DNA of 64,000 nt, from assembly GCF_041102775.1 (NCBI RefSeq), contig NZ_JBGCUO010000001.1, positions 1,364,001-1,428,000 on the forward strand. The letters run 5' to 3'. The translations under genes were made by a program, and so were the position numbers. Shown here one piece after another: positions 1 to 64,000 of this stretch. The notes beneath the pieces were generated by a model. That model did not search any database. It saw only the letters and a list, made by a program, of their open reading frames with translations, and was not told where the DNA came from. Position 1 is the first letter of the stretch, and every line of letters begins with the position of its first letter. The DNA is from Alcanivorax sp. REN37 (GTDB lineage: Bacteria; Pseudomonadota; Gammaproteobacteria; Pseudomonadales; Alcanivoracaceae).

Positions 1-1728
1 CCACCCGCCCATCCGCTGTCGCGTTTCAGCGCTGGCCATGCCGCCAGTTTGGCCGGTGACGAACACAAGTTGGCGCAGGCCGCCAAGGCCTTCCATCACG
101 CCGGATATGGCGCCGCCAATGTGCAGGTGGCGATCGCGGGCACGGTGGATGCAGCCTCACAGCGGGCGATCGCGGCTCTACTGTCGCGTTGGCCGGGGGG
201 GCCGTCGCGGCGGCGGTTGCCGGTACCGCCGGCGCCGGCGTTACCAGATCTGCTTTGGCGCGGCCCGCGCTCTGATACCGACACCTGGCTGCTGGCAACG
301 CTGGAGAGCGTGTCTGCTACCCAACGGCGCGCCTGGCCCGCTTGGCGTGCCGCGATGCTCGATTGCAGTGCGACGGGACTACTTGGACAGCTGCGGCGGG
401 CGGGGCTGACAGCGTCGCTGCAGGTGCAGGGGCAGTTTCTCAGTGGCGGCCAGCTGTGGCTGCAGTGCCAGCTTGATGCCCTCGGGGCGCTGGCAGAGCA
501 GCGTCGCTTAGTGCAGCAGTGGTTTGCTCGCCGGCATCAGCTGGCGCCGCAGCAACCTATGACCGAGGGCGATCCGGAGGGCGCGCCGGGGCCGCCCGAC
601 CCACAATTGGCGCGGATGCGCGCCGCCTTGCGGGAGGCGATAACCTGCGCCGAATCCGAACCAGCAGGCTGGGGTCAGTTGGGGCAGCGACTGAGTGGGG
701 TCCACTGGTCGCTCTTGGCCGACGGTGGCTCCGCTGCGACGCATTACACTCGCGAAACTCGCACGCCTTACATTGCTGATGCAGTGGCGGTGGCCAGCAC
801 AGTATCGGAGCCGCTGGTGATCGAAACGCCGACGCCAGCTGAGCACACTTTGTGCTGGCAGTGGCGCTTTACAGTCGCCGCGCCGGCGTTATTGGAAGCG
901 CTGGAAGCTGTGATGCGCTGGCAGGCGTGGCAGGCCGGGGCGGAGCTTGTGATCGACAAGCAACCCGACAGCTGGCAGCTGCGCTTGCAGGTGGCGAGCC
1001 CCGATCAGGTTGATCTGGCGCTGTCCTGGCGAACTGCCCGAATCACCGCAGCGGGACTGCTCACATTGCAGCGGTGTCGTGCTCGTCGTGCACAGCAGAC
1101 CCCGCCCGGGCCGCAGCTGCTGCAACAGGTGCGGCGATGGCTGGCGGCTGGCGCGGCAGTGACTGGCCCGTCCGCCGTGACCCTTAAGGTTGAAAGCTGG
1201 CAGGTGCCGCCAGAGTGGCAGGGCCGTGCCGGGCGCTGGCAGGCGCAGTTAAGTGGGCAGTGGTCGGTGCCCGACGACTGGCCGCCAGCATTGTCGCCGC
1301 CCTTAGCGCCGGCGCCAGGCGACCCGCCACAGCCGGTTCCCACTCAAATGCCCGGTCATGCAGCGCTGCTGTGGATGCCGGTGCCGCTGTCTGGTGAGGC
1401 AGCCGAGCATTGGGCGCGGAGCTTGTATCCGACCATTTATACCGCGCTGAGAGGCAGCACCGAACCGGTTTACTGGGTCGATTGCCGCGCCGCGGAGCAT
1501 GCTGCCGGGCAGACAGGGCTGCTGGTGTGGGCGCAGTCGCCCACAGAAGGCGGGCTGGCGCTGCTGCAGCGTCTGGAGACCGCCGTTGCCGCCGCATGGG
1601 CTGAGACCACGCGTGCAGGGGAGGGCTTCGCCAACCTGCTGCCACCGCTGGCCGCAAGGGCGTCGCGGCGCTGGCACACGGTGCCTTCGGTAGCGATGCA
1701 AACCCCATGCAACCCTGATGAATCCTGA
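1..1728 (+). CDS. M16 (insulinase/PqqF-like) peptidase, C-terminal part, 5' truncated
   Basis: The reading frame is open from the first base, so the gene begins before the window. The first residues, [10 protein letters not shown] followed about 20 residues later by [21 protein letters not shown], match the pitrilysin/PqqF pattern in which a HPxxRFSxG segment precedes the strand ending the first M16 domain. Near residue 120 the [11 protein letters not shown] segment matches the M16 pattern GLxxxLRxxGL. The HxxEH zinc motif would lie upstream and is not visible, so catalytic status is unknown. The rest is Ala/Trp-rich and diverged. The gene sits directly in front of infC, where thrS usually lies. 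Family assignment is from motif memory only; another M16-like subunit is possible. Confidence 0.6.
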
Positions 1729-1749
1729 CTCCCGGCCCCCGAGCGGGAC

Positions 1750-1778
1750 TTGTGCCGCGCCGGTCCGATCTATACAAT
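1750..1778 (+). promoter_or_regulatory. Probable sigma70 promoter for the infC operon
   Basis: TTGTGC at 1750-1755 and TACAAT at 1773-1778 are separated by 17 bases. They lie between the peptidase stop and infC, leaving a leader of about 110 nt that contains a short GGGG-TGG-CCCC hairpin. Inferred from consensus only. Confidence 0.5.
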
Positions 1779-1892
1779 TCGCGCTCGGCCATAAAAGGCT
1801 GGGGTCAGGATGACCCGGTGCGGGGTGGCCCCCGGTGCGACGGCGCTGGCTGCGGTCCCTGCGAATACAAGAACCGATTGGAGGTAGCCAAC

Positions 1893-2432
1893 ATTAAAGG
1901 TGCTGGCAAGGGCGGTGATAAACGCGCCCGTATCAATGACCAGATCCAACTGTCCGAGGTGCGCCTGATTGATCAGGACGGCAACCAAGTAGGCGTTGTG
2001 TCTCTGGAAGAAGCCTTGGCTGCGGCCCAGGCCAAAGAACTCGACCTGGTGGAAATTTCTCCCGATGCGGAGCCGCCGGTATGCCGAATCATGGATTACG
2101 GCAGACACCTGTTCGACCTGAAGCAAAAGGCGAAAGAAGGGCGCAAGAAGCAGCGCCAGATCCAGGTGAAAGAAATCAAGTTTCGTCCCGGCACCGATGA
2201 CGGCGACTACCAGGTGAAGATGCGTTCTCTGGTGCGCTTCCTCGAAGGCGGGGACAAGGCCAAGGTAACCGTACGGTTCCGTGGCCGCGAGATGGCGCAC
2301 CAAGAGTTGGGGCTGCAGTTGCTCCAGCGCGTGGAAGCGGACCTCGCAGAACTGGGTACTGTTGAACAGCGGCCAAGCCTGGAAGGGCGTCAAATGGTCA
2401 TGGTCATCGGGCCCCAGCGCAAGAACAAGTGA
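1893..2432 (+). CDS. infC: Translation initiation factor IF-3, AUU start
   Basis: IF-3 binds the 30S subunit, prevents premature 50S joining and proofreads start-codon/initiator-tRNA pairing. The 179-residue product matches the family length (E. coli 180) and shows the hallmark segments [17 protein letters not shown] and [18 protein letters not shown]. No ATG or GTG gives the right N-terminus. The frame-matched start is ATT at 1893, preceded by GGAGG at 1880-1884 with 8 nt spacing. A rare AUU start is the known autoregulatory device of infC, because IF-3 discriminates against its own start codon. A GTG at 1752 would add 47 non-homologous residues and lies in the promoter, so it was rejected. 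First gene of infC-rpmI-rplT. Confidence 0.95.
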
Positions 2433-2480
2433 CCCATTAAGGTTGCTTGAGCCTAACCCAAACCGTTAGAGATCAGTTCA

Positions 2481-2675
2481 ATGCCAAAGATTAAATCCAA
2501 CCGCGGGGCAGCCAAGCGTTTCAAGAAAACCGCCTCCGGTTTCAAGCGTAAGCAGGCGTTCAAAAACCACATTCTGACCAAGAAGAGCGCGAAGCGTATT
2601 CGCCAGCTGCGTCCGAAGACCGAAGTGCATGCATCTGATGTAGCACTGGTCAAGCGCATGCTGCCGGGCGTTTAA
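2481..2675 (+). CDS. rpmI: 50S ribosomal protein L35
   Basis: A 64-residue, highly basic protein of the large ribosomal subunit. It has the typical [17 protein letters not shown] start and ends in KRMLPGV, which is full length for L35. It lies 48 nt after infC and 50 nt before rplT, the conserved order. The ribosome-binding site is weak, which fits translation coupled to the surrounding operon. Confidence 0.97.
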
Positions 2676-2725
2676 GTCCGCATTCCACGCTCTTTTTTGA
2701 TTGAACAGGTTTTTGGAGATCTGAC

Positions 2726-3085
2726 ATGGCTCGAGTAAAACGTGGTGTGCAGGCGCGTCGCCGGCACAAGAAAATCCTCAAGCAAGCAAAAGGCTACTAC
2801 GGCGCCCGCAGTCGCGTGTACCGCGTAGCGGTCCAGGCGGTCATCAAAGCCGGCCAATATGCTTACCGCGACCGTAAAGTCCGTAAGCGCCAGTTCCGTC
2901 GCCTGTGGATCGTGCGTATCAACGCCGCTGCCCGCGCTAACGGTCTGAGCTACAGCCGTCTGATCAATGGTCTGAAGAAAGCGGCCATCGATATCGACCG
3001 CAAAGTGCTGTCCGATCTGGCGATCCGCGACAAAGTGACGTTTGCAGCGCTGGCTGAAAAGGCCAAAGCGAGCCTCGCCGCCTGA
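2726..3085 (+). CDS. rplT: 50S ribosomal protein L20
   Basis: A 119-residue early-assembly 23S rRNA-binding protein. In enterics it also represses its own operon. The N-terminus [19 protein letters not shown] and the internal RSRVYRVA segment are diagnostic. The ATG is preceded by GGAG at suitable spacing. A very strong hairpin terminator or attenuator follows 50 nt downstream, before pheS. Confidence 0.97.
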
Positions 3086-3100
3086 GCGTCTGCATGCTGA

Positions 3101-4261
<1,161 letters not shown>

Positions 4262-4331
4262 GTCATTTCGCCGGCGTGGCCGGCGCAGGGCGGCGTGATG
4301 CCGCCACCGCCCAATTGGCAACGAGGTCAAC

Positions 4332-6722
4332 ATGCTTTTCAACGAATCCTGGCTCCGCGAATGGGCCAACCCAGAGCTTGATACCGCGGCGCTGATGCAC
4401 CAGCTGACCATGGCTGGTCTGGAAGTGGACGGCGTAGCGCCGGCCTGTGCTCCGTTCAGCGGCGTGGTGGTGGCGGAAGTGCTCAGCACGGCGCCGCATC
4501 CCGATGCCGACAAACTGACGCTGTGCCAGGTGCATGACGGCAGCAGCACGGTGCCGGTAGTCTGCGGTGCGCCGAACGTGCGCGCCGGTCTGCGTGTGGC
4601 GTTCGCCCGTGTGGGGGCGGTGCTGCCGGGCGACTTCCGTATCAAGCCGGCCAAGCTACGCGGCCAGCCGTCGGAAGGCATGCTGTGCGGTGCCAGCGAG
4701 CTGGGTTTGGAAGATAAAATTGACGGTCTGCTGGAGTTGCCGGCGGACGCGCCACTGGGCGTCGACGTACGGGAATACCTGCAACTGGATGACGCCGTCA
4801 TCGAAGTGGATCTGACACCGAACCGCGCTGACTGCTTGAGCCTGCGTGGCTTGGCCCGTGAGGTCGGCGTGCTCAACCGAGTGCCGGTCACCGAGCCGCG
4901 CATCGATGCGGTCACGGCGAGCCACGATCAGAGCTTCCCGGTAGCGGTGAGTGCGCCTGAAGATTGCCCGCGCTACCTCGGCCGCGTGGTGCGCGGTGTG
5001 AACCTGTCTGCACCGACGCCGCTGTGGATGGTCGAGCGTCTGCGGCGCGCCGGTATCCGCAGCATCGACGCGGTGGTGGACGTGACCAACTATGTGCTGC
5101 TGGAACTGGGGCAGCCGATGCACGCCTTCGATCTGGCACGGTTGCAGCAGGGCATTGAAGTCCGCAAAGCACGCAGCGGTGAAAAGCTGGAGCTGCTCGA
5201 TGGCCAGTCGGTCGCCTTGCGCGACGATACGCTGGTGATTGCCGATGCCCAAGGCCCGCTGGCGATGGCGGGCGTCATGGGCGGTAAAGCATCGGCAGTC
5301 ACCGCCGACACCACCGACCTGATGCTGGAAAGCGCCTTTTTTGCGCCGCTCTCGGTGGCCGGCAAAGCGCGTAGCTATGGTCTGCACACGGATTCGTCCC
5401 ACCGCTTCGAACGCGGCGTTGATCCGCAGTTGCAGCGGCTGGCGATGGAGCGTGCCACGGCACTGATTTTGTCTATCAGTGGCGGCGAAGCCGGTCCGAT
5501 TGTGGAAGTGGTGAGCGAGGCACATCTGCCGATTGCCACCCCGATTGCGCTCAGCGCCGCCAAGGTTAACCAGGTGCTAGGGCTGGATATCGCCGATGCC
5601 GACATTGAGGACATGCTGCAGCGGCTCGGCATGACGCTGGCGCCGCAGCAGCCCGGCCAGTGGTTGGTCACGGCGCCGAGCTGGCGTTTTGACATGGCGA
5701 TCGAGGCCGACTTGATTGAGGACGTGGCACGAGTCTATGGCTATGACCTGCTGCCGTCCTGGTTGCCGGCGGTGCGCAGCAGTGCCGACACCGCTCCGGA
5801 AAACCGTATTCCCGGCCGGCAGGTGGCGAATCTACTGGTGGACCGGGGTTATCTGGAGGCTATTACTTACAGCTTCGTCGATCCCGCCATGCAGCACGCC
5901 CTGGCGCCGGACGTTACGCCGTTGGCGCTGGCCAATCCGATTTCCAGCGAACTTGGAGTGATGCGCACCACGCTGTGGGCCGGTCTGTTGACGGCGGCTC
6001 AGCGTAACCTCAACCGCCAAATCACCCGGCTGCGCCTGTTCGAGCAGGGACTGCGCTTTGTGCCGCAGGGCGATCAGCTTGAGCAGCTGCCGATGGTGGC
6101 CGGCCTGATTTACGGCTCCGCCCGGCCGCAGCATTTCGATGATGCCGCCCGCAAAGTCGACTTCTTCGATCTCAAAGGTGATGTGGAAGCATTGCTGGCT
6201 TTGGCGGGGCGCGCAGAGCCGGTGCGCTTCGTGCCGGATCAACATCCGGTGCTCCATCCGGGGCAGAGCGCGCGCGTGGTGCGTGACACCGTTGACGGTG
6301 AGGTCGAGCTGGGCTGGCTTGGCCGCATCCACCCGGCGGTGGCGGGCAAGCTGGATCTGTCCGATGAGCTATACCTGTTCGAGCTGTGCGCCGACGCACT
6401 GGCACAGCGGCCGCTGCCCAGGTTCGCGCCGGTGTCCGATCAGCCGTCTGTGCGCCGCGACTTGGCCTTCGTCGTTGATCGCGCAGTACTGGCCGGTGAC
6501 GTGCTGACCGCAGTACGCCGCGCGGGCGGCGAACAACTGCGCGATGTGCGGCTGTTCGACGTCTACCAAGGCGAGCACATGGCGCCGGAGCAGAAGAGCC
6601 TAGCGCTGGGCTTGACGTTCCAAGATCGTTCGCGCACGCTTGGCGAGGCCGATATCAATGAGTTGGTAACGGCGGTAATTCAGCTTGTAAAACAAGAGTT
6701 TAACGCCTCTTTGAGGGAGTGA
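4332..6722 (+). CDS. pheT: Phenylalanyl-tRNA synthetase beta subunit
   Basis: Partner of PheS. The 796-residue length is normal. In order: an N-terminal tRNA-binding OB fold (residues about 40-150, with HPDADKLTLCQV and VVCGAPNV), the B3/4 editing domain, B5, the catalytic-like core, and a C-terminal anticodon-binding FDX-ACB domain containing QPSVRRDLAFVVD. It is co-transcribed with pheS after a 70-nt gap holding a GGCGGC/GCCGCC hairpin, and is followed 15 nt later by ihfA, the standard arrangement. Confidence 0.97.
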   Translation: MLFNESWLREWANPELDTAALMHQLTMAGLEVDGVAPACAPFSGVVVAEVLSTAPHPDADKLTLCQVHDGSSTVPVVCGAPNVRAGLRVAFARVGAVLPGDFRIKPAKLRGQPSEGMLCGASELGLEDKIDGLLELPADAPLGVDVREYLQLDDAVIEVDLTPNRADCLSLRGLAREVGVLNRVPVTEPRIDAVTASHDQSFPVAVSAPEDCPRYLGRVVRGVNLSAPTPLWMVERLRRAGIRSIDAVVDVTNYVLLELGQPMHAFDLARLQQGIEVRKARSGEKLELLDGQSVALRDDTLVIADAQGPLAMAGVMGGKASAVTADTTDLMLESAFFAPLSVAGKARSYGLHTDSSHRFERGVDPQLQRLAMERATALILSISGGEAGPIVEVVSEAHLPIATPIALSAAKVNQVLGLDIADADIEDMLQRLGMTLAPQQPGQWLVTAPSWRFDMAIEADLIEDVARVYGYDLLPSWLPAVRSSADTAPENRIPGRQVANLLVDRGYLEAITYSFVDPAMQHALAPDVTPLALANPISSELGVMRTTLWAGLLTAAQRNLNRQITRLRLFEQGLRFVPQGDQLEQLPMVAGLIYGSARPQHFDDAARKVDFFDLKGDVEALLALAGRAEPVRFVPDQHPVLHPGQSARVVRDTVDGEVELGWLGRIHPAVAGKLDLSDELYLFELCADALAQRPLPRFAPVSDQPSVRRDLAFVVDRAVLAGDVLTAVRRAGGEQLRDVRLFDVYQGEHMAPEQKSLALGLTFQDRSRTLGEADINELVTAVIQLVKQEFNASLRE

Positions 6723-6737
6723 CGCGAGGGACTGTCT

Positions 6738-7040
6738 ATGGCCGCACTCACCAAGGCGGATCTGTCTGAAACCCTGCACGAAGTGCTCGGACTCAGTAAG
6801 CGTGAAGCCAAAGAAATGGTGGAAGCGTTTTTTGAGGAGATCCGCTCCGCACTGGAAAAAAACGTGCAAGTGAAGCTGTCCGGGTTCGGCAACTTTGATC
6901 TGCGCGACAAGAATGAGCGTCCCGGGCGCAATCCCAAGACCGGCGAGGAAATCCCCATTTCCGCGCGCCGTGTGGTGACCTTCCGGCCGGGGCAAAAGCT
7001 CAAGCAGCGGGTAGACGACTATGTTGGAACCGGGGAATAA
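6738..7040 (+). CDS. ihfA: Integration host factor subunit alpha
   Basis: A 100-residue DNA-bending protein of the HU/IHF family. It forms a heterodimer with IhfB and binds WATCAANNNNTTR sites. The product has the [13 protein letters not shown] start, the [11 protein letters not shown] strand, the [10 protein letters not shown] beta-arm tip that inserts Pro into the minor groove, and the [10 protein letters not shown] end, all typical of IHF alpha. The 3' end overlaps the start of the next gene by 20 bp, implying translational coupling. Confidence 0.96.
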
Positions 7041-7380
7041 CAGCGAGCTGCCGGCGATCCCCGGCAAGCGCTATTTCACCATTGGTGAAGTCAGCGAGCT
7101 GTGCGATGTGAAGCCCCACGTGCTGCGCTACTGGGAACAGGAGTTCCCGCAGCTGAAGCCGGTGAAGCGGCGCGGGAACCGCCGTTACTACCAGCGCCAA
7201 GACGTGCTGGTTATCCGTCAGATCCGCAGCTTGCTGTACGAGCAGGGTTATACCATTGGCGGTGCCCGCCAGCAGCTGGTGGAAGCCAACAGCGGCGAGC
7301 AGGCCAGCCACTACCAACAGCTGATTCGCCAGATGGTGTCCGAGCTGGAAGAAGTGCTGCAGTCATTGGAAAAGCCCTGA
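7021..7380 (+). CDS. MerR-family transcriptional regulator downstream of ihfA
   Basis: A 119-residue protein with an N-terminal MerR winged helix-turn-helix ([28 protein letters not shown]) and a short C-terminal coiled coil. It lacks an obvious metal- or ligand-binding domain. A compact MerR-like gene overlapping ihfA is conserved in pseudomonads, but its target is not known to me. Start ATG at 7021 lies inside ihfA. Confidence 0.88.
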
Positions 7381-7386
7381 CGGGTG

Positions 7387-7415
7387 TTTCCAAGACGGTG
7401 GAAATTGGCTATCAT
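7387..7415 (+). promoter_or_regulatory. Candidate promoter of tRNA-Pro
   Basis: TTTCCA (7387-7392) and TATCAT (7410-7415) have 17-base spacing. They are followed by a GC-rich discriminator-like stretch (GCCCGCCGC), common for stable RNA promoters, about 48 bases before the tRNA. Confidence 0.4.
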
Positions 7416-7461
7416 GCCCGCCGCTTCAACGCCTTCCCACACGGGGGCGAGGTCGCAAATG

Positions 7462-7539
<78 letters not shown>

Positions 7540-7544
7540 AATTC

Positions 7545-7582
7545 AAAAAATCCAATCACTGAAAAGTGGTTGGATTTTTTTT
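7545..7582 (+). terminator. Intrinsic terminator after tRNA-Pro
   Basis: The left arm ends in ATCCAATCACT, the loop is GAAA and the right arm is AGTGGTTGGAT (one G-U), followed by a run of eight T. The A/T flanks extend the stem. Confidence 0.92.
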
Positions 7583-7796
7583 GCGTGGATGATTTGTGTT
7601 GCTCGATGCGGCCTTCGACGCCGTCGATGGATGGACAAGTCAGCAGCAGCGGCTGATGATCGCTGCTTAGCGAACGGGTGAGAACATTCCGTTTGGCACC
7701 GCCCACCATTTTTTCCCGGTTGTTCAATTCGATTGTTGTCTTCGCCGCGCCACCCTGTCCGGGCCGCGGCGTCTGCCGTTGTGGGAGTCACTAACT

Positions 7797-9380
7797 ATGC
7801 TCGACGCAGTGCTTGGCATGTTGGCCGGGGTCGGCCTGTTCATGTTTGGCATGAAAACCCTGTCTGATGCGCTGCGGGAGGTGGCGGGTGAGCGCCTGCG
7901 CCGCTGGTTGGCGCGCGCCACCGGGACGCCACTAATGGGCGTCGCCACGGGGGCTGGGGTGACGGCGCTGCTGCAAAGTTCGACCGCGACCACGGTGATG
8001 ACGGTGGGATTCGTGGGCGGCGGGTTGCTGACATTCCAGCAGTCGGTGGGGGTGGTGTTCGGCGCCAACCTCGGCTCCAGTTCGATGGGTTGGTTGGTGA
8101 CCGGAGCCGGGCAGGCGGACGGCTTAATGCGCTGGACTGCCGCCAGTTTGTTTGGTGGTGCCATGTTGGCGCTGCTGGGACGCGGCCGCACCGTGCTGTG
8201 GGGCCGGGTGCTGGCCGGCGCTTCGCTGCTATTGATGGGGCTGGAGTGGATGCAGGACGCGGCAGCGTCCGGTGCCGTGGATTGGTTGCTGCCGGCCGAA
8301 ATGCCGGATGACAGCCTACTTGGTCGTGCGCTGTTGGTAGTGCTGGGGATGGCACTGGTGCCGCTGCTGCAGTCGTCCGGTGCCGGGGTGGCGATCACGC
8401 TGACACTGCTTGGCAACGGCAGTATTGAGTTCCAGCAGGCCACGGCGGTGGTGGTGGGGCTGAACATCGGCACCACCTTCACGGCGTTGCTGGCGTCGAT
8501 TGGCGGCTCGGTGGCGATGCGGCGCACGGCGCTGGCGCACCTGTTCTTTAACCTCGGTACCGCGGCGATGGTTGGGTTCATGCTGACACCAGCGGCGGAT
8601 GCGGCGCTGTGGCTGACCGGCGGCGCTGAACAGACTGCGTTGGCGCTGTTCCATACCGGGTTCAGTGTGCTCGGGATTGTGTTGTTCCTGCCCTTGCTGG
8701 AGCCCTTTTGCCGTTTCATCGCTTGGGTGGCGCCGGACAAGCAATCCTCCGGTATATCGATGCCGGACGCGGCGCTGCTGGAAGATGCCGGCGCCTCATT
8801 GGATGCGGTGCAGGACGCCTGCGGGCAGTTGTCCCGCGACTGGTGTGAGGCGCTGGCGTCAGCCTTGGGGGGCGACTGGGAGCGCCAGCCGGTGGCGGCG
8901 CTGTCGGTCAACGCGCCGATGATGCTGGCACAGATTGAGCGTTATCTGATCCAGGTGCCGGTGAGCACCGACGTGCCCGGGCAGGTGGAGCGCTATGGGG
9001 TACTGATGCACTGGACCGACCACTTAAGGCGGCTTGGTCAGCGTGCGGAAAATGTGCCGCCGACGGCGGTGCTGCGCGGCGATGCTGGCATCTGCCGCAC
9101 AGCGACGTTGGTAGGAGGGCTGCTCGGGCGGCTGGCCGAGGGGCCGGTGGACAAGGCGCTGCTACTGCGGCTTGATCGTGCAGAGGCCTTGCTGCGCCGC
9201 CGCCTCGACCGGCACCGCCGTCGCACCTTGGACGTGGCACGCCGACATGCGGCCTCGGTGGAAGTACAGTTTGCTCGCACTGACGCCATGCGCTGGCTGT
9301 ATCGCACACTACATCACGGCCGCAGTCTTGCTTGGCATCGTCACCAAGCGGTGGCGGTGCGGGAGCCGGGGCTAGAGTAA
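7797..9380 (+). CDS. Na/Pi cotransporter family protein with PhoU-like C-terminal domain
   Basis: Predicted inner-membrane sodium/phosphate symporter of the NptA/YjbB family, 527 residues. Two inverted repeat halves carry the signature QSST (LLQSSTATTVMTVGFVGGG, near residue 60) and QSSGA (LLQSSGAGVAITLTLLGNG), each followed by a G-x-N-x-G segment (GANLGSS, GLNIGTT). Residues from about 320 to the end are soluble, helical and PhoU-like. The start at 7797 has GGGAG 9 nt upstream; a GTG at 7779 has none. It may export or import phosphate. It stands alone between tRNA-Pro and cmoA. Confidence 0.88.
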   Translation: MLDAVLGMLAGVGLFMFGMKTLSDALREVAGERLRRWLARATGTPLMGVATGAGVTALLQSSTATTVMTVGFVGGGLLTFQQSVGVVFGANLGSSSMGWLVTGAGQADGLMRWTAASLFGGAMLALLGRGRTVLWGRVLAGASLLLMGLEWMQDAAASGAVDWLLPAEMPDDSLLGRALLVVLGMALVPLLQSSGAGVAITLTLLGNGSIEFQQATAVVVGLNIGTTFTALLASIGGSVAMRRTALAHLFFNLGTAAMVGFMLTPAADAALWLTGGAEQTALALFHTGFSVLGIVLFLPLLEPFCRFIAWVAPDKQSSGISMPDAALLEDAGASLDAVQDACGQLSRDWCEALASALGGDWERQPVAALSVNAPMMLAQIERYLIQVPVSTDVPGQVERYGVLMHWTDHLRRLGQRAENVPPTAVLRGDAGICRTATLVGGLLGRLAEGPVDKALLLRLDRAEALLRRRLDRHRRRTLDVARRHAASVEVQFARTDAMRWLYRTLHHGRSLAWHRHQAVAVREPGLE

Positions 9381-9390
9381 GGCGGCGCGA

Positions 9391-9419
9391 TTCAAGTCCG
9401 TGACAGCGGCGCGTATCAT
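9391..9419 (+). promoter_or_regulatory. Candidate promoter for cmoAB
   Basis: TTCAAG (9391-9396), a 17-base spacer and TATCAT (9414-9419), placed 30 nt before the cmoA start. Confidence 0.4.
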
Positions 9420-9449
9420 GGCGCCGATTCAGACAGCTGCGGAGTGCCG

Positions 9450-10175
9450 ATGAAAGATCGCATTTACGCGGAGCCGCGCGCCCAGGTGGTCGGCTTCCGC
9501 TTCGATGAACAGGTGGCCTCGGTGTTCCCGGACATGATCCGTCGCTCGGTGCCGGGTTACGGCACCATCATCGACATGATCGGCGTGTTCGCTGCCCGCT
9601 ACGCGCGCCCGGGCACGCGCCTGTATGACCTCGGCAGTTCGCTCGGCGCGGCGACGCTGGCGATGGGCGCGCTGCTGCCGCACCAGGACTGCGAATTGGT
9701 AGCTGTGGACAACTCTGCCGCCATGATCGAGCGCGCCGAGGCGTTGCTGCGGGCGGCTGGGCTGACCCAACCGCTGCAGCAGCGCTGCGAGGACATCCGC
9801 AGCACCGAGCTGTCCAATGCTTCGGTCGCCGTACTCAATTTCACCCTGCAGTTCGTGCCGTTGGCAGACCGTGATGCCCTGATGGCGCGCATCGCTGAAG
9901 CGCTGGTGCCAGGCGGCATCTTGGTGCTGTCGGAGAAAATCCGCTTCGAAGACGCTGCGGAGGACAGCCTGCAGCAGGCGCTCCACCATGCCTTCAAACG
10001 CAACAACGGCTACAGCGATCTGGAAATCAGCCAGAAACGTACCGCCATTGAAAATGTGCTGATCCCGGAGACGCTCGCCACCCACCGCCAGCGGCTGCAG
10101 GCTGCAGGCTTTGACAGCGTGCATGTCTGGTTCCGCTGCTTCAATTTCATGTCACTGCTTGCGGTCAAGGCATGA
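9450..10175 (+). CDS. cmoA: Carboxy-S-adenosyl-L-methionine synthase
   Basis: CmoA converts SAM and prephenate into carboxy-SAM, the donor for wobble uridine (cmo5U34) modification of tRNA. The 241-residue class I methyltransferase fold has motif [15 protein letters not shown] near residue 60 and the conserved start [35 protein letters not shown] (in parts). The start ATG at 9450 has GGAG 5 nt upstream. The stop overlaps cmoB in ATGA, so the two are coupled. Confidence 0.96.
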
Positions 10176-11131
10176 AGGCCTACTGCGATGCCTTACATGA
10201 GGCCTGCGCGGAAGTGCTGCCGGCACCTATGGCGGCGGCGTTGGATGAATTGGCTCGTGAGCGGTTGGTGCGGCATCCGCACGGTGATCAGGACAAGTGG
10301 CTGTCCGCACTGGCTGCGCTGCCAGCCGGGCCGGCGACGCTGCTGCCAGGTGATACCGTCACCGTAGCGGGTGTGGCGCCGAACCTACCGGCGCTGCGCG
10401 CCAATCTGCAAACACTGATGCCGTGGCGCAAAGGTCCATTCCAACTGTTCGATTGCACCATCGACACCGAATGGCGCTCTGATTGGAAATGGCAGCGGGT
10501 GCTGCCACACCTGAGTCCGCTGGCCGGACGGCGGGTGCTGGATGTGGGCTGCGGGTCGGGTTACCACTGCTGGCGGATGTGGGAAGCTGGTGCTCGCTGG
10601 GTGCTCGGTATCGACCCGACGCTGTTGTTCCTGATGCAGTTTCTTGCGCTGAAACGCTACGCGCCGACGGCGCCGGTGTGGCTGGCGCCGGTACGCATGG
10701 AAGAGCTGCCCCCGGCCAGCGCCTGCTTCGATACGGTGTTTTCCATGGGCGTGCTGTACCACCGCCGCTCACCGCTGGACCACCTGCTGGAGCTGCGTGA
10801 TGCGCTGGTACCGGGTGGTGAGTTGGTGCTGGAGACGTTGGTGGTGGAGGGCGATGACCAGCAGATGCTGATGCCGGAAGATCGCTACGCACAAATGCGC
10901 AATGTCTACTTTTTGCCCAGTGTGCCACTGCTGGAACGTTGGTTGCGCCGCAGCGGTTTCACCGACGTGCGGACTGTGGACGTGAACCAGACCTCGCTGG
11001 AAGAGCAACGCGCCAGCGATTGGATGCAGTTCCAGTCACTGGCAGATTTCCTCGACCCTGCTGATCCGCAGCGCACCTGCGAGGGCTACCCGGCCCCGCG
11101 CCGGGCCACGCTGGTGGCGCGCAAACCCTGA
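10172..11131 (+). CDS. cmoB: tRNA U34 carboxymethyltransferase
   Basis: CmoB transfers the carboxymethyl group from carboxy-SAM to ho5U34 of tRNA. The 319-residue product has an N-terminal extension and a methyltransferase domain with [15 protein letters not shown], then [16 protein letters not shown], as in the family. It begins inside the cmoA stop (ATGA). It ends [11 protein letters not shown]-like, with a dehydrogenase gene 13 nt downstream. Confidence 0.96.
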
Positions 11132-11144
11132 CTCGGAGAGCGAT

Positions 11145-12152
11145 ATGAAAGCCGTGGCCATCACCGCCAACCATCCGATCGATCATCCCGACGCGTTGCT
11201 GGACCTTGAGTTGCCGGCGCCGCTGCCCACGGCAACGGATCTGTTGGTGCAGGTGGCAGCAGTGTCGGTGAACCCGGTGGACACTAAGGTGCGCCGCAAC
11301 CTGCCGATCCCAACATCGGGTCAGCGTGTGCTGGGCTGGGATGCCGTGGGCACGGTAGTGGCCTGCGGCGCGCAGGTGAGCAGTTTCCAACCTGGCGATC
11401 GGGTTTGGTACGCCGGCGAGTTGAAGCGACAGGGTAGCAATGCCGAGCTGCAATGTGTCGATTACCGGCTTGCTGCCAAGGCGCCGGCGTCTTGGTCCGA
11501 TGCCGACGCGGCGGCGGTGCCGCTGACGGCGCTGACCGCTTGGGAGTTGGCGTTTGACCGTCTCGCTATCCAGCCGGACGAGCAGGGCAGTGCGGTGGTC
11601 ATTATTGGTGCCGCCGGCGGCGTAGGTTCCATGTTGGTGCAGCTGTTGCGCGCTCGTACCGGCCTGACGGTAATCGGCACCGCCTCGCGCCCGCAGAGCC
11701 AGCAGTGGCTGCAGGCATTGGGTGCACACCACGTTGTCGATCATCACGGTGATTGGGTGGCACAGGTGCGGGCGCTGGGCATTGCCAGCGTGCCGCGGGT
11801 GATCAGCCTTAACCACACTGATCAGCACCTGGACGCCATCGTCGAGATACTGGCGCCGTTCGGGCAATTGGCGCTGATCGACGACCCGCAACAGTTCCAG
11901 ATTGGCAAACTCAAACGCAAGAGCTTGAGTCTGCACTGGGAATATATGTTCACCCGTGCGTTATTCGGTACGGCGGATCTGGCAGCGCAGGGACAAACTC
12001 TCGCGGAGGTGGCCCGATTGGCCGAAGCCGGCCAGTTGCGCAGCACTCGCACTCACCATGGTGGCCGAATCAATGCCGCGTCATTGCGTGCCATCCATGC
12101 TGACCTTGAAGCCGGCAAGCACCACGGCAAGTGTGTGCTGGAAGGGTTCTGA
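11145..12152 (+). CDS. Zinc-type alcohol dehydrogenase-like (quinone oxidoreductase family) protein
   Basis: A medium-chain dehydrogenase/reductase of 335 residues. It has a GroES-like N-terminal domain (VAAVSVNPVDTKVRRN) and a Rossmann domain with GAAGGVGSMLVQLLRA near residue 152. The cysteines that bind structural and catalytic zinc in true alcohol dehydrogenases are absent, so it is more likely an NADPH-dependent enoyl/quinone reductase, as usual for the YogA/ZADH-like subgroup. It directly follows cmoB (13 nt) with SD GGAGAG, so it is probably co-transcribed. Substrate unknown. Confidence 0.82.
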   Translation: MKAVAITANHPIDHPDALLDLELPAPLPTATDLLVQVAAVSVNPVDTKVRRNLPIPTSGQRVLGWDAVGTVVACGAQVSSFQPGDRVWYAGELKRQGSNAELQCVDYRLAAKAPASWSDADAAAVPLTALTAWELAFDRLAIQPDEQGSAVVIIGAAGGVGSMLVQLLRARTGLTVIGTASRPQSQQWLQALGAHHVVDHHGDWVAQVRALGIASVPRVISLNHTDQHLDAIVEILAPFGQLALIDDPQQFQIGKLKRKSLSLHWEYMFTRALFGTADLAAQGQTLAEVARLAEAGQLRSTRTHHGGRINAASLRAIHADLEAGKHHGKCVLEGF

Positions 12153-12283
12153 GGACGCCATTGGCGTTGGGTACCCGCAGGCGGGTGCGCACCAGTCATA
12201 GCCGGGGCTGCCACAGCTTCCCATAATTGCCGCGTGGATTGCCGTGGCGAGGGCGCTGCGGTGTGAGTCCCGAGGAGAAACCC

Positions 12284-12613
12284 ATGGATTTGATGTGGAT
12301 GCTGGCCATCGCCGCGACGTCCTCACTGCTGACGCTGGTGCTGCTGGCGGCGTGGCTGACACTGGTGGTGCGTCCGCGCATGGCCCGTGAGATCCGCGGT
12401 CTGCTCACTGAGCAGGCGGAAAAAGCGGCGGAAACCATTGCTGCGGAAGTGGAAGCGGCGGTGCGTCGCGGCATCGTCGGTGGTGTCACCGCGCTACCCA
12501 CCCGTGAAGTGCTGCAAGGCACCACGCGCAATATCGCCCGCACCAGTGTGGAGATCGTTGAAGAGCGTCTGGGTCAGCTGTTTGGCAAGCGTCGTCCCCG
12601 TGACGAAGACTGA
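12284..12613 (+). CDS. Small single-span membrane protein, unknown function
   Basis: 109 residues. Residues 3-30 form one hydrophobic segment (LMWMLAIAATSSLLTLVLLAAWL in part), followed by a charged, Ala/Glu-rich amphipathic helix and a basic tail (GKRRPRDED). The start at 12284 is set by a strong GAGGAG upstream; a start at 12227 would precede this site. I do not recognise the family. It is convergent with the next gene, whose stop is 4 nt away. Confidence 0.6.
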   Translation: MDLMWMLAIAATSSLLTLVLLAAWLTLVVRPRMAREIRGLLTEQAEKAAETIAAEVEAAVRRGIVGGVTALPTREVLQGTTRNIARTSVEIVEERLGQLFGKRRPRDED

Positions 12614-12617
12614 GCGC

Positions 12618-13364
12618 TTAGCGCGCCAGCAGTCGCGATGCCACCAGCGTAAGGCCAAGACTGGCCAGGCCCACCACCTGCAGTACCAACGACAGCGAGC
12701 CGACCAACGGCAGCTGGCCGGTGAGGGTGGCGAAGGCGCCAAACAGCAGCGCCAGTGCCAAGATCAGGAACAGCAGATCGAGTTTCTGAGCGTGGCGCAG
12801 GTCGCGCCGCAACTTGCCCAGCGCGGCCAGCGTGTCTTCCTGCAGCAGACGTTGGTGGGCGAGTTCTTCGCCCAGCCGGTCGAGTTGCTGCGGCAAAGCA
12901 TGCAGGCGTTCCAGCCACACCGGGTCTTCCCGCCGTACCAAGGTCAGCAGGTCATTGAGCCGTACGTGGGCATCAAGCCATTGGCGCACCAGCTGCCACA
13001 GGCTGAATTCGCTGACCGCTGCGGTAAGCAGTTCGATACGCTCCTCCGGGCCGAGAATGCGCACCCGATCTTCCGTCGGCAAGGGTGCATTCGGCGCCAG
13101 CGCCCATTGGATCAAGGCGCCGGTGGCGGCGCGGATGCGCACATGCACATGGCCCTCGAAGTCGGCCATCAGCTCGACACCGTCGGCGTGGACCAGCACA
13201 TAGAAAATAAGTTGTGGCCGGTCCAAGCGCACCCGCACTACGGTGCCGTCCAGCGCTGCCAGCCGTGCCCGGGCGCGCGGGTCATGCTCCGCCACTTGGT
13301 TGAGCAAGCCTTCCAGCGCGCCGAGCACCAAGAAGTGGGTGAGGGAAGATGAACGTTCTTGCAT
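12618..13364 (-). CDS. SCP2-domain, UbiJ-like protein with C-terminal membrane segments
   Basis: 248 residues. The N-terminal 110 residues resemble the UbiJ/SCP2 lipid-binding fold: ALEGLLNQVAEHDPRARARL, then a beta-rich stretch with FYVLVHADGVELMADFEG and a small-residue helix. A helical coiled region follows (about 120-195). Two hydrophobic segments, about 197-215 and 222-243, end the protein, unlike the soluble E. coli UbiJ. UbiJ organises ubiquinone-synthesis enzymes on lipids, and a membrane-anchored relative would fit, but no ubiE or ubiB is nearby. The link to quinone synthesis is inferred from fold similarity by eye. Confidence 0.55.
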   Translation of the reverse strand: MQERSSSLTHFLVLGALEGLLNQVAEHDPRARARLAALDGTVVRVRLDRPQLIFYVLVHADGVELMADFEGHVHVRIRAATGALIQWALAPNAPLPTEDRVRILGPEERIELLTAAVSEFSLWQLVRQWLDAHVRLNDLLTLVRREDPVWLERLHALPQQLDRLGEELAHQRLLQEDTLAALGKLRRDLRHAQKLDLLFLILALALLFGAFATLTGQLPLVGSLSLVLQVVGLASLGLTLVASRLLAR

Positions 13365-13464
13365 GGGCGTCAGAGAACTGTCCTCAGAGCTGGTCAGGAT
13401 GTGGATCGGTCATATCGGGCAGGTTACGCAAAAGCACTGGTCGCCGACCACTTATCCGCAAATA

Positions 13465-13493
13465 CTTACCGGTTTTTACCGCTCCGTTATACT
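13465..13493 (+). promoter_or_regulatory. Candidate promoter of the DUF445 gene
   Basis: CTTACC (13465-13470), a 17-base spacer and TATACT (13488-13493), in the 250-bp gap between two divergent genes. A second weak motif, TTGACT, lies downstream at about 13515. Confidence 0.4.
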
Positions 13494-13614
13494 ATCGCGC
13501 CGCCGGAGAATCACCGTTGACTTGCGCCAATTTTACAGCGCTGGGGCCAGTCCAGGCAGTCAGCGCGTCCCGCCCGCGCCACAATAATGATCCTCAGGAT
13601 GGGGAACTGCAGTC

Positions 13615-14844
13615 ATGTTGAGTTCGATCTTTTCGCATCCGGATTTCTGGAAATACGTCAGCGTGCCGTTCATCGCCGGCCTGATCGCGTGGTTCACCAA
13701 CTGGATCGCGGTACAGATGACGTTCTACCCGCTGAAGTTCTTCGGTATCCCGCCGTTTCTCGGTTGGCAGGGCATCATCCCCAAGCGGGCGGTGAAGATG
13801 GCCGGTATCTTGGTAGACCAGACGCTGTCCAAGATCGGCAGCATTTCCGAGTTTTTCCAACAGATGGAACCGGAAAAAATTTCTGCCCACCTGACTCGGA
13901 GCATTCAAGGCCGCATTGAGGAATACACCGACGAGGTGATGACCGAGCGCAACGCCGTGCTGTGGGAAAACCTGCCGCTGCTGGTGCGGCGCCGGGTTTA
14001 CAGCCGCGCCCGCCGCGCGGTGCCGGAGATCATGGACAACTTGGTCGACGACATCAGTAAAAATGTGGAAGAACTGGTGGATCTCAAGTACATGATCGGC
14101 AGCCAAATGGAGCAGGACCGAGCGCTGATGGTGCGCATGTTCCGCGAAGTCGGTGAGCCCGAGTTCCGCTTTGTAATCCATTCCGGCTTTTACTTCGGTT
14201 TCATGTTCGGCCTGATTCAGATTCCGGTGATGCTGCTGGTGCCGCAGCCGTGGATGGTGCCGATATTCGGCTTCATCGTTGGCTCGGCCACCAACTGGAT
14301 GGCGCTCAACATCATCTTCCGCCCGCTGAATCCGGTGCGGGTGGGGCCATTCCGCATTCAGGGTCTGTTCTTGCGTCGTCAGAAAGACGTGGCTGAGAGC
14401 TTTGCTCGACTCACGACCACCGAGGTGGTGACACTGCGCAACATCATGAATCAGGTGCTCAACGGCCCCAAGGCAGACCGCACCAAACAACTGATCAAGC
14501 GCCACATGCGGCCGCTACTGGAAGGCGGCGTGGTCCGCACCGCGGCACAACTGACTGTGGGCCCGGGTGGCTATGCTGACCTGAAGCGCGCGGTGGAAGA
14601 GAAAGCTGTGGATTTGGCGGTGATTCCGTTCGAGGACACCCAGTTCAATAAGGAACGGGGGGCCATCGTCGAACGGATCATGCGCGAGCGCATGGGGATG
14701 CTGTCATCAGAGGAATTCCAGTCGTTGTTACGGCCGGCGTTCCAAGAGGACGAATGGATCCTGATCATGATTGGTGGCGGGCTCGGCTTTGCCGCCGGGG
14801 TGTTGCAGTTGTTCGTAGTGTTCGGCTCATCGTTGCTGGGCTGA
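13615..14844 (+). CDS. DUF445 family membrane protein
   Basis: 409 residues with membrane segments near the N-terminus (about 12-32), in the middle (about 180-230) and at the C-terminus (about 380-405). The family (YheB/YjiN type) has no firmly known role. An internal repeat is visible: FTNWIAVQMTFYPL...GIIPKR at residues 26-60 recurs as ATNWMALNIIFRPL...GLFLRR at about 224-258. Both halves share the TNWxAxxxxFxPL core. Start ATG at 13615 follows GGGGAACTGCAGTC. It is monocistronic. Confidence 0.85.
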   Translation: MLSSIFSHPDFWKYVSVPFIAGLIAWFTNWIAVQMTFYPLKFFGIPPFLGWQGIIPKRAVKMAGILVDQTLSKIGSISEFFQQMEPEKISAHLTRSIQGRIEEYTDEVMTERNAVLWENLPLLVRRRVYSRARRAVPEIMDNLVDDISKNVEELVDLKYMIGSQMEQDRALMVRMFREVGEPEFRFVIHSGFYFGFMFGLIQIPVMLLVPQPWMVPIFGFIVGSATNWMALNIIFRPLNPVRVGPFRIQGLFLRRQKDVAESFARLTTTEVVTLRNIMNQVLNGPKADRTKQLIKRHMRPLLEGGVVRTAAQLTVGPGGYADLKRAVEEKAVDLAVIPFEDTQFNKERGAIVERIMRERMGMLSSEEFQSLLRPAFQEDEWILIMIGGGLGFAAGVLQLFVVFGSSLLG

Positions 14845-14871
14845 ATAAGAAACGCCGTTTTACATATTTAT

Positions 14872-14886
14872 GTCAGATTGTCTGAC
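14872..14886. repeat. Inverted repeat GTCAGA-TTG-TCTGAC upstream of the phasin gene
   Basis: A perfect 6-bp palindrome with a 3-nt centre, just after the DUF445 stop and 149 nt before the phasin start. It could be an operator. There is no T-run, so it is not a terminator. Confidence 0.5.
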
Positions 14887-14910
14887 GATAACAACAAGCC
14901 AGTGTGAACC

Positions 14911-14985
14911 AGGTCGATAGAGTAGCGCCCAGATCGAATGTTATTGCGCTGATCTGTTTTGTTATTTTTTCGACTCTGTCGACCT
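14911..14985. repeat. Long-range inverted repeat in the phasin leader
   Basis: AGGTCGATAGAGT (14911-14923) pairs with ACTCTGTCGACCT (14973-14985), 12 of 13 positions. The 49-nt loop contains a second pair, CAGATC (14930-14935) with GATCTG (14951-14956). A competing AGCGC (14924-14928)/GCGCT (14946-14950) pair crosses it. The layout could form alternative leader structures or two operator half-sites. Confidence 0.5.
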
Positions 14986-15034
14986 GTAAGTGAGTACTGC
15001 ATTGGCTTGTGAAGTCATTGTTTCGGAGAGAAAT

Positions 15035-15484
15035 ATGTCTGATCACAAGCACGATGATGAAGAAACCCTTGACCAGAAAGCCAAGATGGCTCGCCTCAGC
15101 GGCGGTGCTATTGATCTGCGTAAGTACACGAACCAGATCTGGCTTGCTGGCTTGGGTGCCTTTGCCCGGGCAGAAGAAGAGGGCAGCAAATTTTTCGATG
15201 TGCTCGTGGATGTGGGCAAGGACCTGGAATCCAAAACACGTGATCTCTCTGAGGCGCGGGTAGAGGAAATCAAGGAGAAGGTCCGTAGCCGTACCGGCGA
15301 GACCATGGAAAAGATGGAGAAAGCCTTTGATGAACGCCTCAACAAAGCGCTTTCCCGTCTCGGTATTCCCAACAAGCGTGAGATGGAAGTGTTGCAGGCG
15401 CGGGTACGCGAGCTGACAGCAGCCCTGGAAGAAGCGCAGTCTGAACAGCGCGATGACGACCAGGACGAGCCCTCACGTGGGTGA
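15035..15484 (+). CDS. Phasin (poly(hydroxyalkanoate) granule-associated protein)
   Basis: 149 residues. The segment AIDLRKYTNQIWLAGLGAFARAEEEGSKFFDVLVDVG is characteristic of the PhaF/PhaI phasin family that coats storage granules. The rest is a charged helical coil with MEVLQARVRELTAALEEA and an acidic tail. It lacks the PhaF Ala/Lys histone-like tail, so it is PhaI-like. Start ATG at 15035 follows GGAGAG; an upstream start at 14990 has no SD. It is monocistronic with its own terminator. No PHA synthase is in the window. Confidence 0.88.
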   Translation: MSDHKHDDEETLDQKAKMARLSGGAIDLRKYTNQIWLAGLGAFARAEEEGSKFFDVLVDVGKDLESKTRDLSEARVEEIKEKVRSRTGETMEKMEKAFDERLNKALSRLGIPNKREMEVLQARVRELTAALEEAQSEQRDDDQDEPSRG

Positions 15485-15527
15485 TCAGTTGTAGCGCGCA
15501 CCGCTAACTGTTAGTGGTGTATTTTCT

Positions 15528-15556
15528 GGGCCTCACCCTCTGAGGCCCTTTTTTTT
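15528..15556 (+). terminator. Intrinsic terminator after the phasin gene
   Basis: GGGCCTCA (15528-15535), a CCCTC loop and TGAGGCCC (15541-15548), then eight T. It is effective on the + strand only. Confidence 0.93.
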
Positions 15557-15646
15557 GCCTCGGATAAGCCCGCTGGAAAGCCTTGCTGCCGCAGCCGGCG
15601 GCAAGGGCTCCGGCTGCCGCCATGGCAGCCGGAATCATGCGAGGAA

Positions 15647-18070
15647 TTACTCCAGTTCGCCCGGCGCGCATTCCTGCCATTGGCTAAGAATGCCTTTGCG
15701 GCCGCCGATCCAGTTCTCATAAATGAAGTGCACGTCCGGCAGTTCCTTGATGCGGAACGACAGGTGGTAGCCTTCGGCCATGTCGTCGGTGCGCAAGCAG
15801 GGCACCGCCGGCAGCCAGGTCTGGAACGACAGGCTGTCGCCTTGGCGGATCACGGTGCCTTCCTCAAGCCCTTCAAACCAGGGTGTCAGTGAGGCTAAGC
15901 CACCGTTGATGTGACGAGTTTCCACGTCAACGATGGTGTAGTCGCTGTCGAGAGCTTCCAGTGACCAAGCCAACTGCAACGGTTTAGTGACGGGGGCTGG
16001 GCGCCCAACAAAGTCGTAACCGTAAGGCGGCAGGTTCTCGTAGGGCAGCGGGTGCAGCAGTGCGTCGCCGTCGCCATCGAGGTTGCGCAGCAGCACACCG
16101 CGGGCATTGGCCATCGGTTCGATCTCTACCGTGAAATCATACGGCTTGGCATCGTCGATGCCGTCGCTGGCTTCGTAGCGGAACACATAGGTGCCGGGCT
16201 GAGTGAAGCCGTTGCCGCGCATGTTCGGGCAGGCATCTTGGGCGTAAGAGAGGCTGGTGTAATCGCCGCCTTCCGGCGCGCTCAACATTTGCTCGCGGGT
16301 TTCGAAGCTGTCACCGTCAAGATCCACTACCACCGGGCGGAACAGCAGCGACATGCAGGGCAACAGCTGCACAAACTTCTGGCCTGGAGCGAGACTACCC
16401 CAGTTGCGCTGCCAGCTCACATAGCGGATTTCTGGAGCACTGTTGCTGAGTTTAGCCATGCCGCCGACTTCGCGCGGAGTGATGCCTTCCAGACCGCGGT
16501 CATCCTTCACCTGCACCCGTACGCGGTACGGCCCGGGCACATCGGTAACCACGTGGGCGCGGCGGTATTCACGGCTTTCCGGCTCCAGCACTGGCACGAT
16601 CACGGCCTGACTGTTATCCGGTCGGTCCACCAGTTCCCAAGTGAAGGTGAGCGGATCCAAGTCCGGGTCCTTGCTGGTGGCCGTGAAGACCAGCGGGTTG
16701 CCGACCAACACGGAGCCGGAGGCCATGTCGATGCCGCCGGCATCCGGGCGCCGGTTCACGTTGCCCACCAGCGCGGTCATGGTGGCGTCGCGGGTGATGG
16801 TATGGGTACCGTCGGACAACGTCATGCGCACCTGATAGTCACCGACCTTGTCGAGCACTTGGATCTTACGGCCCAGCGGCTCCCAAGCGCCGATCGAATC
16901 CAGCGTGGCGTTGCTGCCGGCCGGCTTGCTAACCAGCTCGGCGTCGATAATTTCAATGGCATCGCCGTCCGGATCATAGCCCTCGAAGACGAAGTTGGCG
17001 CGCAGCCCCACTTCCTGTTGGTTGCTGACGCTGTTGGTGGGGAAGTAGGCCACCGTGATCAGGTCGCCCACCGGCGGCAGGTTGTCGGCGTCAGCCGGCT
17101 TTTGCACCGTCACCGTGACGGTCTGCTCTTCACTTTTCCAAGTGCCGTCGAACACCGAGAACACCAAGTAGTAGTTGCCCACGGCTTCCGGCGTGAAACG
17201 CAGCGTGTCGGTGTTGGTGCCCTGCAACTCAGGAATTGGTAAGTGCTTGGGGCTAGTCGCGGTGCTGGCCCAACGCCAGCGATATTCCAGCGGCTCCCCA
17301 TCCGGGTCATAGCTGCGGCTGCCGTCGAGCACCACTTCGCTGCCGCGAGTAATGGTGATGTCATCGGCTACGGCCACCGGCGGTGCGTTGCCGGAGGACA
17401 CCGTCACCCGCACTTCAACCGGCGCGCTTTCGGTGCCTTGGTAGCTGACCACTAGGCGCAGGTGGTAATCGCCTTCCAGGTCAAGATGCAATGTTGCCAG
17501 CGCCTGCTCGGCTTGGGTCAGGTAAGCACCGCTGCCTTCCGGCACTAGCCCCAATGACCATTTGTAATCCAGCGGGCCGGATTCGCCGGTCGGTGGCGTA
17601 CTGGCCGAGGCATCGAGCCCAAGGCTGTCGGTACCGAGCCGCACGCTGTAGTGGGTGGCGCTGCTGGCGGTGGGATAAGGACTGGTGGCATCCAGTGTGA
17701 TGCGGGTGGCGGTACTGCGAGCGCTGCCGTCATCCACTGTCAGACTGGCGACATAAGCACCGGGCAGGTCAGCCTTGAAGTTGGCGAGGGTGCCGTCGCT
17801 GTTATCCAGCTGTGCGTTGCTGTGGGTGGGTGCGGCGACCAAATTCCAGCTGTAGCTGAGCGTGGCATCCCGCGGGCTGCTGCTGTGACTGCCGTCCAGC
17901 TGCACCGTGACCGGGCCTTGGCCCAGCGAAAAGGTGGTGTCGGCTGGTGACAGCAGTGTTATTTCTGCCTTCGGCGGCGTCGGTGCAGAGCTGCTGCTAC
18001 TGCTGCTGCCGCAGGCGGTCACCATCAGGCTGAGCCCGAGGGTGCCGATCAGGGGGAGGAAACGCGTCAT
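15647..18070 (-). CDS. PKD-repeat lipoprotein, last gene of a FecIR/TonB-receptor operon
   Basis: 807 residues. The signal peptide ends in a lipobox (VTAC, Cys20) followed by seven serines, so it is predicted to be lipidated and sent to the envelope. The body consists of successive PKD/Ig-like beta-sandwich units. Their recurring signs are DGSxSxxPxG..LxYxW near the start of each unit and GxYxxxLxVxDG near the end (around residues 60-120, 150-225, 235-325, 345-435, 445-540, 560-660). It starts 32 nt after the TonB receptor stop, with GGAGAACC ahead of the ATG. The context suggests surface capture of the receptor's ligand or receptor support; the function is inferred. Confidence 0.75.
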   Translation of the reverse strand: MTRFLPLIGTLGLSLMVTACGSSSSSSSAPTPPKAEITLLSPADTTFSLGQGPVTVQLDGSHSSSPRDATLSYSWNLVAAPTHSNAQLDNSDGTLANFKADLPGAYVASLTVDDGSARSTATRITLDATSPYPTASSATHYSVRLGTDSLGLDASASTPPTGESGPLDYKWSLGLVPEGSGAYLTQAEQALATLHLDLEGDYHLRLVVSYQGTESAPVEVRVTVSSGNAPPVAVADDITITRGSEVVLDGSRSYDPDGEPLEYRWRWASTATSPKHLPIPELQGTNTDTLRFTPEAVGNYYLVFSVFDGTWKSEEQTVTVTVQKPADADNLPPVGDLITVAYFPTNSVSNQQEVGLRANFVFEGYDPDGDAIEIIDAELVSKPAGSNATLDSIGAWEPLGRKIQVLDKVGDYQVRMTLSDGTHTITRDATMTALVGNVNRRPDAGGIDMASGSVLVGNPLVFTATSKDPDLDPLTFTWELVDRPDNSQAVIVPVLEPESREYRRAHVVTDVPGPYRVRVQVKDDRGLEGITPREVGGMAKLSNSAPEIRYVSWQRNWGSLAPGQKFVQLLPCMSLLFRPVVVDLDGDSFETREQMLSAPEGGDYTSLSYAQDACPNMRGNGFTQPGTYVFRYEASDGIDDAKPYDFTVEIEPMANARGVLLRNLDGDGDALLHPLPYENLPPYGYDFVGRPAPVTKPLQLAWSLEALDSDYTIVDVETRHINGGLASLTPWFEGLEEGTVIRQGDSLSFQTWLPAVPCLRTDDMAEGYHLSFRIKELPDVHFIYENWIGGRKGILSQWQECAPGELE

Positions 18071-18101
18071 TAAGGTTCTCCGTATCAGGAACAGGCCGAA
18101 A

Positions 18102-20786
18102 TCAGAATTGCAGGGTTGCGCTGAAGCGCGCGGTGCGGCCGGGAGCCGGCACCACGCCTAGGCTCAGGGCGTCGAGGTAGTAGCGGTCGGTGACGTTATC
18201 CACGGTCAGGTCGAGAGCGATGGTGTCGTTGACTTGGTAGCGCGCGAACAGGTCGTACACTTGGTAGCGATGCCACAGCACCGGCGGGTTGAAACCGACC
18301 GGTGCGTTGTAACGCGGGATTGGCGTGCGTAAGCCCATAAAGGTGCCGCGGGCGCCAAGCTCCAATCGTTGCTGCAGCAGCCGCACACCGAGCGTGGCGC
18401 TGGCATGCCACTTGGGCGGAATCATGTTGTTGACGTAACTCTGCGGCAGGCCCCAATCGGTGCAGTGGTAGCGCACGAAGCTGCCGGTGTTGCACACCTC
18501 GATGTGCTGGTAGCGAGTGCCGCCGAGCTCGGTGAACCAGCGACCGGCGTCATATTCCAGATTCAGTTCCCAACCTCGGAAATCAGCGCTGTCGATATTG
18601 CGCATGCGGAAGAAGTCGGTGCCTTTGTCCACTTCCCAAGCGTTGGGCTGGGTGCGGGTCAGGTAGTCCTTGGTGTGGTTGCGGAAATAGGCGAGTTTCA
18701 CCCGCAGTTGGTCGCCGTCGGTGAGCAGGTCACGGCGTAGATAGCTGGTGCCGAACTCGCGGTTGATGGCGTGTTCTGGTCGCAGTGGGATATCCAGCAC
18801 CGGGCTGACGGACCAACCGGAGGTGCTCTCGAACAGGCTCGGCATGCGCAGCCCTTCGGCATAGCGGGCATAGAATTGCAAGCCGTCCAACGGCTCCCAG
18901 GTCAGCGCGGCGATCGGCGCGCTGCCAGAGTGACGGTTGCGGTAATACACTGGCAGGCAGCCGCCGTCGCCGTCGGGTCGGCAGGCGGGATCGTAAGGCA
19001 GCAGCGTCAGCGCATTGTTGTCATGGGATTTGAAACGGGTGAAACGCGTGCCGGCTTCCAGCGTCCAGGCCGGCCAGGGCTGCCAGCGCAGCGCAGTGAA
19101 GGCACTGAACTCGTCGCGCTTGCCGCTGCGGGCGCCGGCGTAAAAGCCCTGTGGATCCGGGGTGTCGGTGGTCATGCGCTCCCATTGCATCGCCACGCCG
19201 TAGTCCAGTCGCAGTTCACCGAACGGATAAAAATGCATGGTGTTGGACAGGTCAGTGCCGTAGCGCTGGTAATCGTCCTTGCGGAAGGTGTTGCTGGCGA
19301 GGTCCACCGAGCCGGCGGCGGGGGTGTTGAGGCGCGATACGGCATCGGTTTGCCAGACGTTGAAATCCAGGTCGATCAGATCTTGGCCGGCGGGATTCCA
19401 GTTGTAGCGGCTGGTGTAGGTCTGGTTCAGTACCTCACTGCCTAACCACTGACGCGCTTGTCCGAACAGCCGGATTTGCGACGGCATCATTTCGCCGAAC
19501 TCGCTGTCGTAGCGGATATAGCTCAGTTCCAAGCCCTGATCCTGCGGCAGCATCAGCCGTGCTTTCACCAGCCAGGAGTCGCTGCTGTATTGGGTGTTGG
19601 GAATGCGCTCCCCGGCGCGGAACGGCGACACCCCTTCACGGCTCACTGCCACTTCACTGTAGTAATAAAGCCACTGCGGATCGCCTACCACCATATAAGG
19701 TGTCGGCCCGTGCCGGCCGGCGTAATAGTTGCCTTGGTCGCGCTGGGCGTAGGCCACCAGCAGGTCGCCCCAACTGAATCGGTGGGCGCCGGCGAGGCTG
19801 GCGGCATGGCCGCGCAGGTCCAGCAGCCCCGGACGGTCCATACCAGCGTCTGGTGCGAAGCGTTCTGGCATGGTCAGGGCGGGAGTGCAGTCGCTGGCAA
19901 AGCGGCAGTCGGTGCGGTAGCTGTTGCGCGGGCTGTAGTAGCCGGCGAAGGTGCCTGGGGTCGGAGCAGAGGAATTGTTGCCGATCAGTGTGCCGCGCAG
20001 TCGTAAACCGCTGTCTTTGCCGGGCGCAATCACGTCATTGGCGGTTAGCGTGCTGACGCTGACCACGCCGCCGGTGGCGCCGGTGCCTTGGGCAGTGAGC
20101 ACCGGCCCCTTGTCGATGCGCACACTGCCGACGAGGTCAGGATCGATGTAGCTGCGGCTGGACACACCGGCGTAGCCCCGGTAGACGGTGGTTTCTTGGC
20201 GGCTACCGTCGATCAGAACGGGCACTCGACCTTGGCCCTGCATGCCGCGAATGTTTACATCCAAACCGCCGCTGTTGCGGTTCTCGCCCACCAGTACACC
20301 GGGTGTGCCTTGGAACATATCGCCCACCGACGTGCCGCGGAAACGCTCGATATGACGCTGGTTCAGCACATTCACCGAGCCGGCGCTGCGGTACGCCTCA
20401 TCGGCTAGGTCATCGCGGATTTCTACTTTCACTGCCCCCAGTTGCCGAGTCTCGCGGTCCGTCAGTGGCAGTAGGCTGCTGAGCGTGAAGGTGCCGGTGC
20501 GGGTCTGGCGCCAAGACAAGCCGTGTCCAGATAGTAGTTGGTCGAAACCTTGGCTGGTGGTGAAGCGACCGCGTAGACCGGAGCTGTGCTTGCCATGGGT
20601 CAGTTCGGCATCGAACGACAGCAGGATGCCAGCGTCGGCGGCGAACAGACTTAGGGTGGTGCCGAGCGGTCCGCCGGGAATGTCGAACTGGCGGGCGCTG
20701 TTGGCCCAAGCCGGGTTGGCCGGCGGTAGTGTGGCAAGAAACAGCAGGGCGGCAGCCAATAACCGCCGTGTGATCAGCGTCACCAT
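18102..20786 (-). CDS. TonB-dependent transducing receptor with STN domain
   Basis: An outer-membrane receptor of 894 residues. In order: a signal peptide ending PANPAWA, an STN signalling domain (about 28-80: FDIPGGPLGTTLSLFAADAGI), a plug (about 110-240, with NIRGMQGQGRVPVLIDGSRQ) and a 22-strand barrel ending in ..FSATLQF with terminal Phe. Late-barrel segments YARYAEGLRMPSLFE and FRNHTKDYLTR resemble the hemoglobin/heme receptor family, so heme or a hemophore is a reasonable ligand guess. The STN domain and upstream sigma/anti-sigma pair indicate ligand-induced cell-surface signalling. The start at 20786 (MVTLITRRLL) is chosen because GAGGA lies 10 nt upstream; a TTG at 20846 is less likely. 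Confidence 0.9.
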   Translation of the reverse strand: MVTLITRRLLAAALLFLATLPPANPAWANSARQFDIPGGPLGTTLSLFAADAGILLSFDAELTHGKHSSGLRGRFTTSQGFDQLLSGHGLSWRQTRTGTFTLSSLLPLTDRETRQLGAVKVEIRDDLADEAYRSAGSVNVLNQRHIERFRGTSVGDMFQGTPGVLVGENRNSGGLDVNIRGMQGQGRVPVLIDGSRQETTVYRGYAGVSSRSYIDPDLVGSVRIDKGPVLTAQGTGATGGVVSVSTLTANDVIAPGKDSGLRLRGTLIGNNSSAPTPGTFAGYYSPRNSYRTDCRFASDCTPALTMPERFAPDAGMDRPGLLDLRGHAASLAGAHRFSWGDLLVAYAQRDQGNYYAGRHGPTPYMVVGDPQWLYYYSEVAVSREGVSPFRAGERIPNTQYSSDSWLVKARLMLPQDQGLELSYIRYDSEFGEMMPSQIRLFGQARQWLGSEVLNQTYTSRYNWNPAGQDLIDLDFNVWQTDAVSRLNTPAAGSVDLASNTFRKDDYQRYGTDLSNTMHFYPFGELRLDYGVAMQWERMTTDTPDPQGFYAGARSGKRDEFSAFTALRWQPWPAWTLEAGTRFTRFKSHDNNALTLLPYDPACRPDGDGGCLPVYYRNRHSGSAPIAALTWEPLDGLQFYARYAEGLRMPSLFESTSGWSVSPVLDIPLRPEHAINREFGTSYLRRDLLTDGDQLRVKLAYFRNHTKDYLTRTQPNAWEVDKGTDFFRMRNIDSADFRGWELNLEYDAGRWFTELGGTRYQHIEVCNTGSFVRYHCTDWGLPQSYVNNMIPPKWHASATLGVRLLQQRLELGARGTFMGLRTPIPRYNAPVGFNPPVLWHRYQVYDLFARYQVNDTIALDLTVDNVTDRYYLDALSLGVVPAPGRTARFSATLQF

Positions 20787-20855
20787 CAGGGATGCATCCT
20801 CAGAAAAGGCAGAGTGTCTGCATGAGGGGTCGGACGAGAACCGCAAAAGTACAAT

Positions 20856-20888
20856 TGAAAATCATTCGCGTATGGGGAAAGTCGTCAA
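20856..20888 (-). promoter_or_regulatory. Candidate receptor promoter with Fur-like box
   Basis: TGAAAATCATTCGCG (20856-20870 as read on +) matches 11 of 15 positions of the TGATAATCATTATCA Fur core. On the minus strand TTGACG (20888-20883) followed 16 bases later by AATGAT gives a plausible promoter overlapped by the box. A FecI-type promoter could also lie here. Confidence 0.4.
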
Positions 20889-20930
20889 TGCAGTGCCGGT
20901 GCTTTGGCCGGGGGAGTGATCCAAGGAAGG

Positions 20931-20950
20931 CCGGCGCTCTAGTGCGCCGG
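20931..20950. repeat. GC hairpin between the fecR-like gene and the receptor gene
   Basis: CCGGCGC and GCGCCGG around a 6-nt loop, 6 nt after the anti-sigma stop on the minus strand, without a T-run. It may trim or partly stop the sigma/anti-sigma transcript. Confidence 0.5.
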
Positions 20951-20955
20951 AGACT

Positions 20956-21921
20956 TCAGCTGCGGGCGCGCACCCGCAACCAGTAGCGAGTGCGGCGTTC
21001 CAGCTGTACCGGGAACGATTGCTCCAGTGAGGTCAACGCTTGATCGATGTCGTGCAGCGGGAAAGCGCCAGACACACGGAACGCGGCCACGGCGGGGTCG
21101 CACAGCAGCCAGCCGGGGCGGTAACGGCCCAGCTCCGACAGCAGGTCATCAAGGCGCCAGTCAACAGCAATCAGCGTGCCGCGCGTCCAGGCGGCGGCCA
21201 ACTCATCCGTGGTTTGAGGCGTGCCGAGGTGGTGGGCACTGAATAGCACCTGCTGCCCGCGGTTCAAGATCAGCGGCGTTGAAGCGATCGCCGGCTGCAC
21301 CTGGACTGCGGATTCCAGCACTGTCACCCGCACTTGGTTGTGGTCTTGCTGACGCACCAAAAAGCGGGTGCCGAGTGCCTGCAGGCGTCCGGCCACGGTG
21401 TCGACCAGGAATGGCCGCTGCTGTGGGTCGGCCACGGTGCGGATATGGATCTCCCCGCGCCGCAGCGACAGTCGGCGCTCGGTGCCGTTGTAGTGCACGT
21501 CTACGGCACTGTCGGTGTTGAGCGTCAGTTGACTGCCGTCCGGCAGCAGTAGCTGGCGCTGTTCGCCCATGGCGGTGTGGTAGTCGCCGCGCCACAGCAA
21601 TTGCTCACGGGCACTCCAACCGAGCCCAGCTGTGACGGTCAGCAACGCCAGCGCCTTGAGTGCGCTGCGACGGTTGATCGCAGGCCGTTGCAATTGCGCG
21701 TGGCCGAGAGTGTTGCGCGCCAGCCGGGGAGGTAGTGCGCGAAACTGTTGCTGTAGTTGCTCGAGTGCTTGCCACGCTTGCTGGTGGTGGCTATCAGCGG
21801 CCAGCCATTGCTGCCAAGCCCGATGATCAGCATCGGTGGCATCGCCGGAGCAGAACAGAACATGCCAGTGGGCAGCGTCCGACAGTGCTTGGCGCGGGAG
21901 CACCGTGGTTTGGGCGCTCAT
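20956..21921 (-). CDS. FecR-family anti-sigma/sigma-regulator protein
   Basis: 321 residues. The N-terminal cytoplasmic part contains the AAHWHVLFCSGDATDADHRAWQQWL signature of FecR-type regulators (residues 16-40), followed by a single membrane segment (about 86-102, ALKALALLTVTAGLGW). The periplasmic FecR domain has GEQRQLLLPDGSQLTLNTDSAVDV and a C-terminal STN-like end that contacts the receptor. It overlaps the sigma-factor stop in ATGA. It would relay the receptor's signal to the sigma factor. Confidence 0.93.
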   Translation of the reverse strand: MSAQTTVLPRQALSDAAHWHVLFCSGDATDADHRAWQQWLAADSHHQQAWQALEQLQQQFRALPPRLARNTLGHAQLQRPAINRRSALKALALLTVTAGLGWSAREQLLWRGDYHTAMGEQRQLLLPDGSQLTLNTDSAVDVHYNGTERRLSLRRGEIHIRTVADPQQRPFLVDTVAGRLQALGTRFLVRQQDHNQVRVTVLESAVQVQPAIASTPLILNRGQQVLFSAHHLGTPQTTDELAAAWTRGTLIAVDWRLDDLLSELGRYRPGWLLCDPAVAAFRVSGAFPLHDIDQALTSLEQSFPVQLERRTRYWLRVRARS

Positions 21922-22442
21922 TGGCCGGTCTCCAGTCGGTACAACAGGCAGTGTTCGGTGGCTTTAGCCATGTATTTCTTCACCGAACTGACTGATACAT
22001 CGAGCTGCTCGGCAATCTGTGCGTACGGGGTGCCGTCCAGCTGGCTCATCAGGAAGGCTTGGCGCACTTTGGTGCCGAGGCCGTGCAGCATGGCGTCTAC
22101 CTCGCGCAGCGACTCCAGCAAGATCGACAGTGTTTCCGGAGACAAGGCTTCCGGTTCTGGCTCCAGCGCCAGCGCGTCCAGCCAAGCCTGTTCCAGAGTC
22201 TGACGACGGAAGTGATCAATCATTACCCGCTTGGCAACGGTGGCCAGATAATGGCGCGGCTCACGCAGGACCGGCATGCCACTGTCTTCGCTGCGGCGCA
22301 GGATGCGTAGGAACGTATCCTGCGCCAGATCCGGAGCATCGGCCTCGCGTTGTAAACGCCGGCGCAGCCAGCCCACCAACCATCCATGGTGTGAGACATA
22401 AAGGGACTCGAAATCGGGTGAGGATGGAGAGTGGTCGGACAC
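21918..22442 (-). CDS. FecI-type ECF sigma factor, GTG start
   Basis: 174 residues. Region 2 has FESLYVSHHGWLVGWLRRRL and DAPDLAQDTFLRIL. Region 4 has the helix-turn-helix PYAQIAEQLDVSVSSVKKYMAKA. The sequence aligns with E. coli FecI from its residue 1 when the GTG at 22442 is used. A TTG at 22475 would place the start inside the promoter and Fur box. It is the first gene of sigma, anti-sigma, TonB receptor and PKD lipoprotein, and is expected to direct RNA polymerase to the receptor promoter upon ligand binding. Confidence 0.93.
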   Translation of the reverse strand: MSDHSPSSPDFESLYVSHHGWLVGWLRRRLQREADAPDLAQDTFLRILRRSEDSGMPVLREPRHYLATVAKRVMIDHFRRQTLEQAWLDALALEPEPEALSPETLSILLESLREVDAMLHGLGTKVRQAFLMSQLDGTPYAQIAEQLDVSVSSVKKYMAKATEHCLLYRLETGQ

Positions 22443-22459
22443 AGTCTCAAGCCATGAAA

Positions 22460-22504
22460 TGAGAATAATTATCAATTATAGTTATCTCGTTTCGGTAACT
22501 TCAA
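22460..22504 (-). promoter_or_regulatory. Promoter of the sigma-factor operon overlapped by a Fur box
   Basis: On the minus strand TTGAAG (22504-22499), an 18-base spacer and a perfect TATAAT (22480-22475). The downstream sequence TGAGAATAATTATCA (22460-22474 as read on +) matches 13 of 15 positions of the Fur core TGATAATCATTATCA and abuts the -10 element. Iron-bound Fur would block initiation, which supports an iron- or heme-related system. Confidence 0.75.
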
Positions 22505-22626
22505 GCGCAATCCTGATTGGAGCTGGAGGCTATAGGGGGCGCCTGTGTCGCAACCACGTGGGCGAGGGTGACGGGGGAGGGCACATCCTACTCACGGTTT
22601 GGTCAAAAAAGAACCAAGCAGCGGGG

Positions 22627-22927
22627 GAGTCCACAGTGATGATGGTTCCACGGATTTGGTCATTGGTTATTCACAAAGTTGTCCACAGATTCTGTGGACA
22701 ACAGTGGAAGATTTCGTACCGGAAAATAAGTTTTTCACAGTGCTGGAAGCAGACGCTTGGGATAGCCGGTTAATGACTAAAGCTGCCTACCTGCTCAAAG
22801 ATAGATAGATAAGTAGCTGAAATTGTTGATTAAATAATTAATGGGTACATTGGTATCACTGCGGGGAATTTGGTGACACTAAGGTTACGGTCAGCTTGTT
22901 CAGAATGATTCCACAGAATTATCCACA
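22627..22927. other. Cluster of DnaA-box-like sequences with IHF-like site, gene-free
   Basis: The gap 22505-23029 has no convincing gene. It holds TTATTCACA (22667-22675), TTGTCCACA (22679-22687), its inverted copy TGTGGACAA (22693-22701) and a perfect TTATCCACA (22919-22927). Weaker copies are GAGTCCACA (22627), TTTTTCACA (22731) and GATTCCACA (22907). The middle pair forms a perfect 12+1+12 palindrome (22678-22702). An AT-rich stretch (22800-22845, with GATA repeats) contains GAAATTGTTGATT (22819-22831), one mismatch from the IHF consensus. This resembles a DnaA-binding locus such as datA/DARS or an origin. No dnaA, dnaN or mnmG gene is nearby. Confidence 0.6.
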
Positions 22928-22983
22928 GGGTGGCGAGGAATCCATCCAATTTCATCCCCAGCTTTGATGTCAAGCGGCCAGGC

Positions 22984-23017
22984 ACAAAAAAACCGGGCCT
23001 AGGCCCGGTTTTTTTGT
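22984..23017 (-). terminator. Bidirectional intrinsic terminator after the acyl-CoA synthetase gene
   Basis: A perfect 34-bp palindrome: A-run, CCGGGCC, TA, GGCCCGG and T-run on both strands. On the minus strand it lies 13 nt after the synthetase stop. Confidence 0.93.
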
Positions 23018-23029
23018 TGGCAACAGCAC

Positions 23030-24862
23030 TCAGAAGCGGTAGTCGCCACGCTCGACGGCGTCGAACATTTCGCGGCTCAGCAACTGGTAGCAGGTTTCAC
23101 CCGGCAGCAGGACGTAAACCGGATCGTCATGCAGGGTCGGATCGTACTTCTGCTCCTTCAGCTTGTTCTTTTGGTGCTTGAAGGTACCGGTGGTATCCAT
23201 CGCCTGCGTGGCGATGCGCAGGAAGCCCGGTACCGCGTAGTGCGGCAGCGCACCTTTCAGGTACTCGGTGATGGCATGCCAGTCGAGCTGCTGGTGATCG
23301 CCGTCAACGCGGATCTCAGCCATACCGATGCGACCGTTGGTGTTGGGGATCTCGACACCATAGACCACTGACTCGACCACGCCCGGCGCGGCATCCAGGA
23401 TCTGTTCTACTTCGGTGGTGGACACGTTCTCGCCTTTCCAGCGGAAGGTGTCGCCGAGGCGGTCCACGAACTGGGCGTGGCGGAAGCCGATATCGCGCAT
23501 CAAGTCGCCAGTGTTGAACCAGGAATCGCCCTTCTCAAACACATCGCGCAGAATGCTGCTCTCGGTCTTGCTCTTGTCGGTGTAACCGTCGAACGGCGTC
23601 TGGGCAGTGATCTGGCCGATCAGCAGACCCGGTTCGCCCTTGCCGGCACGCACCAAGAAACCGTCTTTGCCACGCACCGGCTCATCACGCTCTTTGTCGT
23701 ACTTGATGATCGAGTAGCTGATCGGGGAGAAGCCGACGGTGTTGTCGAAGTTAAAGATATTGGTGAAGGCGGCGTTGCCTTCTGAGGACGCGTAAAACTC
23801 CACCACCCGGTCGATACCGAAGCGGTTTTTGAATGCCTCCCAGATGCTCGGACGCAGGCCGTTGCCCAGCATCACGTGCACATTATTGTCGCGGTCGCTG
23901 GGGCTGGCCGGGACTTCGAACAGGTAGCGGCACAGCTCGCCGACATAGCCGAAGGCGGTGCAGTTGTACTTGCGAATGTCATCCCAGAAACGGCTGGCGG
24001 AGAACTTGCGTGCCAGCACCAAGCCGCCACCGCCGGCGATTACCGATGCCCAGCACACGACGATGCCGGTGGCATGGTAGAACGGCAGCGTGGCGTACAG
24101 GCGGTCGTGCTTCTTCAGGCGTACGGCAGCGTAACCGAAGGCGCCGTAAGCGCGCTCCCAACGGCCGTTAGTAAATACCACCGCTTTCGGCAGGCCGGTG
24201 GTGCCGGAGGTATAAATGTAGAACAGCGGGTCGTTGAGGAAGATGCGGCTGGCTTGCTCCGGGTTCTCCGAGGAGCAGTCGCGGATCACTTCAGCGGCGT
24301 TTTGGTAGCCCGCCGCTACGGTGGACGGGTCTTCCAGCGTGTTGGTGTCAGCCCAGCAGTAGAACCGCTCGCCGGCCAGCTCCAACTCGTCGCGCACTTC
24401 TTCGATTGCGTCGACCAGCTCAGCGCCGATGAAGGCGGCCTTCGGTTGTACCAAGTTGAAGCTGTGCACCAGCACCTTGCCGCGCAGGGAGGTGTTGATC
24501 AGCGCTGAGCAAACGCCGATCTTAGCGGCGCCGACCACGGTGGCCAGTAGTTCCGGGCGGTTTTCAATATTGACGGCGATGCTGTCGCCTTTCTTGAGAC
24601 CCATGGACAGCAGAAAGTCGGCAACGCGGTTGGACCAAGCGTTGAACTGACGGTAGGTCAGCTGCATGTCCTGGTACAGCACCGCCACCCCATTGGGATT
24701 CATCTCGGTGGCGCGCTGGATGCCCAGTGCCAACCCCAGCGGCTTGGTGGTGTCCGAGGTCTTGCTCATCTTGGAGCCCTTGATGAGACCGGGCAGATTG
24801 GCGACCACGGTTGGTACGCGCGCAAGCAGCTTGGGCAACGTAATAAGGTCGGCGTTGCTCAT
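23030..24862 (-). CDS. atuH: Very-long-chain/fatty acyl-CoA synthetase, AtuH-like
   Basis: 610 residues of the AMP-binding superfamily. The P-loop-like motif is YTSGTTGLPKAVVFTN (near residue 215), followed by YASSEG, WFNTGDL and the DRLGDTFRWKGENVSTTEVE signature of the FATP/FadD6 subgroup. It would activate a carboxylic acid to its CoA thioester. Start ATG at 24862 has GGAG upstream; a longer frame to 24988 has no SD. As the last gene after atuF it matches atuH in Pseudomonas, so citronellic/geranic acid activation is a likely role. The 132-nt gap to atuF allows its own promoter. Confidence 0.8.
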   Translation of the reverse strand: MSNADLITLPKLLARVPTVVANLPGLIKGSKMSKTSDTTKPLGLALGIQRATEMNPNGVAVLYQDMQLTYRQFNAWSNRVADFLLSMGLKKGDSIAVNIENRPELLATVVGAAKIGVCSALINTSLRGKVLVHSFNLVQPKAAFIGAELVDAIEEVRDELELAGERFYCWADTNTLEDPSTVAAGYQNAAEVIRDCSSENPEQASRIFLNDPLFYIYTSGTTGLPKAVVFTNGRWERAYGAFGYAAVRLKKHDRLYATLPFYHATGIVVCWASVIAGGGGLVLARKFSASRFWDDIRKYNCTAFGYVGELCRYLFEVPASPSDRDNNVHVMLGNGLRPSIWEAFKNRFGIDRVVEFYASSEGNAAFTNIFNFDNTVGFSPISYSIIKYDKERDEPVRGKDGFLVRAGKGEPGLLIGQITAQTPFDGYTDKSKTESSILRDVFEKGDSWFNTGDLMRDIGFRHAQFVDRLGDTFRWKGENVSTTEVEQILDAAPGVVESVVYGVEIPNTNGRIGMAEIRVDGDHQQLDWHAITEYLKGALPHYAVPGFLRIATQAMDTTGTFKHQKNKLKEQKYDPTLHDDPVYVLLPGETCYQLLSREMFDAVERGDYRF

Positions 24863-24994
24863 GGGATCTCCGTTATTGTGGGTCTGCAACAAAAACAGCC
24901 CGGAGCACGCTGAAACGGACTCCGAGCACCAGAAAAAACGCAACTGTAAAGGGACGCCAACCTTAACTTTTGATCTGTTGGCGGGCAAGTGAGT

Positions 24995-26950
24995 TTAGGA
25001 GTCTGGCTCATTCGAACGGATAGTCAGCAGGATTTGCCGGCTTTTGACCTGGTCGCCGACATTGATGCTGATTGCCTCCACGATGCCGTCTATATCCGCT
25101 TTCAGGCTGTGCTCGATTTTCATCGCTTCCAGCAATACCAGCGTCTCGCCCTTGCGCACGTTGTCGCCGACAGCACACTGCAACGCCAGCACCGCGCCGT
25201 CCATTGGCGCGCGGATACGGCCGGAACCGCTACTGTGCGCGGCGGCGCTGGCGCGGTGGCTGTGATCTTCGAACGCACCTTGCCAGCCATCATGCTGTAA
25301 CCACCACTGCCCACTGTGGCGCTCGGCGTAATAGGGCCGGCGCACGCCATCGATCTCGGCGGCGCCGTCCAGCAATTGCACGCGGTGCCGCTGCTCGCCG
25401 ACTTGTACCAGCCAGTGCTCGGCATCGGCGGTAATGGTGACGGCACAGTCCTGTTCGCCGTGGGCCAACAGTAGGCGCTGCGCTGCGCGGCTGGCGGGGC
25501 CCGTTGTGGCTTGCGCTGGCTGACAGCGCAGCGCCGCCGCTAATGCCCATGTGGTGGAACTGGGTGGCCGCGGGCGGAGGCTGGCATCCTCGGCGAAGTC
25601 ATCGGCGATGAACGCGGTGGTGGCGTCGCCCGCAGCAAACACCGGGTGACGCAGGATCGCCGCGAGGAAGCTCTGATTGCTGCGCACGCCCAACAGCCGC
25701 GTGTCTTCCACCGCTCGGATCAGACGCCGCCGCGCTTCGTCGCGGGTGCGTCCCCACGCAATGACCTTGGCCAGCATCGGGTCGTAATGGCTGCCCACGG
25801 CAAAGCCTTGGCGCAGGCCATGGTCGATGCGTACGCCGTCGCCGCCCGCCGGTGCCCACGACAGCACCGGGCCGGTTTGCGGCAGAAATTGCTGGGCGGG
25901 GTCTTCGGCGTACAGCCGCACTTCCATGGCATGGCCGTGCAGGGTGATCTGCTCCTGTGTCAGCGGCAAGGGCTCACCCTGGGCTACTTGGATCTGCCAC
26001 GCCACCAGATCTTGGCCGGTGATCAACTCGGTGACGGGGTGTTCCACCTGCAGCCGCGTGTTCATTTCGAGGAAGTAGAAGTCGCCGTGACGGTCGAGCA
26101 AGAACTCCACGGTACCGGCGCCCACATAGTTGCAAGCACGGGCAGCCAATACTGCGGCGTCGCCCATGCGGCTGCGCAGTGCTTCGGTCATCACCGGGCA
26201 GGGCGCTTCCTCTACCACTTTCTGGTGGCGCCGCTGCACTGAGCAATCGCGTTCACCGAGGTGAATGATGTTGCCGTGTTGATCGCCGAACACCTGCACT
26301 TCGACGTGACGCGGTGCGAGCACCGCGCGTTCGAGAATCAGCTCATCACTGCCAAACGCATTGCGGGCTTCGCTGCGTGCGGCGCGCAATTGCTCGCGCA
26401 GCTCGGCAGTATCAGTCACCACGCGCATGCCGCGTCCGCCGCCCCCGGCGGAGGCTTTGATCATCAATGGCAGGCCGATGCGTTCTGCTTCGCGGGCAAG
26501 CGTATCGTCATCTTGTTCGGCGCCTTGATAGCCAGGAATGCACGGTACGCCGGCGTCCTGCATGGCGATTTTCGACAGTCGCTTCGAGCCCATCAGGTGG
26601 ATGGCTGCCGCCGGCGGGCCGATGAAGGTGATGCCGGCGTCCTCGCAAGCGGCCGCAAACTCGGCATTTTCCGACAGAAACCCGTAACCGGGATGGATGG
26701 CATCTGCGCCGGTACGGCGTGCGGCATCGAGAATCGCGGCGCTACTGAGGTACGACTGCGCCACCGTGGCGGGGCCGATGCAGACCGCTTGGTCGGCCAA
26801 TTGCACATGCAAGGCGTCGCGGTCGGCCTCCGAGTACACCGCCACCGTGCGGTAGCCGAGTTGTTTGGCAGTGCGGATCACGCGGCAGGCTATCTCACCG
26901 CGGTTGGCCACCAAGATACGTTCAAAGCGGGGAGCAGACAGGGTGCTCAT
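24995..26950 (-). CDS. atuF: Geranyl-CoA carboxylase alpha (biotin-containing) subunit
   Basis: 651 residues. The N-terminal biotin carboxylase/ATP-grasp part (about 1-450) has ILVANRGEIACRVIRTA, KASAGGGGRGMRVV and FLEMNTRLQVEHPVTE. A linker follows, then a biotinyl domain with EAMKI, the lysine being residue 611. It carboxylates biotin, which AtuC uses to carboxylate geranyl-CoA in terpenoid breakdown. A methylcrotonyl-CoA carboxylase (LiuD) looks alike; the surrounding atuA, B, D and E genes favour AtuF. Its ATG overlaps the atuE stop by one base (TGATG), with GGAGG upstream. Confidence 0.88.
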   Translation of the reverse strand: MSTLSAPRFERILVANRGEIACRVIRTAKQLGYRTVAVYSEADRDALHVQLADQAVCIGPATVAQSYLSSAAILDAARRTGADAIHPGYGFLSENAEFAAACEDAGITFIGPPAAAIHLMGSKRLSKIAMQDAGVPCIPGYQGAEQDDDTLAREAERIGLPLMIKASAGGGGRGMRVVTDTAELREQLRAARSEARNAFGSDELILERAVLAPRHVEVQVFGDQHGNIIHLGERDCSVQRRHQKVVEEAPCPVMTEALRSRMGDAAVLAARACNYVGAGTVEFLLDRHGDFYFLEMNTRLQVEHPVTELITGQDLVAWQIQVAQGEPLPLTQEQITLHGHAMEVRLYAEDPAQQFLPQTGPVLSWAPAGGDGVRIDHGLRQGFAVGSHYDPMLAKVIAWGRTRDEARRRLIRAVEDTRLLGVRSNQSFLAAILRHPVFAAGDATTAFIADDFAEDASLRPRPPSSTTWALAAALRCQPAQATTGPASRAAQRLLLAHGEQDCAVTITADAEHWLVQVGEQRHRVQLLDGAAEIDGVRRPYYAERHSGQWWLQHDGWQGAFEDHSHRASAAAHSSGSGRIRAPMDGAVLALQCAVGDNVRKGETLVLLEAMKIEHSLKADIDGIVEAISINVGDQVKSRQILLTIRSNEPDS

Positions 26951-27759
26951 CAGATTTCCTCCGCCCAGCGCGGGGCCCGTTTTTGTATAAAGGCGAGGGT
27001 GCCTTCGGCGCCTTCATCGCCGGTCACCGCCGCGGCAAAGTCGGCGGCCGCTTGATCGAGCACCTGATCCAGCGGCTGCACTAAGGTTTTAAGCAGCAGC
27101 GCCTTGGTGGCGCGGTTGGCCGCCGGTGCGCAGTGACGGAGAGCGTCGAGTGTTTCCGTCAGCAACGTGTCGAGCTCGGCGGCGGTGGCCACCTCGTGCA
27201 CCAGCCCCCAGTGGGCAGCCTTGCGGCCGTCGAAACGGGCGCCGGTGAGCGCCAATCGGCGTGCTTGAGTCAGCCCGACCCGCTGTACCACGAAGGGTGC
27301 GATCTGTGCCGGCAGGATGCCAAGACTGGTCTCCGGCAGTCCGAAGCGGGCATCGTCAGCGGCGAGGGCCACATCCGCGATGCAGGCCAAGCCGAAACCG
27401 CCGCCCAGCACGGCGCCTTCCAGCACACAGATCAGTACTGCGGGCAGTGCGTTGGCCTGCTCCAGCATGGCGCCGAACTGGCGGTTGAAGCGCAGGTAAG
27501 CGTCGGCATCGCCTGCGGCGGCCTGCGCGCGGGCGGTGGCCATATCCTTAATGTCGCCGCCGGCGCAAAAATGGCCGCCGGCGCCGCGCAGTACCACCGC
27601 GCGCAGGGTCGGATCATCCGCCACGGCGTCGAAGCTGCGTTGCAATTCGCTGACCATGGTCAGGCTCATGGCATTACGGGCCGCTGGGCGGTTGAGCGTG
27701 ATATGAAGCACGCCGCCGTCGCGGCGCAGGAGCAGGTGCTCGGTATCGGGCAGGGCCAT
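26950..27759 (-). CDS. atuE: Isohexenylglutaconyl-CoA hydratase
   Basis: 269-residue crotonase-fold enzyme. LRRDGGVLHITLNRPAARNAMS opens the fold, AGGDIKD supplies part of the oxyanion hole, and ALNAVLGGGFGLACIAD-like and ETSLGILPAQI segments follow. In the acyclic terpene pathway AtuE hydrates isohexenylglutaconyl-CoA. Start ATG at 27759 has GGAGG upstream; an in-frame TTG at 27777 lies before the SD. A short GGGGCGC/GCGCCCC hairpin (27779-27795) separates it from atuD. Confidence 0.87.
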   Translation of the reverse strand: MALPDTEHLLLRRDGGVLHITLNRPAARNAMSLTMVSELQRSFDAVADDPTLRAVVLRGAGGHFCAGGDIKDMATARAQAAAGDADAYLRFNRQFGAMLEQANALPAVLICVLEGAVLGGGFGLACIADVALAADDARFGLPETSLGILPAQIAPFVVQRVGLTQARRLALTGARFDGRKAAHWGLVHEVATAAELDTLLTETLDALRHCAPAANRATKALLLKTLVQPLDQVLDQAAADFAAAVTGDEGAEGTLAFIQKRAPRWAEEI

Positions 27760-27778
27760 AGGGCCTCCGTCAATCAAA

Positions 27779-27795
27779 GGGGCGCGTGGCGCCCC
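27779..27795. repeat. Intercistronic GC hairpin between atuD and atuE
   Basis: GGGGCGC, GTG loop, GCGCCCC, 9 nt after the atuD stop on the minus strand, without a T-run. It may modulate mRNA decay within the operon. Confidence 0.5.
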
Positions 27796-27804
27796 GCATC
27801 GGGA

Positions 27805-28965
27805 TCAGTTCTTTTTCTTGCCGGGCAGGATGTTCATGGTCTTGCAGATAATGCCGAGCATGATCTCGTCGGCGCCGCCGCCAATCGACGCCAACCGCCC
27901 ATCACGCCAGGCGCGCGAGGCCGGGTTGTCCCACATAAAGCCGTTGCCGCCCCAATATTGCAGGCAGCTGTCGGCCACTTCGCGCGACAGCCGGCCGGCT
28001 TTGAGTTTGGCCATGGAGGCCAGTTGCAGCACATCGCGGCCGCCGACGTATTCTTCGCAGGCGCGGTAAATCAGCGAACGCAGCAGCTCCACCTCGGTTT
28101 TCAACTCGGCAAGACGGAAGTGCACGGTCTGGTTGTCAAGCAGTGGCATACCGAACACCTCGCGCTGGCGGGCATATTCGATGGTGTCGTCGATCAGCTT
28201 GTCGTAACCCTTAAGGCCGGACACCGAGCCCCACAGACGTTCTTCCTGGAACTGCATCATCTGCATCATGAAGCCCATGCCTTCGGCGCCGATCAGGTTG
28301 CGCTGCGGCACCCGTACGTCATCGAAGAACACCTGCGCGGTCTGCGACGAACGCATGCCGAGCTTGTCCAGCGGCGTGTCCACGGTAATGCCGCCGGCAT
28401 CGCGCGGTACCACGATCAGCGACTTGTTCAAGTGCGGCTTGCCGTCGGAGGTGTTGGCCAGCAGGCAGAAAAAGTCGGCACTGGGCGAGTTGGTGATCCA
28501 CATTTTGGTGCCGTTGACGACATAGTCGTCGCCATCCTTCACGGCGGTGGTTTTGATCGCCGCCACGTCGGAACCGGCGTGGGGCTCACTGACCGCAATC
28601 GCCGCCACCAGCTCGCCGGCAATAGCGCCGGTCAGGTAATTGCGGCGCAATTCATCGGAGCCGAAGCGCGCCAGTGCCGGAGTGGCCATATCGGTCTGCA
28701 CACCGATCGACAGCGGCACGCCGCCGCATTGACATAGCCCAAGCTCTTCCGCCACGGCCAGGCCGTAGGAGTAGTCGAGACCAAGGCCACCGAACTCCAC
28801 CGGCTTGGTGACACCCAGCAGCCCGAGGTCGCCCATTTTCTTGAACACTTCGTGGATCGGGAAGGCACCAGCACGCTCCCATTCGTTAACGTGCGGGTTG
28901 AGTTCTTTTTCGATGAAATCGCGCATGGTTTTGCGCATGGCATCGTGATCGGGGGTGAACAACAT
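27805..28965 (-). CDS. atuD: Citronellyl-CoA dehydrogenase
   Basis: 386-residue acyl-CoA dehydrogenase. It has GLDYSYGLAVAEELG, the FAD loop VAAIAVSEPHAGSDVAAIKT, KMWITNSPSADFF, LDKLGMRSSQTAQVFFDDV and a C-terminal QYWGGNGFMWDNPASRAWRD. The family oxidises an acyl-CoA to the 2-enoyl-CoA with electrons passed to ETF; in the Atu pathway the substrate is citronellyl-CoA. Two tandem ATGs (28968, 28965) follow AGGAG; 28965 gives the better 7-nt spacing. It lies 17 nt after atuC. Confidence 0.87.
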   Translation of the reverse strand: MLFTPDHDAMRKTMRDFIEKELNPHVNEWERAGAFPIHEVFKKMGDLGLLGVTKPVEFGGLGLDYSYGLAVAEELGLCQCGGVPLSIGVQTDMATPALARFGSDELRRNYLTGAIAGELVAAIAVSEPHAGSDVAAIKTTAVKDGDDYVVNGTKMWITNSPSADFFCLLANTSDGKPHLNKSLIVVPRDAGGITVDTPLDKLGMRSSQTAQVFFDDVRVPQRNLIGAEGMGFMMQMMQFQEERLWGSVSGLKGYDKLIDDTIEYARQREVFGMPLLDNQTVHFRLAELKTEVELLRSLIYRACEEYVGGRDVLQLASMAKLKAGRLSREVADSCLQYWGGNGFMWDNPASRAWRDGRLASIGGGADEIMLGIICKTMNILPGKKKN

Positions 28966-28982
28966 CATCGTTCTCCTGGCAA

Positions 28983-30599
28983 TCAAAGGCGGGCAACGCC
29001 GAAGGTGTTGGGGTTAAGTGGGCGGCGTGCCGCCTCGCGGCACAGGTCGAGCACGAAGGCCACGACCTGGCGGGTATCTCGGGGGTCGATCAGGCCGTCA
29101 TCCCACAGCCGGGCGGTGCCGTAGAGAGCGCTGGACTGGCTGTCGAGTTTCTGCGCGGTACTTTGCTGCAGCAGCTCCAGCACTTTTTCGTCCGGCTCAA
29201 TGCCCATGGCGCGCTGCTTTTGCTCGGCCACGATGCGCAGCACCATGCCGGCTTGCTGACCGCCCATCACCGCCACCCGGCTATTGGGCCAGGCAAAGAT
29301 GAAGCGCGGATCCAGCCCGCGGCCGCACATGGCGTAGTTGCCAGCGCCATAGGAGCCGCCGATCAGGATGCTGACTTTCGGCACGCGGGCGTTGGCCACG
29401 GCTTGGATCATCTTCGAACCGTGCTTGATGATGCCGCCGCGCTCGGTCTCGGTGCCGACCAAAAAACCGGTGGTGTTGTGCAGGAACAGCAGTGGCCGCT
29501 GGGTCTGGTCGCACAGTTGGATGAACTGCGCCGCCTTGGCCGCGCCTTGGTGCGTGATCGGGCCGTTGTTGCCGATCACGCCCACTGGGTAGCCTTCGAG
29601 ATGCATCCATCCGCACAGCGTGCCGCTGTCCCATTCCTGTTTAAAGTCGAGGAACTCGGAGTTATCGGCGATGCGGGCAATGACTTCACGCACGTCGTAG
29701 GGCTTGCGCGCTTCGCTCGGCACCACGCCGAGCAATTCTTCACGGTCATAGCGCGGCGGCAGAAATGACTTGGTGGCGGCCGGCGGCAACGTGTCGTTCC
29801 AGCCGAGACTGGCGACCAGTTCGCGGGCGAGACGGATGCCGTCGCGGTCATCCTCGGCCAGGTATTCGGCGGTGCCGGCGATGCCGGTATGCATCTCGGC
29901 GCCGCCCAGCTCTTCATCGGTGGCGACTTCGCCGGTGGCTGCCTTCAGCAGCGGCGGTCCGGCGAGGAACATCTTGGCTTTGCCGCGCACCATGATGCAG
30001 TAGTCCGACAACCCCGGCTGGTAAGCACCGCCAGCAGTGGCGTTCCCGTGCACCACGGTGATCTGTGGAATGCCTTGGGCAGACAGTCGGGCTTGGTTAG
30101 CAAAGCTGCGCGCGCCTTCCACGAAAATTTCGGCAGCGTAATTGAGGTTCGCGCCGCCGGACTCGGACAACGAGATGATCGGCAATTTGTTTTCTGCGGC
30201 GATGGTTTGCAGCCGCAGGGATTTCTGTAACCCGGCCGGGGTGATGGTGCCACCCTTGATCGCCGCGTTGCTGGCCGCCACCAGCACCCGCACGCCAGAG
30301 ACATAGCCGATGCCGGCAATGCCAGCGCCGCCGGCTTCGGTGCCGTCGCGATCGTCGTGCATCATGTAGCCGGCGAGGGTGTGCAGCGGCAGGAACGGGG
30401 CGCCGGCATCGAGCAGCGTGGTGACGCGCTCATGGGGCAGCATTTTGCCGCGCTGCTCGAACTTGGCGCGCTGGCTTTCGGACTTATCGAGCACCTTTTG
30501 CTCAATGGCGCGGAACTCGTCCACCGCCGCCAGCATGGCGTCGCGGTTAGCAGCAAACTCGGCGCTTTGTGGGTCCAGTTCGGATTCGATGATCGCCAT
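28983..30599 (-). CDS. atuC: Geranyl-CoA carboxylase beta (carboxyltransferase) subunit
   Basis: 538 residues with the two-lobe carboxyltransferase (crotonase-like) fold. The N-lobe has SESGGANL and GNATAGGAYQPGLSDY; the C-lobe has GNNGPITHQGAAKAAQFIQLC, FLHNTTGFLVGTETERGGIIKHGSKM and GGSYGAGNYAMCGRGLDPRF, all of the acyl-CoA carboxylase beta family. It pairs with the biotin subunit AtuF. It cannot be told from LiuB by motifs alone; gene order supports AtuC. Start ATG at 30599 follows AAGGAA, 11 nt after atuB. Confidence 0.87.
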   Translation of the reverse strand: MAIIESELDPQSAEFAANRDAMLAAVDEFRAIEQKVLDKSESQRAKFEQRGKMLPHERVTTLLDAGAPFLPLHTLAGYMMHDDRDGTEAGGAGIAGIGYVSGVRVLVAASNAAIKGGTITPAGLQKSLRLQTIAAENKLPIISLSESGGANLNYAAEIFVEGARSFANQARLSAQGIPQITVVHGNATAGGAYQPGLSDYCIMVRGKAKMFLAGPPLLKAATGEVATDEELGGAEMHTGIAGTAEYLAEDDRDGIRLARELVASLGWNDTLPPAATKSFLPPRYDREELLGVVPSEARKPYDVREVIARIADNSEFLDFKQEWDSGTLCGWMHLEGYPVGVIGNNGPITHQGAAKAAQFIQLCDQTQRPLLFLHNTTGFLVGTETERGGIIKHGSKMIQAVANARVPKVSILIGGSYGAGNYAMCGRGLDPRFIFAWPNSRVAVMGGQQAGMVLRIVAEQKQRAMGIEPDEKVLELLQQSTAQKLDSQSSALYGTARLWDDGLIDPRDTRQVVAFVLDLCREAARRPLNPNTFGVARL

Positions 30600-30610
30600 G
30601 GCGTTGTTCC

Positions 30611-31483
30611 TTAAGCGTCAGTGTCGAACAGCGCTGGCCGCACCGCGCGGTGGAAGCCTTCGAACGGCTGGCTGTTGTGGTGGTCCGGCAGTGGGAACAC
30701 CGCCACGTTGCCCTGCGAGGCGGCGCCGTCGACACGCAGGGTGTCGCCGCTGATGAAGGCGGCGGCGTCGGACAATAGGAAACAGATTGCGGCCGACACC
30801 TCCGCTTCTTCGCCCATGCGCTTTAGCGGCACCGCGCTGCGCAGAGTGCGGATGGTGGCCTTAAAGCTTTCTGGATAGGTGTCCATGCCGCTGGAGGCAA
30901 TCCAGCCGGGTGCCACCGCGTTCACACGTACACCGGTGCAGCCCCATTCATAGGCGGCGGTACGGGTGAAGTTTTCCATACCGGAACGCGCGGCGCCGGA
31001 GTGGCCCATGCCGGGCATGCCGCCCCACATGTCGGCCACGATATTGACGATCGCACCGCCGTTGCGGTTCATGCCCTGGGTGAACACTTCCCGAGCCATC
31101 AAGAAGCCGCCGGTAAGGTTGGTGCGGACCACGGCTTCCCAACCCTTTTGGGAAATCAGCGCCAGCGGTGCCGGGAATTGGCCGCCGGCATTATTGACTA
31201 AGCCGTGGACCTGTCCGGTAGCTTGGTAGATCGCGGCGACGGTGGCGCGCACGGCGTCTTCCTCGCGAATGTCACAAGCAAAGCCCAGCGCCTTGCCGCC
31301 GTCCTCTTCGATTTCGGCTTGCACCACTTTCAGCTTTTCTTCACTGCGGCCTACCAGCACCACTTGGGCGCCGAGGCTGGCCAGCTCGTGGGCGGTGCAG
31401 CGGCCGATGCCACTACCGCCGCCGGTCACGATCACGGTGCGGCCATCAAACAAGCCGGGGCGGAAAACAGAGCGGTATCCCAT
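30611..31483 (-). CDS. atuB: Short-chain dehydrogenase/reductase of the atu operon
   Basis: 290 residues. Rossmann start VIVTGGGSGIGRCTAHELA, NNAGG, then HSGAARSGMENFTRTAAYEWG in place of the usual YxxxK site. This HSGAARxG pattern is shared with peroxisomal trans-2-enoyl-CoA and dienoyl-CoA reductase-like SDRs. The position after atuA matches atuB of Pseudomonas, whose exact reaction is unclear. Start ATG at 31483 has AAGGA upstream and is one base past the atuA stop; a longer frame to 31621 overlaps atuA and lacks an SD. Confidence 0.83.
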   Translation of the reverse strand: MGYRSVFRPGLFDGRTVIVTGGGSGIGRCTAHELASLGAQVVLVGRSEEKLKVVQAEIEEDGGKALGFACDIREEDAVRATVAAIYQATGQVHGLVNNAGGQFPAPLALISQKGWEAVVRTNLTGGFLMAREVFTQGMNRNGGAIVNIVADMWGGMPGMGHSGAARSGMENFTRTAAYEWGCTGVRVNAVAPGWIASSGMDTYPESFKATIRTLRSAVPLKRMGEEAEVSAAICFLLSDAAAFISGDTLRVDGAASQGNVAVFPLPDHHNSQPFEGFHRAVRPALFDTDA

Positions 31484-31484
31484 G

Positions 31485-33290
31485 TCAGTGTTGTCCTTGT
31501 GCGGAAAGTTGGTGGTAGAGGGCGTCGGAAACCGGCACCTGGAAATCCAGTAGTTGCTGGGCAAACGCTTTGCCCTGCGGATCAATGCGCAGCGAGGCGA
31601 TGCCGCCACCGCCGAGGGCATTGCGCAGCAGGAAATTCATGCCGTTCAGGCCCGGCAGTGCCCAGCGCTGGACATCAGCTTGGCCGTTATCGAACACGTG
31701 CTGCATATATAGGCCGACAGATTCGGCGGTGAGGGCGGCGGTCAGATAGGGCAGGTAGCTGGGATCGCGAGCGATAACACCAATGTTGGCGTGATTGCCC
31801 TTGTCGCCACTGCGTGCCCAGGCCAGCGCCAGCAACGGCAGCCGATGCTGGCCGATATCGTCCGGTAGCGGCGGATACTGATCGGCTGGCAGTGAAGCCG
31901 GATCCAGCGGCGTGCCGGCAGGAATCTCGATCGGCAGGCGGGCGCCGTCGATGTCTACCGTCACTGGCAGTTGCTGTTTGTCCACCAAGGTGGAGAACAG
32001 GCGGATGCGCGGCACCGGTTTCGGCCGGCCGCCGACAATGCCCGTGATGCCTGGCGCCATACCGGTGGCGGCTTGGGCGATTTCACGGGCGAACAAGCCA
32101 AGCGCTTTTTTGTCATCGTGCAGCGCAGCAATTTTCACCACCACTTCGCGGCTGTGCTGTTGCCGTGCTTGAGCGCCATAAGTGGTCTCGGTGCCGAGCA
32201 GCTCCACCGAGCTGTCGCGGAAGTCGGCCATGCCCAACTGTTTGAACAGGCCGCGTACTTTAGTGAGGATGGCGTCGGCCACCCGCTGGCCTTTTTCTGC
32301 TGCGCGCGGACCGCCCATCAGAAAAGTGGCAGTGATGCGGTGACCGTCAGGGTAGGTGGCCGACACCTTGTAATCCGGCGTCGGTGCGTGGCCACGGGCG
32401 CCGGACACGCGCACGCGGTTATTGCCGTCCGCACTGAGCTGTACTTGGGTGAAGTCACACACCACGTCCGGCAGGATGTAGGCGCGCGGATCGCCGATCT
32501 CGTAAACGATCTGCTCGGCAATAGTGGCGGTGCTCACCAGCCCGCCGGTGCCGTCCGGCTTGGTCACTACAAAGTGCCCATCAGCGTGGCACTCGGCGAT
32601 CGGGAACCCCATGTTGTGGAAATCTGGCACCTGCTCCCAGTCGGTGAAGTTACCCCCGGTGCACTGTGCACCACATTCGAGGATATGACCGGCGAGACTG
32701 CCCTGAGCCAGCAGGTCGTACTGGTCAGCTTGCCAATCGAACTCATGCATCAATGGTCCGAGAACGAGTGCGGAGTCGACGATGCGGCCGGTCAGCACAA
32801 TGTCGGCGCCGGCATCTAGGGCTGCCTTGATCGGTAGAGCGCCGAGGTAGGCATTCATGGTGAGCGTAAACGGCGGCAGTGGGGCGCCATCCTCAAGCCC
32901 GCTGAGGGCGCCCAGTTGTTGGCGCTGGCTGTTGATGTCATCGCCTTCCACTAAGGCGATTTTCAGATCCACACCAGCGGCCTTGAACACGGCCTGTAGC
33001 GCATCGCGGCAAGCGCGCGGGTTCACACCACCGGCATTGCTGATCACCTTGATACCGCGATCGCGGATGTTTTTGGCCAGCGGTGCCATCACTTGGGTGA
33101 CGAAATCGTGGGCGTAGCCCATGGCCGGGTCCTTCATCCGCGCTCCGGCCATGATCGACAGCGTAACTTCCGCCAAGTAGTCGAACACCAGGTAATCCAA
33201 CTGTCCGTGGTGGACCAGTTGGAACGCAGCGCTATTGGTATCACCCCAGAAGCCGGCGGCGCAGCCGATACGGATCGGTGTGGATGTCAT
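31485..33290 (-). CDS. atuA: Acyclic terpene utilisation protein AtuA (DUF1446)
   Basis: 601 residues, near the length known for AtuA. DUF1446 features include [16 protein letters not shown] at the start, [29 protein letters not shown] and [22 protein letters not shown]-terminal part has [17 protein letters not shown]. AtuA is required for citronellol/geraniol growth, but its enzymatic step is not known to me. It is the first gene of the operon, divergent from the TetR gene. SD AAGGAG lies 7 nt before the ATG. Confidence 0.9.
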
Positions 33291-33327
33291 GGATTGCTCC
33301 TTGATGGGGCCGCTCGGGCGGCGTCGC

Positions 33328-33356
33328 CGTATACAGGATCGGAATCAGCAGCCAAA
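33328..33356 (-). promoter_or_regulatory. atuA promoter
   Basis: On the minus strand TTTGGC (33356-33351), 17 bases and TATACG (33333-33328), 38 nt before the atuA ATG. The operator-like palindrome lies immediately upstream of the -35. Confidence 0.6.
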
Positions 33357-33358
33357 CT

Positions 33359-33376
33359 ACCAAGCAAGCGCTTGGT
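33359..33376. promoter_or_regulatory. Candidate AtuR operator
   Basis: ACCAAGCAAGCGCTTGGT, a 7-4-7 inverted repeat that also contains the 10-bp palindrome CAAGCGCTTG. It lies two bases from the atuA -35 and in the divergent atuA/tetR gap, where the Pseudomonas AtuR repressor is known to bind inverted repeats. Only one full copy is seen here. Confidence 0.65.
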
Positions 33377-33494
33377 TTTGCAATCGCCCCGATGACCGGT
33401 CGCAACAGTGTTGAGCGATCAGGTCAGTCCAGCGGGAGTGCTTGCGTGCCGAGGTGGAGTTCCGATAATGCGCGGCCGGATGTGGAGAGATGCA

Positions 33495-34091
33495 ATGTCA
33501 GTGCAGGACAAAGCCCAGATATATGGCATGGACGATTCACCACGCGGCAAGCTGCTGAGTGCGGCGGCGCGCCTGTTCCGTGACAAAGGCTTCGATCGCA
33601 CCACAGTGCGTGATATCGCTGCCGCAGTGGGGATCCAGAGCGGCAGCATCTTCCATCACTTCCCGACCAAGGAAGACATCCTGTTCGCAGTGATGGTGGA
33701 AGTGATTCGCTTCAACACCGAGCGCTTGCAGCGCATGCTGGATGGGCTCGAAGCGCCTACTGAGCGGCTGCATGCCTTGGTGCGAGGGGAGCTGCTGTCG
33801 ATCATTGGCGACACCCGCGAAGCAATGAGCGTGCTGGTGTATGAATGGCGCTGCTTGTCGCCGCAGAAGCAGCAAGAGGCGCTGGAATTGCGCGCCATCT
33901 ATGAAGAGCTGTGGTTGGCCGAGTTGCGTGCGTTGCAGCGGGCCGGCTACTTCACCGATGATCCGTTCGTCATGCGTCGGCTGATTACCGGCATGGCCAG
34001 TTGGACCAATACCTGGTTCGACCAGCACGGCAGCCTGGCATTGGACGACCTAGCCGCCATTATTGTGCGGCGGGTGATCGGTGAATCCTGA
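33495..34091 (+). CDS. atuR: TetR-family repressor, AtuR-like
   Basis: 198 residues. The N-terminal TetR helix-turn-helix has LLSAAARLFRDKGFDRTTVRDIAAAVGIQSGSIFHHFPTKEDIL (given in parts across residues 18-62); the C-terminal ligand and dimer domain is of the acyl-CoA-responsive type in look. Start ATG at 33495 (MSVQDKAQ) has GGAGAG 5 nt upstream. Its place, divergent from atuA, supports the AtuR call, although many TetR regulators share this fold. Confidence 0.75.
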   Translation: MSVQDKAQIYGMDDSPRGKLLSAAARLFRDKGFDRTTVRDIAAAVGIQSGSIFHHFPTKEDILFAVMVEVIRFNTERLQRMLDGLEAPTERLHALVRGELLSIIGDTREAMSVLVYEWRCLSPQKQQEALELRAIYEELWLAELRALQRAGYFTDDPFVMRRLITGMASWTNTWFDQHGSLALDDLAAIIVRRVIGES

Positions 34092-34115
34092 AATTGGTTG
34101 GAAGGTGAACGCAGT

Positions 34116-34325
34116 ATGATTGGCAACGTGTACCCCTGGGGGCAATCAGGTTTCACGATTCTGGAAGAAGGGGAGCTCGATCCCGCTACTCACAGTCTGC
34201 GGGTGCGCCATTATTTGGTGGCAGACCGCTCAGGGGAGCCGATCGATCAGCTGTTCCCGAGTCTGGAGGTGGCGCGCGCCTATATTGAGGACTTGGAGAC
34301 GCGCAACGCGCCGCCGGCGGAATAG
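34116..34325 (+). CDS. Small conserved-looking protein, unknown function
   Basis: 69 residues beginning MIGNVYPWGQSGFTILEEG, with a central RHYLVADRSGEPIDQLF and a C-terminal helix. No domain recognised. It starts 25 nt after the atuR-like gene, preceded by GAAGGTGA, so it is probably co-transcribed. An alternative TTG at 34098 is less likely. Confidence 0.5.
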   Translation: MIGNVYPWGQSGFTILEEGELDPATHSLRVRHYLVADRSGEPIDQLFPSLEVARAYIEDLETRNAPPAE

Positions 34326-34447
34326 AGTGCGGGTACCTTGGCTGATGCCGGATTGATCAAATTGTCTATTCTTTACACGCACTTAGCGTAAAAACTGAAC
34401 ACTTGAACACAATTGTCATGTTTTTCTCACTTTCTCCCAGAAAAGCG

Positions 34448-34475
34448 TTGACACCCCCGGCGGATTCCCTAGAAT
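34448..34475 (+). promoter_or_regulatory. Strong promoter of the tRNA-Val/tRNA-Asp unit
   Basis: Perfect TTGACA (34448-34453), a 16-base spacer and TAGAAT (34470-34475), ending 17 bases before tRNA-Val. Confidence 0.85.
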
Positions 34476-34492
34476 GGCGCCCACTCCACACG

Positions 34493-34568
34493 GGGTGGTT
34501 AGCTCAGCTGGGAGAGCATCTGCCTTACAAGCAGAGGGTCGGCGGTTCGATCCCGTCACCACCCACCA
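34493..34568 (+). tRNA. tRNA-Val(TAC)
   Basis: 76 nt. Acceptor GGGTGGT/ACCACCC, D-arm GCTC..GAGC, anticodon loop CTTACAA with TAC at 34526-34528, T-loop GTTCGATCC, encoded CCA. Confidence 0.97.
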
Positions 34569-34613
34569 ATTATTGCACCGGTCCTTACCCCGGATCGGTG
34601 ATGCAAGTTACGC

Positions 34614-34690
34614 GGAGCGGTAGTTCAGTCGGTTAGAATACCGGCCTGTCACGCCGGGGGTCGCGGGTTCGAGTCCCGTCCGCTCCGCCA
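34614..34690 (+). tRNA. tRNA-Asp(GTC)
   Basis: 77 nt. Acceptor GGAGCGG/CCGCTCC, anticodon stem CCGGC/GCCGG, loop CTGTCAC with GTC at 34648-34650, T-loop GTTCGAGTC, encoded CCA. Co-transcribed with tRNA-Val, 45 nt upstream. Confidence 0.97.
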
Positions 34691-34716
34691 CTACATGACC
34701 TGTTTTGGGTCAACTC

Positions 34717-34749
34717 AAGCGCCACGTCGAAAGACGTGGCGCTTTTTTT
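34717..34749 (+). terminator. Intrinsic terminator after the tRNA unit
   Basis: AAGCGCCACGTC, GAAA tetraloop and GACGTGGCGCTT with a run of seven T. Confidence 0.95.
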
Positions 34750-34878
34750 ACTTTTCCGGATTCACACCTTCACACATTTGTCATAGTCTCGGGTGATGCT
34801 GTGTCGGAAGCCGCATCTGCGGACGGCGTGTCCCGGCACGCAACTGGAATGTTTCAACAACAAAAAAGGAGCAACACA

Positions 34879-34971
34879 ATGGATGAAATCATCGACGAGC
34901 GCTTGGAAGAGCGTCTGCTGTTGGAAGGCCTGTTTGATGACGACGATGTGGATGACGGTTTCGAACTCTGA
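34879..34971 (+). CDS. 30-residue acidic small protein
   Basis: ATG at 34879 follows a strong AGGAG with 7-nt spacing. The product begins MDEIIDERLEERLLLEGLF and continues with an Asp run (DDDDVDD) to GFEL; 15 of 30 residues are Asp or Glu. It sits alone, 130 nt after the tRNA terminator. I do not recognise it. The strong SD and codon structure favour a real microprotein over chance, but conservation was not tested. Confidence 0.5.
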   Translation: MDEIIDERLEERLLLEGLFDDDDVDDGFEL

Positions 34972-34988
34972 TCACTCTGCATTACTCT

Positions 34989-35091
34989 GAAGCAACAGTT
35001 TCCTCTCCCTTCCTGATCCACCTTTCTACCCTCCACTGATCCACCCCAGTTCCTCTCCCTGACACTTTTCCGGGCTCGGCCCCGAGAAAAG
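34989..35091. other. Pyrimidine-rich tract and hairpin after the small acidic ORF
   Basis: 34989-35062 is strongly C/T-biased, with CTGATCCACC occurring twice (about 35013 and 35036). It ends in a hairpin CTTTTC-CGGG/CCCG-A-GAAAAG (35065-35091) without a T-run. It could be a structured 3' UTR or a small RNA. No gene is seen from here to 35231. Confidence 0.4.
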
Positions 35092-35163
35092 GACAGGGCG
35101 ACGGACGGCCCCTGTTTGTCCTGCAACTGCCAGCCACATCACATCGCCGCTTCCGCGCCTGTC

Positions 35164-35169
35164 TATAAT
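35164..35169 (+). promoter_or_regulatory. -10 element for the coiled-coil gene
   Basis: Perfect TATAAT at 35164-35169, 62 nt before the start at 35232. The -35 is weak (ACATCG at 17-base spacing). Confidence 0.4.
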
Positions 35170-35231
35170 CCAGCGCAGGATCGGCCGATGGGGCGGCACG
35201 ATCCAGACAAAAATGGGGGAGGGCGCCACGC

Positions 35232-36518
35232 ATGCAGGGATCTGCGGTGACATCCGAAGCGGTGCTGTTTTTCGACCGTCACGGAATCAGCAAAAGCATG
35301 CTCCATTCAGATTTTGAAGCCATCTTGGACGGCATGGTGGGCGTGCCTGAATATGCCGGCCAGGAATTGCGCTGTGTTTATGCCGTGGTGAACGGTCAGT
35401 TGCAGGCGCTGGCGTTGGTGCTGTTTCTGCTCGAGTTTGACGACGATGGCATGGCGGACCACCAGTGGAACCTGCCACTGCGCCATCTGGCCGAGCAGGC
35501 TCGCTCGGGGCCGGATATGGGCGCCGGGCCGATTCGGCTGGTGTGCCGCAGCCAGTGCCCAGTCAGTTGGCACCGTGACCAGCTGTGGGATCCGAGCATG
35601 GTACCGGGGCGCAATGACTTCATTTTCATCCGCGATAACCTGCGTGAGCGCGGCGAGAAGATGGGGCTGCACTTGGCCGCCACGCCGCCGCCGAACGAGG
35701 TCAATCCCGATGAGCGCCTCGCTCTGGCGCAACAGCTCAAAACCCTGCGCTTGCAGGTCCGCACGCTGACGGCCTCTCAGCAAGAAGAGCTGGCCAAAGC
35801 GCGCCTCGCCGGGCAGCAGCGAGAGGCCATTCTCAGCGCGCAGCTGGAAAAACTGCTGCATCAATTCAAGGCCCTGAAAGCCCAAAACCAAGCCCTGAAG
35901 GATCAGAACCAATCGCTGCGGGAACAGGCAGATGCGCTATCTCGGGCGCTTGCGGAGGCGTCTGCTGCCAGCCAATCGCGCGACCACGCGCTGGAATCGC
36001 TGCAGGAGCAGTACCGCCGCACCTTAGCGCAGCAGCTGGAGCAGGCGCGGGCCGAGTACCAAGAGCAGCTTCACACTTTGGAGCTGAGCTTGATCGAGCG
36101 TGAACAGCAGCTGGACAGTGCGCATCAGCAGGCGCAGTCCGCCAAGGAGGCGATGGCCGGGTCAGGTGCGAGCGTTCAGCAAACGCTGGAGCGACTGCAG
36201 CAGCAAGGCCTGCGTTTCATTGCGTTCCATGCCGGTGTCGGGCATGTGGCTGTTGCCGCGGGTGATCTGGCTTCCTATATGGATAATCCGCTGCGCTACG
36301 CCGCTGAAAAATGCTTGGTCAGCGAAAGCCACTACCGTGCTTGGCTTGACCACTACCAGCAGCCGGTGTGCCAAGCGCTTGGTGCCAATAATGCGCCTTG
36401 CGGGCAACGTATTCCCCGCATCGATCATCCGCAGCAATTCCGACCCCAAGATCCTCAGCAGGTCCAGTGTGCTAACTGCCAACCACCACTGATGGACAGC
36501 GCGTTGCGCTTCCGCTGA
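35232..36518 (+). CDS. Coiled-coil protein with C-terminal cysteine cluster, unknown function
   Basis: 428 residues. The N-terminal globular part (1-150) includes GRNDFIFIRDNLRERGEKMG. A long coiled coil (about 160-320) is rich in Gln, Glu, Leu and Ala. The C-terminal region (about 330-428) has CQALGANNAPCGQRI and VQCANCQ, a possible zinc-binding C-x-n-C...CxxC set. No signal peptide or membrane segment. The ATG at 35232 follows GGGAGGG. It precedes the cNMP-rhodanese gene by 80 nt. I do not know a function; similar proteins in pseudomonads are sometimes mislabelled as partitioning proteins. Confidence 0.6.
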   Translation: MQGSAVTSEAVLFFDRHGISKSMLHSDFEAILDGMVGVPEYAGQELRCVYAVVNGQLQALALVLFLLEFDDDGMADHQWNLPLRHLAEQARSGPDMGAGPIRLVCRSQCPVSWHRDQLWDPSMVPGRNDFIFIRDNLRERGEKMGLHLAATPPPNEVNPDERLALAQQLKTLRLQVRTLTASQQEELAKARLAGQQREAILSAQLEKLLHQFKALKAQNQALKDQNQSLREQADALSRALAEASAASQSRDHALESLQEQYRRTLAQQLEQARAEYQEQLHTLELSLIEREQQLDSAHQQAQSAKEAMAGSGASVQQTLERLQQQGLRFIAFHAGVGHVAVAAGDLASYMDNPLRYAAEKCLVSESHYRAWLDHYQQPVCQALGANNAPCGQRIPRIDHPQQFRPQDPQQVQCANCQPPLMDSALRFR

Positions 36519-36598
36519 GCCGCCGTTGGCACGAAAGCTGCTGTGCAGGCAGGACCGCTCGTACTGACGGGCGCGCCGGTTTTCAGAGAGGAAGTGTT

Positions 36599-37561
36599 GT
36601 GGACAGGTCCTTGTTGCAGGCTTTTGTGCCGCTGAATGCGTTGGAAGGCGAGGCGTTGGAGCGGCTGCTGGCGATCCAGCAGGTGGACGTCCATGCCGCT
36701 GGCACCGATCTGCTGACGTTATCCGGTCGTACACTGTACCTGCTGCAAGGCGAGGTGCTGCGTGATCAGGGTGACGGAGGCTGTCACCGCTTCGGGGCAG
36801 GAGATGCCCGATCCTGGCACCCGTTGGTGGGTGCCGATTGCCGCCAGTTAAAAGCGTTATCAGCCGTAACGGTGCTCAGTTTTGACAGCGAGCAGCTGGA
36901 TGCGGTGCTGTCGTGGTCGGAGGCCCAAACAACTCTGGCTATAACCGACCAGCCGGCTGTCGGCAGGGGTGGTTTGCTGCAGTGTCTGAGCGGTAAACAG
37001 CGCGCTGAACTGCTGCGCCATGCCCGCAGTATAGCGATGCCTGCCGGCGCGCCGGTGGTGACCGAAGGTGATCTGGCTGACAGTTTTTACCTGATCCAGT
37101 CCGGCCGTTGCACCGTGCAGGCGGGCGGGGCGCTGGTGGTGGAGCTGGGCGCCGGCGATAGCTTTGGCGAAGAGGGGTTGTTGAACCAATTGCCACGTAA
37201 TGCCTCAGTCACTATGGCCACTGATGGGGTATTGCTGATCTGGTCGCAACAGGACTTCGAGCGGCTGCTGAAGCAGTCGCTGGTGGTGGAACTGGCCACG
37301 CCGGAGGCCGAGCAAGCCGTAATTCAAGGGGCCCGGTGGCTGGATGTGCGTACGTTCGACGAATTCGGCACTGGTGCGCTGCCGGGTGCACTGCATGTGC
37401 CGCTCTCCCAGCTGCGACAAAAAACGCCATTACTTGAGAGCGATCGACCCTATTTGGTGTACTGCGATACCGGCCGTCGCAGCACCACAGCGGTGTTCCT
37501 GTTGCGTCAGGCGGGGTTGAATGCCCGCTTGTTGCGAGGCGGCTTGATGGCTCGGCAGTGA
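36599..37561 (+). CDS. Cyclic-nucleotide-binding domain fused to rhodanese domain
   Basis: 320 residues, GTG start after GAGAGGAAG. Residues 1-110 look like a degenerate cNMP fold. Residues 130-220 form a better one with VTEGDLADSFYLIQSGRCTVQ and LGAGDSFGEEGLLNQLPRNASVTM. Residues 235-320 are a rhodanese domain with DVRTFDEFGTGALPGALHVPL and active-site YCDTGRRST (Cys at the loop start). There is no DNA-binding helix-turn-helix, so it is not a Crp regulator. A sensor-type persulfide/sulfurtransferase role is inferred. It precedes nadK by 104 nt. Confidence 0.85.
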   Translation: MDRSLLQAFVPLNALEGEALERLLAIQQVDVHAAGTDLLTLSGRTLYLLQGEVLRDQGDGGCHRFGAGDARSWHPLVGADCRQLKALSAVTVLSFDSEQLDAVLSWSEAQTTLAITDQPAVGRGGLLQCLSGKQRAELLRHARSIAMPAGAPVVTEGDLADSFYLIQSGRCTVQAGGALVVELGAGDSFGEEGLLNQLPRNASVTMATDGVLLIWSQQDFERLLKQSLVVELATPEAEQAVIQGARWLDVRTFDEFGTGALPGALHVPLSQLRQKTPLLESDRPYLVYCDTGRRSTTAVFLLRQAGLNARLLRGGLMARQ

Positions 37562-37665
37562 TCGTTGGGAGCACTGCAATACAGCCTTGGCCCGACACTG
37601 GTATGATGCCGCCCTGACTGCGGAGGCATGGCTTCCGCCGGGAACATCGACCTACAGGGGTGATC

Positions 37666-38553
37666 GTGGCACGGGATGCATTCCGCAATATTGGCTTGGT
37701 GGCGCGCTCGCGCAGCGAGCAGGCGCTGTATTCCATTCGTCAGTTGATCCATCTGCTGCAAGCGCGCGGCTGCCATGTGGTGGTGGAAAAGTCCCTGCTC
37801 GCGGCGCTGGAAGCGCCGGAGTTGCAAGGCGGCAGCACCAAACAGATTCGTTCTTGTTGCGATCTGGTGATCGTGGTCGGCGGTGATGGTTCACTGCTCG
37901 GGGCAGGGCGGGCGTTTGCCGGCTCCGACGTGCCGTTGCTTGGTGTCAACCGCGGCCGACTTGGCTTCCTCACCGACATCCTGCCTTCGGAAATAGAAAC
38001 CCGCGTCAACCAAGTGCTGGACGGCAATTATGAGGTGGAATACCGCTTCCTGCTGGACATGCAGGTGCGCCGCGAAGGCACCTTGCTGACACAGGGGAGC
38101 GCACTCAATGATGTGGTGCTGCTGTCCGGCGACAGCGTGCACATGGTGGAATTCGAGCTGTTCATCGACAACCTGTTTGTCTACAAGCAGCGCTCCGATG
38201 GGTTGATCATTTCCACCCCCACCGGTTCCACCGCCTACGCGCTTGCCGGGGGTGGCCCGATCATGCATCCGCGCCTCGATGCGGTGGTATTGGTGCCGCT
38301 AAATCCTCATACCTTGACCAGCCGCCCGTTGGTGGTAGATGCCAACAGCGACATCCGTCTGCGCGTGACTACCCACCGGCTCAACCCACTGGTCAGCTGC
38401 GATGGGCAGGATGGTTTCCGGGTCCAGCTAAACGACGAAATCCGCATCACTAAGCTTCCGCAGCGGCTGAAATTGCTTCACCCGCCGGGGCACAACTTCT
38501 ATGAGGCATGCCGCTCCAAACTGGGGTGGAGCAACCGTCTGGGTGAACAATGA
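37666..38553 (+). CDS. nadK: NAD kinase
   Basis: Phosphorylates NAD to NADP. 295 residues with VIVVGGDGSLLGAGR (GGDG), GVNRGRLGFLTD and SDGLIISTPTGSTAYALAGGGPI, all diagnostic. Start GTG at 37666 (MARDAFRNIGLVAR) is preferred: AGGGG sits 5 nt upstream. A GTG at 37660 is the alternative. Followed by yeaC-like and pepN, the pseudomonad order. Confidence 0.96.
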   Translation: MARDAFRNIGLVARSRSEQALYSIRQLIHLLQARGCHVVVEKSLLAALEAPELQGGSTKQIRSCCDLVIVVGGDGSLLGAGRAFAGSDVPLLGVNRGRLGFLTDILPSEIETRVNQVLDGNYEVEYRFLLDMQVRREGTLLTQGSALNDVVLLSGDSVHMVEFELFIDNLFVYKQRSDGLIISTPTGSTAYALAGGGPIMHPRLDAVVLVPLNPHTLTSRPLVVDANSDIRLRVTTHRLNPLVSCDGQDGFRVQLNDEIRITKLPQRLKLLHPPGHNFYEACRSKLGWSNRLGEQ

Positions 38554-38587
38554 CGGCAGCACATGGTGCTGCCGGGGAGTGACAGCA

Positions 38588-38884
38588 ATGGACTCACCTT
38601 CTTTTTCCAGTTTTGAAGCGCTGGTCGACAGCATGAGCCGCGAGGTGTGGGAGAACATGCGCCGCGCGGTGGAGCTGGGCAAATGGCCGGATGGCCGGGT
38701 GCTCAGCGTCGAGCAACGGGCGCTCAGCCTGCAGGCGGTGCTGGCCTGGGAGGCCCGCAACCAAGTGCCGGAGCGAGAGCGAACCGGCCACGTGCCGCGC
38801 CCGGACTGCGAGTCCGACCACATCCATTCGCTGGAACAGATTTTGACGCTGCGCCCTGCCAAAGGAGATGACGACCATGCGTGA
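38588..38884 (+). CDS. DUF1315 (YeaC-like) protein
   Basis: 98 residues. MSREVWENMRRAVELGKWPDGRVLS and LSLQAVLAWEARN match the YeaC family, small cytosolic proteins of unknown function. Start ATG at 38588. It overlaps the 5' end of pepN by 8 bp, so translation is probably coupled. Confidence 0.85.
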   Translation: MDSPSFSSFEALVDSMSREVWENMRRAVELGKWPDGRVLSVEQRALSLQAVLAWEARNQVPERERTGHVPRPDCESDHIHSLEQILTLRPAKGDDDHA

Positions 38885-41483
38885 TGGTCAGGCCCGCGCC
38901 ATCCATTTGCAGGATTACCGCGCACCGGATTTCCGTGTCGAGCGTGTGGCACTGGATGTGGATTTGTATGAAGACCACGCCATAGTGCGTGCCACCTTGG
39001 CGATGCAGCGCAGCGGCGCGGCCGACGCGCCGTGCCGGTTAGATGGCGTTGGCTTAACACTGGAGCAGTTGCAGTTGGACGGCGCCGATTGGCCAAGCAC
39101 CCACTACCATTACGATGGTGAAGTGCTCACGCTGGAGGGCGTTCCGGACCGTTTCGTCTTAGCTACCGTGGTGCGTTTGGCGCCGCAGTTGAACACTGAG
39201 CTGGAAGGCCTGTACCGCTCTAATGGCATGTTTTGCACTCAATGTGAAGCGGAAGGCTTCCGCCGCATCACCTTCTATCCGGATCGGCCTGATGTGCTGA
39301 GCCGGTTTGTTACCACCGTGCGTGCCGATGCCGTGCGTTATCCGGTGCTGCTTTCCAACGGCAATCCGATTGCCCAAGGCGAGGAAGGCGGCCGCCATTG
39401 GGTGACTTGGGAAGATCCGTTCCCGAAGCCGAGCTACTTATTCGCGCTGGTAGCGGGTGACCTGTCCTGTCAGGAAGACCGCTATGTCACCGGTTCCGGC
39501 CGCGAGGTGGCACTGCGGTTGTACGCCGAGCCGCAGGACCTGGACAAGCTCGATCACGCTATGGCGTCTCTGAAGGCATCCATGTTGTGGGATGAGCAAG
39601 CCTACGGCCGAGAATATGACCTCGATATTTATATGATTGTCGCGGTGAGCCACTTCAACATGGGCGCCATGGAAAACAAGGGGTTGAATATTTTCAACAC
39701 CTCCTGCGTGCTGGCGCACCCGAAAACCACCACCGACGCCGGTTTTCAGCGGGTGGAGTCGGTGATCGCCCACGAGTACTTCCACAACTGGAGTGGCAAC
39801 CGCGTCACCTGTCGGGACTGGTTCCAGTTGAGCCTCAAAGAAGGCTTTACAGTATTCCGCGACCAATGCTTCTCAGCCGACATGAACTCCGCGGCGGTGA
39901 AGCGTATTGAAGACGTGGACATGCTGCGTGCCCATCAATTTCCGGAAGACCAAGGGCCGATGGCGCATCCGGTACGGCCGCAGTCATACCAGAAGATCGA
40001 CAACTTCTACACGCTGACGATTTACGAAAAAGGCGCCGAGATTGTTCGCATGCTGCACACCCTGCTGGGGGCGGATGACTTCCGCCGTGGCAGCGATCTG
40101 TACTTCGAGCGTTTTGATGGCCAAGCGGTGACCACCGATGATTTTGTGGCCTGCATGGCAGAGGTGTCTGGGCGTGATCTGGCCCAGTTCAAGCGCTGGT
40201 ACAGCCAGGCTGGCACTCCGCAGGTGACTGTTTCCGGTGAGTTGGAGGGCGGGCGTTATCGACTGTCGGTGCATCAACAGACACCGCCGACACCGGGCCA
40301 GCCCGATAAGCAGCCACTGCTGATTCCGCTACGGCTGGCGCTGCTGGATGGTGCCGGCCATCACCTGCCGCTCAACGCTCAAGGCGACACCGAATTACTG
40401 CTGGAGCTCACGGAGCCGCAACAGCAATGGGAGTTTGCGTTGCCGCCCGGAGTAGAGCGGGTGGTGCCATCATTGCTACGCGGTTTCTCCGCGCCGGTGA
40501 TGCTGGCTGGTGAAGATAGCGAGGCGGCACTGCGTCACCTGCTGACTCACGACGATGACGGTTTTTGCCGCTGGGATGCCGCTCAGCGCCTGTACCGCGC
40601 CGCCATCCTACGCTTGGTCGACGCGACCGGGCGTGCCGCAGAAGAAGCGGCTCAATTGGCGCCGGCAATGAAAGCGGTGTTGGCTGGTGCTGGGGAGGAT
40701 GCGGCCGCGGCCGCCTTGCTGCTGGCGCTGCCTTCCGCTACCCAACTGGCGGATTCCTTACCCGAGTTTGATATCGCCGCAGTACAGCAAGCTCATGACG
40801 CGCTGGCAGCAGCGCTCGGTCATGCACTGGCTACGGATTGGTGGCAGGTGTTGGAGCGCTGGGCACCGGTGGGTGAATACCAGCCAGTGGCCGCTGACAT
40901 CGGCGCTCGGGCGTTGTACCAGCAAGCGGCCTCCTACTTGGCGGCCACCGCCCAGCCGGAGATCGGTGACGTTATGGTGCGCCGCTTCGCTGAAGCGGAC
41001 AACATGACTGACCAGCTCGGTGCGTTGCGGCTGTTAGTTCATGAGCGCTTGCAGGGCGCTGACGCAGCGTTGGCAGATTTTGCGCGGCAATGGCAGCACG
41101 AGCCGCTGGTGATGGATCAGTGGTTTGGTGTGCAGGCCAGCGCGCCTTGGCAAACCGCCGCCGGTATTGAGGCGCTGTTGGAGGATGCAAGGTTCGACTG
41201 GGCGACACCCAATCGGGTGCGCTCGGTACTGGGGCAATTCAGCAATGCTAATGCGGTAGCCTTCCACCGTGCTGACGGCAGTGGTTATCGCCTGTTTGCT
41301 TCTGCATTGCAGCGTCTCGACCAGCTCAATCCGCAAATGGCCGCTCGCTTGGCGGGTGCTTGCGGCCGCCTTGGTCGCCTGCCGGCGGTTCAGCAACATG
41401 CGCTGCGCGAAGCGTTGCAGCAGCTGGTGCGACAGCCGCTGTCTGGCAACCTCGATGAGGTGCTGACGCGGATTCTTGCGTGA
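38877..41483 (+). CDS. pepN: Aminopeptidase N
   Basis: 868-residue M1 zinc metallopeptidase that removes N-terminal residues from peptides in the cytosol. It has substrate motif GAMENKG (from residue 263), zinc motif HEYFHNW (His299) and a downstream Glu, plus the EKGAEIVRMLHTLLG helix and the C-terminal ARM-like domain. Start ATG at 38877 lies 9 nt after AAGGAG; the ATG at 38868 is too close to it. It is followed by a strong terminator. Confidence 0.96.
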   Translation: MRDGQARAIHLQDYRAPDFRVERVALDVDLYEDHAIVRATLAMQRSGAADAPCRLDGVGLTLEQLQLDGADWPSTHYHYDGEVLTLEGVPDRFVLATVVRLAPQLNTELEGLYRSNGMFCTQCEAEGFRRITFYPDRPDVLSRFVTTVRADAVRYPVLLSNGNPIAQGEEGGRHWVTWEDPFPKPSYLFALVAGDLSCQEDRYVTGSGREVALRLYAEPQDLDKLDHAMASLKASMLWDEQAYGREYDLDIYMIVAVSHFNMGAMENKGLNIFNTSCVLAHPKTTTDAGFQRVESVIAHEYFHNWSGNRVTCRDWFQLSLKEGFTVFRDQCFSADMNSAAVKRIEDVDMLRAHQFPEDQGPMAHPVRPQSYQKIDNFYTLTIYEKGAEIVRMLHTLLGADDFRRGSDLYFERFDGQAVTTDDFVACMAEVSGRDLAQFKRWYSQAGTPQVTVSGELEGGRYRLSVHQQTPPTPGQPDKQPLLIPLRLALLDGAGHHLPLNAQGDTELLLELTEPQQQWEFALPPGVERVVPSLLRGFSAPVMLAGEDSEAALRHLLTHDDDGFCRWDAAQRLYRAAILRLVDATGRAAEEAAQLAPAMKAVLAGAGEDAAAAALLLALPSATQLADSLPEFDIAAVQQAHDALAAALGHALATDWWQVLERWAPVGEYQPVAADIGARALYQQAASYLAATAQPEIGDVMVRRFAEADNMTDQLGALRLLVHERLQGADAALADFARQWQHEPLVMDQWFGVQASAPWQTAAGIEALLEDARFDWATPNRVRSVLGQFSNANAVAFHRADGSGYRLFASALQRLDQLNPQMAARLAGACGRLGRLPAVQQHALREALQQLVRQPLSGNLDEVLTRILA

Positions 41484-41497
41484 GCGGGGCAAGATGG

Positions 41498-41525
41498 AAA
41501 AAGCGGCGCATGCGCCGCTTTTTTT
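41498..41525 (+). terminator. Intrinsic terminator after pepN
   Basis: A palindrome AAAAAGCGGCGCA/TGCGCCGCTTTTT with a T-run of seven, 15 nt after the stop; functional in both directions. Confidence 0.93.
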
Positions 41526-41946
41526 GTGCGTGTTTGCGCTCACCTATGTGGTGGCATCCGGAAACTAATTAAGCGCGGACGAGGTAGGTACAAAAGCGGA
41601 CAGCGATTAATGCATTTGACATTTAAAACCGTGCCAGTCTTCGCTGTCTCTTGGCTGATTGGCTAAACAACTGTTCTATAAGATGCTGTTCTAACTGTGT
41701 CTTTTATTTGCTGGTGTTACCGTTGATGTAACTTTATTTCACATCACCTGGGGTGGCCGAGTTAACAGAACACACCAGTCACCCACGCTGAGATGCCCTT
41801 TGTCTGGCGCTTTTGTGGCATTGCCTATGGGACTGGACACACCCCCATCCATTTCTGGTAAAAAGACTCGACGGCGAAACCCTTTTCGCTGCTCAGATAA
41901 TAAAAACGCGGACGCGTTGATAACAACGTCATCACGGAGTGCTCCA
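41526..41946. other. 420-bp leader region of the DUF1302 operon
   Basis: No gene seen. It contains a TTGGCT pair (41651, 41659), TATAAG (41677-41682), the direct repeat CTGTTCTA (41671 and 41686, period 15) and the inverted repeat TGATGT(11 nt)ACATCA (41724-41746). The elements suggest a regulated promoter; a clear -35/-10 pair with 17-base spacing is not evident. Confidence 0.4.
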
Positions 41947-43947
41947 ATGCACATTCAGAGTCTGTTGAAAAAACGCCTGCCCTGGGCAGTGGCGCTGGCC
42001 ACTGCTGCGCTGTCTTTTCCCGTTCATGCGTTTGAACTGCAATTTGATGAACCGGCACTGTCTGGTCGTTTAGATACTTCACTGAGTCTGGGTGCGCTGT
42101 GGCGTACAGAAAGCCGTGACCGGATGCTGGCGGCCACCGACGACATCGTTTACATGCAGATGAACGGTTATGGCACCCAGATCAACCGCAACGATGCCAA
42201 CAACAACTTCGATCCGGGGCTGGCGTCGTTGGTGGGCAAGATCACCTCCGAGCTGGCAGTGGACTTCAACGGGCAATACGGGGTGTTCCTGCGCGGCACC
42301 AGCTTCTACGACCACGTCATCATGGACTCCGGCCATGACGGCGGTCGCTTGATGCGCAGCGGGCCCAACCCAAGTCTGGGGGGCACCAACCGTTACGCTA
42401 CCTATTCCGACTACGCCAACAACGGCCTGGGTAGCCGCTTCAGCGATTCCGCGCGCCGCAACTCGGGCCAGCGATCACGCATGTTGGATGCCTACGTATG
42501 GGGCGAGTTCGATCTTGCCGACCGGCCGCTGATGGTGCGTGCCGGCCGTCAGGTGATCAACTGGGGTGAGGCGCTGTTCCTGCAGAACGGTATCAACTCG
42601 GCCAACTACATCGACTTGGCGGCGTTGCGTCAGCCCGGCGCCGAGATCAAAGAAGCGCTGCTGCCGCTCGGATCGCTGTACTTTTCCTATGGGCTGACCA
42701 GCAACCTGACTGCTGAAGCGTTCTATCAATGGGAGTGGAAAAACACTGAAGATGCGCCGGTCGGCACCTATTATTCCACTCATGACGCGTTTCCCGGCAA
42801 GGGCGCCGAACACGTTATTGTTGATGGCCGTTTGATCGCGCTGAGCGCCGGTGCTCCGCAGTTGGCCGATGCGTTTGCCCAGTACACGGCGCTGCGTTAC
42901 GGCAACGATTACGGTTTCGAAAACACTCAGGTGACGGTGGACCGCGGTCGCGATCGTGATGCCAAGGATCAAGGGCAGTTCGGTCTGGCGGCGCGCTACT
43001 TCTCCGATCGGCTCAACGGCACCGAGTTCGGTTTCTACTACACCCGCACCCACGCCAAGCTGCCGTATGTGGGCGCCCGGCTAGATCAGCTGATGATCGG
43101 TGGTGGCGCGGCGGCGACCGCACAGATGATCGACGACACTCAGTACAACATGGTGTACGGCGAAGACATCGACATGTTTGGCATGAGCTTCAGCGCCAAT
43201 ATCGGCACCGTGGCGTTGTCCGGCGAAGTGGCCTACCGGCCGAAGCAGCCGATCATCAACGAAGTGGGTGACAACCTGATCCAGAACCTGGCCAGCATTG
43301 CCGCCCAAGCTGGGCTGGCGGGACAGGCGCCGACGGTGAAGAACCTGACCTCCCACTGCGTGCGTGATCGCATCGGCGGCAGTTGCTTGAGCGCCGGCGA
43401 CGCGGTCCATGCCGGACAGATGTATTACTTCTATGAAGAAGCGAAGATGACCAACGTGTCGCTGGTCAGCATCTTCAACCTCGGGCCGCGACTGGGTACC
43501 GACGGCACCATGTTCATCATGGAGTTGGGTGCCGAGCATGCCGGCGGTCTACCGCGCCATGCGGCCGACGGCACCAAGCTGTATTACAGCTCCACCGCGG
43601 CAATCAACGAAACTGAGGCCCGTATCCAGAGCCCCAACAACGTCTACAGCACCTACCTTGACCGCTTCTCCTGGGGTTACCGCGCCGCACTGCGGGCGGA
43701 TTACAACAACGTCTTTGCTGGCGTGTCGATGCATCCGACGCTGACCTTTGCTCACGATGTGGAAGGCAACTCGGTGATGGGTGGCAACTTCATGGAAGAC
43801 CGCAAGGCGGCGACGCTGGGCGTTAACTTCGTCTATCGCAACAACCTTGAGGTGGGCGTGCAGGGCACCAGCTTCTGGGGCGCCGGCTACAGCAACAAGC
43901 TACGCGACCGTGACAATGCGTCGGTATCGGTGAAATACGCGTTCTAA
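41947..43947 (+). CDS. DUF1302 family outer-membrane beta-barrel protein
   Basis: 666 residues. The signal peptide (about 1-28: basic KKR, then PWAVALATAALSFPVHA) is followed by FELQFDEPALSGRLDTSLSLG. The mature part alternates short hydrophobic/aromatic strands with Asn/Gly/Asp-rich loops (e.g. RAGRQVINWGEALFLQNGIN, and TAEAFYQWEWKNTEDAP in part) and ends in VSVKYAF with terminal Phe, as outer-membrane barrels do. The family is often next to DUF1329 and RND genes. Start ATG at 41947 has GGAG 8 nt upstream. Likely a channel or lipid/hydrophobic-substrate receptor, by inference. Confidence 0.85.
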   Translation: MHIQSLLKKRLPWAVALATAALSFPVHAFELQFDEPALSGRLDTSLSLGALWRTESRDRMLAATDDIVYMQMNGYGTQINRNDANNNFDPGLASLVGKITSELAVDFNGQYGVFLRGTSFYDHVIMDSGHDGGRLMRSGPNPSLGGTNRYATYSDYANNGLGSRFSDSARRNSGQRSRMLDAYVWGEFDLADRPLMVRAGRQVINWGEALFLQNGINSANYIDLAALRQPGAEIKEALLPLGSLYFSYGLTSNLTAEAFYQWEWKNTEDAPVGTYYSTHDAFPGKGAEHVIVDGRLIALSAGAPQLADAFAQYTALRYGNDYGFENTQVTVDRGRDRDAKDQGQFGLAARYFSDRLNGTEFGFYYTRTHAKLPYVGARLDQLMIGGGAAATAQMIDDTQYNMVYGEDIDMFGMSFSANIGTVALSGEVAYRPKQPIINEVGDNLIQNLASIAAQAGLAGQAPTVKNLTSHCVRDRIGGSCLSAGDAVHAGQMYYFYEEAKMTNVSLVSIFNLGPRLGTDGTMFIMELGAEHAGGLPRHAADGTKLYYSSTAAINETEARIQSPNNVYSTYLDRFSWGYRAALRADYNNVFAGVSMHPTLTFAHDVEGNSVMGGNFMEDRKAATLGVNFVYRNNLEVGVQGTSFWGAGYSNKLRDRDNASVSVKYAF

Positions 43948-43955
43948 ACATCCCG

Positions 43956-43978
43956 GCGGCGCGGCAAGGCCGCGCCGC
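43956..43978. repeat. Intercistronic 10-bp GC hairpin between DUF1302 and DUF1329 genes
   Basis: GCGGCGCGGC, loop AAG, GCCGCGCCGC, 8 nt after the DUF1302 stop, followed by a short TTTT. Probably an mRNA-stabilising or partial-termination element that sets a higher level of the barrel protein. Confidence 0.6.
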
Positions 43979-43997
43979 TCAGTTTTCGGAGAGCGAC

Positions 43998-45401
43998 ATG
44001 CTGAAAAAAATAACGACTCTGGGCAGTATGCTGGCGTTGTCCCTGGCGGTGGCCGGTGCGGCTCAAGCTGCAGTTTCGGCGCAGGATGCGGCCAAGCTGG
44101 GAGCGTCACTGACACCGCTCGGCGCACCGATGGCTGGCAACGGCAAGGACCCATCCTCACCGGATGGCATTCCAGCGTGGACGGGATTCGACAAGAGCGC
44201 GATCCCGGCCGCCTACACCCAACCTGGCCAGCACCATCCTGATCCGTTTGCTGCTGACAAAACGCTGCTGACCATCAATGCCGCCAACTTAGCCCGTTAT
44301 CAAGACAAGGTGCCGGCGGGTGTGCAGGCGCTGATCAATACCTACCCAGACAGTTTCCACCTGAACGTTTACCAGAGCCGTCGCACCACCGCTGCGCCGC
44401 AGTGGGTGTATGACAACACCCGTCGCAATGCCACCAGTGCTCGCTTGGGCGATACCGGCGTCACCGGTGCTTTCGGCGGTACGCCGTTCCCGATCTTGAG
44501 CGGCAGCAACGAAGAGAAGGCACGCCAAGCAATCTGGAACCACATCCTGCGCTGGCGCGGTACCTATGTGGTGCGCCGTGCATCGGAAGTGGCAGTACAG
44601 CGTAATGGCAGCTACTCACTGGTGACCTCGCAGCAGGAGGTTTACTTCCGCTACTACGATCCGCAACTGTCAGAAGATAAGCTCGATAACATCATCTTCT
44701 ACTACCTGTCCTTTACCACCGCGCCGGCGCGGTTGGCGGGCGGTGCGGTGTTGGTGCATGAGACCCTCGACCAGCAGAAACTGCCGCGCCAGGCCTGGGG
44801 CTATAACGCCGGTACCCGCCGTGTGCAGCGCTCGCCAAACTTGGCTTACGACACGCCGATCGCGGCGGCGGATGGCTTGCGTACGGCCGATGACACCGAC
44901 ATGTACAACGGCTCGCCGGATTACTACAACTGGAAGCTGGTGCATGAGCAGCCGGTGGAAATGTACATCCCGTACAACAACTACCGGGTCGGTGATACCT
45001 CACTGAAGTACAAGGACGTGCTGATGACCGGCCACGTCAACCCGGACATCACCCGTTGGGAACTGCAACGGGTTTGGGTGGTGGAAGCCACGCTGAAGCC
45101 GGGCCAGCGCCATGCCTATGAGCGCCGTACGTTCTACATCGATGCGGACTCCTGGCAGATCGCTGCGGTGGATCAGTATGACCGCCGTGGTGAGCTGTGG
45201 CGGGTGAGCTTGGCGTTCATCAAGAACTACTATGAGGTACCGACCCAGTGGACCGCCTTGGATGTGTTCCACGATCTGCGGGCCCGGCGCTACCACGCTC
45301 AGCTGTTGGCCAACGAGGAGCCGTCGAGCCTCGACTTCTCCCAACCGGTACCGGGCGACCAGTACTTCACTCCGGCCGGGCTGCGTCGTCGCGGACGCTG
45401 A
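43998..45401 (+). CDS. DUF1329 family periplasmic protein
   Basis: 467 residues with a signal peptide (LALSLAVAGAAQA). Typical DUF1329 segments are LTPLGAPMAGNGKDPSSPDGIPAW near residue 40, and ARRTFYIDADSWQI-like and VWVVEATLKPGQRHAYERRTFY near 380. The family is described as related to outer-membrane lipoprotein-sorting folds. GGAGAG precedes the ATG. It lies between the DUF1302 barrel and the YCF48/RND pair, so a periplasmic carrier role is plausible, but its cargo is unknown. Confidence 0.87.
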   Translation: MLKKITTLGSMLALSLAVAGAAQAAVSAQDAAKLGASLTPLGAPMAGNGKDPSSPDGIPAWTGFDKSAIPAAYTQPGQHHPDPFAADKTLLTINAANLARYQDKVPAGVQALINTYPDSFHLNVYQSRRTTAAPQWVYDNTRRNATSARLGDTGVTGAFGGTPFPILSGSNEEKARQAIWNHILRWRGTYVVRRASEVAVQRNGSYSLVTSQQEVYFRYYDPQLSEDKLDNIIFYYLSFTTAPARLAGGAVLVHETLDQQKLPRQAWGYNAGTRRVQRSPNLAYDTPIAAADGLRTADDTDMYNGSPDYYNWKLVHEQPVEMYIPYNNYRVGDTSLKYKDVLMTGHVNPDITRWELQRVWVVEATLKPGQRHAYERRTFYIDADSWQIAAVDQYDRRGELWRVSLAFIKNYYEVPTQWTALDVFHDLRARRYHAQLLANEEPSSLDFSQPVPGDQYFTPAGLRRRGR

Positions 45402-45410
45402 TCCCGTGCC

Positions 45411-45437
45411 CACTGGCCCGGGCCCAGTGCCCGGGCC
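45411..45437. repeat. Intercistronic GC hairpin between DUF1329 and YCF48-like genes
   Basis: GGCCCGGGC (45415-45423), CCAGT loop and GCCCGGGCC (45429-45437), 13 nt after the stop, without a T-run. It can also pair as CACTGG/CCAGTG. Confidence 0.5.
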
Positions 45438-45509
45438 TCATCCATGTGCCCCACCTCGGTGCCGTCAGGGCCGGGGTGCGGGTGCCTTGCATTCGGCTGA
45501 GAGCCTTCC

Positions 45510-46541
45510 ATGACAATAAGAATATTGACCATCACTTTGGGCCTGGGGTTGGCCGGATCGGTGTTGGCGGAGGGCACCGTGCCCACGTCGGTATTGCGTC
45601 ACACCACTTTGACTGATCTGGCGCGCGCGGGTGACCGGGTGGTGGCTGTTGGTGATCGTGGCACGGTGTTGTTCTCCGACGATGACGGGCTGCAGTGGCA
45701 GCGTGCTACGACTCCCACCGGTGTGTTGCTGACCGCCGTTTGTTTCGCCAACGATCGCCAAGGTTGGGCGGTGGGCCATGACGCCACCATCTTGGCCACC
45801 AGCGATGGCGGCCGCAGTTGGCAACTCCAGCATCAGGATGTCGGCGATGTCATTGAAGAAGTGTCTGACGACGACCTCGATGATGAAGATTGGGATGACG
45901 AGGACTGGGATGAAAACAGTCCCGCCGAAGCGGCTGCTGGAGCGCCGCTGCTAGATGTCCAGTGCCTGTCAGCGCGCAGTGCTACTGCGGTAGGCGCTTA
46001 CGGTCTGCGTCTTGAGACAGCCGATGGCGGCCTGCATTGGCAGCCAAGCAGTGAAACCTTGCCGGACGCTGAAGGCTGGCACCTGTATCAACACGTATTG
46101 CAAGCCGGCGGGCCTGATTATCTGGTTGGTGAGAAGGGCAGCCTTTACCGCCGAGATGGCGTTGGGCACTGGGAGCCGCTGGAGAGTCCCTACGACGGGA
46201 CCTTCTTCGGCGGTTTGGCATCGCGCCACCATGGACTGCTGGTGTTCGGCCTGCAGGGCAACCTATGGCGCAGTGTCGATAGTGGCATCTCGTGGCAGCG
46301 TGTAGCACTGCCGATTCGCAGCGGTATCAACAGCGGTCTGCTGCTGGAGCGCGGCCGGGTGGCGCTGGTGGGGAACGCCGGAGTGCTGCTGGAGAGCCGT
46401 GATGAAGGCCGCAGTTTCACGCTACGTCACCTGCCGGGGCGGCCGAATCTGTCGGCCGTGCTGGCGCGGCGTGATGGCGGCTATTTGGTCGCTGGAGTGG
46501 GCGGTATCCACATTGTTGCAGCACAGGAGTCGCAACCATGA
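45510..46541 (+). CDS. YCF48-like beta-propeller periplasmic protein
   Basis: 343 residues with a signal peptide (ITLGLGLAGSVLA). Repeated blades carry the YCF48/BNR pattern: VAVGDRGTVLFSDDDGLQWQ, GWAVGHDATILATSDGGRSWQ, ATAVGAYGLRLETADGGLHWQ, LVGEKGSLYRR and LVFGLQGNLWRSVDSGISWQ. An unusual acidic insert rich in Asp/Glu/Trp (about residues 114-138, ending DDEDWDDEDWDE) interrupts the propeller. It overlaps the RND gene in ATGA, which signals a tight partnership. Confidence 0.85.
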   Translation: MTIRILTITLGLGLAGSVLAEGTVPTSVLRHTTLTDLARAGDRVVAVGDRGTVLFSDDDGLQWQRATTPTGVLLTAVCFANDRQGWAVGHDATILATSDGGRSWQLQHQDVGDVIEEVSDDDLDDEDWDDEDWDENSPAEAAAGAPLLDVQCLSARSATAVGAYGLRLETADGGLHWQPSSETLPDAEGWHLYQHVLQAGGPDYLVGEKGSLYRRDGVGHWEPLESPYDGTFFGGLASRHHGLLVFGLQGNLWRSVDSGISWQRVALPIRSGINSGLLLERGRVALVGNAGVLLESRDEGRSFTLRHLPGRPNLSAVLARRDGGYLVAGVGGIHIVAAQESQP

Positions 46542-48904
46542 GCCAAGGCTTTTCACAGACGCTGGCGCAGCGGCTGTTTGCAGTGCGGGCGCCGCTGCTG
46601 GTGGTGTTCACGCTGCTGACGCTGCTGCTGGGTTGGCAGGCGATCGGCATCAAGGTCAACACGGATGTGCGCAAGATGGTGCCGCTGGCCCATCCCTATA
46701 TCCAGAACTTCCTCGCTCACCGTGAGGACGTGTCGCTCGGCAATGACATTCGTGTGATCGTGGCCGAAGTAGAACAGGACGACATTTTTAACGACACCTA
46801 CCTGCAAGCATTGTCTGAAATCACGGACGATATTTTTTCATTGCAAGGGGTGGATCCCTCTCGCATCAGCTCGCTGTGGACACCCAACGTGCGCTGGGCG
46901 GAAGTCACTGAAGATGGCTTTGAAGGCGGCGAGATCGTGCCGCCGGATTACGACGGCTCTCCGCAGAGTCTGGAAGACCTGCGCACCAACGTGCTGCGCT
47001 CGCGCTATGTCGGCAGCCTGGTGGCTGACGACTTCCGCTCCACCATCATCCACGCTCACTTGATGGACGTGCTGGCGGCAGACTCAGATGTGGATATTCC
47101 CACGTTGTCGCGGGCGCTGGACGAGATCCGTGAACGCTATCAAGCGCAGTACCCCTCGGTGCGGGTGCATATTGTCGGCGCGGCCAAAATGGCCGGCGAT
47201 GTGATGTCAGCGGCTGCGGATGTGGCGCGGTTGTTCTTCGTCACGCTGTTGGTGACAGCGATCCTGTTGCTGATCGACACCCGCAGTCTGCGTGCCTCAC
47301 TGGTGGTGGTGCTGTGTTCGTTTGTGGCGGTGTTCTGGCAGCTCGGCTTGGTGCGGCTGCTGGGGTTCACTATTGATCCCTATTCGATGCTGGTGCCGTT
47401 CTTGGTATTCGCCATTGCCGTCAGCCACGGCGTGCAGATGATCAACCAGATGATCCACCGCAGCAGCGATGGGCTGGCGCCACTGGCTGCGGCCCGTGGC
47501 ACCTTTGCGGCGCTAGCGGTGCCGGGTATCGTCGCACTGGTCAGTGATGGCCTCGGGCTGCTGACGCTGTACGTGATCGACATCGGTGTGATCCGCGAGT
47601 TGGCGATTGCTACTAGTGTCGGGGTGGGCGTGATCATCCTCACCAACCTGGTGATAGTGCCGCTGGTGCTGTCGTACGTCGGTGTCGGGCAGCGGGCGGT
47701 GCAGCGGGCGCAGAAGCGTCGCAACAGTGCCCATGGGCTGGCCAGTTTCTTCGCCCGCTTTACCCGCACGCCGTGGGCGCTGGCATCCATCTTGGTGGCT
47801 GGGCTGCTGTATGCCGGTGGCCTCTATGTGGCGCGCGATGCGCAGATCGGTGACTTGGAAAAAGGGGCGCCGGAACTGTGGGCAGATCCTTGCGATAGCC
47901 AAGATTGCCCCCGTGGTTACGTGCCGGAGCGGCGTTACCAGTACAACCACGACGTCAATCAGCTGGTCAATCATTACAGCGTCAGTGCTGACGTGTTGGT
48001 GGTGATCGGCGTGACGCCGCCGGAGCAGTGCAACAGCTACCGCGCCATGCAGCGAGTTGATGACCTGGCTGCCCACTTGTTGCAACTACCGGGAGTGCAA
48101 GATGTCACCACCATTGCCTCCACCGCGAAACTGATCAGTGCCAACACCAACGAGGGCAACTTGAAGTGGGCGACCATCGCCCGTGACCAGCTGGCACTGA
48201 ACAACGCCATGATGTTCATGCCGGATGCGCTGTACAACATGGACTGCAGTGTCACGCCACTGTACGTGTTCCTCGATGATCACCGTGCCGGCACTCTGCA
48301 ATCGGTGACCGCTGCGGTGGCCGGTTACGCGGCCCAGCACAATGATCCGCAAGTCATCGAGTTCAAGCTGGCATCCGGCAACGCTGGCGTGGAAGCCGCC
48401 ACCAACGAGACCATCGCGGCCAGTCAGTACCCGATGCTGCTTCTGGTGTACGGGGTGGTGATCCTGTTCTGCCTGATCGGATTCCGTGACTGGCGGGCAG
48501 TGGTGTGTGTGATTGTTCCGCTGGGGCTGACGTCAGTGCTGTGCCAAGCGTTAATGGTGTGGCTGAATATCGGCGTGAAGGTGGCGACATTGCCGGTGGT
48601 GGCACTGGGGGTCGGCATCGGGGTCGATTACGGCATCTACATCTATAGCCGCCTGGCCGGCTTCTTGCGTGAAGGGCAGCCGCTCGAGGAAGCCTACCGC
48701 AACACCCTGCAAACCACGGGCAAGGCGGTGGCGTTCACCGGTATCGCGCTGGCGGTCGGGGTGGTGTTCTGGAGTTTCTCCTCGATCAAATTCCAGGCCG
48801 ACATGGGCATCCTGTTGACCTTCATGTTCTTGCTTAACATGATCGGCGCCCTCTGGTTACTGCCGGCGCTGGCGCGCTTCCTGCTCAAGCGCCAGCCGGG
48901 CTAA
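46538..48904 (+). CDS. RND/MMPL-family inner-membrane permease
   Basis: 788 residues. One N-terminal membrane segment (about 17-36), a large periplasmic loop (about 37-225), five segments (about 228-390), another segment near 415-430, a second periplasmic loop and five segments (about 620-780). TIDPYSMLVPFLVFAIAVSHGVQM and VALGVGIGVDYGIYIYSRL are the paired RND permease motifs, the second with the GVDYG sequence. Closest by pattern to the HpnN/MmpL-type lipid exporters. Probably energises transport for the upstream DUF1302, DUF1329 and YCF48-like proteins. Confidence 0.9.
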   Translation: MSQGFSQTLAQRLFAVRAPLLVVFTLLTLLLGWQAIGIKVNTDVRKMVPLAHPYIQNFLAHREDVSLGNDIRVIVAEVEQDDIFNDTYLQALSEITDDIFSLQGVDPSRISSLWTPNVRWAEVTEDGFEGGEIVPPDYDGSPQSLEDLRTNVLRSRYVGSLVADDFRSTIIHAHLMDVLAADSDVDIPTLSRALDEIRERYQAQYPSVRVHIVGAAKMAGDVMSAAADVARLFFVTLLVTAILLLIDTRSLRASLVVVLCSFVAVFWQLGLVRLLGFTIDPYSMLVPFLVFAIAVSHGVQMINQMIHRSSDGLAPLAAARGTFAALAVPGIVALVSDGLGLLTLYVIDIGVIRELAIATSVGVGVIILTNLVIVPLVLSYVGVGQRAVQRAQKRRNSAHGLASFFARFTRTPWALASILVAGLLYAGGLYVARDAQIGDLEKGAPELWADPCDSQDCPRGYVPERRYQYNHDVNQLVNHYSVSADVLVVIGVTPPEQCNSYRAMQRVDDLAAHLLQLPGVQDVTTIASTAKLISANTNEGNLKWATIARDQLALNNAMMFMPDALYNMDCSVTPLYVFLDDHRAGTLQSVTAAVAGYAAQHNDPQVIEFKLASGNAGVEAATNETIAASQYPMLLLVYGVVILFCLIGFRDWRAVVCVIVPLGLTSVLCQALMVWLNIGVKVATLPVVALGVGIGVDYGIYIYSRLAGFLREGQPLEEAYRNTLQTTGKAVAFTGIALAVGVVFWSFSSIKFQADMGILLTFMFLLNMIGALWLLPALARFLLKRQPG

Positions 48905-48925
48905 CCGCCCCTCGCTCGGACTGGG

Positions 48926-48958
48926 CGCCCCGGCAGTGATGCCGGGGCGTTCTTGTTT
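48926..48958 (+). terminator. Intrinsic terminator after the RND gene
   Basis: CGCCCCGGCA, GTGA loop and TGCCGGGGCG, then TTCTTGTTT. The adjoining TATAAT (48958-48963) may be the pyrD -10. Confidence 0.8.
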
Positions 48959-48995
48959 ATAATGCGTGCCACCTTTGATCCTTGGAGCCTGATTC

Positions 48996-49997
48996 ATGCT
49001 GTACCGCGTCGCCCGTCCGTTGCTGTTCGCGTTGCCGGAAGAGACCGTGCATGACCTTACCTTGACCCTGTTGCGCCAAGGCGGCGGCCGCTTGTTGGCC
49101 CCGGCGGTGGCGGACAAGCCGGTGCAGGTGATGGGGCTGCGGTTCCCCAATCCGGTCGGCTTGGCAGCCGGTCTCGACAAGAACGGCGATTGCATTGATG
49201 GCTTGGCAGCACTGGGCTTCGGCTTTATCGAGGTCGGCACCGTGACGCCGCGCGCGCAGGCCGGCAATCCGAAGCCGCGGCTGTTCCGGTTGCCGGAAGC
49301 GCAGGCACTGATCAACCGCATGGGTTTCAACAACAAAGGCGTCGACTATCTACTGGCGGCGGTGCGCCGGCGCCGGTTTGACGGCGTGCTCGGCATCAAT
49401 ATCGGCAAAAATGCTAGCACGCCGGTGGAGCAAGCGGTGGACGACTATCTATATTGCCTGGAGCGGGTCCATGCCGAAGCCAGCTATGTCGTGGTGAACG
49501 TGTCCTCGCCGAATACCGCTGGGCTGCGAGCTTTGCAACACGGCGATGCACTGGAGCGGTTGCTGGAAACCCTGCGTGCACGGCAGACCGAACTGGACCA
49601 ACGCAGCGGCCGCCGTGTGCCGCTGGTGATCAAGATAGCTCCTGACAACGATGCCGATACCCTCGGCGCGATGGCAGAGGCTTTCGTGCGCCATGGCATG
49701 GACGGCGTCATCGTCAGCAACACCACCATCGAACGACCGCAGGTTGGCCACCTGGCGCGCGGCAAAGAGCAGGGCGGTCTTAGTGGGGCGCCGCTGAAAC
49801 CGTTGGCAGACCAGGCGCTATCTACGGTGGTATCGGCGCTCAATGGCGCGCTGCCGGTGATTGGCGTCGGCGGTATCCAGAGCGGCACCGACGCGGCGGA
49901 CAAGCAGCAGCGCGGCGCGGCGTTGGTGCAGCTTTACTCCGGCCTGATCTATCAGGGGCCGGCGCTGATCAAAGATGCGGTGGACGGCTGGCGCTGA
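48996..49997 (+). CDS. pyrD: Dihydroorotate dehydrogenase (quinone), class 2
   Basis: Fourth step of pyrimidine synthesis at the inner membrane, quinone-linked and FMN-dependent. 333 residues with the N-terminal membrane-associating helices, VGLAAGLDKNGDCIDGL, NRMGFNNKGVD, VVVNVSSPNTAGLR (active-site Ser region) and GVGGIQSGTDA, typical of class 2. Start ATG at 48996. Next to rmf and rlmKL, as in pseudomonads. Confidence 0.97.
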   Translation: MLYRVARPLLFALPEETVHDLTLTLLRQGGGRLLAPAVADKPVQVMGLRFPNPVGLAAGLDKNGDCIDGLAALGFGFIEVGTVTPRAQAGNPKPRLFRLPEAQALINRMGFNNKGVDYLLAAVRRRRFDGVLGINIGKNASTPVEQAVDDYLYCLERVHAEASYVVVNVSSPNTAGLRALQHGDALERLLETLRARQTELDQRSGRRVPLVIKIAPDNDADTLGAMAEAFVRHGMDGVIVSNTTIERPQVGHLARGKEQGGLSGAPLKPLADQALSTVVSALNGALPVIGVGGIQSGTDAADKQQRGAALVQLYSGLIYQGPALIKDAVDGWR

Positions 49998-50008
49998 ACA
50001 ACGCGCAT

Positions 50009-50032
50009 TAAAAAGGGCCCTGGAGGGGCCCT
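50009..50032 (-). terminator. Intrinsic terminator on the rmf side
   Basis: On the minus strand AGGGCCC, a five-base loop, GGGCCCT and a run of T (complement of the A-run at 50009-50014). It lies about 100 nt after the rmf stop. Confidence 0.75.
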
Positions 50033-50135
50033 GGACGGCGCCGAAGCGCTTCAGATGGAACTTGGCAGGTTGTTCAAAACAGTCGGCTCTCCTCTGTGGG
50101 ATCGGACTATTCGATTCGGGTCTCCTGTTCCGGAA

Positions 50136-50336
50136 TCACACTTTCAGATGTTGAATGCTGGCAATACCGCGGTAGCCATGGAGATGATCGGTGCGGCCTT
50201 CGCGCCACCCGTTGATCCAGCTTGCTCGGTGGTCAAGGGCATCGAATGGACACAGATCCTGGGACTTTCCTGATAATCCGGCGTGGTAACCTCGGGAGAA
50301 GGCACGGCTGACCCGATCTCGTTTCTGTCTCTTCAT
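50136..50336 (-). CDS. rmf: Ribosome modulation factor
   Basis: 66-residue basic protein that pairs 70S ribosomes into inactive 100S dimers in stationary phase. MKRQKRDRVSRAFSRGYHAGL, then CPF...SWINGWREG match RMF. Start ATG at 50336 has AGGAG 9 nt upstream; a longer frame to 50378 crosses the leader hairpin. Placed between pyrD and rlmKL, opposite strand, as in pseudomonads. The C-terminus extends about 11 residues beyond the E. coli protein. Confidence 0.95.
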   Translation of the reverse strand: MKRQKRDRVSRAFSRGYHAGLSGKSQDLCPFDALDHRASWINGWREGRTDHLHGYRGIASIQHLKV

Positions 50337-50372
50337 GTCTACGATTCTCCTGGATGGATATCGGCTGCTTGG

Positions 50373-50395
50373 GCGCAAGTCATAGGTACTTGCGC
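50373..50395. promoter_or_regulatory. Stem-loop in the rmf 5' leader
   Basis: GCGCAAGT and ACTTGCGC, perfect 8-bp arms around a 7-nt loop, 37 nt upstream of the rmf start. It is likely an mRNA stability or expression element, since rmf mRNA is known for long life. Confidence 0.5.
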
Positions 50396-50798
50396 ATCAT
50401 TCGTGATGAAAGCTCCTGTGTAGTGGATACTTCAGCGGCGGGGGCTGGTGGCCGCCAGCCGCTGAGAATTTAGAGGGCTGGTTTGGCAAAAGTTCACAAC
50501 CCTGTCACCGACTCTGCATGCTTTCGTGCTGGCGTGCAAGGGCCGCTGGGGCGCCCGTTCCGAATCATGTTTTAAAGCATAAGTGGTTGATTATTATCAA
50601 TGGTCGCTCTGCTGTCCTGATCTGACCGGGCGCCTCTTGCCGGTATCGCGGGGTTACTTTCCGGAACAATCCGGCTTGAGTTGGGCGTCAGAGATAGCAA
50701 CGCAGCGGGGCAGCAACGCCAATCCTGCCGCGCAAAACGAGATTGCCGCGCCGGCTTTGTTTACACTGCGCGCCCACTTTCCCAGAAGGACTGCCGCC
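50396..50798. other. 400-bp gap between rmf leader and rlmKL
   Basis: No gene seen; an in-frame upstream extension of rlmKL from 50583 lacks homology. The gap holds a large GC hairpin (CAGC...GCTG enclosing GGCTGG/CCAGCC, about 50431-50465) and a palindrome TTGAT-TATT-ATCAA (50587-50600). A possible rlmKL -10, TACACT, is at 50762-50767 with no good -35. Confidence 0.4.
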
Positions 50799-52946
50799 AT
50801 GAGCTTCATCGTCACCTGCATGCCGGGTCTGGCTTCACTGCTGGCCCAGGAGCTGATGCGCTTGGGTGTGCCGTCGACGCCGGAGGGGTTGGCCGCAGTG
50901 CGTCTGGACGCCGCCGAATCTGATCAACAGATGCGCGATGCCTTGACGGTATGTCTGTGGTCACGGCTGGCGGAGCGGGTGCTGTACCCGCTGGCAATCC
51001 ACGAGGGCGCGCCCGACGAGGCGCCGGAGTTGCTTGCCGCCGCTATCGACTGGCCGCAGCAGCTCGGCGTCGGCGGCCAAGTGCACTTGAAGGTGGACCA
51101 TGAGCGCGGCCTGCGCGGTGATACCCGCGTCACCCGCAACCGCTTCCTGCGCTGCTTGCCGCCCAATGCTCGCTCCTGTGAACACAGCCAAGGCAGTCTG
51201 TGTCTGCATTTGGCGCTCGGTGCAGAGCGCAGTGAAATTCGTGTCGACCTCAGCGGTGAGCCGTTGCAGCGCCGTGGTTACCGACTCGATGGTGGTGCCG
51301 CACCGCTGCGGGAAACCTTGGCGGCTGCGGTGCTGGAGGCGGCGGAGTGGCCGGCACGGGTGCAGGCTGAAGAGCCGGCGCGGTTGGTGGATCCGTTCTG
51401 CGGCTCTGGCACCTTGCTGCTGGAAGCCGCGGCGTTAGCGCTGAACATCGCACCGGGGCTCGGGCGCACCGAGTTTGGCTTGCTGCATTGGGCGCCGGTG
51501 CCGCAAGCAGAGTGGCAAACACTGCGTCAGCAGGCGCAGGATGCCCGCCGCAGTGCACCGGCGGGTCTGTCGCTGAAAGGCTTTGACGCTGACGCAAGCG
51601 CCTTGGCGGCCGCCCATGCCAACGCGGCGCGAGCTGGGCTCGGTGCTTTGATTCACTTTGAGCGCCGCGAGCTGGGTGCATTGCGGCGGCGTGACTTCAT
51701 TGCCCGTGACGCCGTTGGCACAGGGTTGGTGGTGACCAACCCGCCGTGGGGCGAGCGGTTGGAAGAGCAAGAGCGGGCCGGTTGGTTGTGCCAGGCGCTG
51801 GGCCAGGTGATGCTGCGCTGCGTTCCTGACTGGACGGCGCTGGTGATTGCCAGCAAGGCGGAGATGCTCGACCGCAGCGGCATGGAGGCGGACGCGCATT
51901 GGAAAGTGCGCAACGGCCCGTTAACGGTTTACTTGCGCCGCATGCGCCCGGTGCGCCGGCCGCTGCCGGCACCGTTGCAGGTGATCGGCGAGCTGGCGTT
52001 CGAGCCGCCGGAACAGGCGGTGGCGCTGGTGAATCGGTTGCGCAAGAACAGCCGCCAACTGCGCAAATGGCTGGATCAGTCTGGGGTGCAGGCCTACCGG
52101 CTTTACGATCGCGATTTGCCGGAATTCAACTTCTCCATCGACATCTACGGCGACAAAGTGCTGTTGCAGGAATATGCGCCGCCGAAGTCGGTGGATGAAG
52201 CCGCAGCGGCGCAACGCCGCACTTGGGCGGTCACTGCGGTGCGGGCAGCGCTGGGGGCTCACCGTGAGCAAGTGTTCCTGCGCACCCGCGCTCAGCAGCG
52301 CGGCCGTGGCCAGTATCAGAAACTCGATCAAGCCAACGATTACGAAGTGGTCCAAGAAGGCAATGTACGGTTGCTGGTGAACCTGCGCGATTACCTCGAC
52401 AGCGGTCTGTTCCTGGACCACCGCCCGATGCGGCTGCGCTTGGGTGAAGAGGCTGCCGGGGCGCGCTTCCTCAACTTGTTTGGTTATACCGGCGCGGCCA
52501 CGCTACATGCTGCCGCTGGCGGCGCGCGCAGCACCGTGACCGTGGATGCTTCACGCAAGTATCTGGACTGGGCTGGCTGCAACCTGGCGCTGAACGGTTT
52601 TGGCTCAGTGCAGCATCAATTGGTGCGTGCCGATGTGCGCCAGTGGGTGGCAGAAAATCACCATGAGTTCGATCTGATTTTCTGTGACCCGCCGACCTTC
52701 TCCAACAACAAGAGCCGCGACGATTTCGTGGTGCAGCGCGATCATGCCGAGCTGATTCGCAACTTGATGAAGCACTTGGCCCCGGGCGGCGCGTTGTACT
52801 TCTCTTGCAACTTCCGCCGCTTCGAAATGGACGCGGAGATCAGCCGCTGGTATCAGGTTGAAGACATCAGTCGTTGGAGCATCCCGCCGGATTTCCAGCG
52901 CAACGAGCGCATTCACTATTGCTTCCGGATCAGCCATGGAGATTGA
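50799..52946 (+). CDS. rlmKL: Bifunctional 23S rRNA m2G2445/m7G2069 methyltransferase
   Basis: 715 residues. An N-terminal THUMP and RlmL domain (m2G2445) has PFCGSGTLLLEAA and VVTNPPWGERL; a C-terminal RlmK domain (m7G2069) has RFLNLFGYTGAATLHAA and FCDPPTFSNNKS. Length and order match the fused gammaproteobacterial enzyme. Start ATG at 50799 has AGAAGGA 8 nt upstream. The 3' end overlaps the glutaredoxin-like gene by 11 bp. Confidence 0.96.
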   Translation: MSFIVTCMPGLASLLAQELMRLGVPSTPEGLAAVRLDAAESDQQMRDALTVCLWSRLAERVLYPLAIHEGAPDEAPELLAAAIDWPQQLGVGGQVHLKVDHERGLRGDTRVTRNRFLRCLPPNARSCEHSQGSLCLHLALGAERSEIRVDLSGEPLQRRGYRLDGGAAPLRETLAAAVLEAAEWPARVQAEEPARLVDPFCGSGTLLLEAAALALNIAPGLGRTEFGLLHWAPVPQAEWQTLRQQAQDARRSAPAGLSLKGFDADASALAAAHANAARAGLGALIHFERRELGALRRRDFIARDAVGTGLVVTNPPWGERLEEQERAGWLCQALGQVMLRCVPDWTALVIASKAEMLDRSGMEADAHWKVRNGPLTVYLRRMRPVRRPLPAPLQVIGELAFEPPEQAVALVNRLRKNSRQLRKWLDQSGVQAYRLYDRDLPEFNFSIDIYGDKVLLQEYAPPKSVDEAAAAQRRTWAVTAVRAALGAHREQVFLRTRAQQRGRGQYQKLDQANDYEVVQEGNVRLLVNLRDYLDSGLFLDHRPMRLRLGEEAAGARFLNLFGYTGAATLHAAAGGARSTVTVDASRKYLDWAGCNLALNGFGSVQHQLVRADVRQWVAENHHEFDLIFCDPPTFSNNKSRDDFVVQRDHAELIRNLMKHLAPGGALYFSCNFRRFEMDAEISRWYQVEDISRWSIPPDFQRNERIHYCFRISHGD

Positions 52947-53163
52947 GCTGCTCACTACTCTGGGCTGCCATCTGTGCGAACGGGCCGAGCAATTGGTGCT
53001 GCAAGCTTGGCCGCAGGCGACGCTGGTGCGGATCGACATTGCCGAAGATGACGCACTGATCGCCGACTACGGCGAGCGCATACCGGTACTGCGTTACCAA
53101 GGGCATGAGCTGGCGTGGCCGTTCGGATTACTGGATGTGCGCGAGCGCTTGGTTCAGCGCTGA
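52936..53163 (+). CDS. Glutaredoxin-like (DUF836) protein
   Basis: 75 residues, thioredoxin fold. Start [20 protein letters not shown] carries the CxxC (Cys11, Cys14); then [16 protein letters not shown] has the cis-Pro loop. Overlaps rlmKL, so translation is coupled. Redox partner unknown. Its 3' end overlaps the convergent tatD gene by 36 bp. Confidence 0.87.
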
Positions 53164-53949
53164 CTCGTCGATGCCGAACAGCGCCACGCTGTTGGCGTAG
53201 CTGCAGGCCGCCACCTGGGCACTGCTCTGGTGGCGGTGGCGCGCCACTTCTGCCACCACCCAAGGCAACAGTGCCGGCTCGTTGCGGCCGCGTTGCGGTG
53301 GCTTGTCGGTGAGAGTGCGCGGCAGCAGGTAGGGTGCGTCGGTTTCTACCAACAAGCGCGCGTCGGGAATGTTATGCACGATCTGCTGCAACGCCTGGCC
53401 ACGCCGCTCATCGCAAATCCAACCGGTGATGCCGATGTGGCAATCGAGATCGAGATAAGCAAATAGTGCCTCGCGACTGCCCGTGAAGCAGTGCACTACG
53501 GCGCCGCTGAGGTGGTCGCGGAAATCGCGCAGGATCGGCAGAAAGCGTTCGTGGGCATCCCGCTCATGCAAGAACACAGGTTTGCCGTTCTGTGCCGCCA
53601 ACTCCAGCTGGCGGATGAACGCCTGCTCCTGCTGCGGGCGGGGAGAAAAGTCGCGATTGAAATCCAGTCCGGCCTCACCGACTGCGCGGATGCGTGGATC
53701 GGCCAGCATGGCTGCCAATTCAGACCAGAACGACGGGGTTGCCTCACGGGCGTGATGGGGGTGCAGCCCGGCAGTGGCAAACAGCTGGGGGTGAGCGTGT
53801 GCCAGAGCCAGCGCAGCGGCATTGCTGTCGGCGTCGGTGCCAGTGACTAACTGCCAGCGCACACCGGCATCACGGGCGCGGGCTAAGACAGCGTCCAAGT
53901 CGGCGGCGAAACGGGAATCGGTCAGGTTGACGCCAATATCGGCCAGCAC
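53128..53949 (-). CDS. tatD: TatD-family metal-dependent hydrolase
   Basis: TIM-barrel amidohydrolase. The 273-residue product has [11 protein letters not shown] (start of the barrel), TAGLHPHHA (metal His), [35 protein letters not shown] and [10 protein letters not shown], all TatD signatures. It is a 3'-5' DNA exonuclease in known members. Start GTG at 53949 follows AAGGTGA; another GTG at 53991 is possible. It starts 59 nt after lexA, so the two may form an operon. Confidence 0.9.
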
Positions 53950-54008
53950 GGAACAGTCACCTTGCAACGGGAACGGGCCGGCAGTGTACACGGCCGCTCC
54001 CGCAACGG

Positions 54009-54620
54009 TTAACCGGCGTCGCGGATCAGTCCCACGAAAATACCTTCGATCACCAGCCGATCGGCTTCCACTTCAATGGGCTCATAAGCGTCGTTGGCGG
54101 GTAGCAAAGTGGCACCGCGATTGTTCAGCCGCAGCGTTTTCACCGTGACATCATCGTCGAGCCGGGCCACCACAATCTGGCCAGAGCGCGCCACGCTGCT
54201 CTTGCGCACGGCAATCAGGTCGCCGTCGAAAATGCCGGCATCCTTCATGCTGTCGCCTTGCACCCGCAGCAGGTAAGTGGGGCGTTGGCGGAACATGCCG
54301 GCCGGCACCGGAACCGACCGCTCCACGTTCTCCACCGCTTCGATTGGTACCCCGGCGGCGACTCGGCCGATCACCGGCAGTTCGTCGTCGGCCGCAGCGT
54401 TGTCCTGCTGCAGCAATTGGATACCACGCGAGCGATCGTTATAGAGGCGGATGCAGCCCTTGCGCTCCAGCGCGCGCAAGTGGTCTGAGGCGGCATTCTT
54501 GGATTGGAAGCCCATCAATTCGGCCAATTCAGCGCGCGTTGGCGCCATGCCGGTGCGGGCTTTGAACTGGCGAATGCAATCGAGTACCTGTTGTTGCCGG
54601 GCTGTCAGTTTCTCGCTCAT
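54009..54620 (-). CDS. lexA: LexA repressor
   Basis: 203 residues, master repressor of the SOS response. N-terminal winged helix ([42 protein letters not shown]); self-cleavage site Ala89-Gly90; catalytic Ser124 (QGDSMKD) and Lys161 (VKTLRL). Start ATG at 54620 follows GAGGA. A SOS box lies 41 nt upstream, so it is autoregulated. Unlike in Pseudomonas, no sulA gene follows. Confidence 0.97.
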
Positions 54621-54660
54621 GGCTCTGTCCTCATTGACTGACGCGATGCTAGCACAGGCA

Positions 54661-54676
54661 CTGTCGATATGAACAG
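54661..54676 (-). promoter_or_regulatory. LexA (SOS) box of lexA
   Basis: CTGTCGATATGAACAG, a CTGT-N8-ACAG site at the usual spacing, overlapping the likely -35 region of lexA (-10 about TAGCAT). Confidence 0.85.
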
Positions 54677-54906
54677 TGTTGTTTGGTCAGTTCGAGGCCT
54701 TGCCTGTGGTCGGCTGCAGGTTGGCGTTGGTCGGGTCATCGGTGTGCGGATGACTGCGCTGGATCAACATCCGCGGCGATAGTGGCTTGAGATCGCCGCA
54801 GCGGCATTGCAGCATGCCGCCATTCGTTCGGCGTGGGGGCGCCGGACTCCTTGCACGTCAGGCCAAGGCGGACGGCCGCACTCTATTTTAATCGGGGATC
54901 TACAGC

Positions 54907-55560
54907 ATGCATCAGGCCGACGCTAAAGCGTTTTCGGCGGAGCGTATCCGCCAACTGGTTTCCGGCATTCCATTTTTCAACGAGGTCAGGCACCGCGACT
55001 TGGCGCAATTTGAAGCGCTGTTGGGGCAATGTGAGCTGTGGGTGGCGGGGCCGGGGGACACCGTGATTCAGCGCGGGCAGGATGAGCCGTTTTTGTACTT
55101 CTTGCTGCGTGGACAGCTGGTGGTGACCGGGCATAGCGGCGTGACCGCTGAAGTACTCAACTATATTTCACCCGGTGAGGTGTTCGGGGCGCTGGCGATG
55201 CTGCGCGGGACGCCGCGCAGTGCCACGGTACGGGTGGACGACAGCACCCGCGAAGCGGTGCTAGCGCGGCTCGACTACGCGCCATTCCAAGACCTACAGC
55301 AGCGTGGGCGCTTCGATCTGCAAACTCGGCTGGCGTTCTACAGCATGCTGGTCCACAACATCCGCTGGACGCTGGAGGTGTATCGCATGAGCGATCCACA
55401 GCATGAAGTGGCGGCGGCGATGCGTAAACTGCCGCTGTACAGCGGCCCGCGCGGTACCGAGCAGGAGCTATTGGCGCTGCATGAGCAGGCTCATGCACTG
55501 GCCGACCTGCTGTGCCAGTGGCACCAGGTGCCGCTGCGCGCGACACCCCAGCACCTCTGA
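54907..55560 (+). CDS. Cyclic-nucleotide-binding domain protein
   Basis: 217 residues. The cNMP-like fold (about 20-130) has FFNEVRHRDLAQFEALLGQCELWVAGPGDTVIQRGQ in parts and GEVFGALAMLRGTPRSATV. The C-terminal helical part lacks a helix-turn-helix, so it is not a Crp-type DNA binder. Its phosphate cassette is diverged, so ligand binding is uncertain. It ends 1 nt from the stop of the convergent uspA. The 286-nt region upstream (54621-54906) carries only the lexA control elements. Confidence 0.7.
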   Translation: MHQADAKAFSAERIRQLVSGIPFFNEVRHRDLAQFEALLGQCELWVAGPGDTVIQRGQDEPFLYFLLRGQLVVTGHSGVTAEVLNYISPGEVFGALAMLRGTPRSATVRVDDSTREAVLARLDYAPFQDLQQRGRFDLQTRLAFYSMLVHNIRWTLEVYRMSDPQHEVAAAMRKLPLYSGPRGTEQELLALHEQAHALADLLCQWHQVPLRATPQHL

Positions 55561-55561
55561 A

Positions 55562-56008
55562 TCAGTTACGGCATTTCTGGATTTTCACCGCCAGCACGTC
55601 GCAGCGCGCGCCGGGCACCACGCCTCGGGCTGTGGAGCCGAGCAGAATGGCGAGGCCGGTGCGGGTGTGGCTGCCGACCACGATCAGGTCGACGTCCAAC
55701 GCCTCGGCTTTTTCCTGAATGGTTTTCTCGATCGAGCCCATCTCGACATACACCCGCTCGGCAGGGATGCCGTAGGTGTCCGCATAGCGGCGCACGCTGG
55801 TGCGTGCTTGATCCATGATGCCGGTCTGTAGCTCGGTGACATCAATCGGAATGTCGGCGCCGTAGGCCAGTGCCAGCGGCTCGATCACATGCAGCAGGTG
55901 CAGGCGGCCGCTGGTACCACAGCACACCGAGCGGGCGCGTTCCAGAATCTGCTGGGACTCTTCGCTGCCGTCGATGGCGACCAGCACGTCCTTGTATTCG
56001 TTGCTCAT
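55562..56008 (-). CDS. uspA: Universal stress protein UspA family
   Basis: 148 residues. YKDVLVAIDGSEESQQILERA at the start, and DLIVVGSHTRTGLAILLGSTARGVV with the G-2x-G-9x-G(S/T) ATP-binding motif near the C-terminus. GGGAG precedes the ATG. Small cytosolic stress protein, role unspecified. Convergent with the cNMP-like gene. Confidence 0.9.
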   Translation of the reverse strand: MSNEYKDVLVAIDGSEESQQILERARSVCCGTSGRLHLLHVIEPLALAYGADIPIDVTELQTGIMDQARTSVRRYADTYGIPAERVYVEMGSIEKTIQEKAEALDVDLIVVGSHTRTGLAILLGSTARGVVPGARCDVLAVKIQKCRN

Positions 56009-56264
56009 GACTGGGCTCCCTTGGATGGATTCGGGGCTCTATGATGGCGCCTGCTTTTTGCTGCTGTCCACAATCGCTCTGCTTGCGGTGCCCTGGGCGA
56101 CCAATGTTATAAGGCGCCGGTGAGGGCGGCAGAGGCACCGAACGCAGGACCGTCCTTGACCTTTAGGATGGCCGCCTGCCTAAATAGCGGCCTCATGAGC
56201 GCCGGGCACCCCCGGCAGCGGTCTGCAACCGCTACTGATCACCGCACAGCGAGTACGTAAAAGA

Positions 56265-59030
56265 ATGGCCAAATCGCTTGTCATTGTGGAGTCGCCTGCC
56301 AAGGTCAAGACCATCAACCGGTTCCTTGGGGATGATTTCATTGTCAAATCCAGCGTCGGGCATGTGCGCGATCTGCCGGTCAGCGGTGGGGCGAAGTCGT
56401 CGCCGGCTGAGCGCGCCAAAGAAGCAGCCTACACTCGCTCGCTGCCGCCCGAAGAGCGGGCACGCTACAAAAAGAAGAAGGCACACGAACAGCTGATCAA
56501 CCGTATGGGCGTGGACCCGGAGCGGGATTGGAGCGCGCACTACGAAGTGCTGCCCGGCAAAGAAAAAGTCATTGATGAGCTGAAGCGTCTGGCCGGCAAA
56601 GTCGACCACATTTATCTCGCCACCGACCTTGACCGCGAAGGGGAAGCGATCGCTTGGCACCTGCGGGAAGTGATTGGCGGCGATGACGACCGTTACCGCC
56701 GGGTGGTGTTCAACGAGATCACCCGCAAGGCGGTGCAAGCTGCCTTTGAAGAGCCCGGCAAGCTCGACATGCCGCGTGTGGAAGCGCAGCAGGCGCGTCG
56801 CTTCCTCGACCGGGTAGTAGGCTTCATGGTGTCGCCACTGCTGTGGGACAAGATTGCCCGGGGGCTGTCAGCCGGCCGAGTACAGTCGGTGGCGGTGGAA
56901 CTGGTGGTGGAACGTGAGCGGGAAATTCGTGCCTTCCAGCCGGATGAATTCTGGGAAATCTACGCCGATACCCAAGCCGAGCAGGGCACCGACGTGCGTA
57001 TGGACGTCACCCGCTTCCAAGGTGTGGCGTTCCGGCCGGATAACGAAACCGATGCGCGCCGCCACCAGCAGGCGCTGCGTGATGCTGCGGCTCTCACGGT
57101 GCAGGGGCGTGAGGACAAGCCGACTCGCTCCAAGCCGTCGGCACCCTTCATTACCTCCACGCTGCAGCAGGCCGCCAGCACCCGCCTTGGCTACAGCGTG
57201 AAGAAGACCATGACGCTGGCCCAACGCCTGTACGAAGCTGGTCACATCACTTACATGCGTACCGACTCCACTAACCTGTCGGCAGATGCGGTGGCCGCGT
57301 GTCGGGCGTGGATCGGCAGCAACCTCGGTGACCGTTACCTGCCAGAGCAAGCGCCGAACTACTCCAGCCGTGAAGGCGCGCAGGAAGCGCACGAGGCGAT
57401 CCGTCCCTCGGATGTCACCCGCGAGCCGGAATTGCTGCTGGACATGGAGCGCGACGCGCGCCGTCTGTATGAACTGATCCGGCTGCAATTCATCGCCTGC
57501 CAAATGCCGCCGGCGGAATACCTAGCCAGCACCATCACCGCCACCGCCGGTGATTACGAGCTGAAGGTCAAGGGCCGCATCCTTAAATTCGACGGTTGGA
57601 CCCGCGTGCTGCCACCGGCGGCGCGCAGCAAGGGCCAAGAAGACGTGGTGCTGCCTGATTTGTCAGCCGGTCAGAAGCTGACTGTCAACGAGGTAGTGGC
57701 CACGCAGCACTTCACCAAACCGCCGGCCCGTTTCACCGAAGCCAGCTTAGTGCGCGAATTGGAGAAGCGCGGCATCGGTCGGCCGTCCACCTATGCGGCA
57801 ATCATTTCCACGATCCAAGATCGGGGTTACGTGCGGTTGGAAAACCGCCGCTTCTATGCCGAGAAAATGGGTGACATCGTCACCGACCGGCTGGTGGAAA
57901 ATTTCCCCAACCTGATGGACTACGGCTTCACTGCCAGCATGGAAGAAACGCTCGACAAGATCGCCGCTGGCGAACTCGATTGGCGCCAGGTGCTGGATGA
58001 TTTCTACAGCGATTTCCGCAAGCGGTTGGAAGCGGCCCAAGGCGACGGCGCCGGTAAGCTGGCGCAGGGCGGCATGCGTGCCAACCTACCCACCGACACC
58101 GATATTCCGTGCCCTACTTGCGGGCGTCCGATGCAAATTCGTACCGGCTCCACTGGGGTATTCCTCGGTTGCTCCGGATACAGCCTGCCGCCGAAAGAAC
58201 GCTGCACGGCCACGCTCAACCTGTTGCCCGGCGACGAGGCAGTTGGTGCCGACGATGCCGAAGCGGAAGCGCTGGAGCAGCGTCTGAAAAAGCGCTGCCC
58301 GATTTGCAGTACCGCCATGGACAGCTACCTGCTGGACGAAAGCCGCAAACTGCATATCTGCGGCAACAACCCCGATTGCGCCGGCTACGTGGTGGAGCAG
58401 GGCGAGTTCCGCATCAAGGGCTATGACGGCCCGGTGCTGGAATGTGAAAAGTGCAGTAGCGAAATGCAGTTGCGCACCGGCCGTTTCGGCAAGTTCTTCA
58501 AGTGCACCAACGAAGCCTGCGGCAATACCCGCAAGCTGTTGCGCAGCGGCGAGCCGGCGCCACCCCGCGCCGACCCGATCCCGATGCCGCATCTGCGCTG
58601 TCAGAAAGTGGATGACTACTATCTGCTGCGTGACGGTGCCTCTGGTCTGTTCCTCGCCGCCAGCCAGTTCCCGCGCAACCGCGAGACTCGGGCGCCGTCG
58701 GTGGAAGAAGTGCGCAGTGTGCGCGAGCAGCTGGATCCGAAGCTGTTGTACTTGGCTGACGCGCCGACTCATGACAGCGCCGGCAACGCGGCGATCCTGC
58801 GCTATGCCCGCAAGAGCAAAGAGCAGTACGTCACCACCGAAGTGGACGGTAAGGCCACCGGTTGGGCGGCGTTCTACCGCGATGGTGCCTGGGTGATTGA
58901 AGACAAGCCGGCGGCCAAGAAAGCGCCTGCGAAGAAGGCACCGGCGAAAAAAGCGGCGGCCAAGAAAGCGCCTGCCAAGAAAGCGCCCGCCAAGAAAGCG
59001 GCGGCCAAGCCAGCTCCCGCTGAGGACTGA
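56265..59030 (+). CDS. topA: DNA topoisomerase I
   Basis: Type IA topoisomerase that relaxes negative supercoils. 921 residues: Toprim domain ([32 protein letters not shown]), active-site Tyr330 in [23 protein letters not shown], and three C-terminal zinc-ribbon-like CxxC modules ([37 protein letters not shown]). The last 40 residues (from codon 882, DNA 58908) are a Lys/Ala/Pro tail of 5-residue repeats. The promoter is weak (TTGACC at 56156). DUF6586-like and LOG genes follow. Confidence 0.97.
58908..59030 (+). repeat. Tandem repeat encoding the topA Lys-rich tail
   Basis: Seven 15-bp units encoding [10 protein letters not shown]-type pentads, with a higher-order period of three units. Such repeats are slippage-prone; the encoded tail should bind DNA non-specifically. 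Confidence 0.85.
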
Positions 59031-59032
59031 GC

Positions 59033-59452
59033 ATGGGCCAGCTGCGAGCGGTGGCGGAACGGTTGGCATTGGCACGTCAGGCGTTCCGTCTCTGTGAGCA
59101 GGCGGCGGAGCAAGAACAGCCGCCAGCAGAGCAATGGGTGCTGCGTGGCGCGCTGTTAGTACAGCTGGCAGCGGTGATCCAGGGACTGGGACAGCCCGGT
59201 GGCCGTGACCCGTTGGCTGCCGCTGCGGCGCTGCCCCCCAGTGCCGCGCTGGCCTGGTGGCAGGATGCTTGGCAGCACCTGCTGGGTGACACGTTGCTGA
59301 CCCGTTCCGCAGCGGCGCCGGAAACACGCAACCTGATTGCTGCGGCGTCGGCACTGCCGTTGGGATTGGCCGAACGGGCCGCCATGGCGGAGGTGATCGA
59401 GGGCTTGGCCATCAGGCTGCAACATTTGCAGTCCCAAGATCGAGAGGAATGA
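59033..59452 (+). CDS. DUF6586-like small protein following topA
   Basis: 139 residues, Ala/Leu-rich, all-helical in look, with a conserved-looking start [20 protein letters not shown]. It begins 2 nt after topA, so it is co-transcribed. A small protein of this kind follows topA in pseudomonads; no function known to me. No signal peptide. Confidence 0.7.
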
Positions 59453-59480
59453 TCTGGTCTTGGCCATTGAAGGAAAACGA

Positions 59481-60152
59481 ATGGACGCAACACGTGCCTT
59501 GGAAGCCTGGCGAGTCCTGCGCATCCAGTCTGAGTTGGTGGATGGTATTGAACGGCTGGGCGACATTGGCCCGGCAGTGACCCTCTACGGCAGTGCCCGC
59601 TTGGGCGAAGAGTCTCCTTACTACCAAAGCGCCGAAGCACTGGCTGAGCGGTTTTCCCGCGTCGGCCTGAATGTGCTCACCGGCGGTGGCCCCGGCATCA
59701 TGGAAGGCGCCAACCGAGGTGCTTTCGGCAAGGGCGCCTGTTCCATCGGCCTCAACATTCAATTGCCGTTCGAGGAAAGCGCCAACCGCTATCAGGATCT
59801 GGCGATTAACTTCCGCTATTTCTTCGTGCGCAAGCTGATGTTCGTTAAGCACGCCGTGGGTTTCGTGGTGTTCCCCGGTGGTTTTGGCACCCTCGACGAA
59901 CTGTTCGAAGCGCTGACGCTGGTGCAGACCGGCAAGATCAAACCGTTCCCGATTGTACTGTTCGGCAGTGATTACTGGAGCGGGCTGATAGATTGGCTGC
60001 GTGACCGGATGCTGGCGGAAGGCTGTATTAGCCCAGGCGATCTGGATCTGATGCAGGTGACCGACTCGGTGGATGAGGCGTTCTCGATTGTCCACAAAGC
60101 GGTGGCGGCCCGCGAAAACCGTCGTCGCGACAACTTGCCCGAGCACATGTGA
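59481..60152 (+). CDS. LOG family protein (cytokinin riboside phosphoribohydrolase-like)
   Basis: 223 residues with the LOG/lysine-decarboxylase-like signatures GGGPGIMEGANRGA and PGGFGTLDELFEAL (PGGxGTxxE). Enzymes of the family remove ribose 5'-phosphate from nucleotide monophosphates. Start ATG at 59481 has AAGGA 6 nt upstream; a TTG at 59460 lacks an SD. psrA follows. Confidence 0.88.
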   Translation: MDATRALEAWRVLRIQSELVDGIERLGDIGPAVTLYGSARLGEESPYYQSAEALAERFSRVGLNVLTGGGPGIMEGANRGAFGKGACSIGLNIQLPFEESANRYQDLAINFRYFFVRKLMFVKHAVGFVVFPGGFGTLDELFEALTLVQTGKIKPFPIVLFGSDYWSGLIDWLRDRMLAEGCISPGDLDLMQVTDSVDEAFSIVHKAVAARENRRRDNLPEHM

Positions 60153-60165
60153 TCCCGTCGCTGCC

Positions 60166-60197
60166 TTGACGATACAACTGTTTGAAACATATGTTTG
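60166..60197 (+). promoter_or_regulatory. psrA promoter and autogenous PsrA operator
   Basis: TTGACG (60166-60171) and a -10 near 60190 (TATGTT at 18-base spacing). The palindrome GAAAC-ATAT-GTTTG (60184-60197) fits the published PsrA motif G/CAAAC-N2-4-GTTTG/C and overlaps the -10, as expected for autorepression. Confidence 0.75.
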
Positions 60198-60224
60198 CCG
60201 TCACTGTGCAGCGAGGAGAACCCG

Positions 60225-60860
60225 ATGTCGGAACGAAGCGGCACCGTTGAGCGCATTCTGGACACCGCCGAAGAACTGTTCGCCCAGAAGGGCTTCGCGG
60301 AAACTAGCTTGCGTGCCATCACCAGCCGCGCCGGGGTCAACCTCGCCGCGGTCAACTACCATTTCGGTTCCAAGGAAGCGCTGATCCAAGCGGTGTTCGA
60401 GCGTTTTCTCGGCCCGTTCTGCGCCAGTCTCGACGCTGCCTTGGATGAACTGGACGGTCAGCAGGTCAGCCTTGAACAGTTGCTGGCATTGATCTCGGGC
60501 ACGGCGCTTGGGCCCCAGGGCCAGCGGCCGCACCGGGTGGCGCTGTTCTTCCGTCTGTCCGGGCTGGCCTATACCCAGGCCCAGGGTCACCTGCGGCGCT
60601 TTTTCCAAGAGCATTACGGCGCGGTATTTGCCCGCGTATTGCGGCTGCTCAGTGTGGCCGCGCCGGATGTGCCACCGATGGAAATGTTTTGGCGAGTGCA
60701 CTTTGGGCTCGGTGCCATCGTGTTCGCGATGTCCGGCATGGAGCCGCTGCGGGCGATCTGCAAGAGCGATTTCGGTGTCACGCTGTCGGTGGCAGACGTC
60801 AACCAGCGTCTGCTGCCGTTCATAATCGGAGGCATTCGCGCGCCGGTGATGCCGTCATGA
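60225..60860 (+). CDS. psrA: TetR-family fatty-acid-responsive regulator PsrA
   Basis: 211 residues. The N-terminal helix-turn-helix GFAETSLRAITSRAGVNLAAVNYHFGSKEALIQAVF is very close to Pseudomonas PsrA; the body has FLGPFCASLDAAL, GLAYTQAQGHLRRFFQEHYG and FWRVHFGLGAIVFAMSG. PsrA senses long-chain fatty acids and controls beta-oxidation and, in Pseudomonas, rpoS. Start ATG at 60225 follows AGGAG; a start at 60195 lies in the operator. It overlaps the next gene in ATGA. Confidence 0.92.
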   Translation: MSERSGTVERILDTAEELFAQKGFAETSLRAITSRAGVNLAAVNYHFGSKEALIQAVFERFLGPFCASLDAALDELDGQQVSLEQLLALISGTALGPQGQRPHRVALFFRLSGLAYTQAQGHLRRFFQEHYGAVFARVLRLLSVAAPDVPPMEMFWRVHFGLGAIVFAMSGMEPLRAICKSDFGVTLSVADVNQRLLPFIIGGIRAPVMPS

Positions 60861-61333
60861 CCCGCCTGCTGGTGTCGATTGCCGAGCAGTCTTTGACGCT
60901 GGAACGTCCCGGGCTGGCACCGATCTGCTATCCAATTTCCACCGCACTCAATGGCCCCGGTGAGCAAATGGACAGTGGCTGTACGCCGCGTGGCGCGCAC
61001 CGAGTGCGCGCCCGTATTGGCGCCGGCATGGCGCGCGGCAGCGTGTTCATCGGCCGCCGTCCCACCGGTGAGATCTGGACGCCGACCTTGGCCGCTGCCC
61101 ATCCGCAGCGAGATTGGATTCTTACCCGCATCCTTTGGCTGTGCGGCGAGGAGCCAGGCCGCAATCGCGGTGGCCGCGTGGATTCCATGCGGCGCTTCAT
61201 TTATATTCACGGCACGCCGGATACCGAGCCGCTGGGCGTCCCGCGCTCGCACGGTTGCATCCGCATGCACAGCGATGACCTGATCGAACTGTTTGACCTG
61301 GTGCCGGCCGGCACCCGCGTCTGCATCGATTGA
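60857..61333 (+). CDS. L,D-transpeptidase (YkuD) family protein
   Basis: 158 residues. The catalytic SHGCIRMH motif has Cys134, preceded by FIYIHGTPDTEPLG with the conserved His. The family cross-links peptidoglycan or attaches lipoproteins. No signal peptide is visible in the first residues (MTRLLVSIAEQSLTLERPG), so the site of action is unclear. It overlaps the psrA stop (ATGA) and precedes nagZ, a peptidoglycan recycling enzyme. Confidence 0.88.
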   Translation: MTRLLVSIAEQSLTLERPGLAPICYPISTALNGPGEQMDSGCTPRGAHRVRARIGAGMARGSVFIGRRPTGEIWTPTLAAAHPQRDWILTRILWLCGEEPGRNRGGRVDSMRRFIYIHGTPDTEPLGVPRSHGCIRMHSDDLIELFDLVPAGTRVCID

Positions 61334-61369
61334 TCCGGCACGCTCCAATTCCCGCTTGGAATCATTCCT

Positions 61370-62380
61370 ATGACCGCTGCTGTAGTCATGCTGGATGTGG
61401 CCGGTACCGAACTGGACGCCAGCGACCGCGATGTGCTGCGCCACCCTGCGGTGGGCGGCCTGATCCTGTTTGCCCGTAACTACCAGAATCGCGACCAGCT
61501 GATGGCGCTGACTGCCGCGATTCGGGCTGAGCGTCCGGATATCCTCATCGCCGTCGATCAAGAGGGCGGCCGGGTGCAGCGTTTTCGTGACGGCTTCACC
61601 CGTTTGCCGCCGATGGCAGCACTGGGGCGTTGGCACGATCAGTCACCGGAGGCCGCATTGGACGGTGCCCGCCAGCTGGGCCGGCTGATGGCGGAAGAGC
61701 TGATTGCCTGCGATGTGGACATCAGCTTTGCGCCGGTACTGGATCTGGACTATGGCGTCAGCAGCGTGATCCGCGATCGTAGCTTCCACGCCGACCCGGA
61801 TACCTTGACCGCCTTGGCCGCCGCTTGGATTGACGGCATGGCGGCGGCGGGTATGGCCGCCACCGGCAAACATTTCCCCGGCCACGGTTTTGTCGAAGCC
61901 GATTCCCATCTTGAACTGCCGCGCGACAGTCGCCCGTTGGCGGCGCTGGAGGCGGCCGACCTGCGTCCGTTCGCGGCACTGTCTCAGCGCTTGCAGGGCA
62001 TCATGCCGGCCCACGTTGTGTACGACGCGGTGGACAGCCAGCCGGCCGGATTCTCCCGTATATGGCTGGAGTTACTGCGCCGGCAACTGGGTTTCGCCGG
62101 CGTGATCTTCAGCGATGACCTGACCATGGAAGGCGCCGCCGCCGCTGGCGATTACGCCGCCCGTACCGCTGCCGCGTTGGACGCCGGCTGCGACATGGTG
62201 CTGGTGTGCAACCAGCGCGCGGCGGCACTGCAAGTGCTGGATGCGGTCACCGCGTTGCAACCGTCCGCACGGGTGCCGGCCAGTGGCTTGCGCGCCGCCC
62301 CACAGTCGCCGATGACGGCGGCACAACGGCAGCAAGCGCAAGCGCTGGCTGCCCGACTCATTGAAACGTTCAACCAGTGA
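61370..62380 (+). CDS. nagZ: Beta-N-acetylhexosaminidase NagZ
   Basis: 336-residue GH3 enzyme that removes GlcNAc from anhydromuropeptides in cytosolic peptidoglycan recycling. PDILIAVDQEGGRVQRF, KHFPGHGFVEADSH (Lys167 to His172, with catalytic His in the following loop) and GVIFSDDLTMEGA, which carries the Asp nucleophile, are visible. Its product affects AmpC induction. It is followed by hpt. Confidence 0.96.
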   Translation: MTAAVVMLDVAGTELDASDRDVLRHPAVGGLILFARNYQNRDQLMALTAAIRAERPDILIAVDQEGGRVQRFRDGFTRLPPMAALGRWHDQSPEAALDGARQLGRLMAEELIACDVDISFAPVLDLDYGVSSVIRDRSFHADPDTLTALAAAWIDGMAAAGMAATGKHFPGHGFVEADSHLELPRDSRPLAALEAADLRPFAALSQRLQGIMPAHVVYDAVDSQPAGFSRIWLELLRRQLGFAGVIFSDDLTMEGAAAAGDYAARTAAALDAGCDMVLVCNQRAAALQVLDAVTALQPSARVPASGLRAAPQSPMTAAQRQQAQALAARLIETFNQ

Positions 62381-62388
62381 TTGCTGCG

Positions 62389-63686
<1,298 letters not shown>

Positions 63687-63696
63687 AGGCTGGCTG

Positions 63697-64000
63697 ATGG
63701 CATCTTCGGTTGATGTGGTGGTCGTGGGTGCCGGCGCCGCCGGGCTGATGTGTGCCGCTACCGCCGCCTACCGCGGGCGGCGGGTGCGGGTGCTCGACCA
63801 TGCCAACCGGCCGGGCAAGAAAATCTTGATGTCCGGCGGAGGCCGCTGCAACTTCACCAATCTCAACAGCACGCCTCAGCACTTCCTATCCGCTAACCCC
63901 CATTTCTGCATCTCAGCGCTGAAGCGCTACACCCCGCAGCACTTTTTTGAGCTGGCAGAGCGCCATGGCGTGGACTGGTGCGAAAAGGGGCCGGGCCAAT
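63697..64000 (+). CDS. BaiN/HI0933-type FAD-dependent oxidoreductase, 3' truncated
   Basis: Starts MASSVDVVVVGAGAAGLMCA (dinucleotide-binding GxGxxG), then RPGKKILMSGGGRCNFTN, the signature of the HI0933/YhiN family of flavoproteins, whose role is unclear. It continues beyond the window edge. The ATG at 63697 is 10 nt after the previous stop. Only the N-terminal 101 residues are visible. Confidence 0.9.
   Translation, partial: MASSVDVVVVGAGAAGLMCAATAAYRGRRVRVLDHANRPGKKILMSGGGRCNFTNLNSTPQHFLSANPHFCISALKRYTPQHFFELAERHGVDWCEKGPGQ

Follow-up and report, generated by a model that had tools for sequence, protein, structure and literature searches.

In Escherichia coli, the closest described systems are the DnaA-reactivating sequences (DARS), in which boxes I and II lie head-to-head, an arrangement that is essential for the release of ADP, to which box III also contributes, with IHF and Fis being further required at DARS2 (PMC10380432, PMC8682772, PMC5742627, PMC4245941). 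For full activity, E. coli DARS1 needs the flank beyond its last box (PMC4585315), which in our own reading is box III. Another DnaA locus, datA, has as its defining feature an IHF site placed amid the DnaA boxes, and lies near oriC (PMC10380432). Sequences like DARS1 and DARS2 are described in a 2023 review as conserved in many proteobacterial species (PMC10380432), and the DARS papers, in the parts consulted, deal with E. coli and with comparisons between it and closely related species. Judged by titles and the opening lines of abstracts, no literature on DARS or DnaA-reactivating sites in Pseudomonas was found.

The site described here, referred to as locus A, belongs to a member of the Alcanivoracaceae, a family known for oil degradation, namely Alcanivorax sp. 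REN37 (genome of 3,022,832 bases in 8 contigs), and is found in a 64-kb stretch of contig C1 (C1:1364001-1428000), the whole of which is called the window. Given that the boxes, the head-to-head pair and the 5-bp and 3-bp gaps are those of E. coli DARS1 and DARS2, and that they are conserved in relatives, we consider there to be a good chance that locus A is a DARS-type element which recharges ADP-DnaA, a function deduced from comparison, and it is probably a control site that helps to time chromosome replication rather than a second origin. The earlier note on this DNA had likened the site to datA, to DARS and to an origin; of these options, DARS gained support from the same boxes, spacing and conservation, the origin failed, and a datA-type role is less likely, as is a transcriptional one.

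All four of the DnaA boxes that had been claimed for the site are present. Box III (TTATTCACA, 22667-22675, plus strand) is followed after 3 bp, in the same direction, by box II (TTGTCCACA, 22679-22687, plus strand), and box I (TTGTCCACA, 22693-22701, minus strand) stands 5 bp from box II and head-to-head with it. Boxes II and I, together with their spacer, form a 12+1+12 palindrome at 22678-22702, which the inverted-repeat search found to be exact, as claimed. Read from box I, the core consists of box I (plus), 5 bp, box II (minus), 3 bp and box III (minus), i.e., TTGTCCACA-5-TGTGGACAA-3-TGTGAATAA, which has no mismatches to the pattern used in the scans, TTNTNCACA-5-TGTGNANAA-3-TGTGNANAA, hereafter the 5/3 core.

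A further DnaA box, TTTTTCACA, is located on the plus strand at 22731-22739, 29 bp from box I, and a tandem pair on the same strand (22907-22927), made up of a weak GATTCCACA (22907-22915) and, after a 3-bp gap, an exact TTATCCACA (22919-22927), resembles boxes III and II without box I. The GATA run noticed earlier is also in the sequence, at about 22800-22813. On the box III side, an alignment of six genus copies delimits a conserved flank (GTCAAAAAAG ... GGTTCCACGGAT, 22602-22661), which is a possible accessory part of the element.

The E. coli MG1655 cores follow the same plan, that of DARS1 (stretch L033, 1108-1142) being TTATCCACT-5-TGTGGATAA-3-TGTGTATTA and that of DARS2 (stretch L034, 1136-1170) being TTATTCACC-5-TGTGGATAG-3-TGTGAAGAA, with two mismatches each to the 5/3 pattern; no such core is present in the E. 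coli oriC stretch, even with 5 mismatches allowed. Of the hallmarks of a DARS, those of layout and position are found at locus A, that is, three boxes with I and II head-to-head and III in tandem with II, the 5-bp and 3-bp spacing of DARS1 and DARS2, and a non-coding position that is away from oriC and conserved in five of six congeners. As for an accessory region, the box III-side flank is kept in the six genus copies, and the IHF-like site is at chance level and found in none of five congeners. No E. coli genome was matched in a BLAST search with a 51-bp piece of the core, because little beyond the boxes and their spacing is shared with E. coli.

The site is intergenic, with an AMP-binding gene on one side (23030-24988, minus strand; FadD-type by the reading of its translation) and, on the other, a FecI-type sigma factor gene (21918-22475, minus strand), which adjoins fecR. 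A perfect 17+17 inverted repeat with a T run, detected at 22984-23017 by the inverted-repeat search, is likely to be the terminator of the fadD-type gene ending at 23030, and lies outside the element. The Rfam scan of the 64-kb window returned two tRNAs only, with no match at the site. In the window, a fecI-fecR-TonB receptor-PKD block (15647-22475) separates the phasin gene from the element; as this block has no match in the 14-kb stretches of five congeners, it was probably gained by insertion, or lost in the congeners.

The comparison of box spacing among relatives, which the earlier note had proposed, bears the claim out, with the core of locus A being kept in five of six congeners. When 22640-22960 was used as a DNA query, 15 of 37 genomes were hit, these five congeners included; in G004, the remaining congener (92% complete, in 200 contigs), this search found nothing, and the match in G007, among those of the family, corresponds to another part of the query. 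Mean identity to the five congeners reaches 0.95 at 22682-22701, followed by 0.65 (22662-22681), 0.77 (22642-22661), 0.56 (22622-22641) and 0.66 (22602-22621); to the left of 22602 it is 0.09-0.41 per 20 bp, against the 0.56-0.77 of the flank at 22602-22661, and to the right of the core it is 0.19-0.60, being highest at 22902-22941. The five congener copies have a weaker box III, which reads TTATCAACA, TTTTCAACA (in three) or TTACCAACA. The box at 22731 is present as TTNTNCACA in all six aligned genus copies, in which the position of the tandem pair at 22907-22927 is also kept. Between the core and these distant boxes, all five congener copies have a conserved inverted repeat TGTCAC...GTGACA, of which the window (22842-22900) has a degenerate form.

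In the five congeners, the core has fadD on one side and a phasin gene on the other, other genes having been inserted in the phasin-core gap in the window and in the core-fadD gap in G005. More distant relatives show the same setting in part, with fadD and phasin on the two sides of the core in G007 and G023, and phasin kept in G015 and G019. Two cores, 144-270 bp apart, occur in G023, G015 and G019.

A scan of the whole REN37 genome at up to 2 mismatches revealed one other 5/3 core, referred to as locus B (C1:2093804-2093838, 1 mismatch). A GntR-type regulator (named from its translation) was found in all 18 of the genomes searched among the 24 of the family, and in 11 of these 18 a 5/3 core with 1-3 mismatches starts 144-297 bp upstream of this gene, always in one orientation relative to it. 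The remaining seven have no core within 700 bp of the gene (9 or more mismatches), and three of them have one further upstream, at 0.75 kb (G023), 3.8 kb (G015) and 3.7 kb (G019). At least one 5/3 core was found in each of 14 family genomes scanned (14 of the 24, mostly those with earlier matches), the controls giving none.

All five congeners searched have a third core, C, at a distance of 27-34 kb from a dif-like site (L271 4135-4169; L272 4263-4297; L273 4801-4835; G001 C2:159852; G003 C34:163639); in the three that were inspected, it adjoins a gene read by eye as that of a ParA-type ATPase, and the window's genome has no such core at up to 2 mismatches. Core C in relatives is placed beside dif and a ParA-type gene, at about 99% of the arm. 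The REN37 genome also encodes a second DnaA-family protein of the size of Hda; such an Hda-like match was obtained in five of eight genomes searched, and not in G001, G002 or G019.

With respect to oriC, locus A stands at 0.84 and locus B at 0.69 of half the genome, on opposite sides. Given that dif was not found in this genome at up to 3 mismatches, these positions were worked out from contig C1 and from half the length of the genome, and they agree with those in the closed relative G006 (locus A at 0.895 and locus B at 0.695 of the arm). The corresponding E. coli values are 0.66 for DARS1 and about 0.41 for DARS2, on what we take to be the E. coli dif coordinate. The cores in G000, G006 and G019 all point the same way with respect to fork movement, the fork meeting box III before box I; this comparison, done by hand with contig position for G000, covers only about three independent loci and is not significant. 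The two E. coli DARS do not agree with each other in this respect.

The spacing of the core recurs across the class. When the gaps were left free (1 to 10 between boxes I and II, 0 to 9 between boxes II and III), a scan of 276 class genomes yielded 33 matches, spread over 30 genomes of which REN37 is not one, and 30 of the 33 had the 5/3 spacing; in the order, where box I was defined less strictly and 245 genomes were scanned, 37 matches were obtained from 35 genomes, 30 of these matches being 5/3, including the two loci of REN37. In a free-spacing scan of 259 genomes of the phylum, three of four matches within the class were 5/3, as were five of 13 outside it, where 5/3 is not dominant. The rule is strong in the class (30/33 and 30/37) and is not borne out outside it (5/13), and the genomes scanned are related, so that their matches are not independent.

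When the spacing was fixed at 5/3, with up to 2 mismatches, at least 125 of the 259 phylum genomes had a match, against a single match of the reversed control in all 259; by hand count, at least 26 of 29 genomes of the order matched, as did at least 48 of 65 from other orders of the class and at least 51 of 165 from outside it. In one family (f200), at least nine of 12 genomes carry core strings of both types, DARS1-like and DARS2-like, with a third core in two of the nine, and the other three genomes (1.0-1.2 Mb) have no core among the matches listed. A scan of named genomes provided at least 119 stretches, and the 80 listed include Nitrosomonas, Nitrotoga, Methylococcaceae, Pseudomonas, Halopseudomonas and Marinicella; in one record, from Nitrosomonas, about 4 kb of DNA contains three exact 5/3 cores (L046 3202, 5094, 7189). 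These 80 stretches, with 30 from the class scan and 30 from the order scan, make up a set of 140, all fetched by core patterns and including the REN37 site itself and one relative present twice. A loosely defined 5/3 core is held by 124 of the 140; in the 91 with a strict core, its midpoint falls outside open frames of at least 100 aa in 81.

In this set, PriA (Pfam PF17764 for the query) was found in 18 stretches (L182, L183, L180, L181, L175, L061, L170, L169, L161, L106, L085, L079, L174, L040, L113, L090, L048 and L076), with the core upstream of priA and in the same orientation relative to it in all 18, the distance from the end of the core to the estimated start of priA being 8-135 bp in 17 and 424 bp in one. 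E. coli DARS1 and DARS2, which lie upstream of uvrB and mutH, respectively, are also next to DNA-maintenance genes. The priA-linked cores argue against every 5/3 core being a stand-alone recharging site, and keep transcription control as a rival explanation.

At locus A, this rival would mean that the boxes provide a DnaA-responsive control of a neighbour, either the FecI-type gene starting near 22475 or another. It draws on the position of the core about 190 bp upstream of the FecI-type open frame, on the priA-linked cores of one orientation in other genomes, and on the placement of the two E. coli DARS themselves. The neighbours of locus A vary, however, and the element stays: no FecI match is present in the 14-kb stretches of five congeners, in which the core is flanked by fadD and phasin, and extra genes separate the core from fadD in G005. 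Given this, transcription control is an unlikely account of the site.

An explanation that we hold to be quite improbable is that of a datA-like or plain titration site, which would bind DnaA, or hydrolyse its ATP, and recharge nothing. The presence of six boxes in 260 bp, weak ones included, would fit this role, as would the rarity of exact boxes in this genome and the presence of an IHF-like sequence. On the other hand, the E. coli datA stretch is without a 5/3 core (one match at 5 mismatches in the 5 kb fetched, and none below), and E. coli datA lies close to oriC, at odds with the place of locus A far along its arm. The IHF-like site at 22819-22831, to which the earlier note had drawn attention, does fit the consensus with one mismatch, but sites as good were present in 301 of 1000 shuffles of 22681-22930, and it is absent from all five of the aligned congener copies. 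The argument from this site was rejected on these two grounds, and, judged on this sequence, locus A is without the IHF site among essential DnaA boxes that marks datA.

A secondary or cryptic replication origin is very improbable, even though the DnaA boxes adjoin an AT-rich segment. The oriC of this genome lies at C1:110-122 kb (about 117 kb), with dnaA (by Pfam match) and dnaN, recF, gyrB and rpmH (named from their translations), and is without a 5/3 core. As the earlier note had said, no dnaA, dnaN or rpmH is close to the site, these genes being about 1.27 Mb away, and a reading by eye of the open frames between 15 and 31 kb showed no replication gene. Its suggestion of a secondary origin-like element did not survive the GC-skew check, the skew being positive throughout the site with no change of sign; neither the switch in skew nor the dnaA/dnaN/rpmH or mnmG context of an oriC is found there. 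The origin was rejected given that oriC is elsewhere, that the skew does not switch, that oriC is without a 5/3 core, and that dnaA is present in only one of the 140 stretches fetched by core patterns.

Exact TTATCCACA boxes number 11 in the whole genome, against three for the reversed control, and eight of them are at C1:113-130 kb around oriC, the others being one at the site, one at C1:2093818 and one at C1:2213596. Three exact boxes stand about 13 kb from oriC (L014, about 3894-4345; C1:129893-130344), partly inside a gene judged by eye to be carboxylesterase-like and partly just upstream of it, and have no 5/3 core. At up to 5 mismatches, this core is absent from the oriC, 130-kb and 2.21-Mb stretches of the genome. 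In the window, 14 boxes were counted at up to 1 mismatch, the shuffle mean being 5.44 and the maximum of 100 shuffles 12. The single word TTRTCCACA occurs 22 times in the genome and 22 times in the reversed control, so that it is the arrangement, and not single one-mismatch boxes, that carries the signal. The 5/3 core occurs twice in the 3.02 Mb genome at up to 2 mismatches, against none for the reversed control. In simulation (200 sequences of 64 kb), it was absent when 3 mismatches were allowed, and allowing 4 or 5 raised the number of matches to two and 15, respectively. A chance cluster of boxes, for which the equal counts of TTRTCCACA might speak, has a negligible probability, being countered by the simulated windows and already refuted by the conservation of the core in relatives.

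The DARS reading has points against it as well, namely the weak box III in the congeners, the unmatched G004, the missing conserved IHF site, the far boxes on the box I side, the lack of dominance of 5/3 outside the class, and the priA-linked cores. If it holds, and if the site works as E. coli studies suggest, ADP-DnaA would bind boxes I, II and III, and the AAA+ domains of the DnaA bound at boxes I and II, which stand head-to-head, would touch, with ADP being lost. The empty DnaA would then depart and take up ATP, becoming able to start replication, and the extra boxes (22731 and 22907-22927) and the box III-side flank may tune this recharging. The site would in this manner raise ATP-DnaA ahead of the next initiation, opposing Hda-driven inactivation.

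A wider proposal, which we put forward as speculative and rather doubtful, is that the 5/3 core is a portable DnaA nucleotide-exchange module found across the class and not an enterobacterial speciality. In the Alcanivoracaceae, two to three late-replicating sites (B at about 69%, A at 84-90% and C at about 99% of the arm) might tie recharging to forks nearing the terminus, and elsewhere cores at priA might link the state of DnaA to helicase loading or replication restart. The present analysis places a DARS-type pair in the Alcanivoracaceae, with orthologous positions in relatives, and measures a spacing rule over 276 and 245 genomes. These sites are nearer the terminus than those of E. coli and, if the function holds, the timing of initiation by DnaA recharging becomes testable in lineages with other chromosome layouts.

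Among the known loci, the oriC of the same genome resembles locus A in containing exact TTATCCACA boxes, but differs from it in the absence of a 5/3 core and in its dnaA/rpmH gene context. E. coli datA is likewise a multi-box DnaA locus between genes, but it has a defining IHF site, which is unsupported at locus A, and differs in its core. E. coli DARS, for their part, differ in their gene neighbourhood, in the side of the distant boxes, in the IHF site and in their greater distance from the terminus. DARS2 (rppH-mutH, about 2969135-2969169) has the same core as locus A and, like it, has further boxes, including one exact TTATCCACA about 200 bp off, although this lies on the box III side in DARS2 and on the box I side at locus A; DARS2 uses IHF, whereas locus A has no conserved IHF site, and it lies at about 0.41 of its arm, against about 0.84 of half the genome for locus A. 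DARS1 (bioD-uvrB gap, NC_000913.3 about 813107-813141) has a different gene neighbourhood and no likeness outside the core by eye, and locus A differs from it further in the extra boxes on the box I side. Both DARS1 and locus A, however, are intergenic and distal to the origin, with three boxes at 5/3 gaps, boxes I and II head-to-head and boxes II and III in tandem, and, where DARS1 needs a flank past its last box, locus A has a conserved flank that also lies on the box III side.
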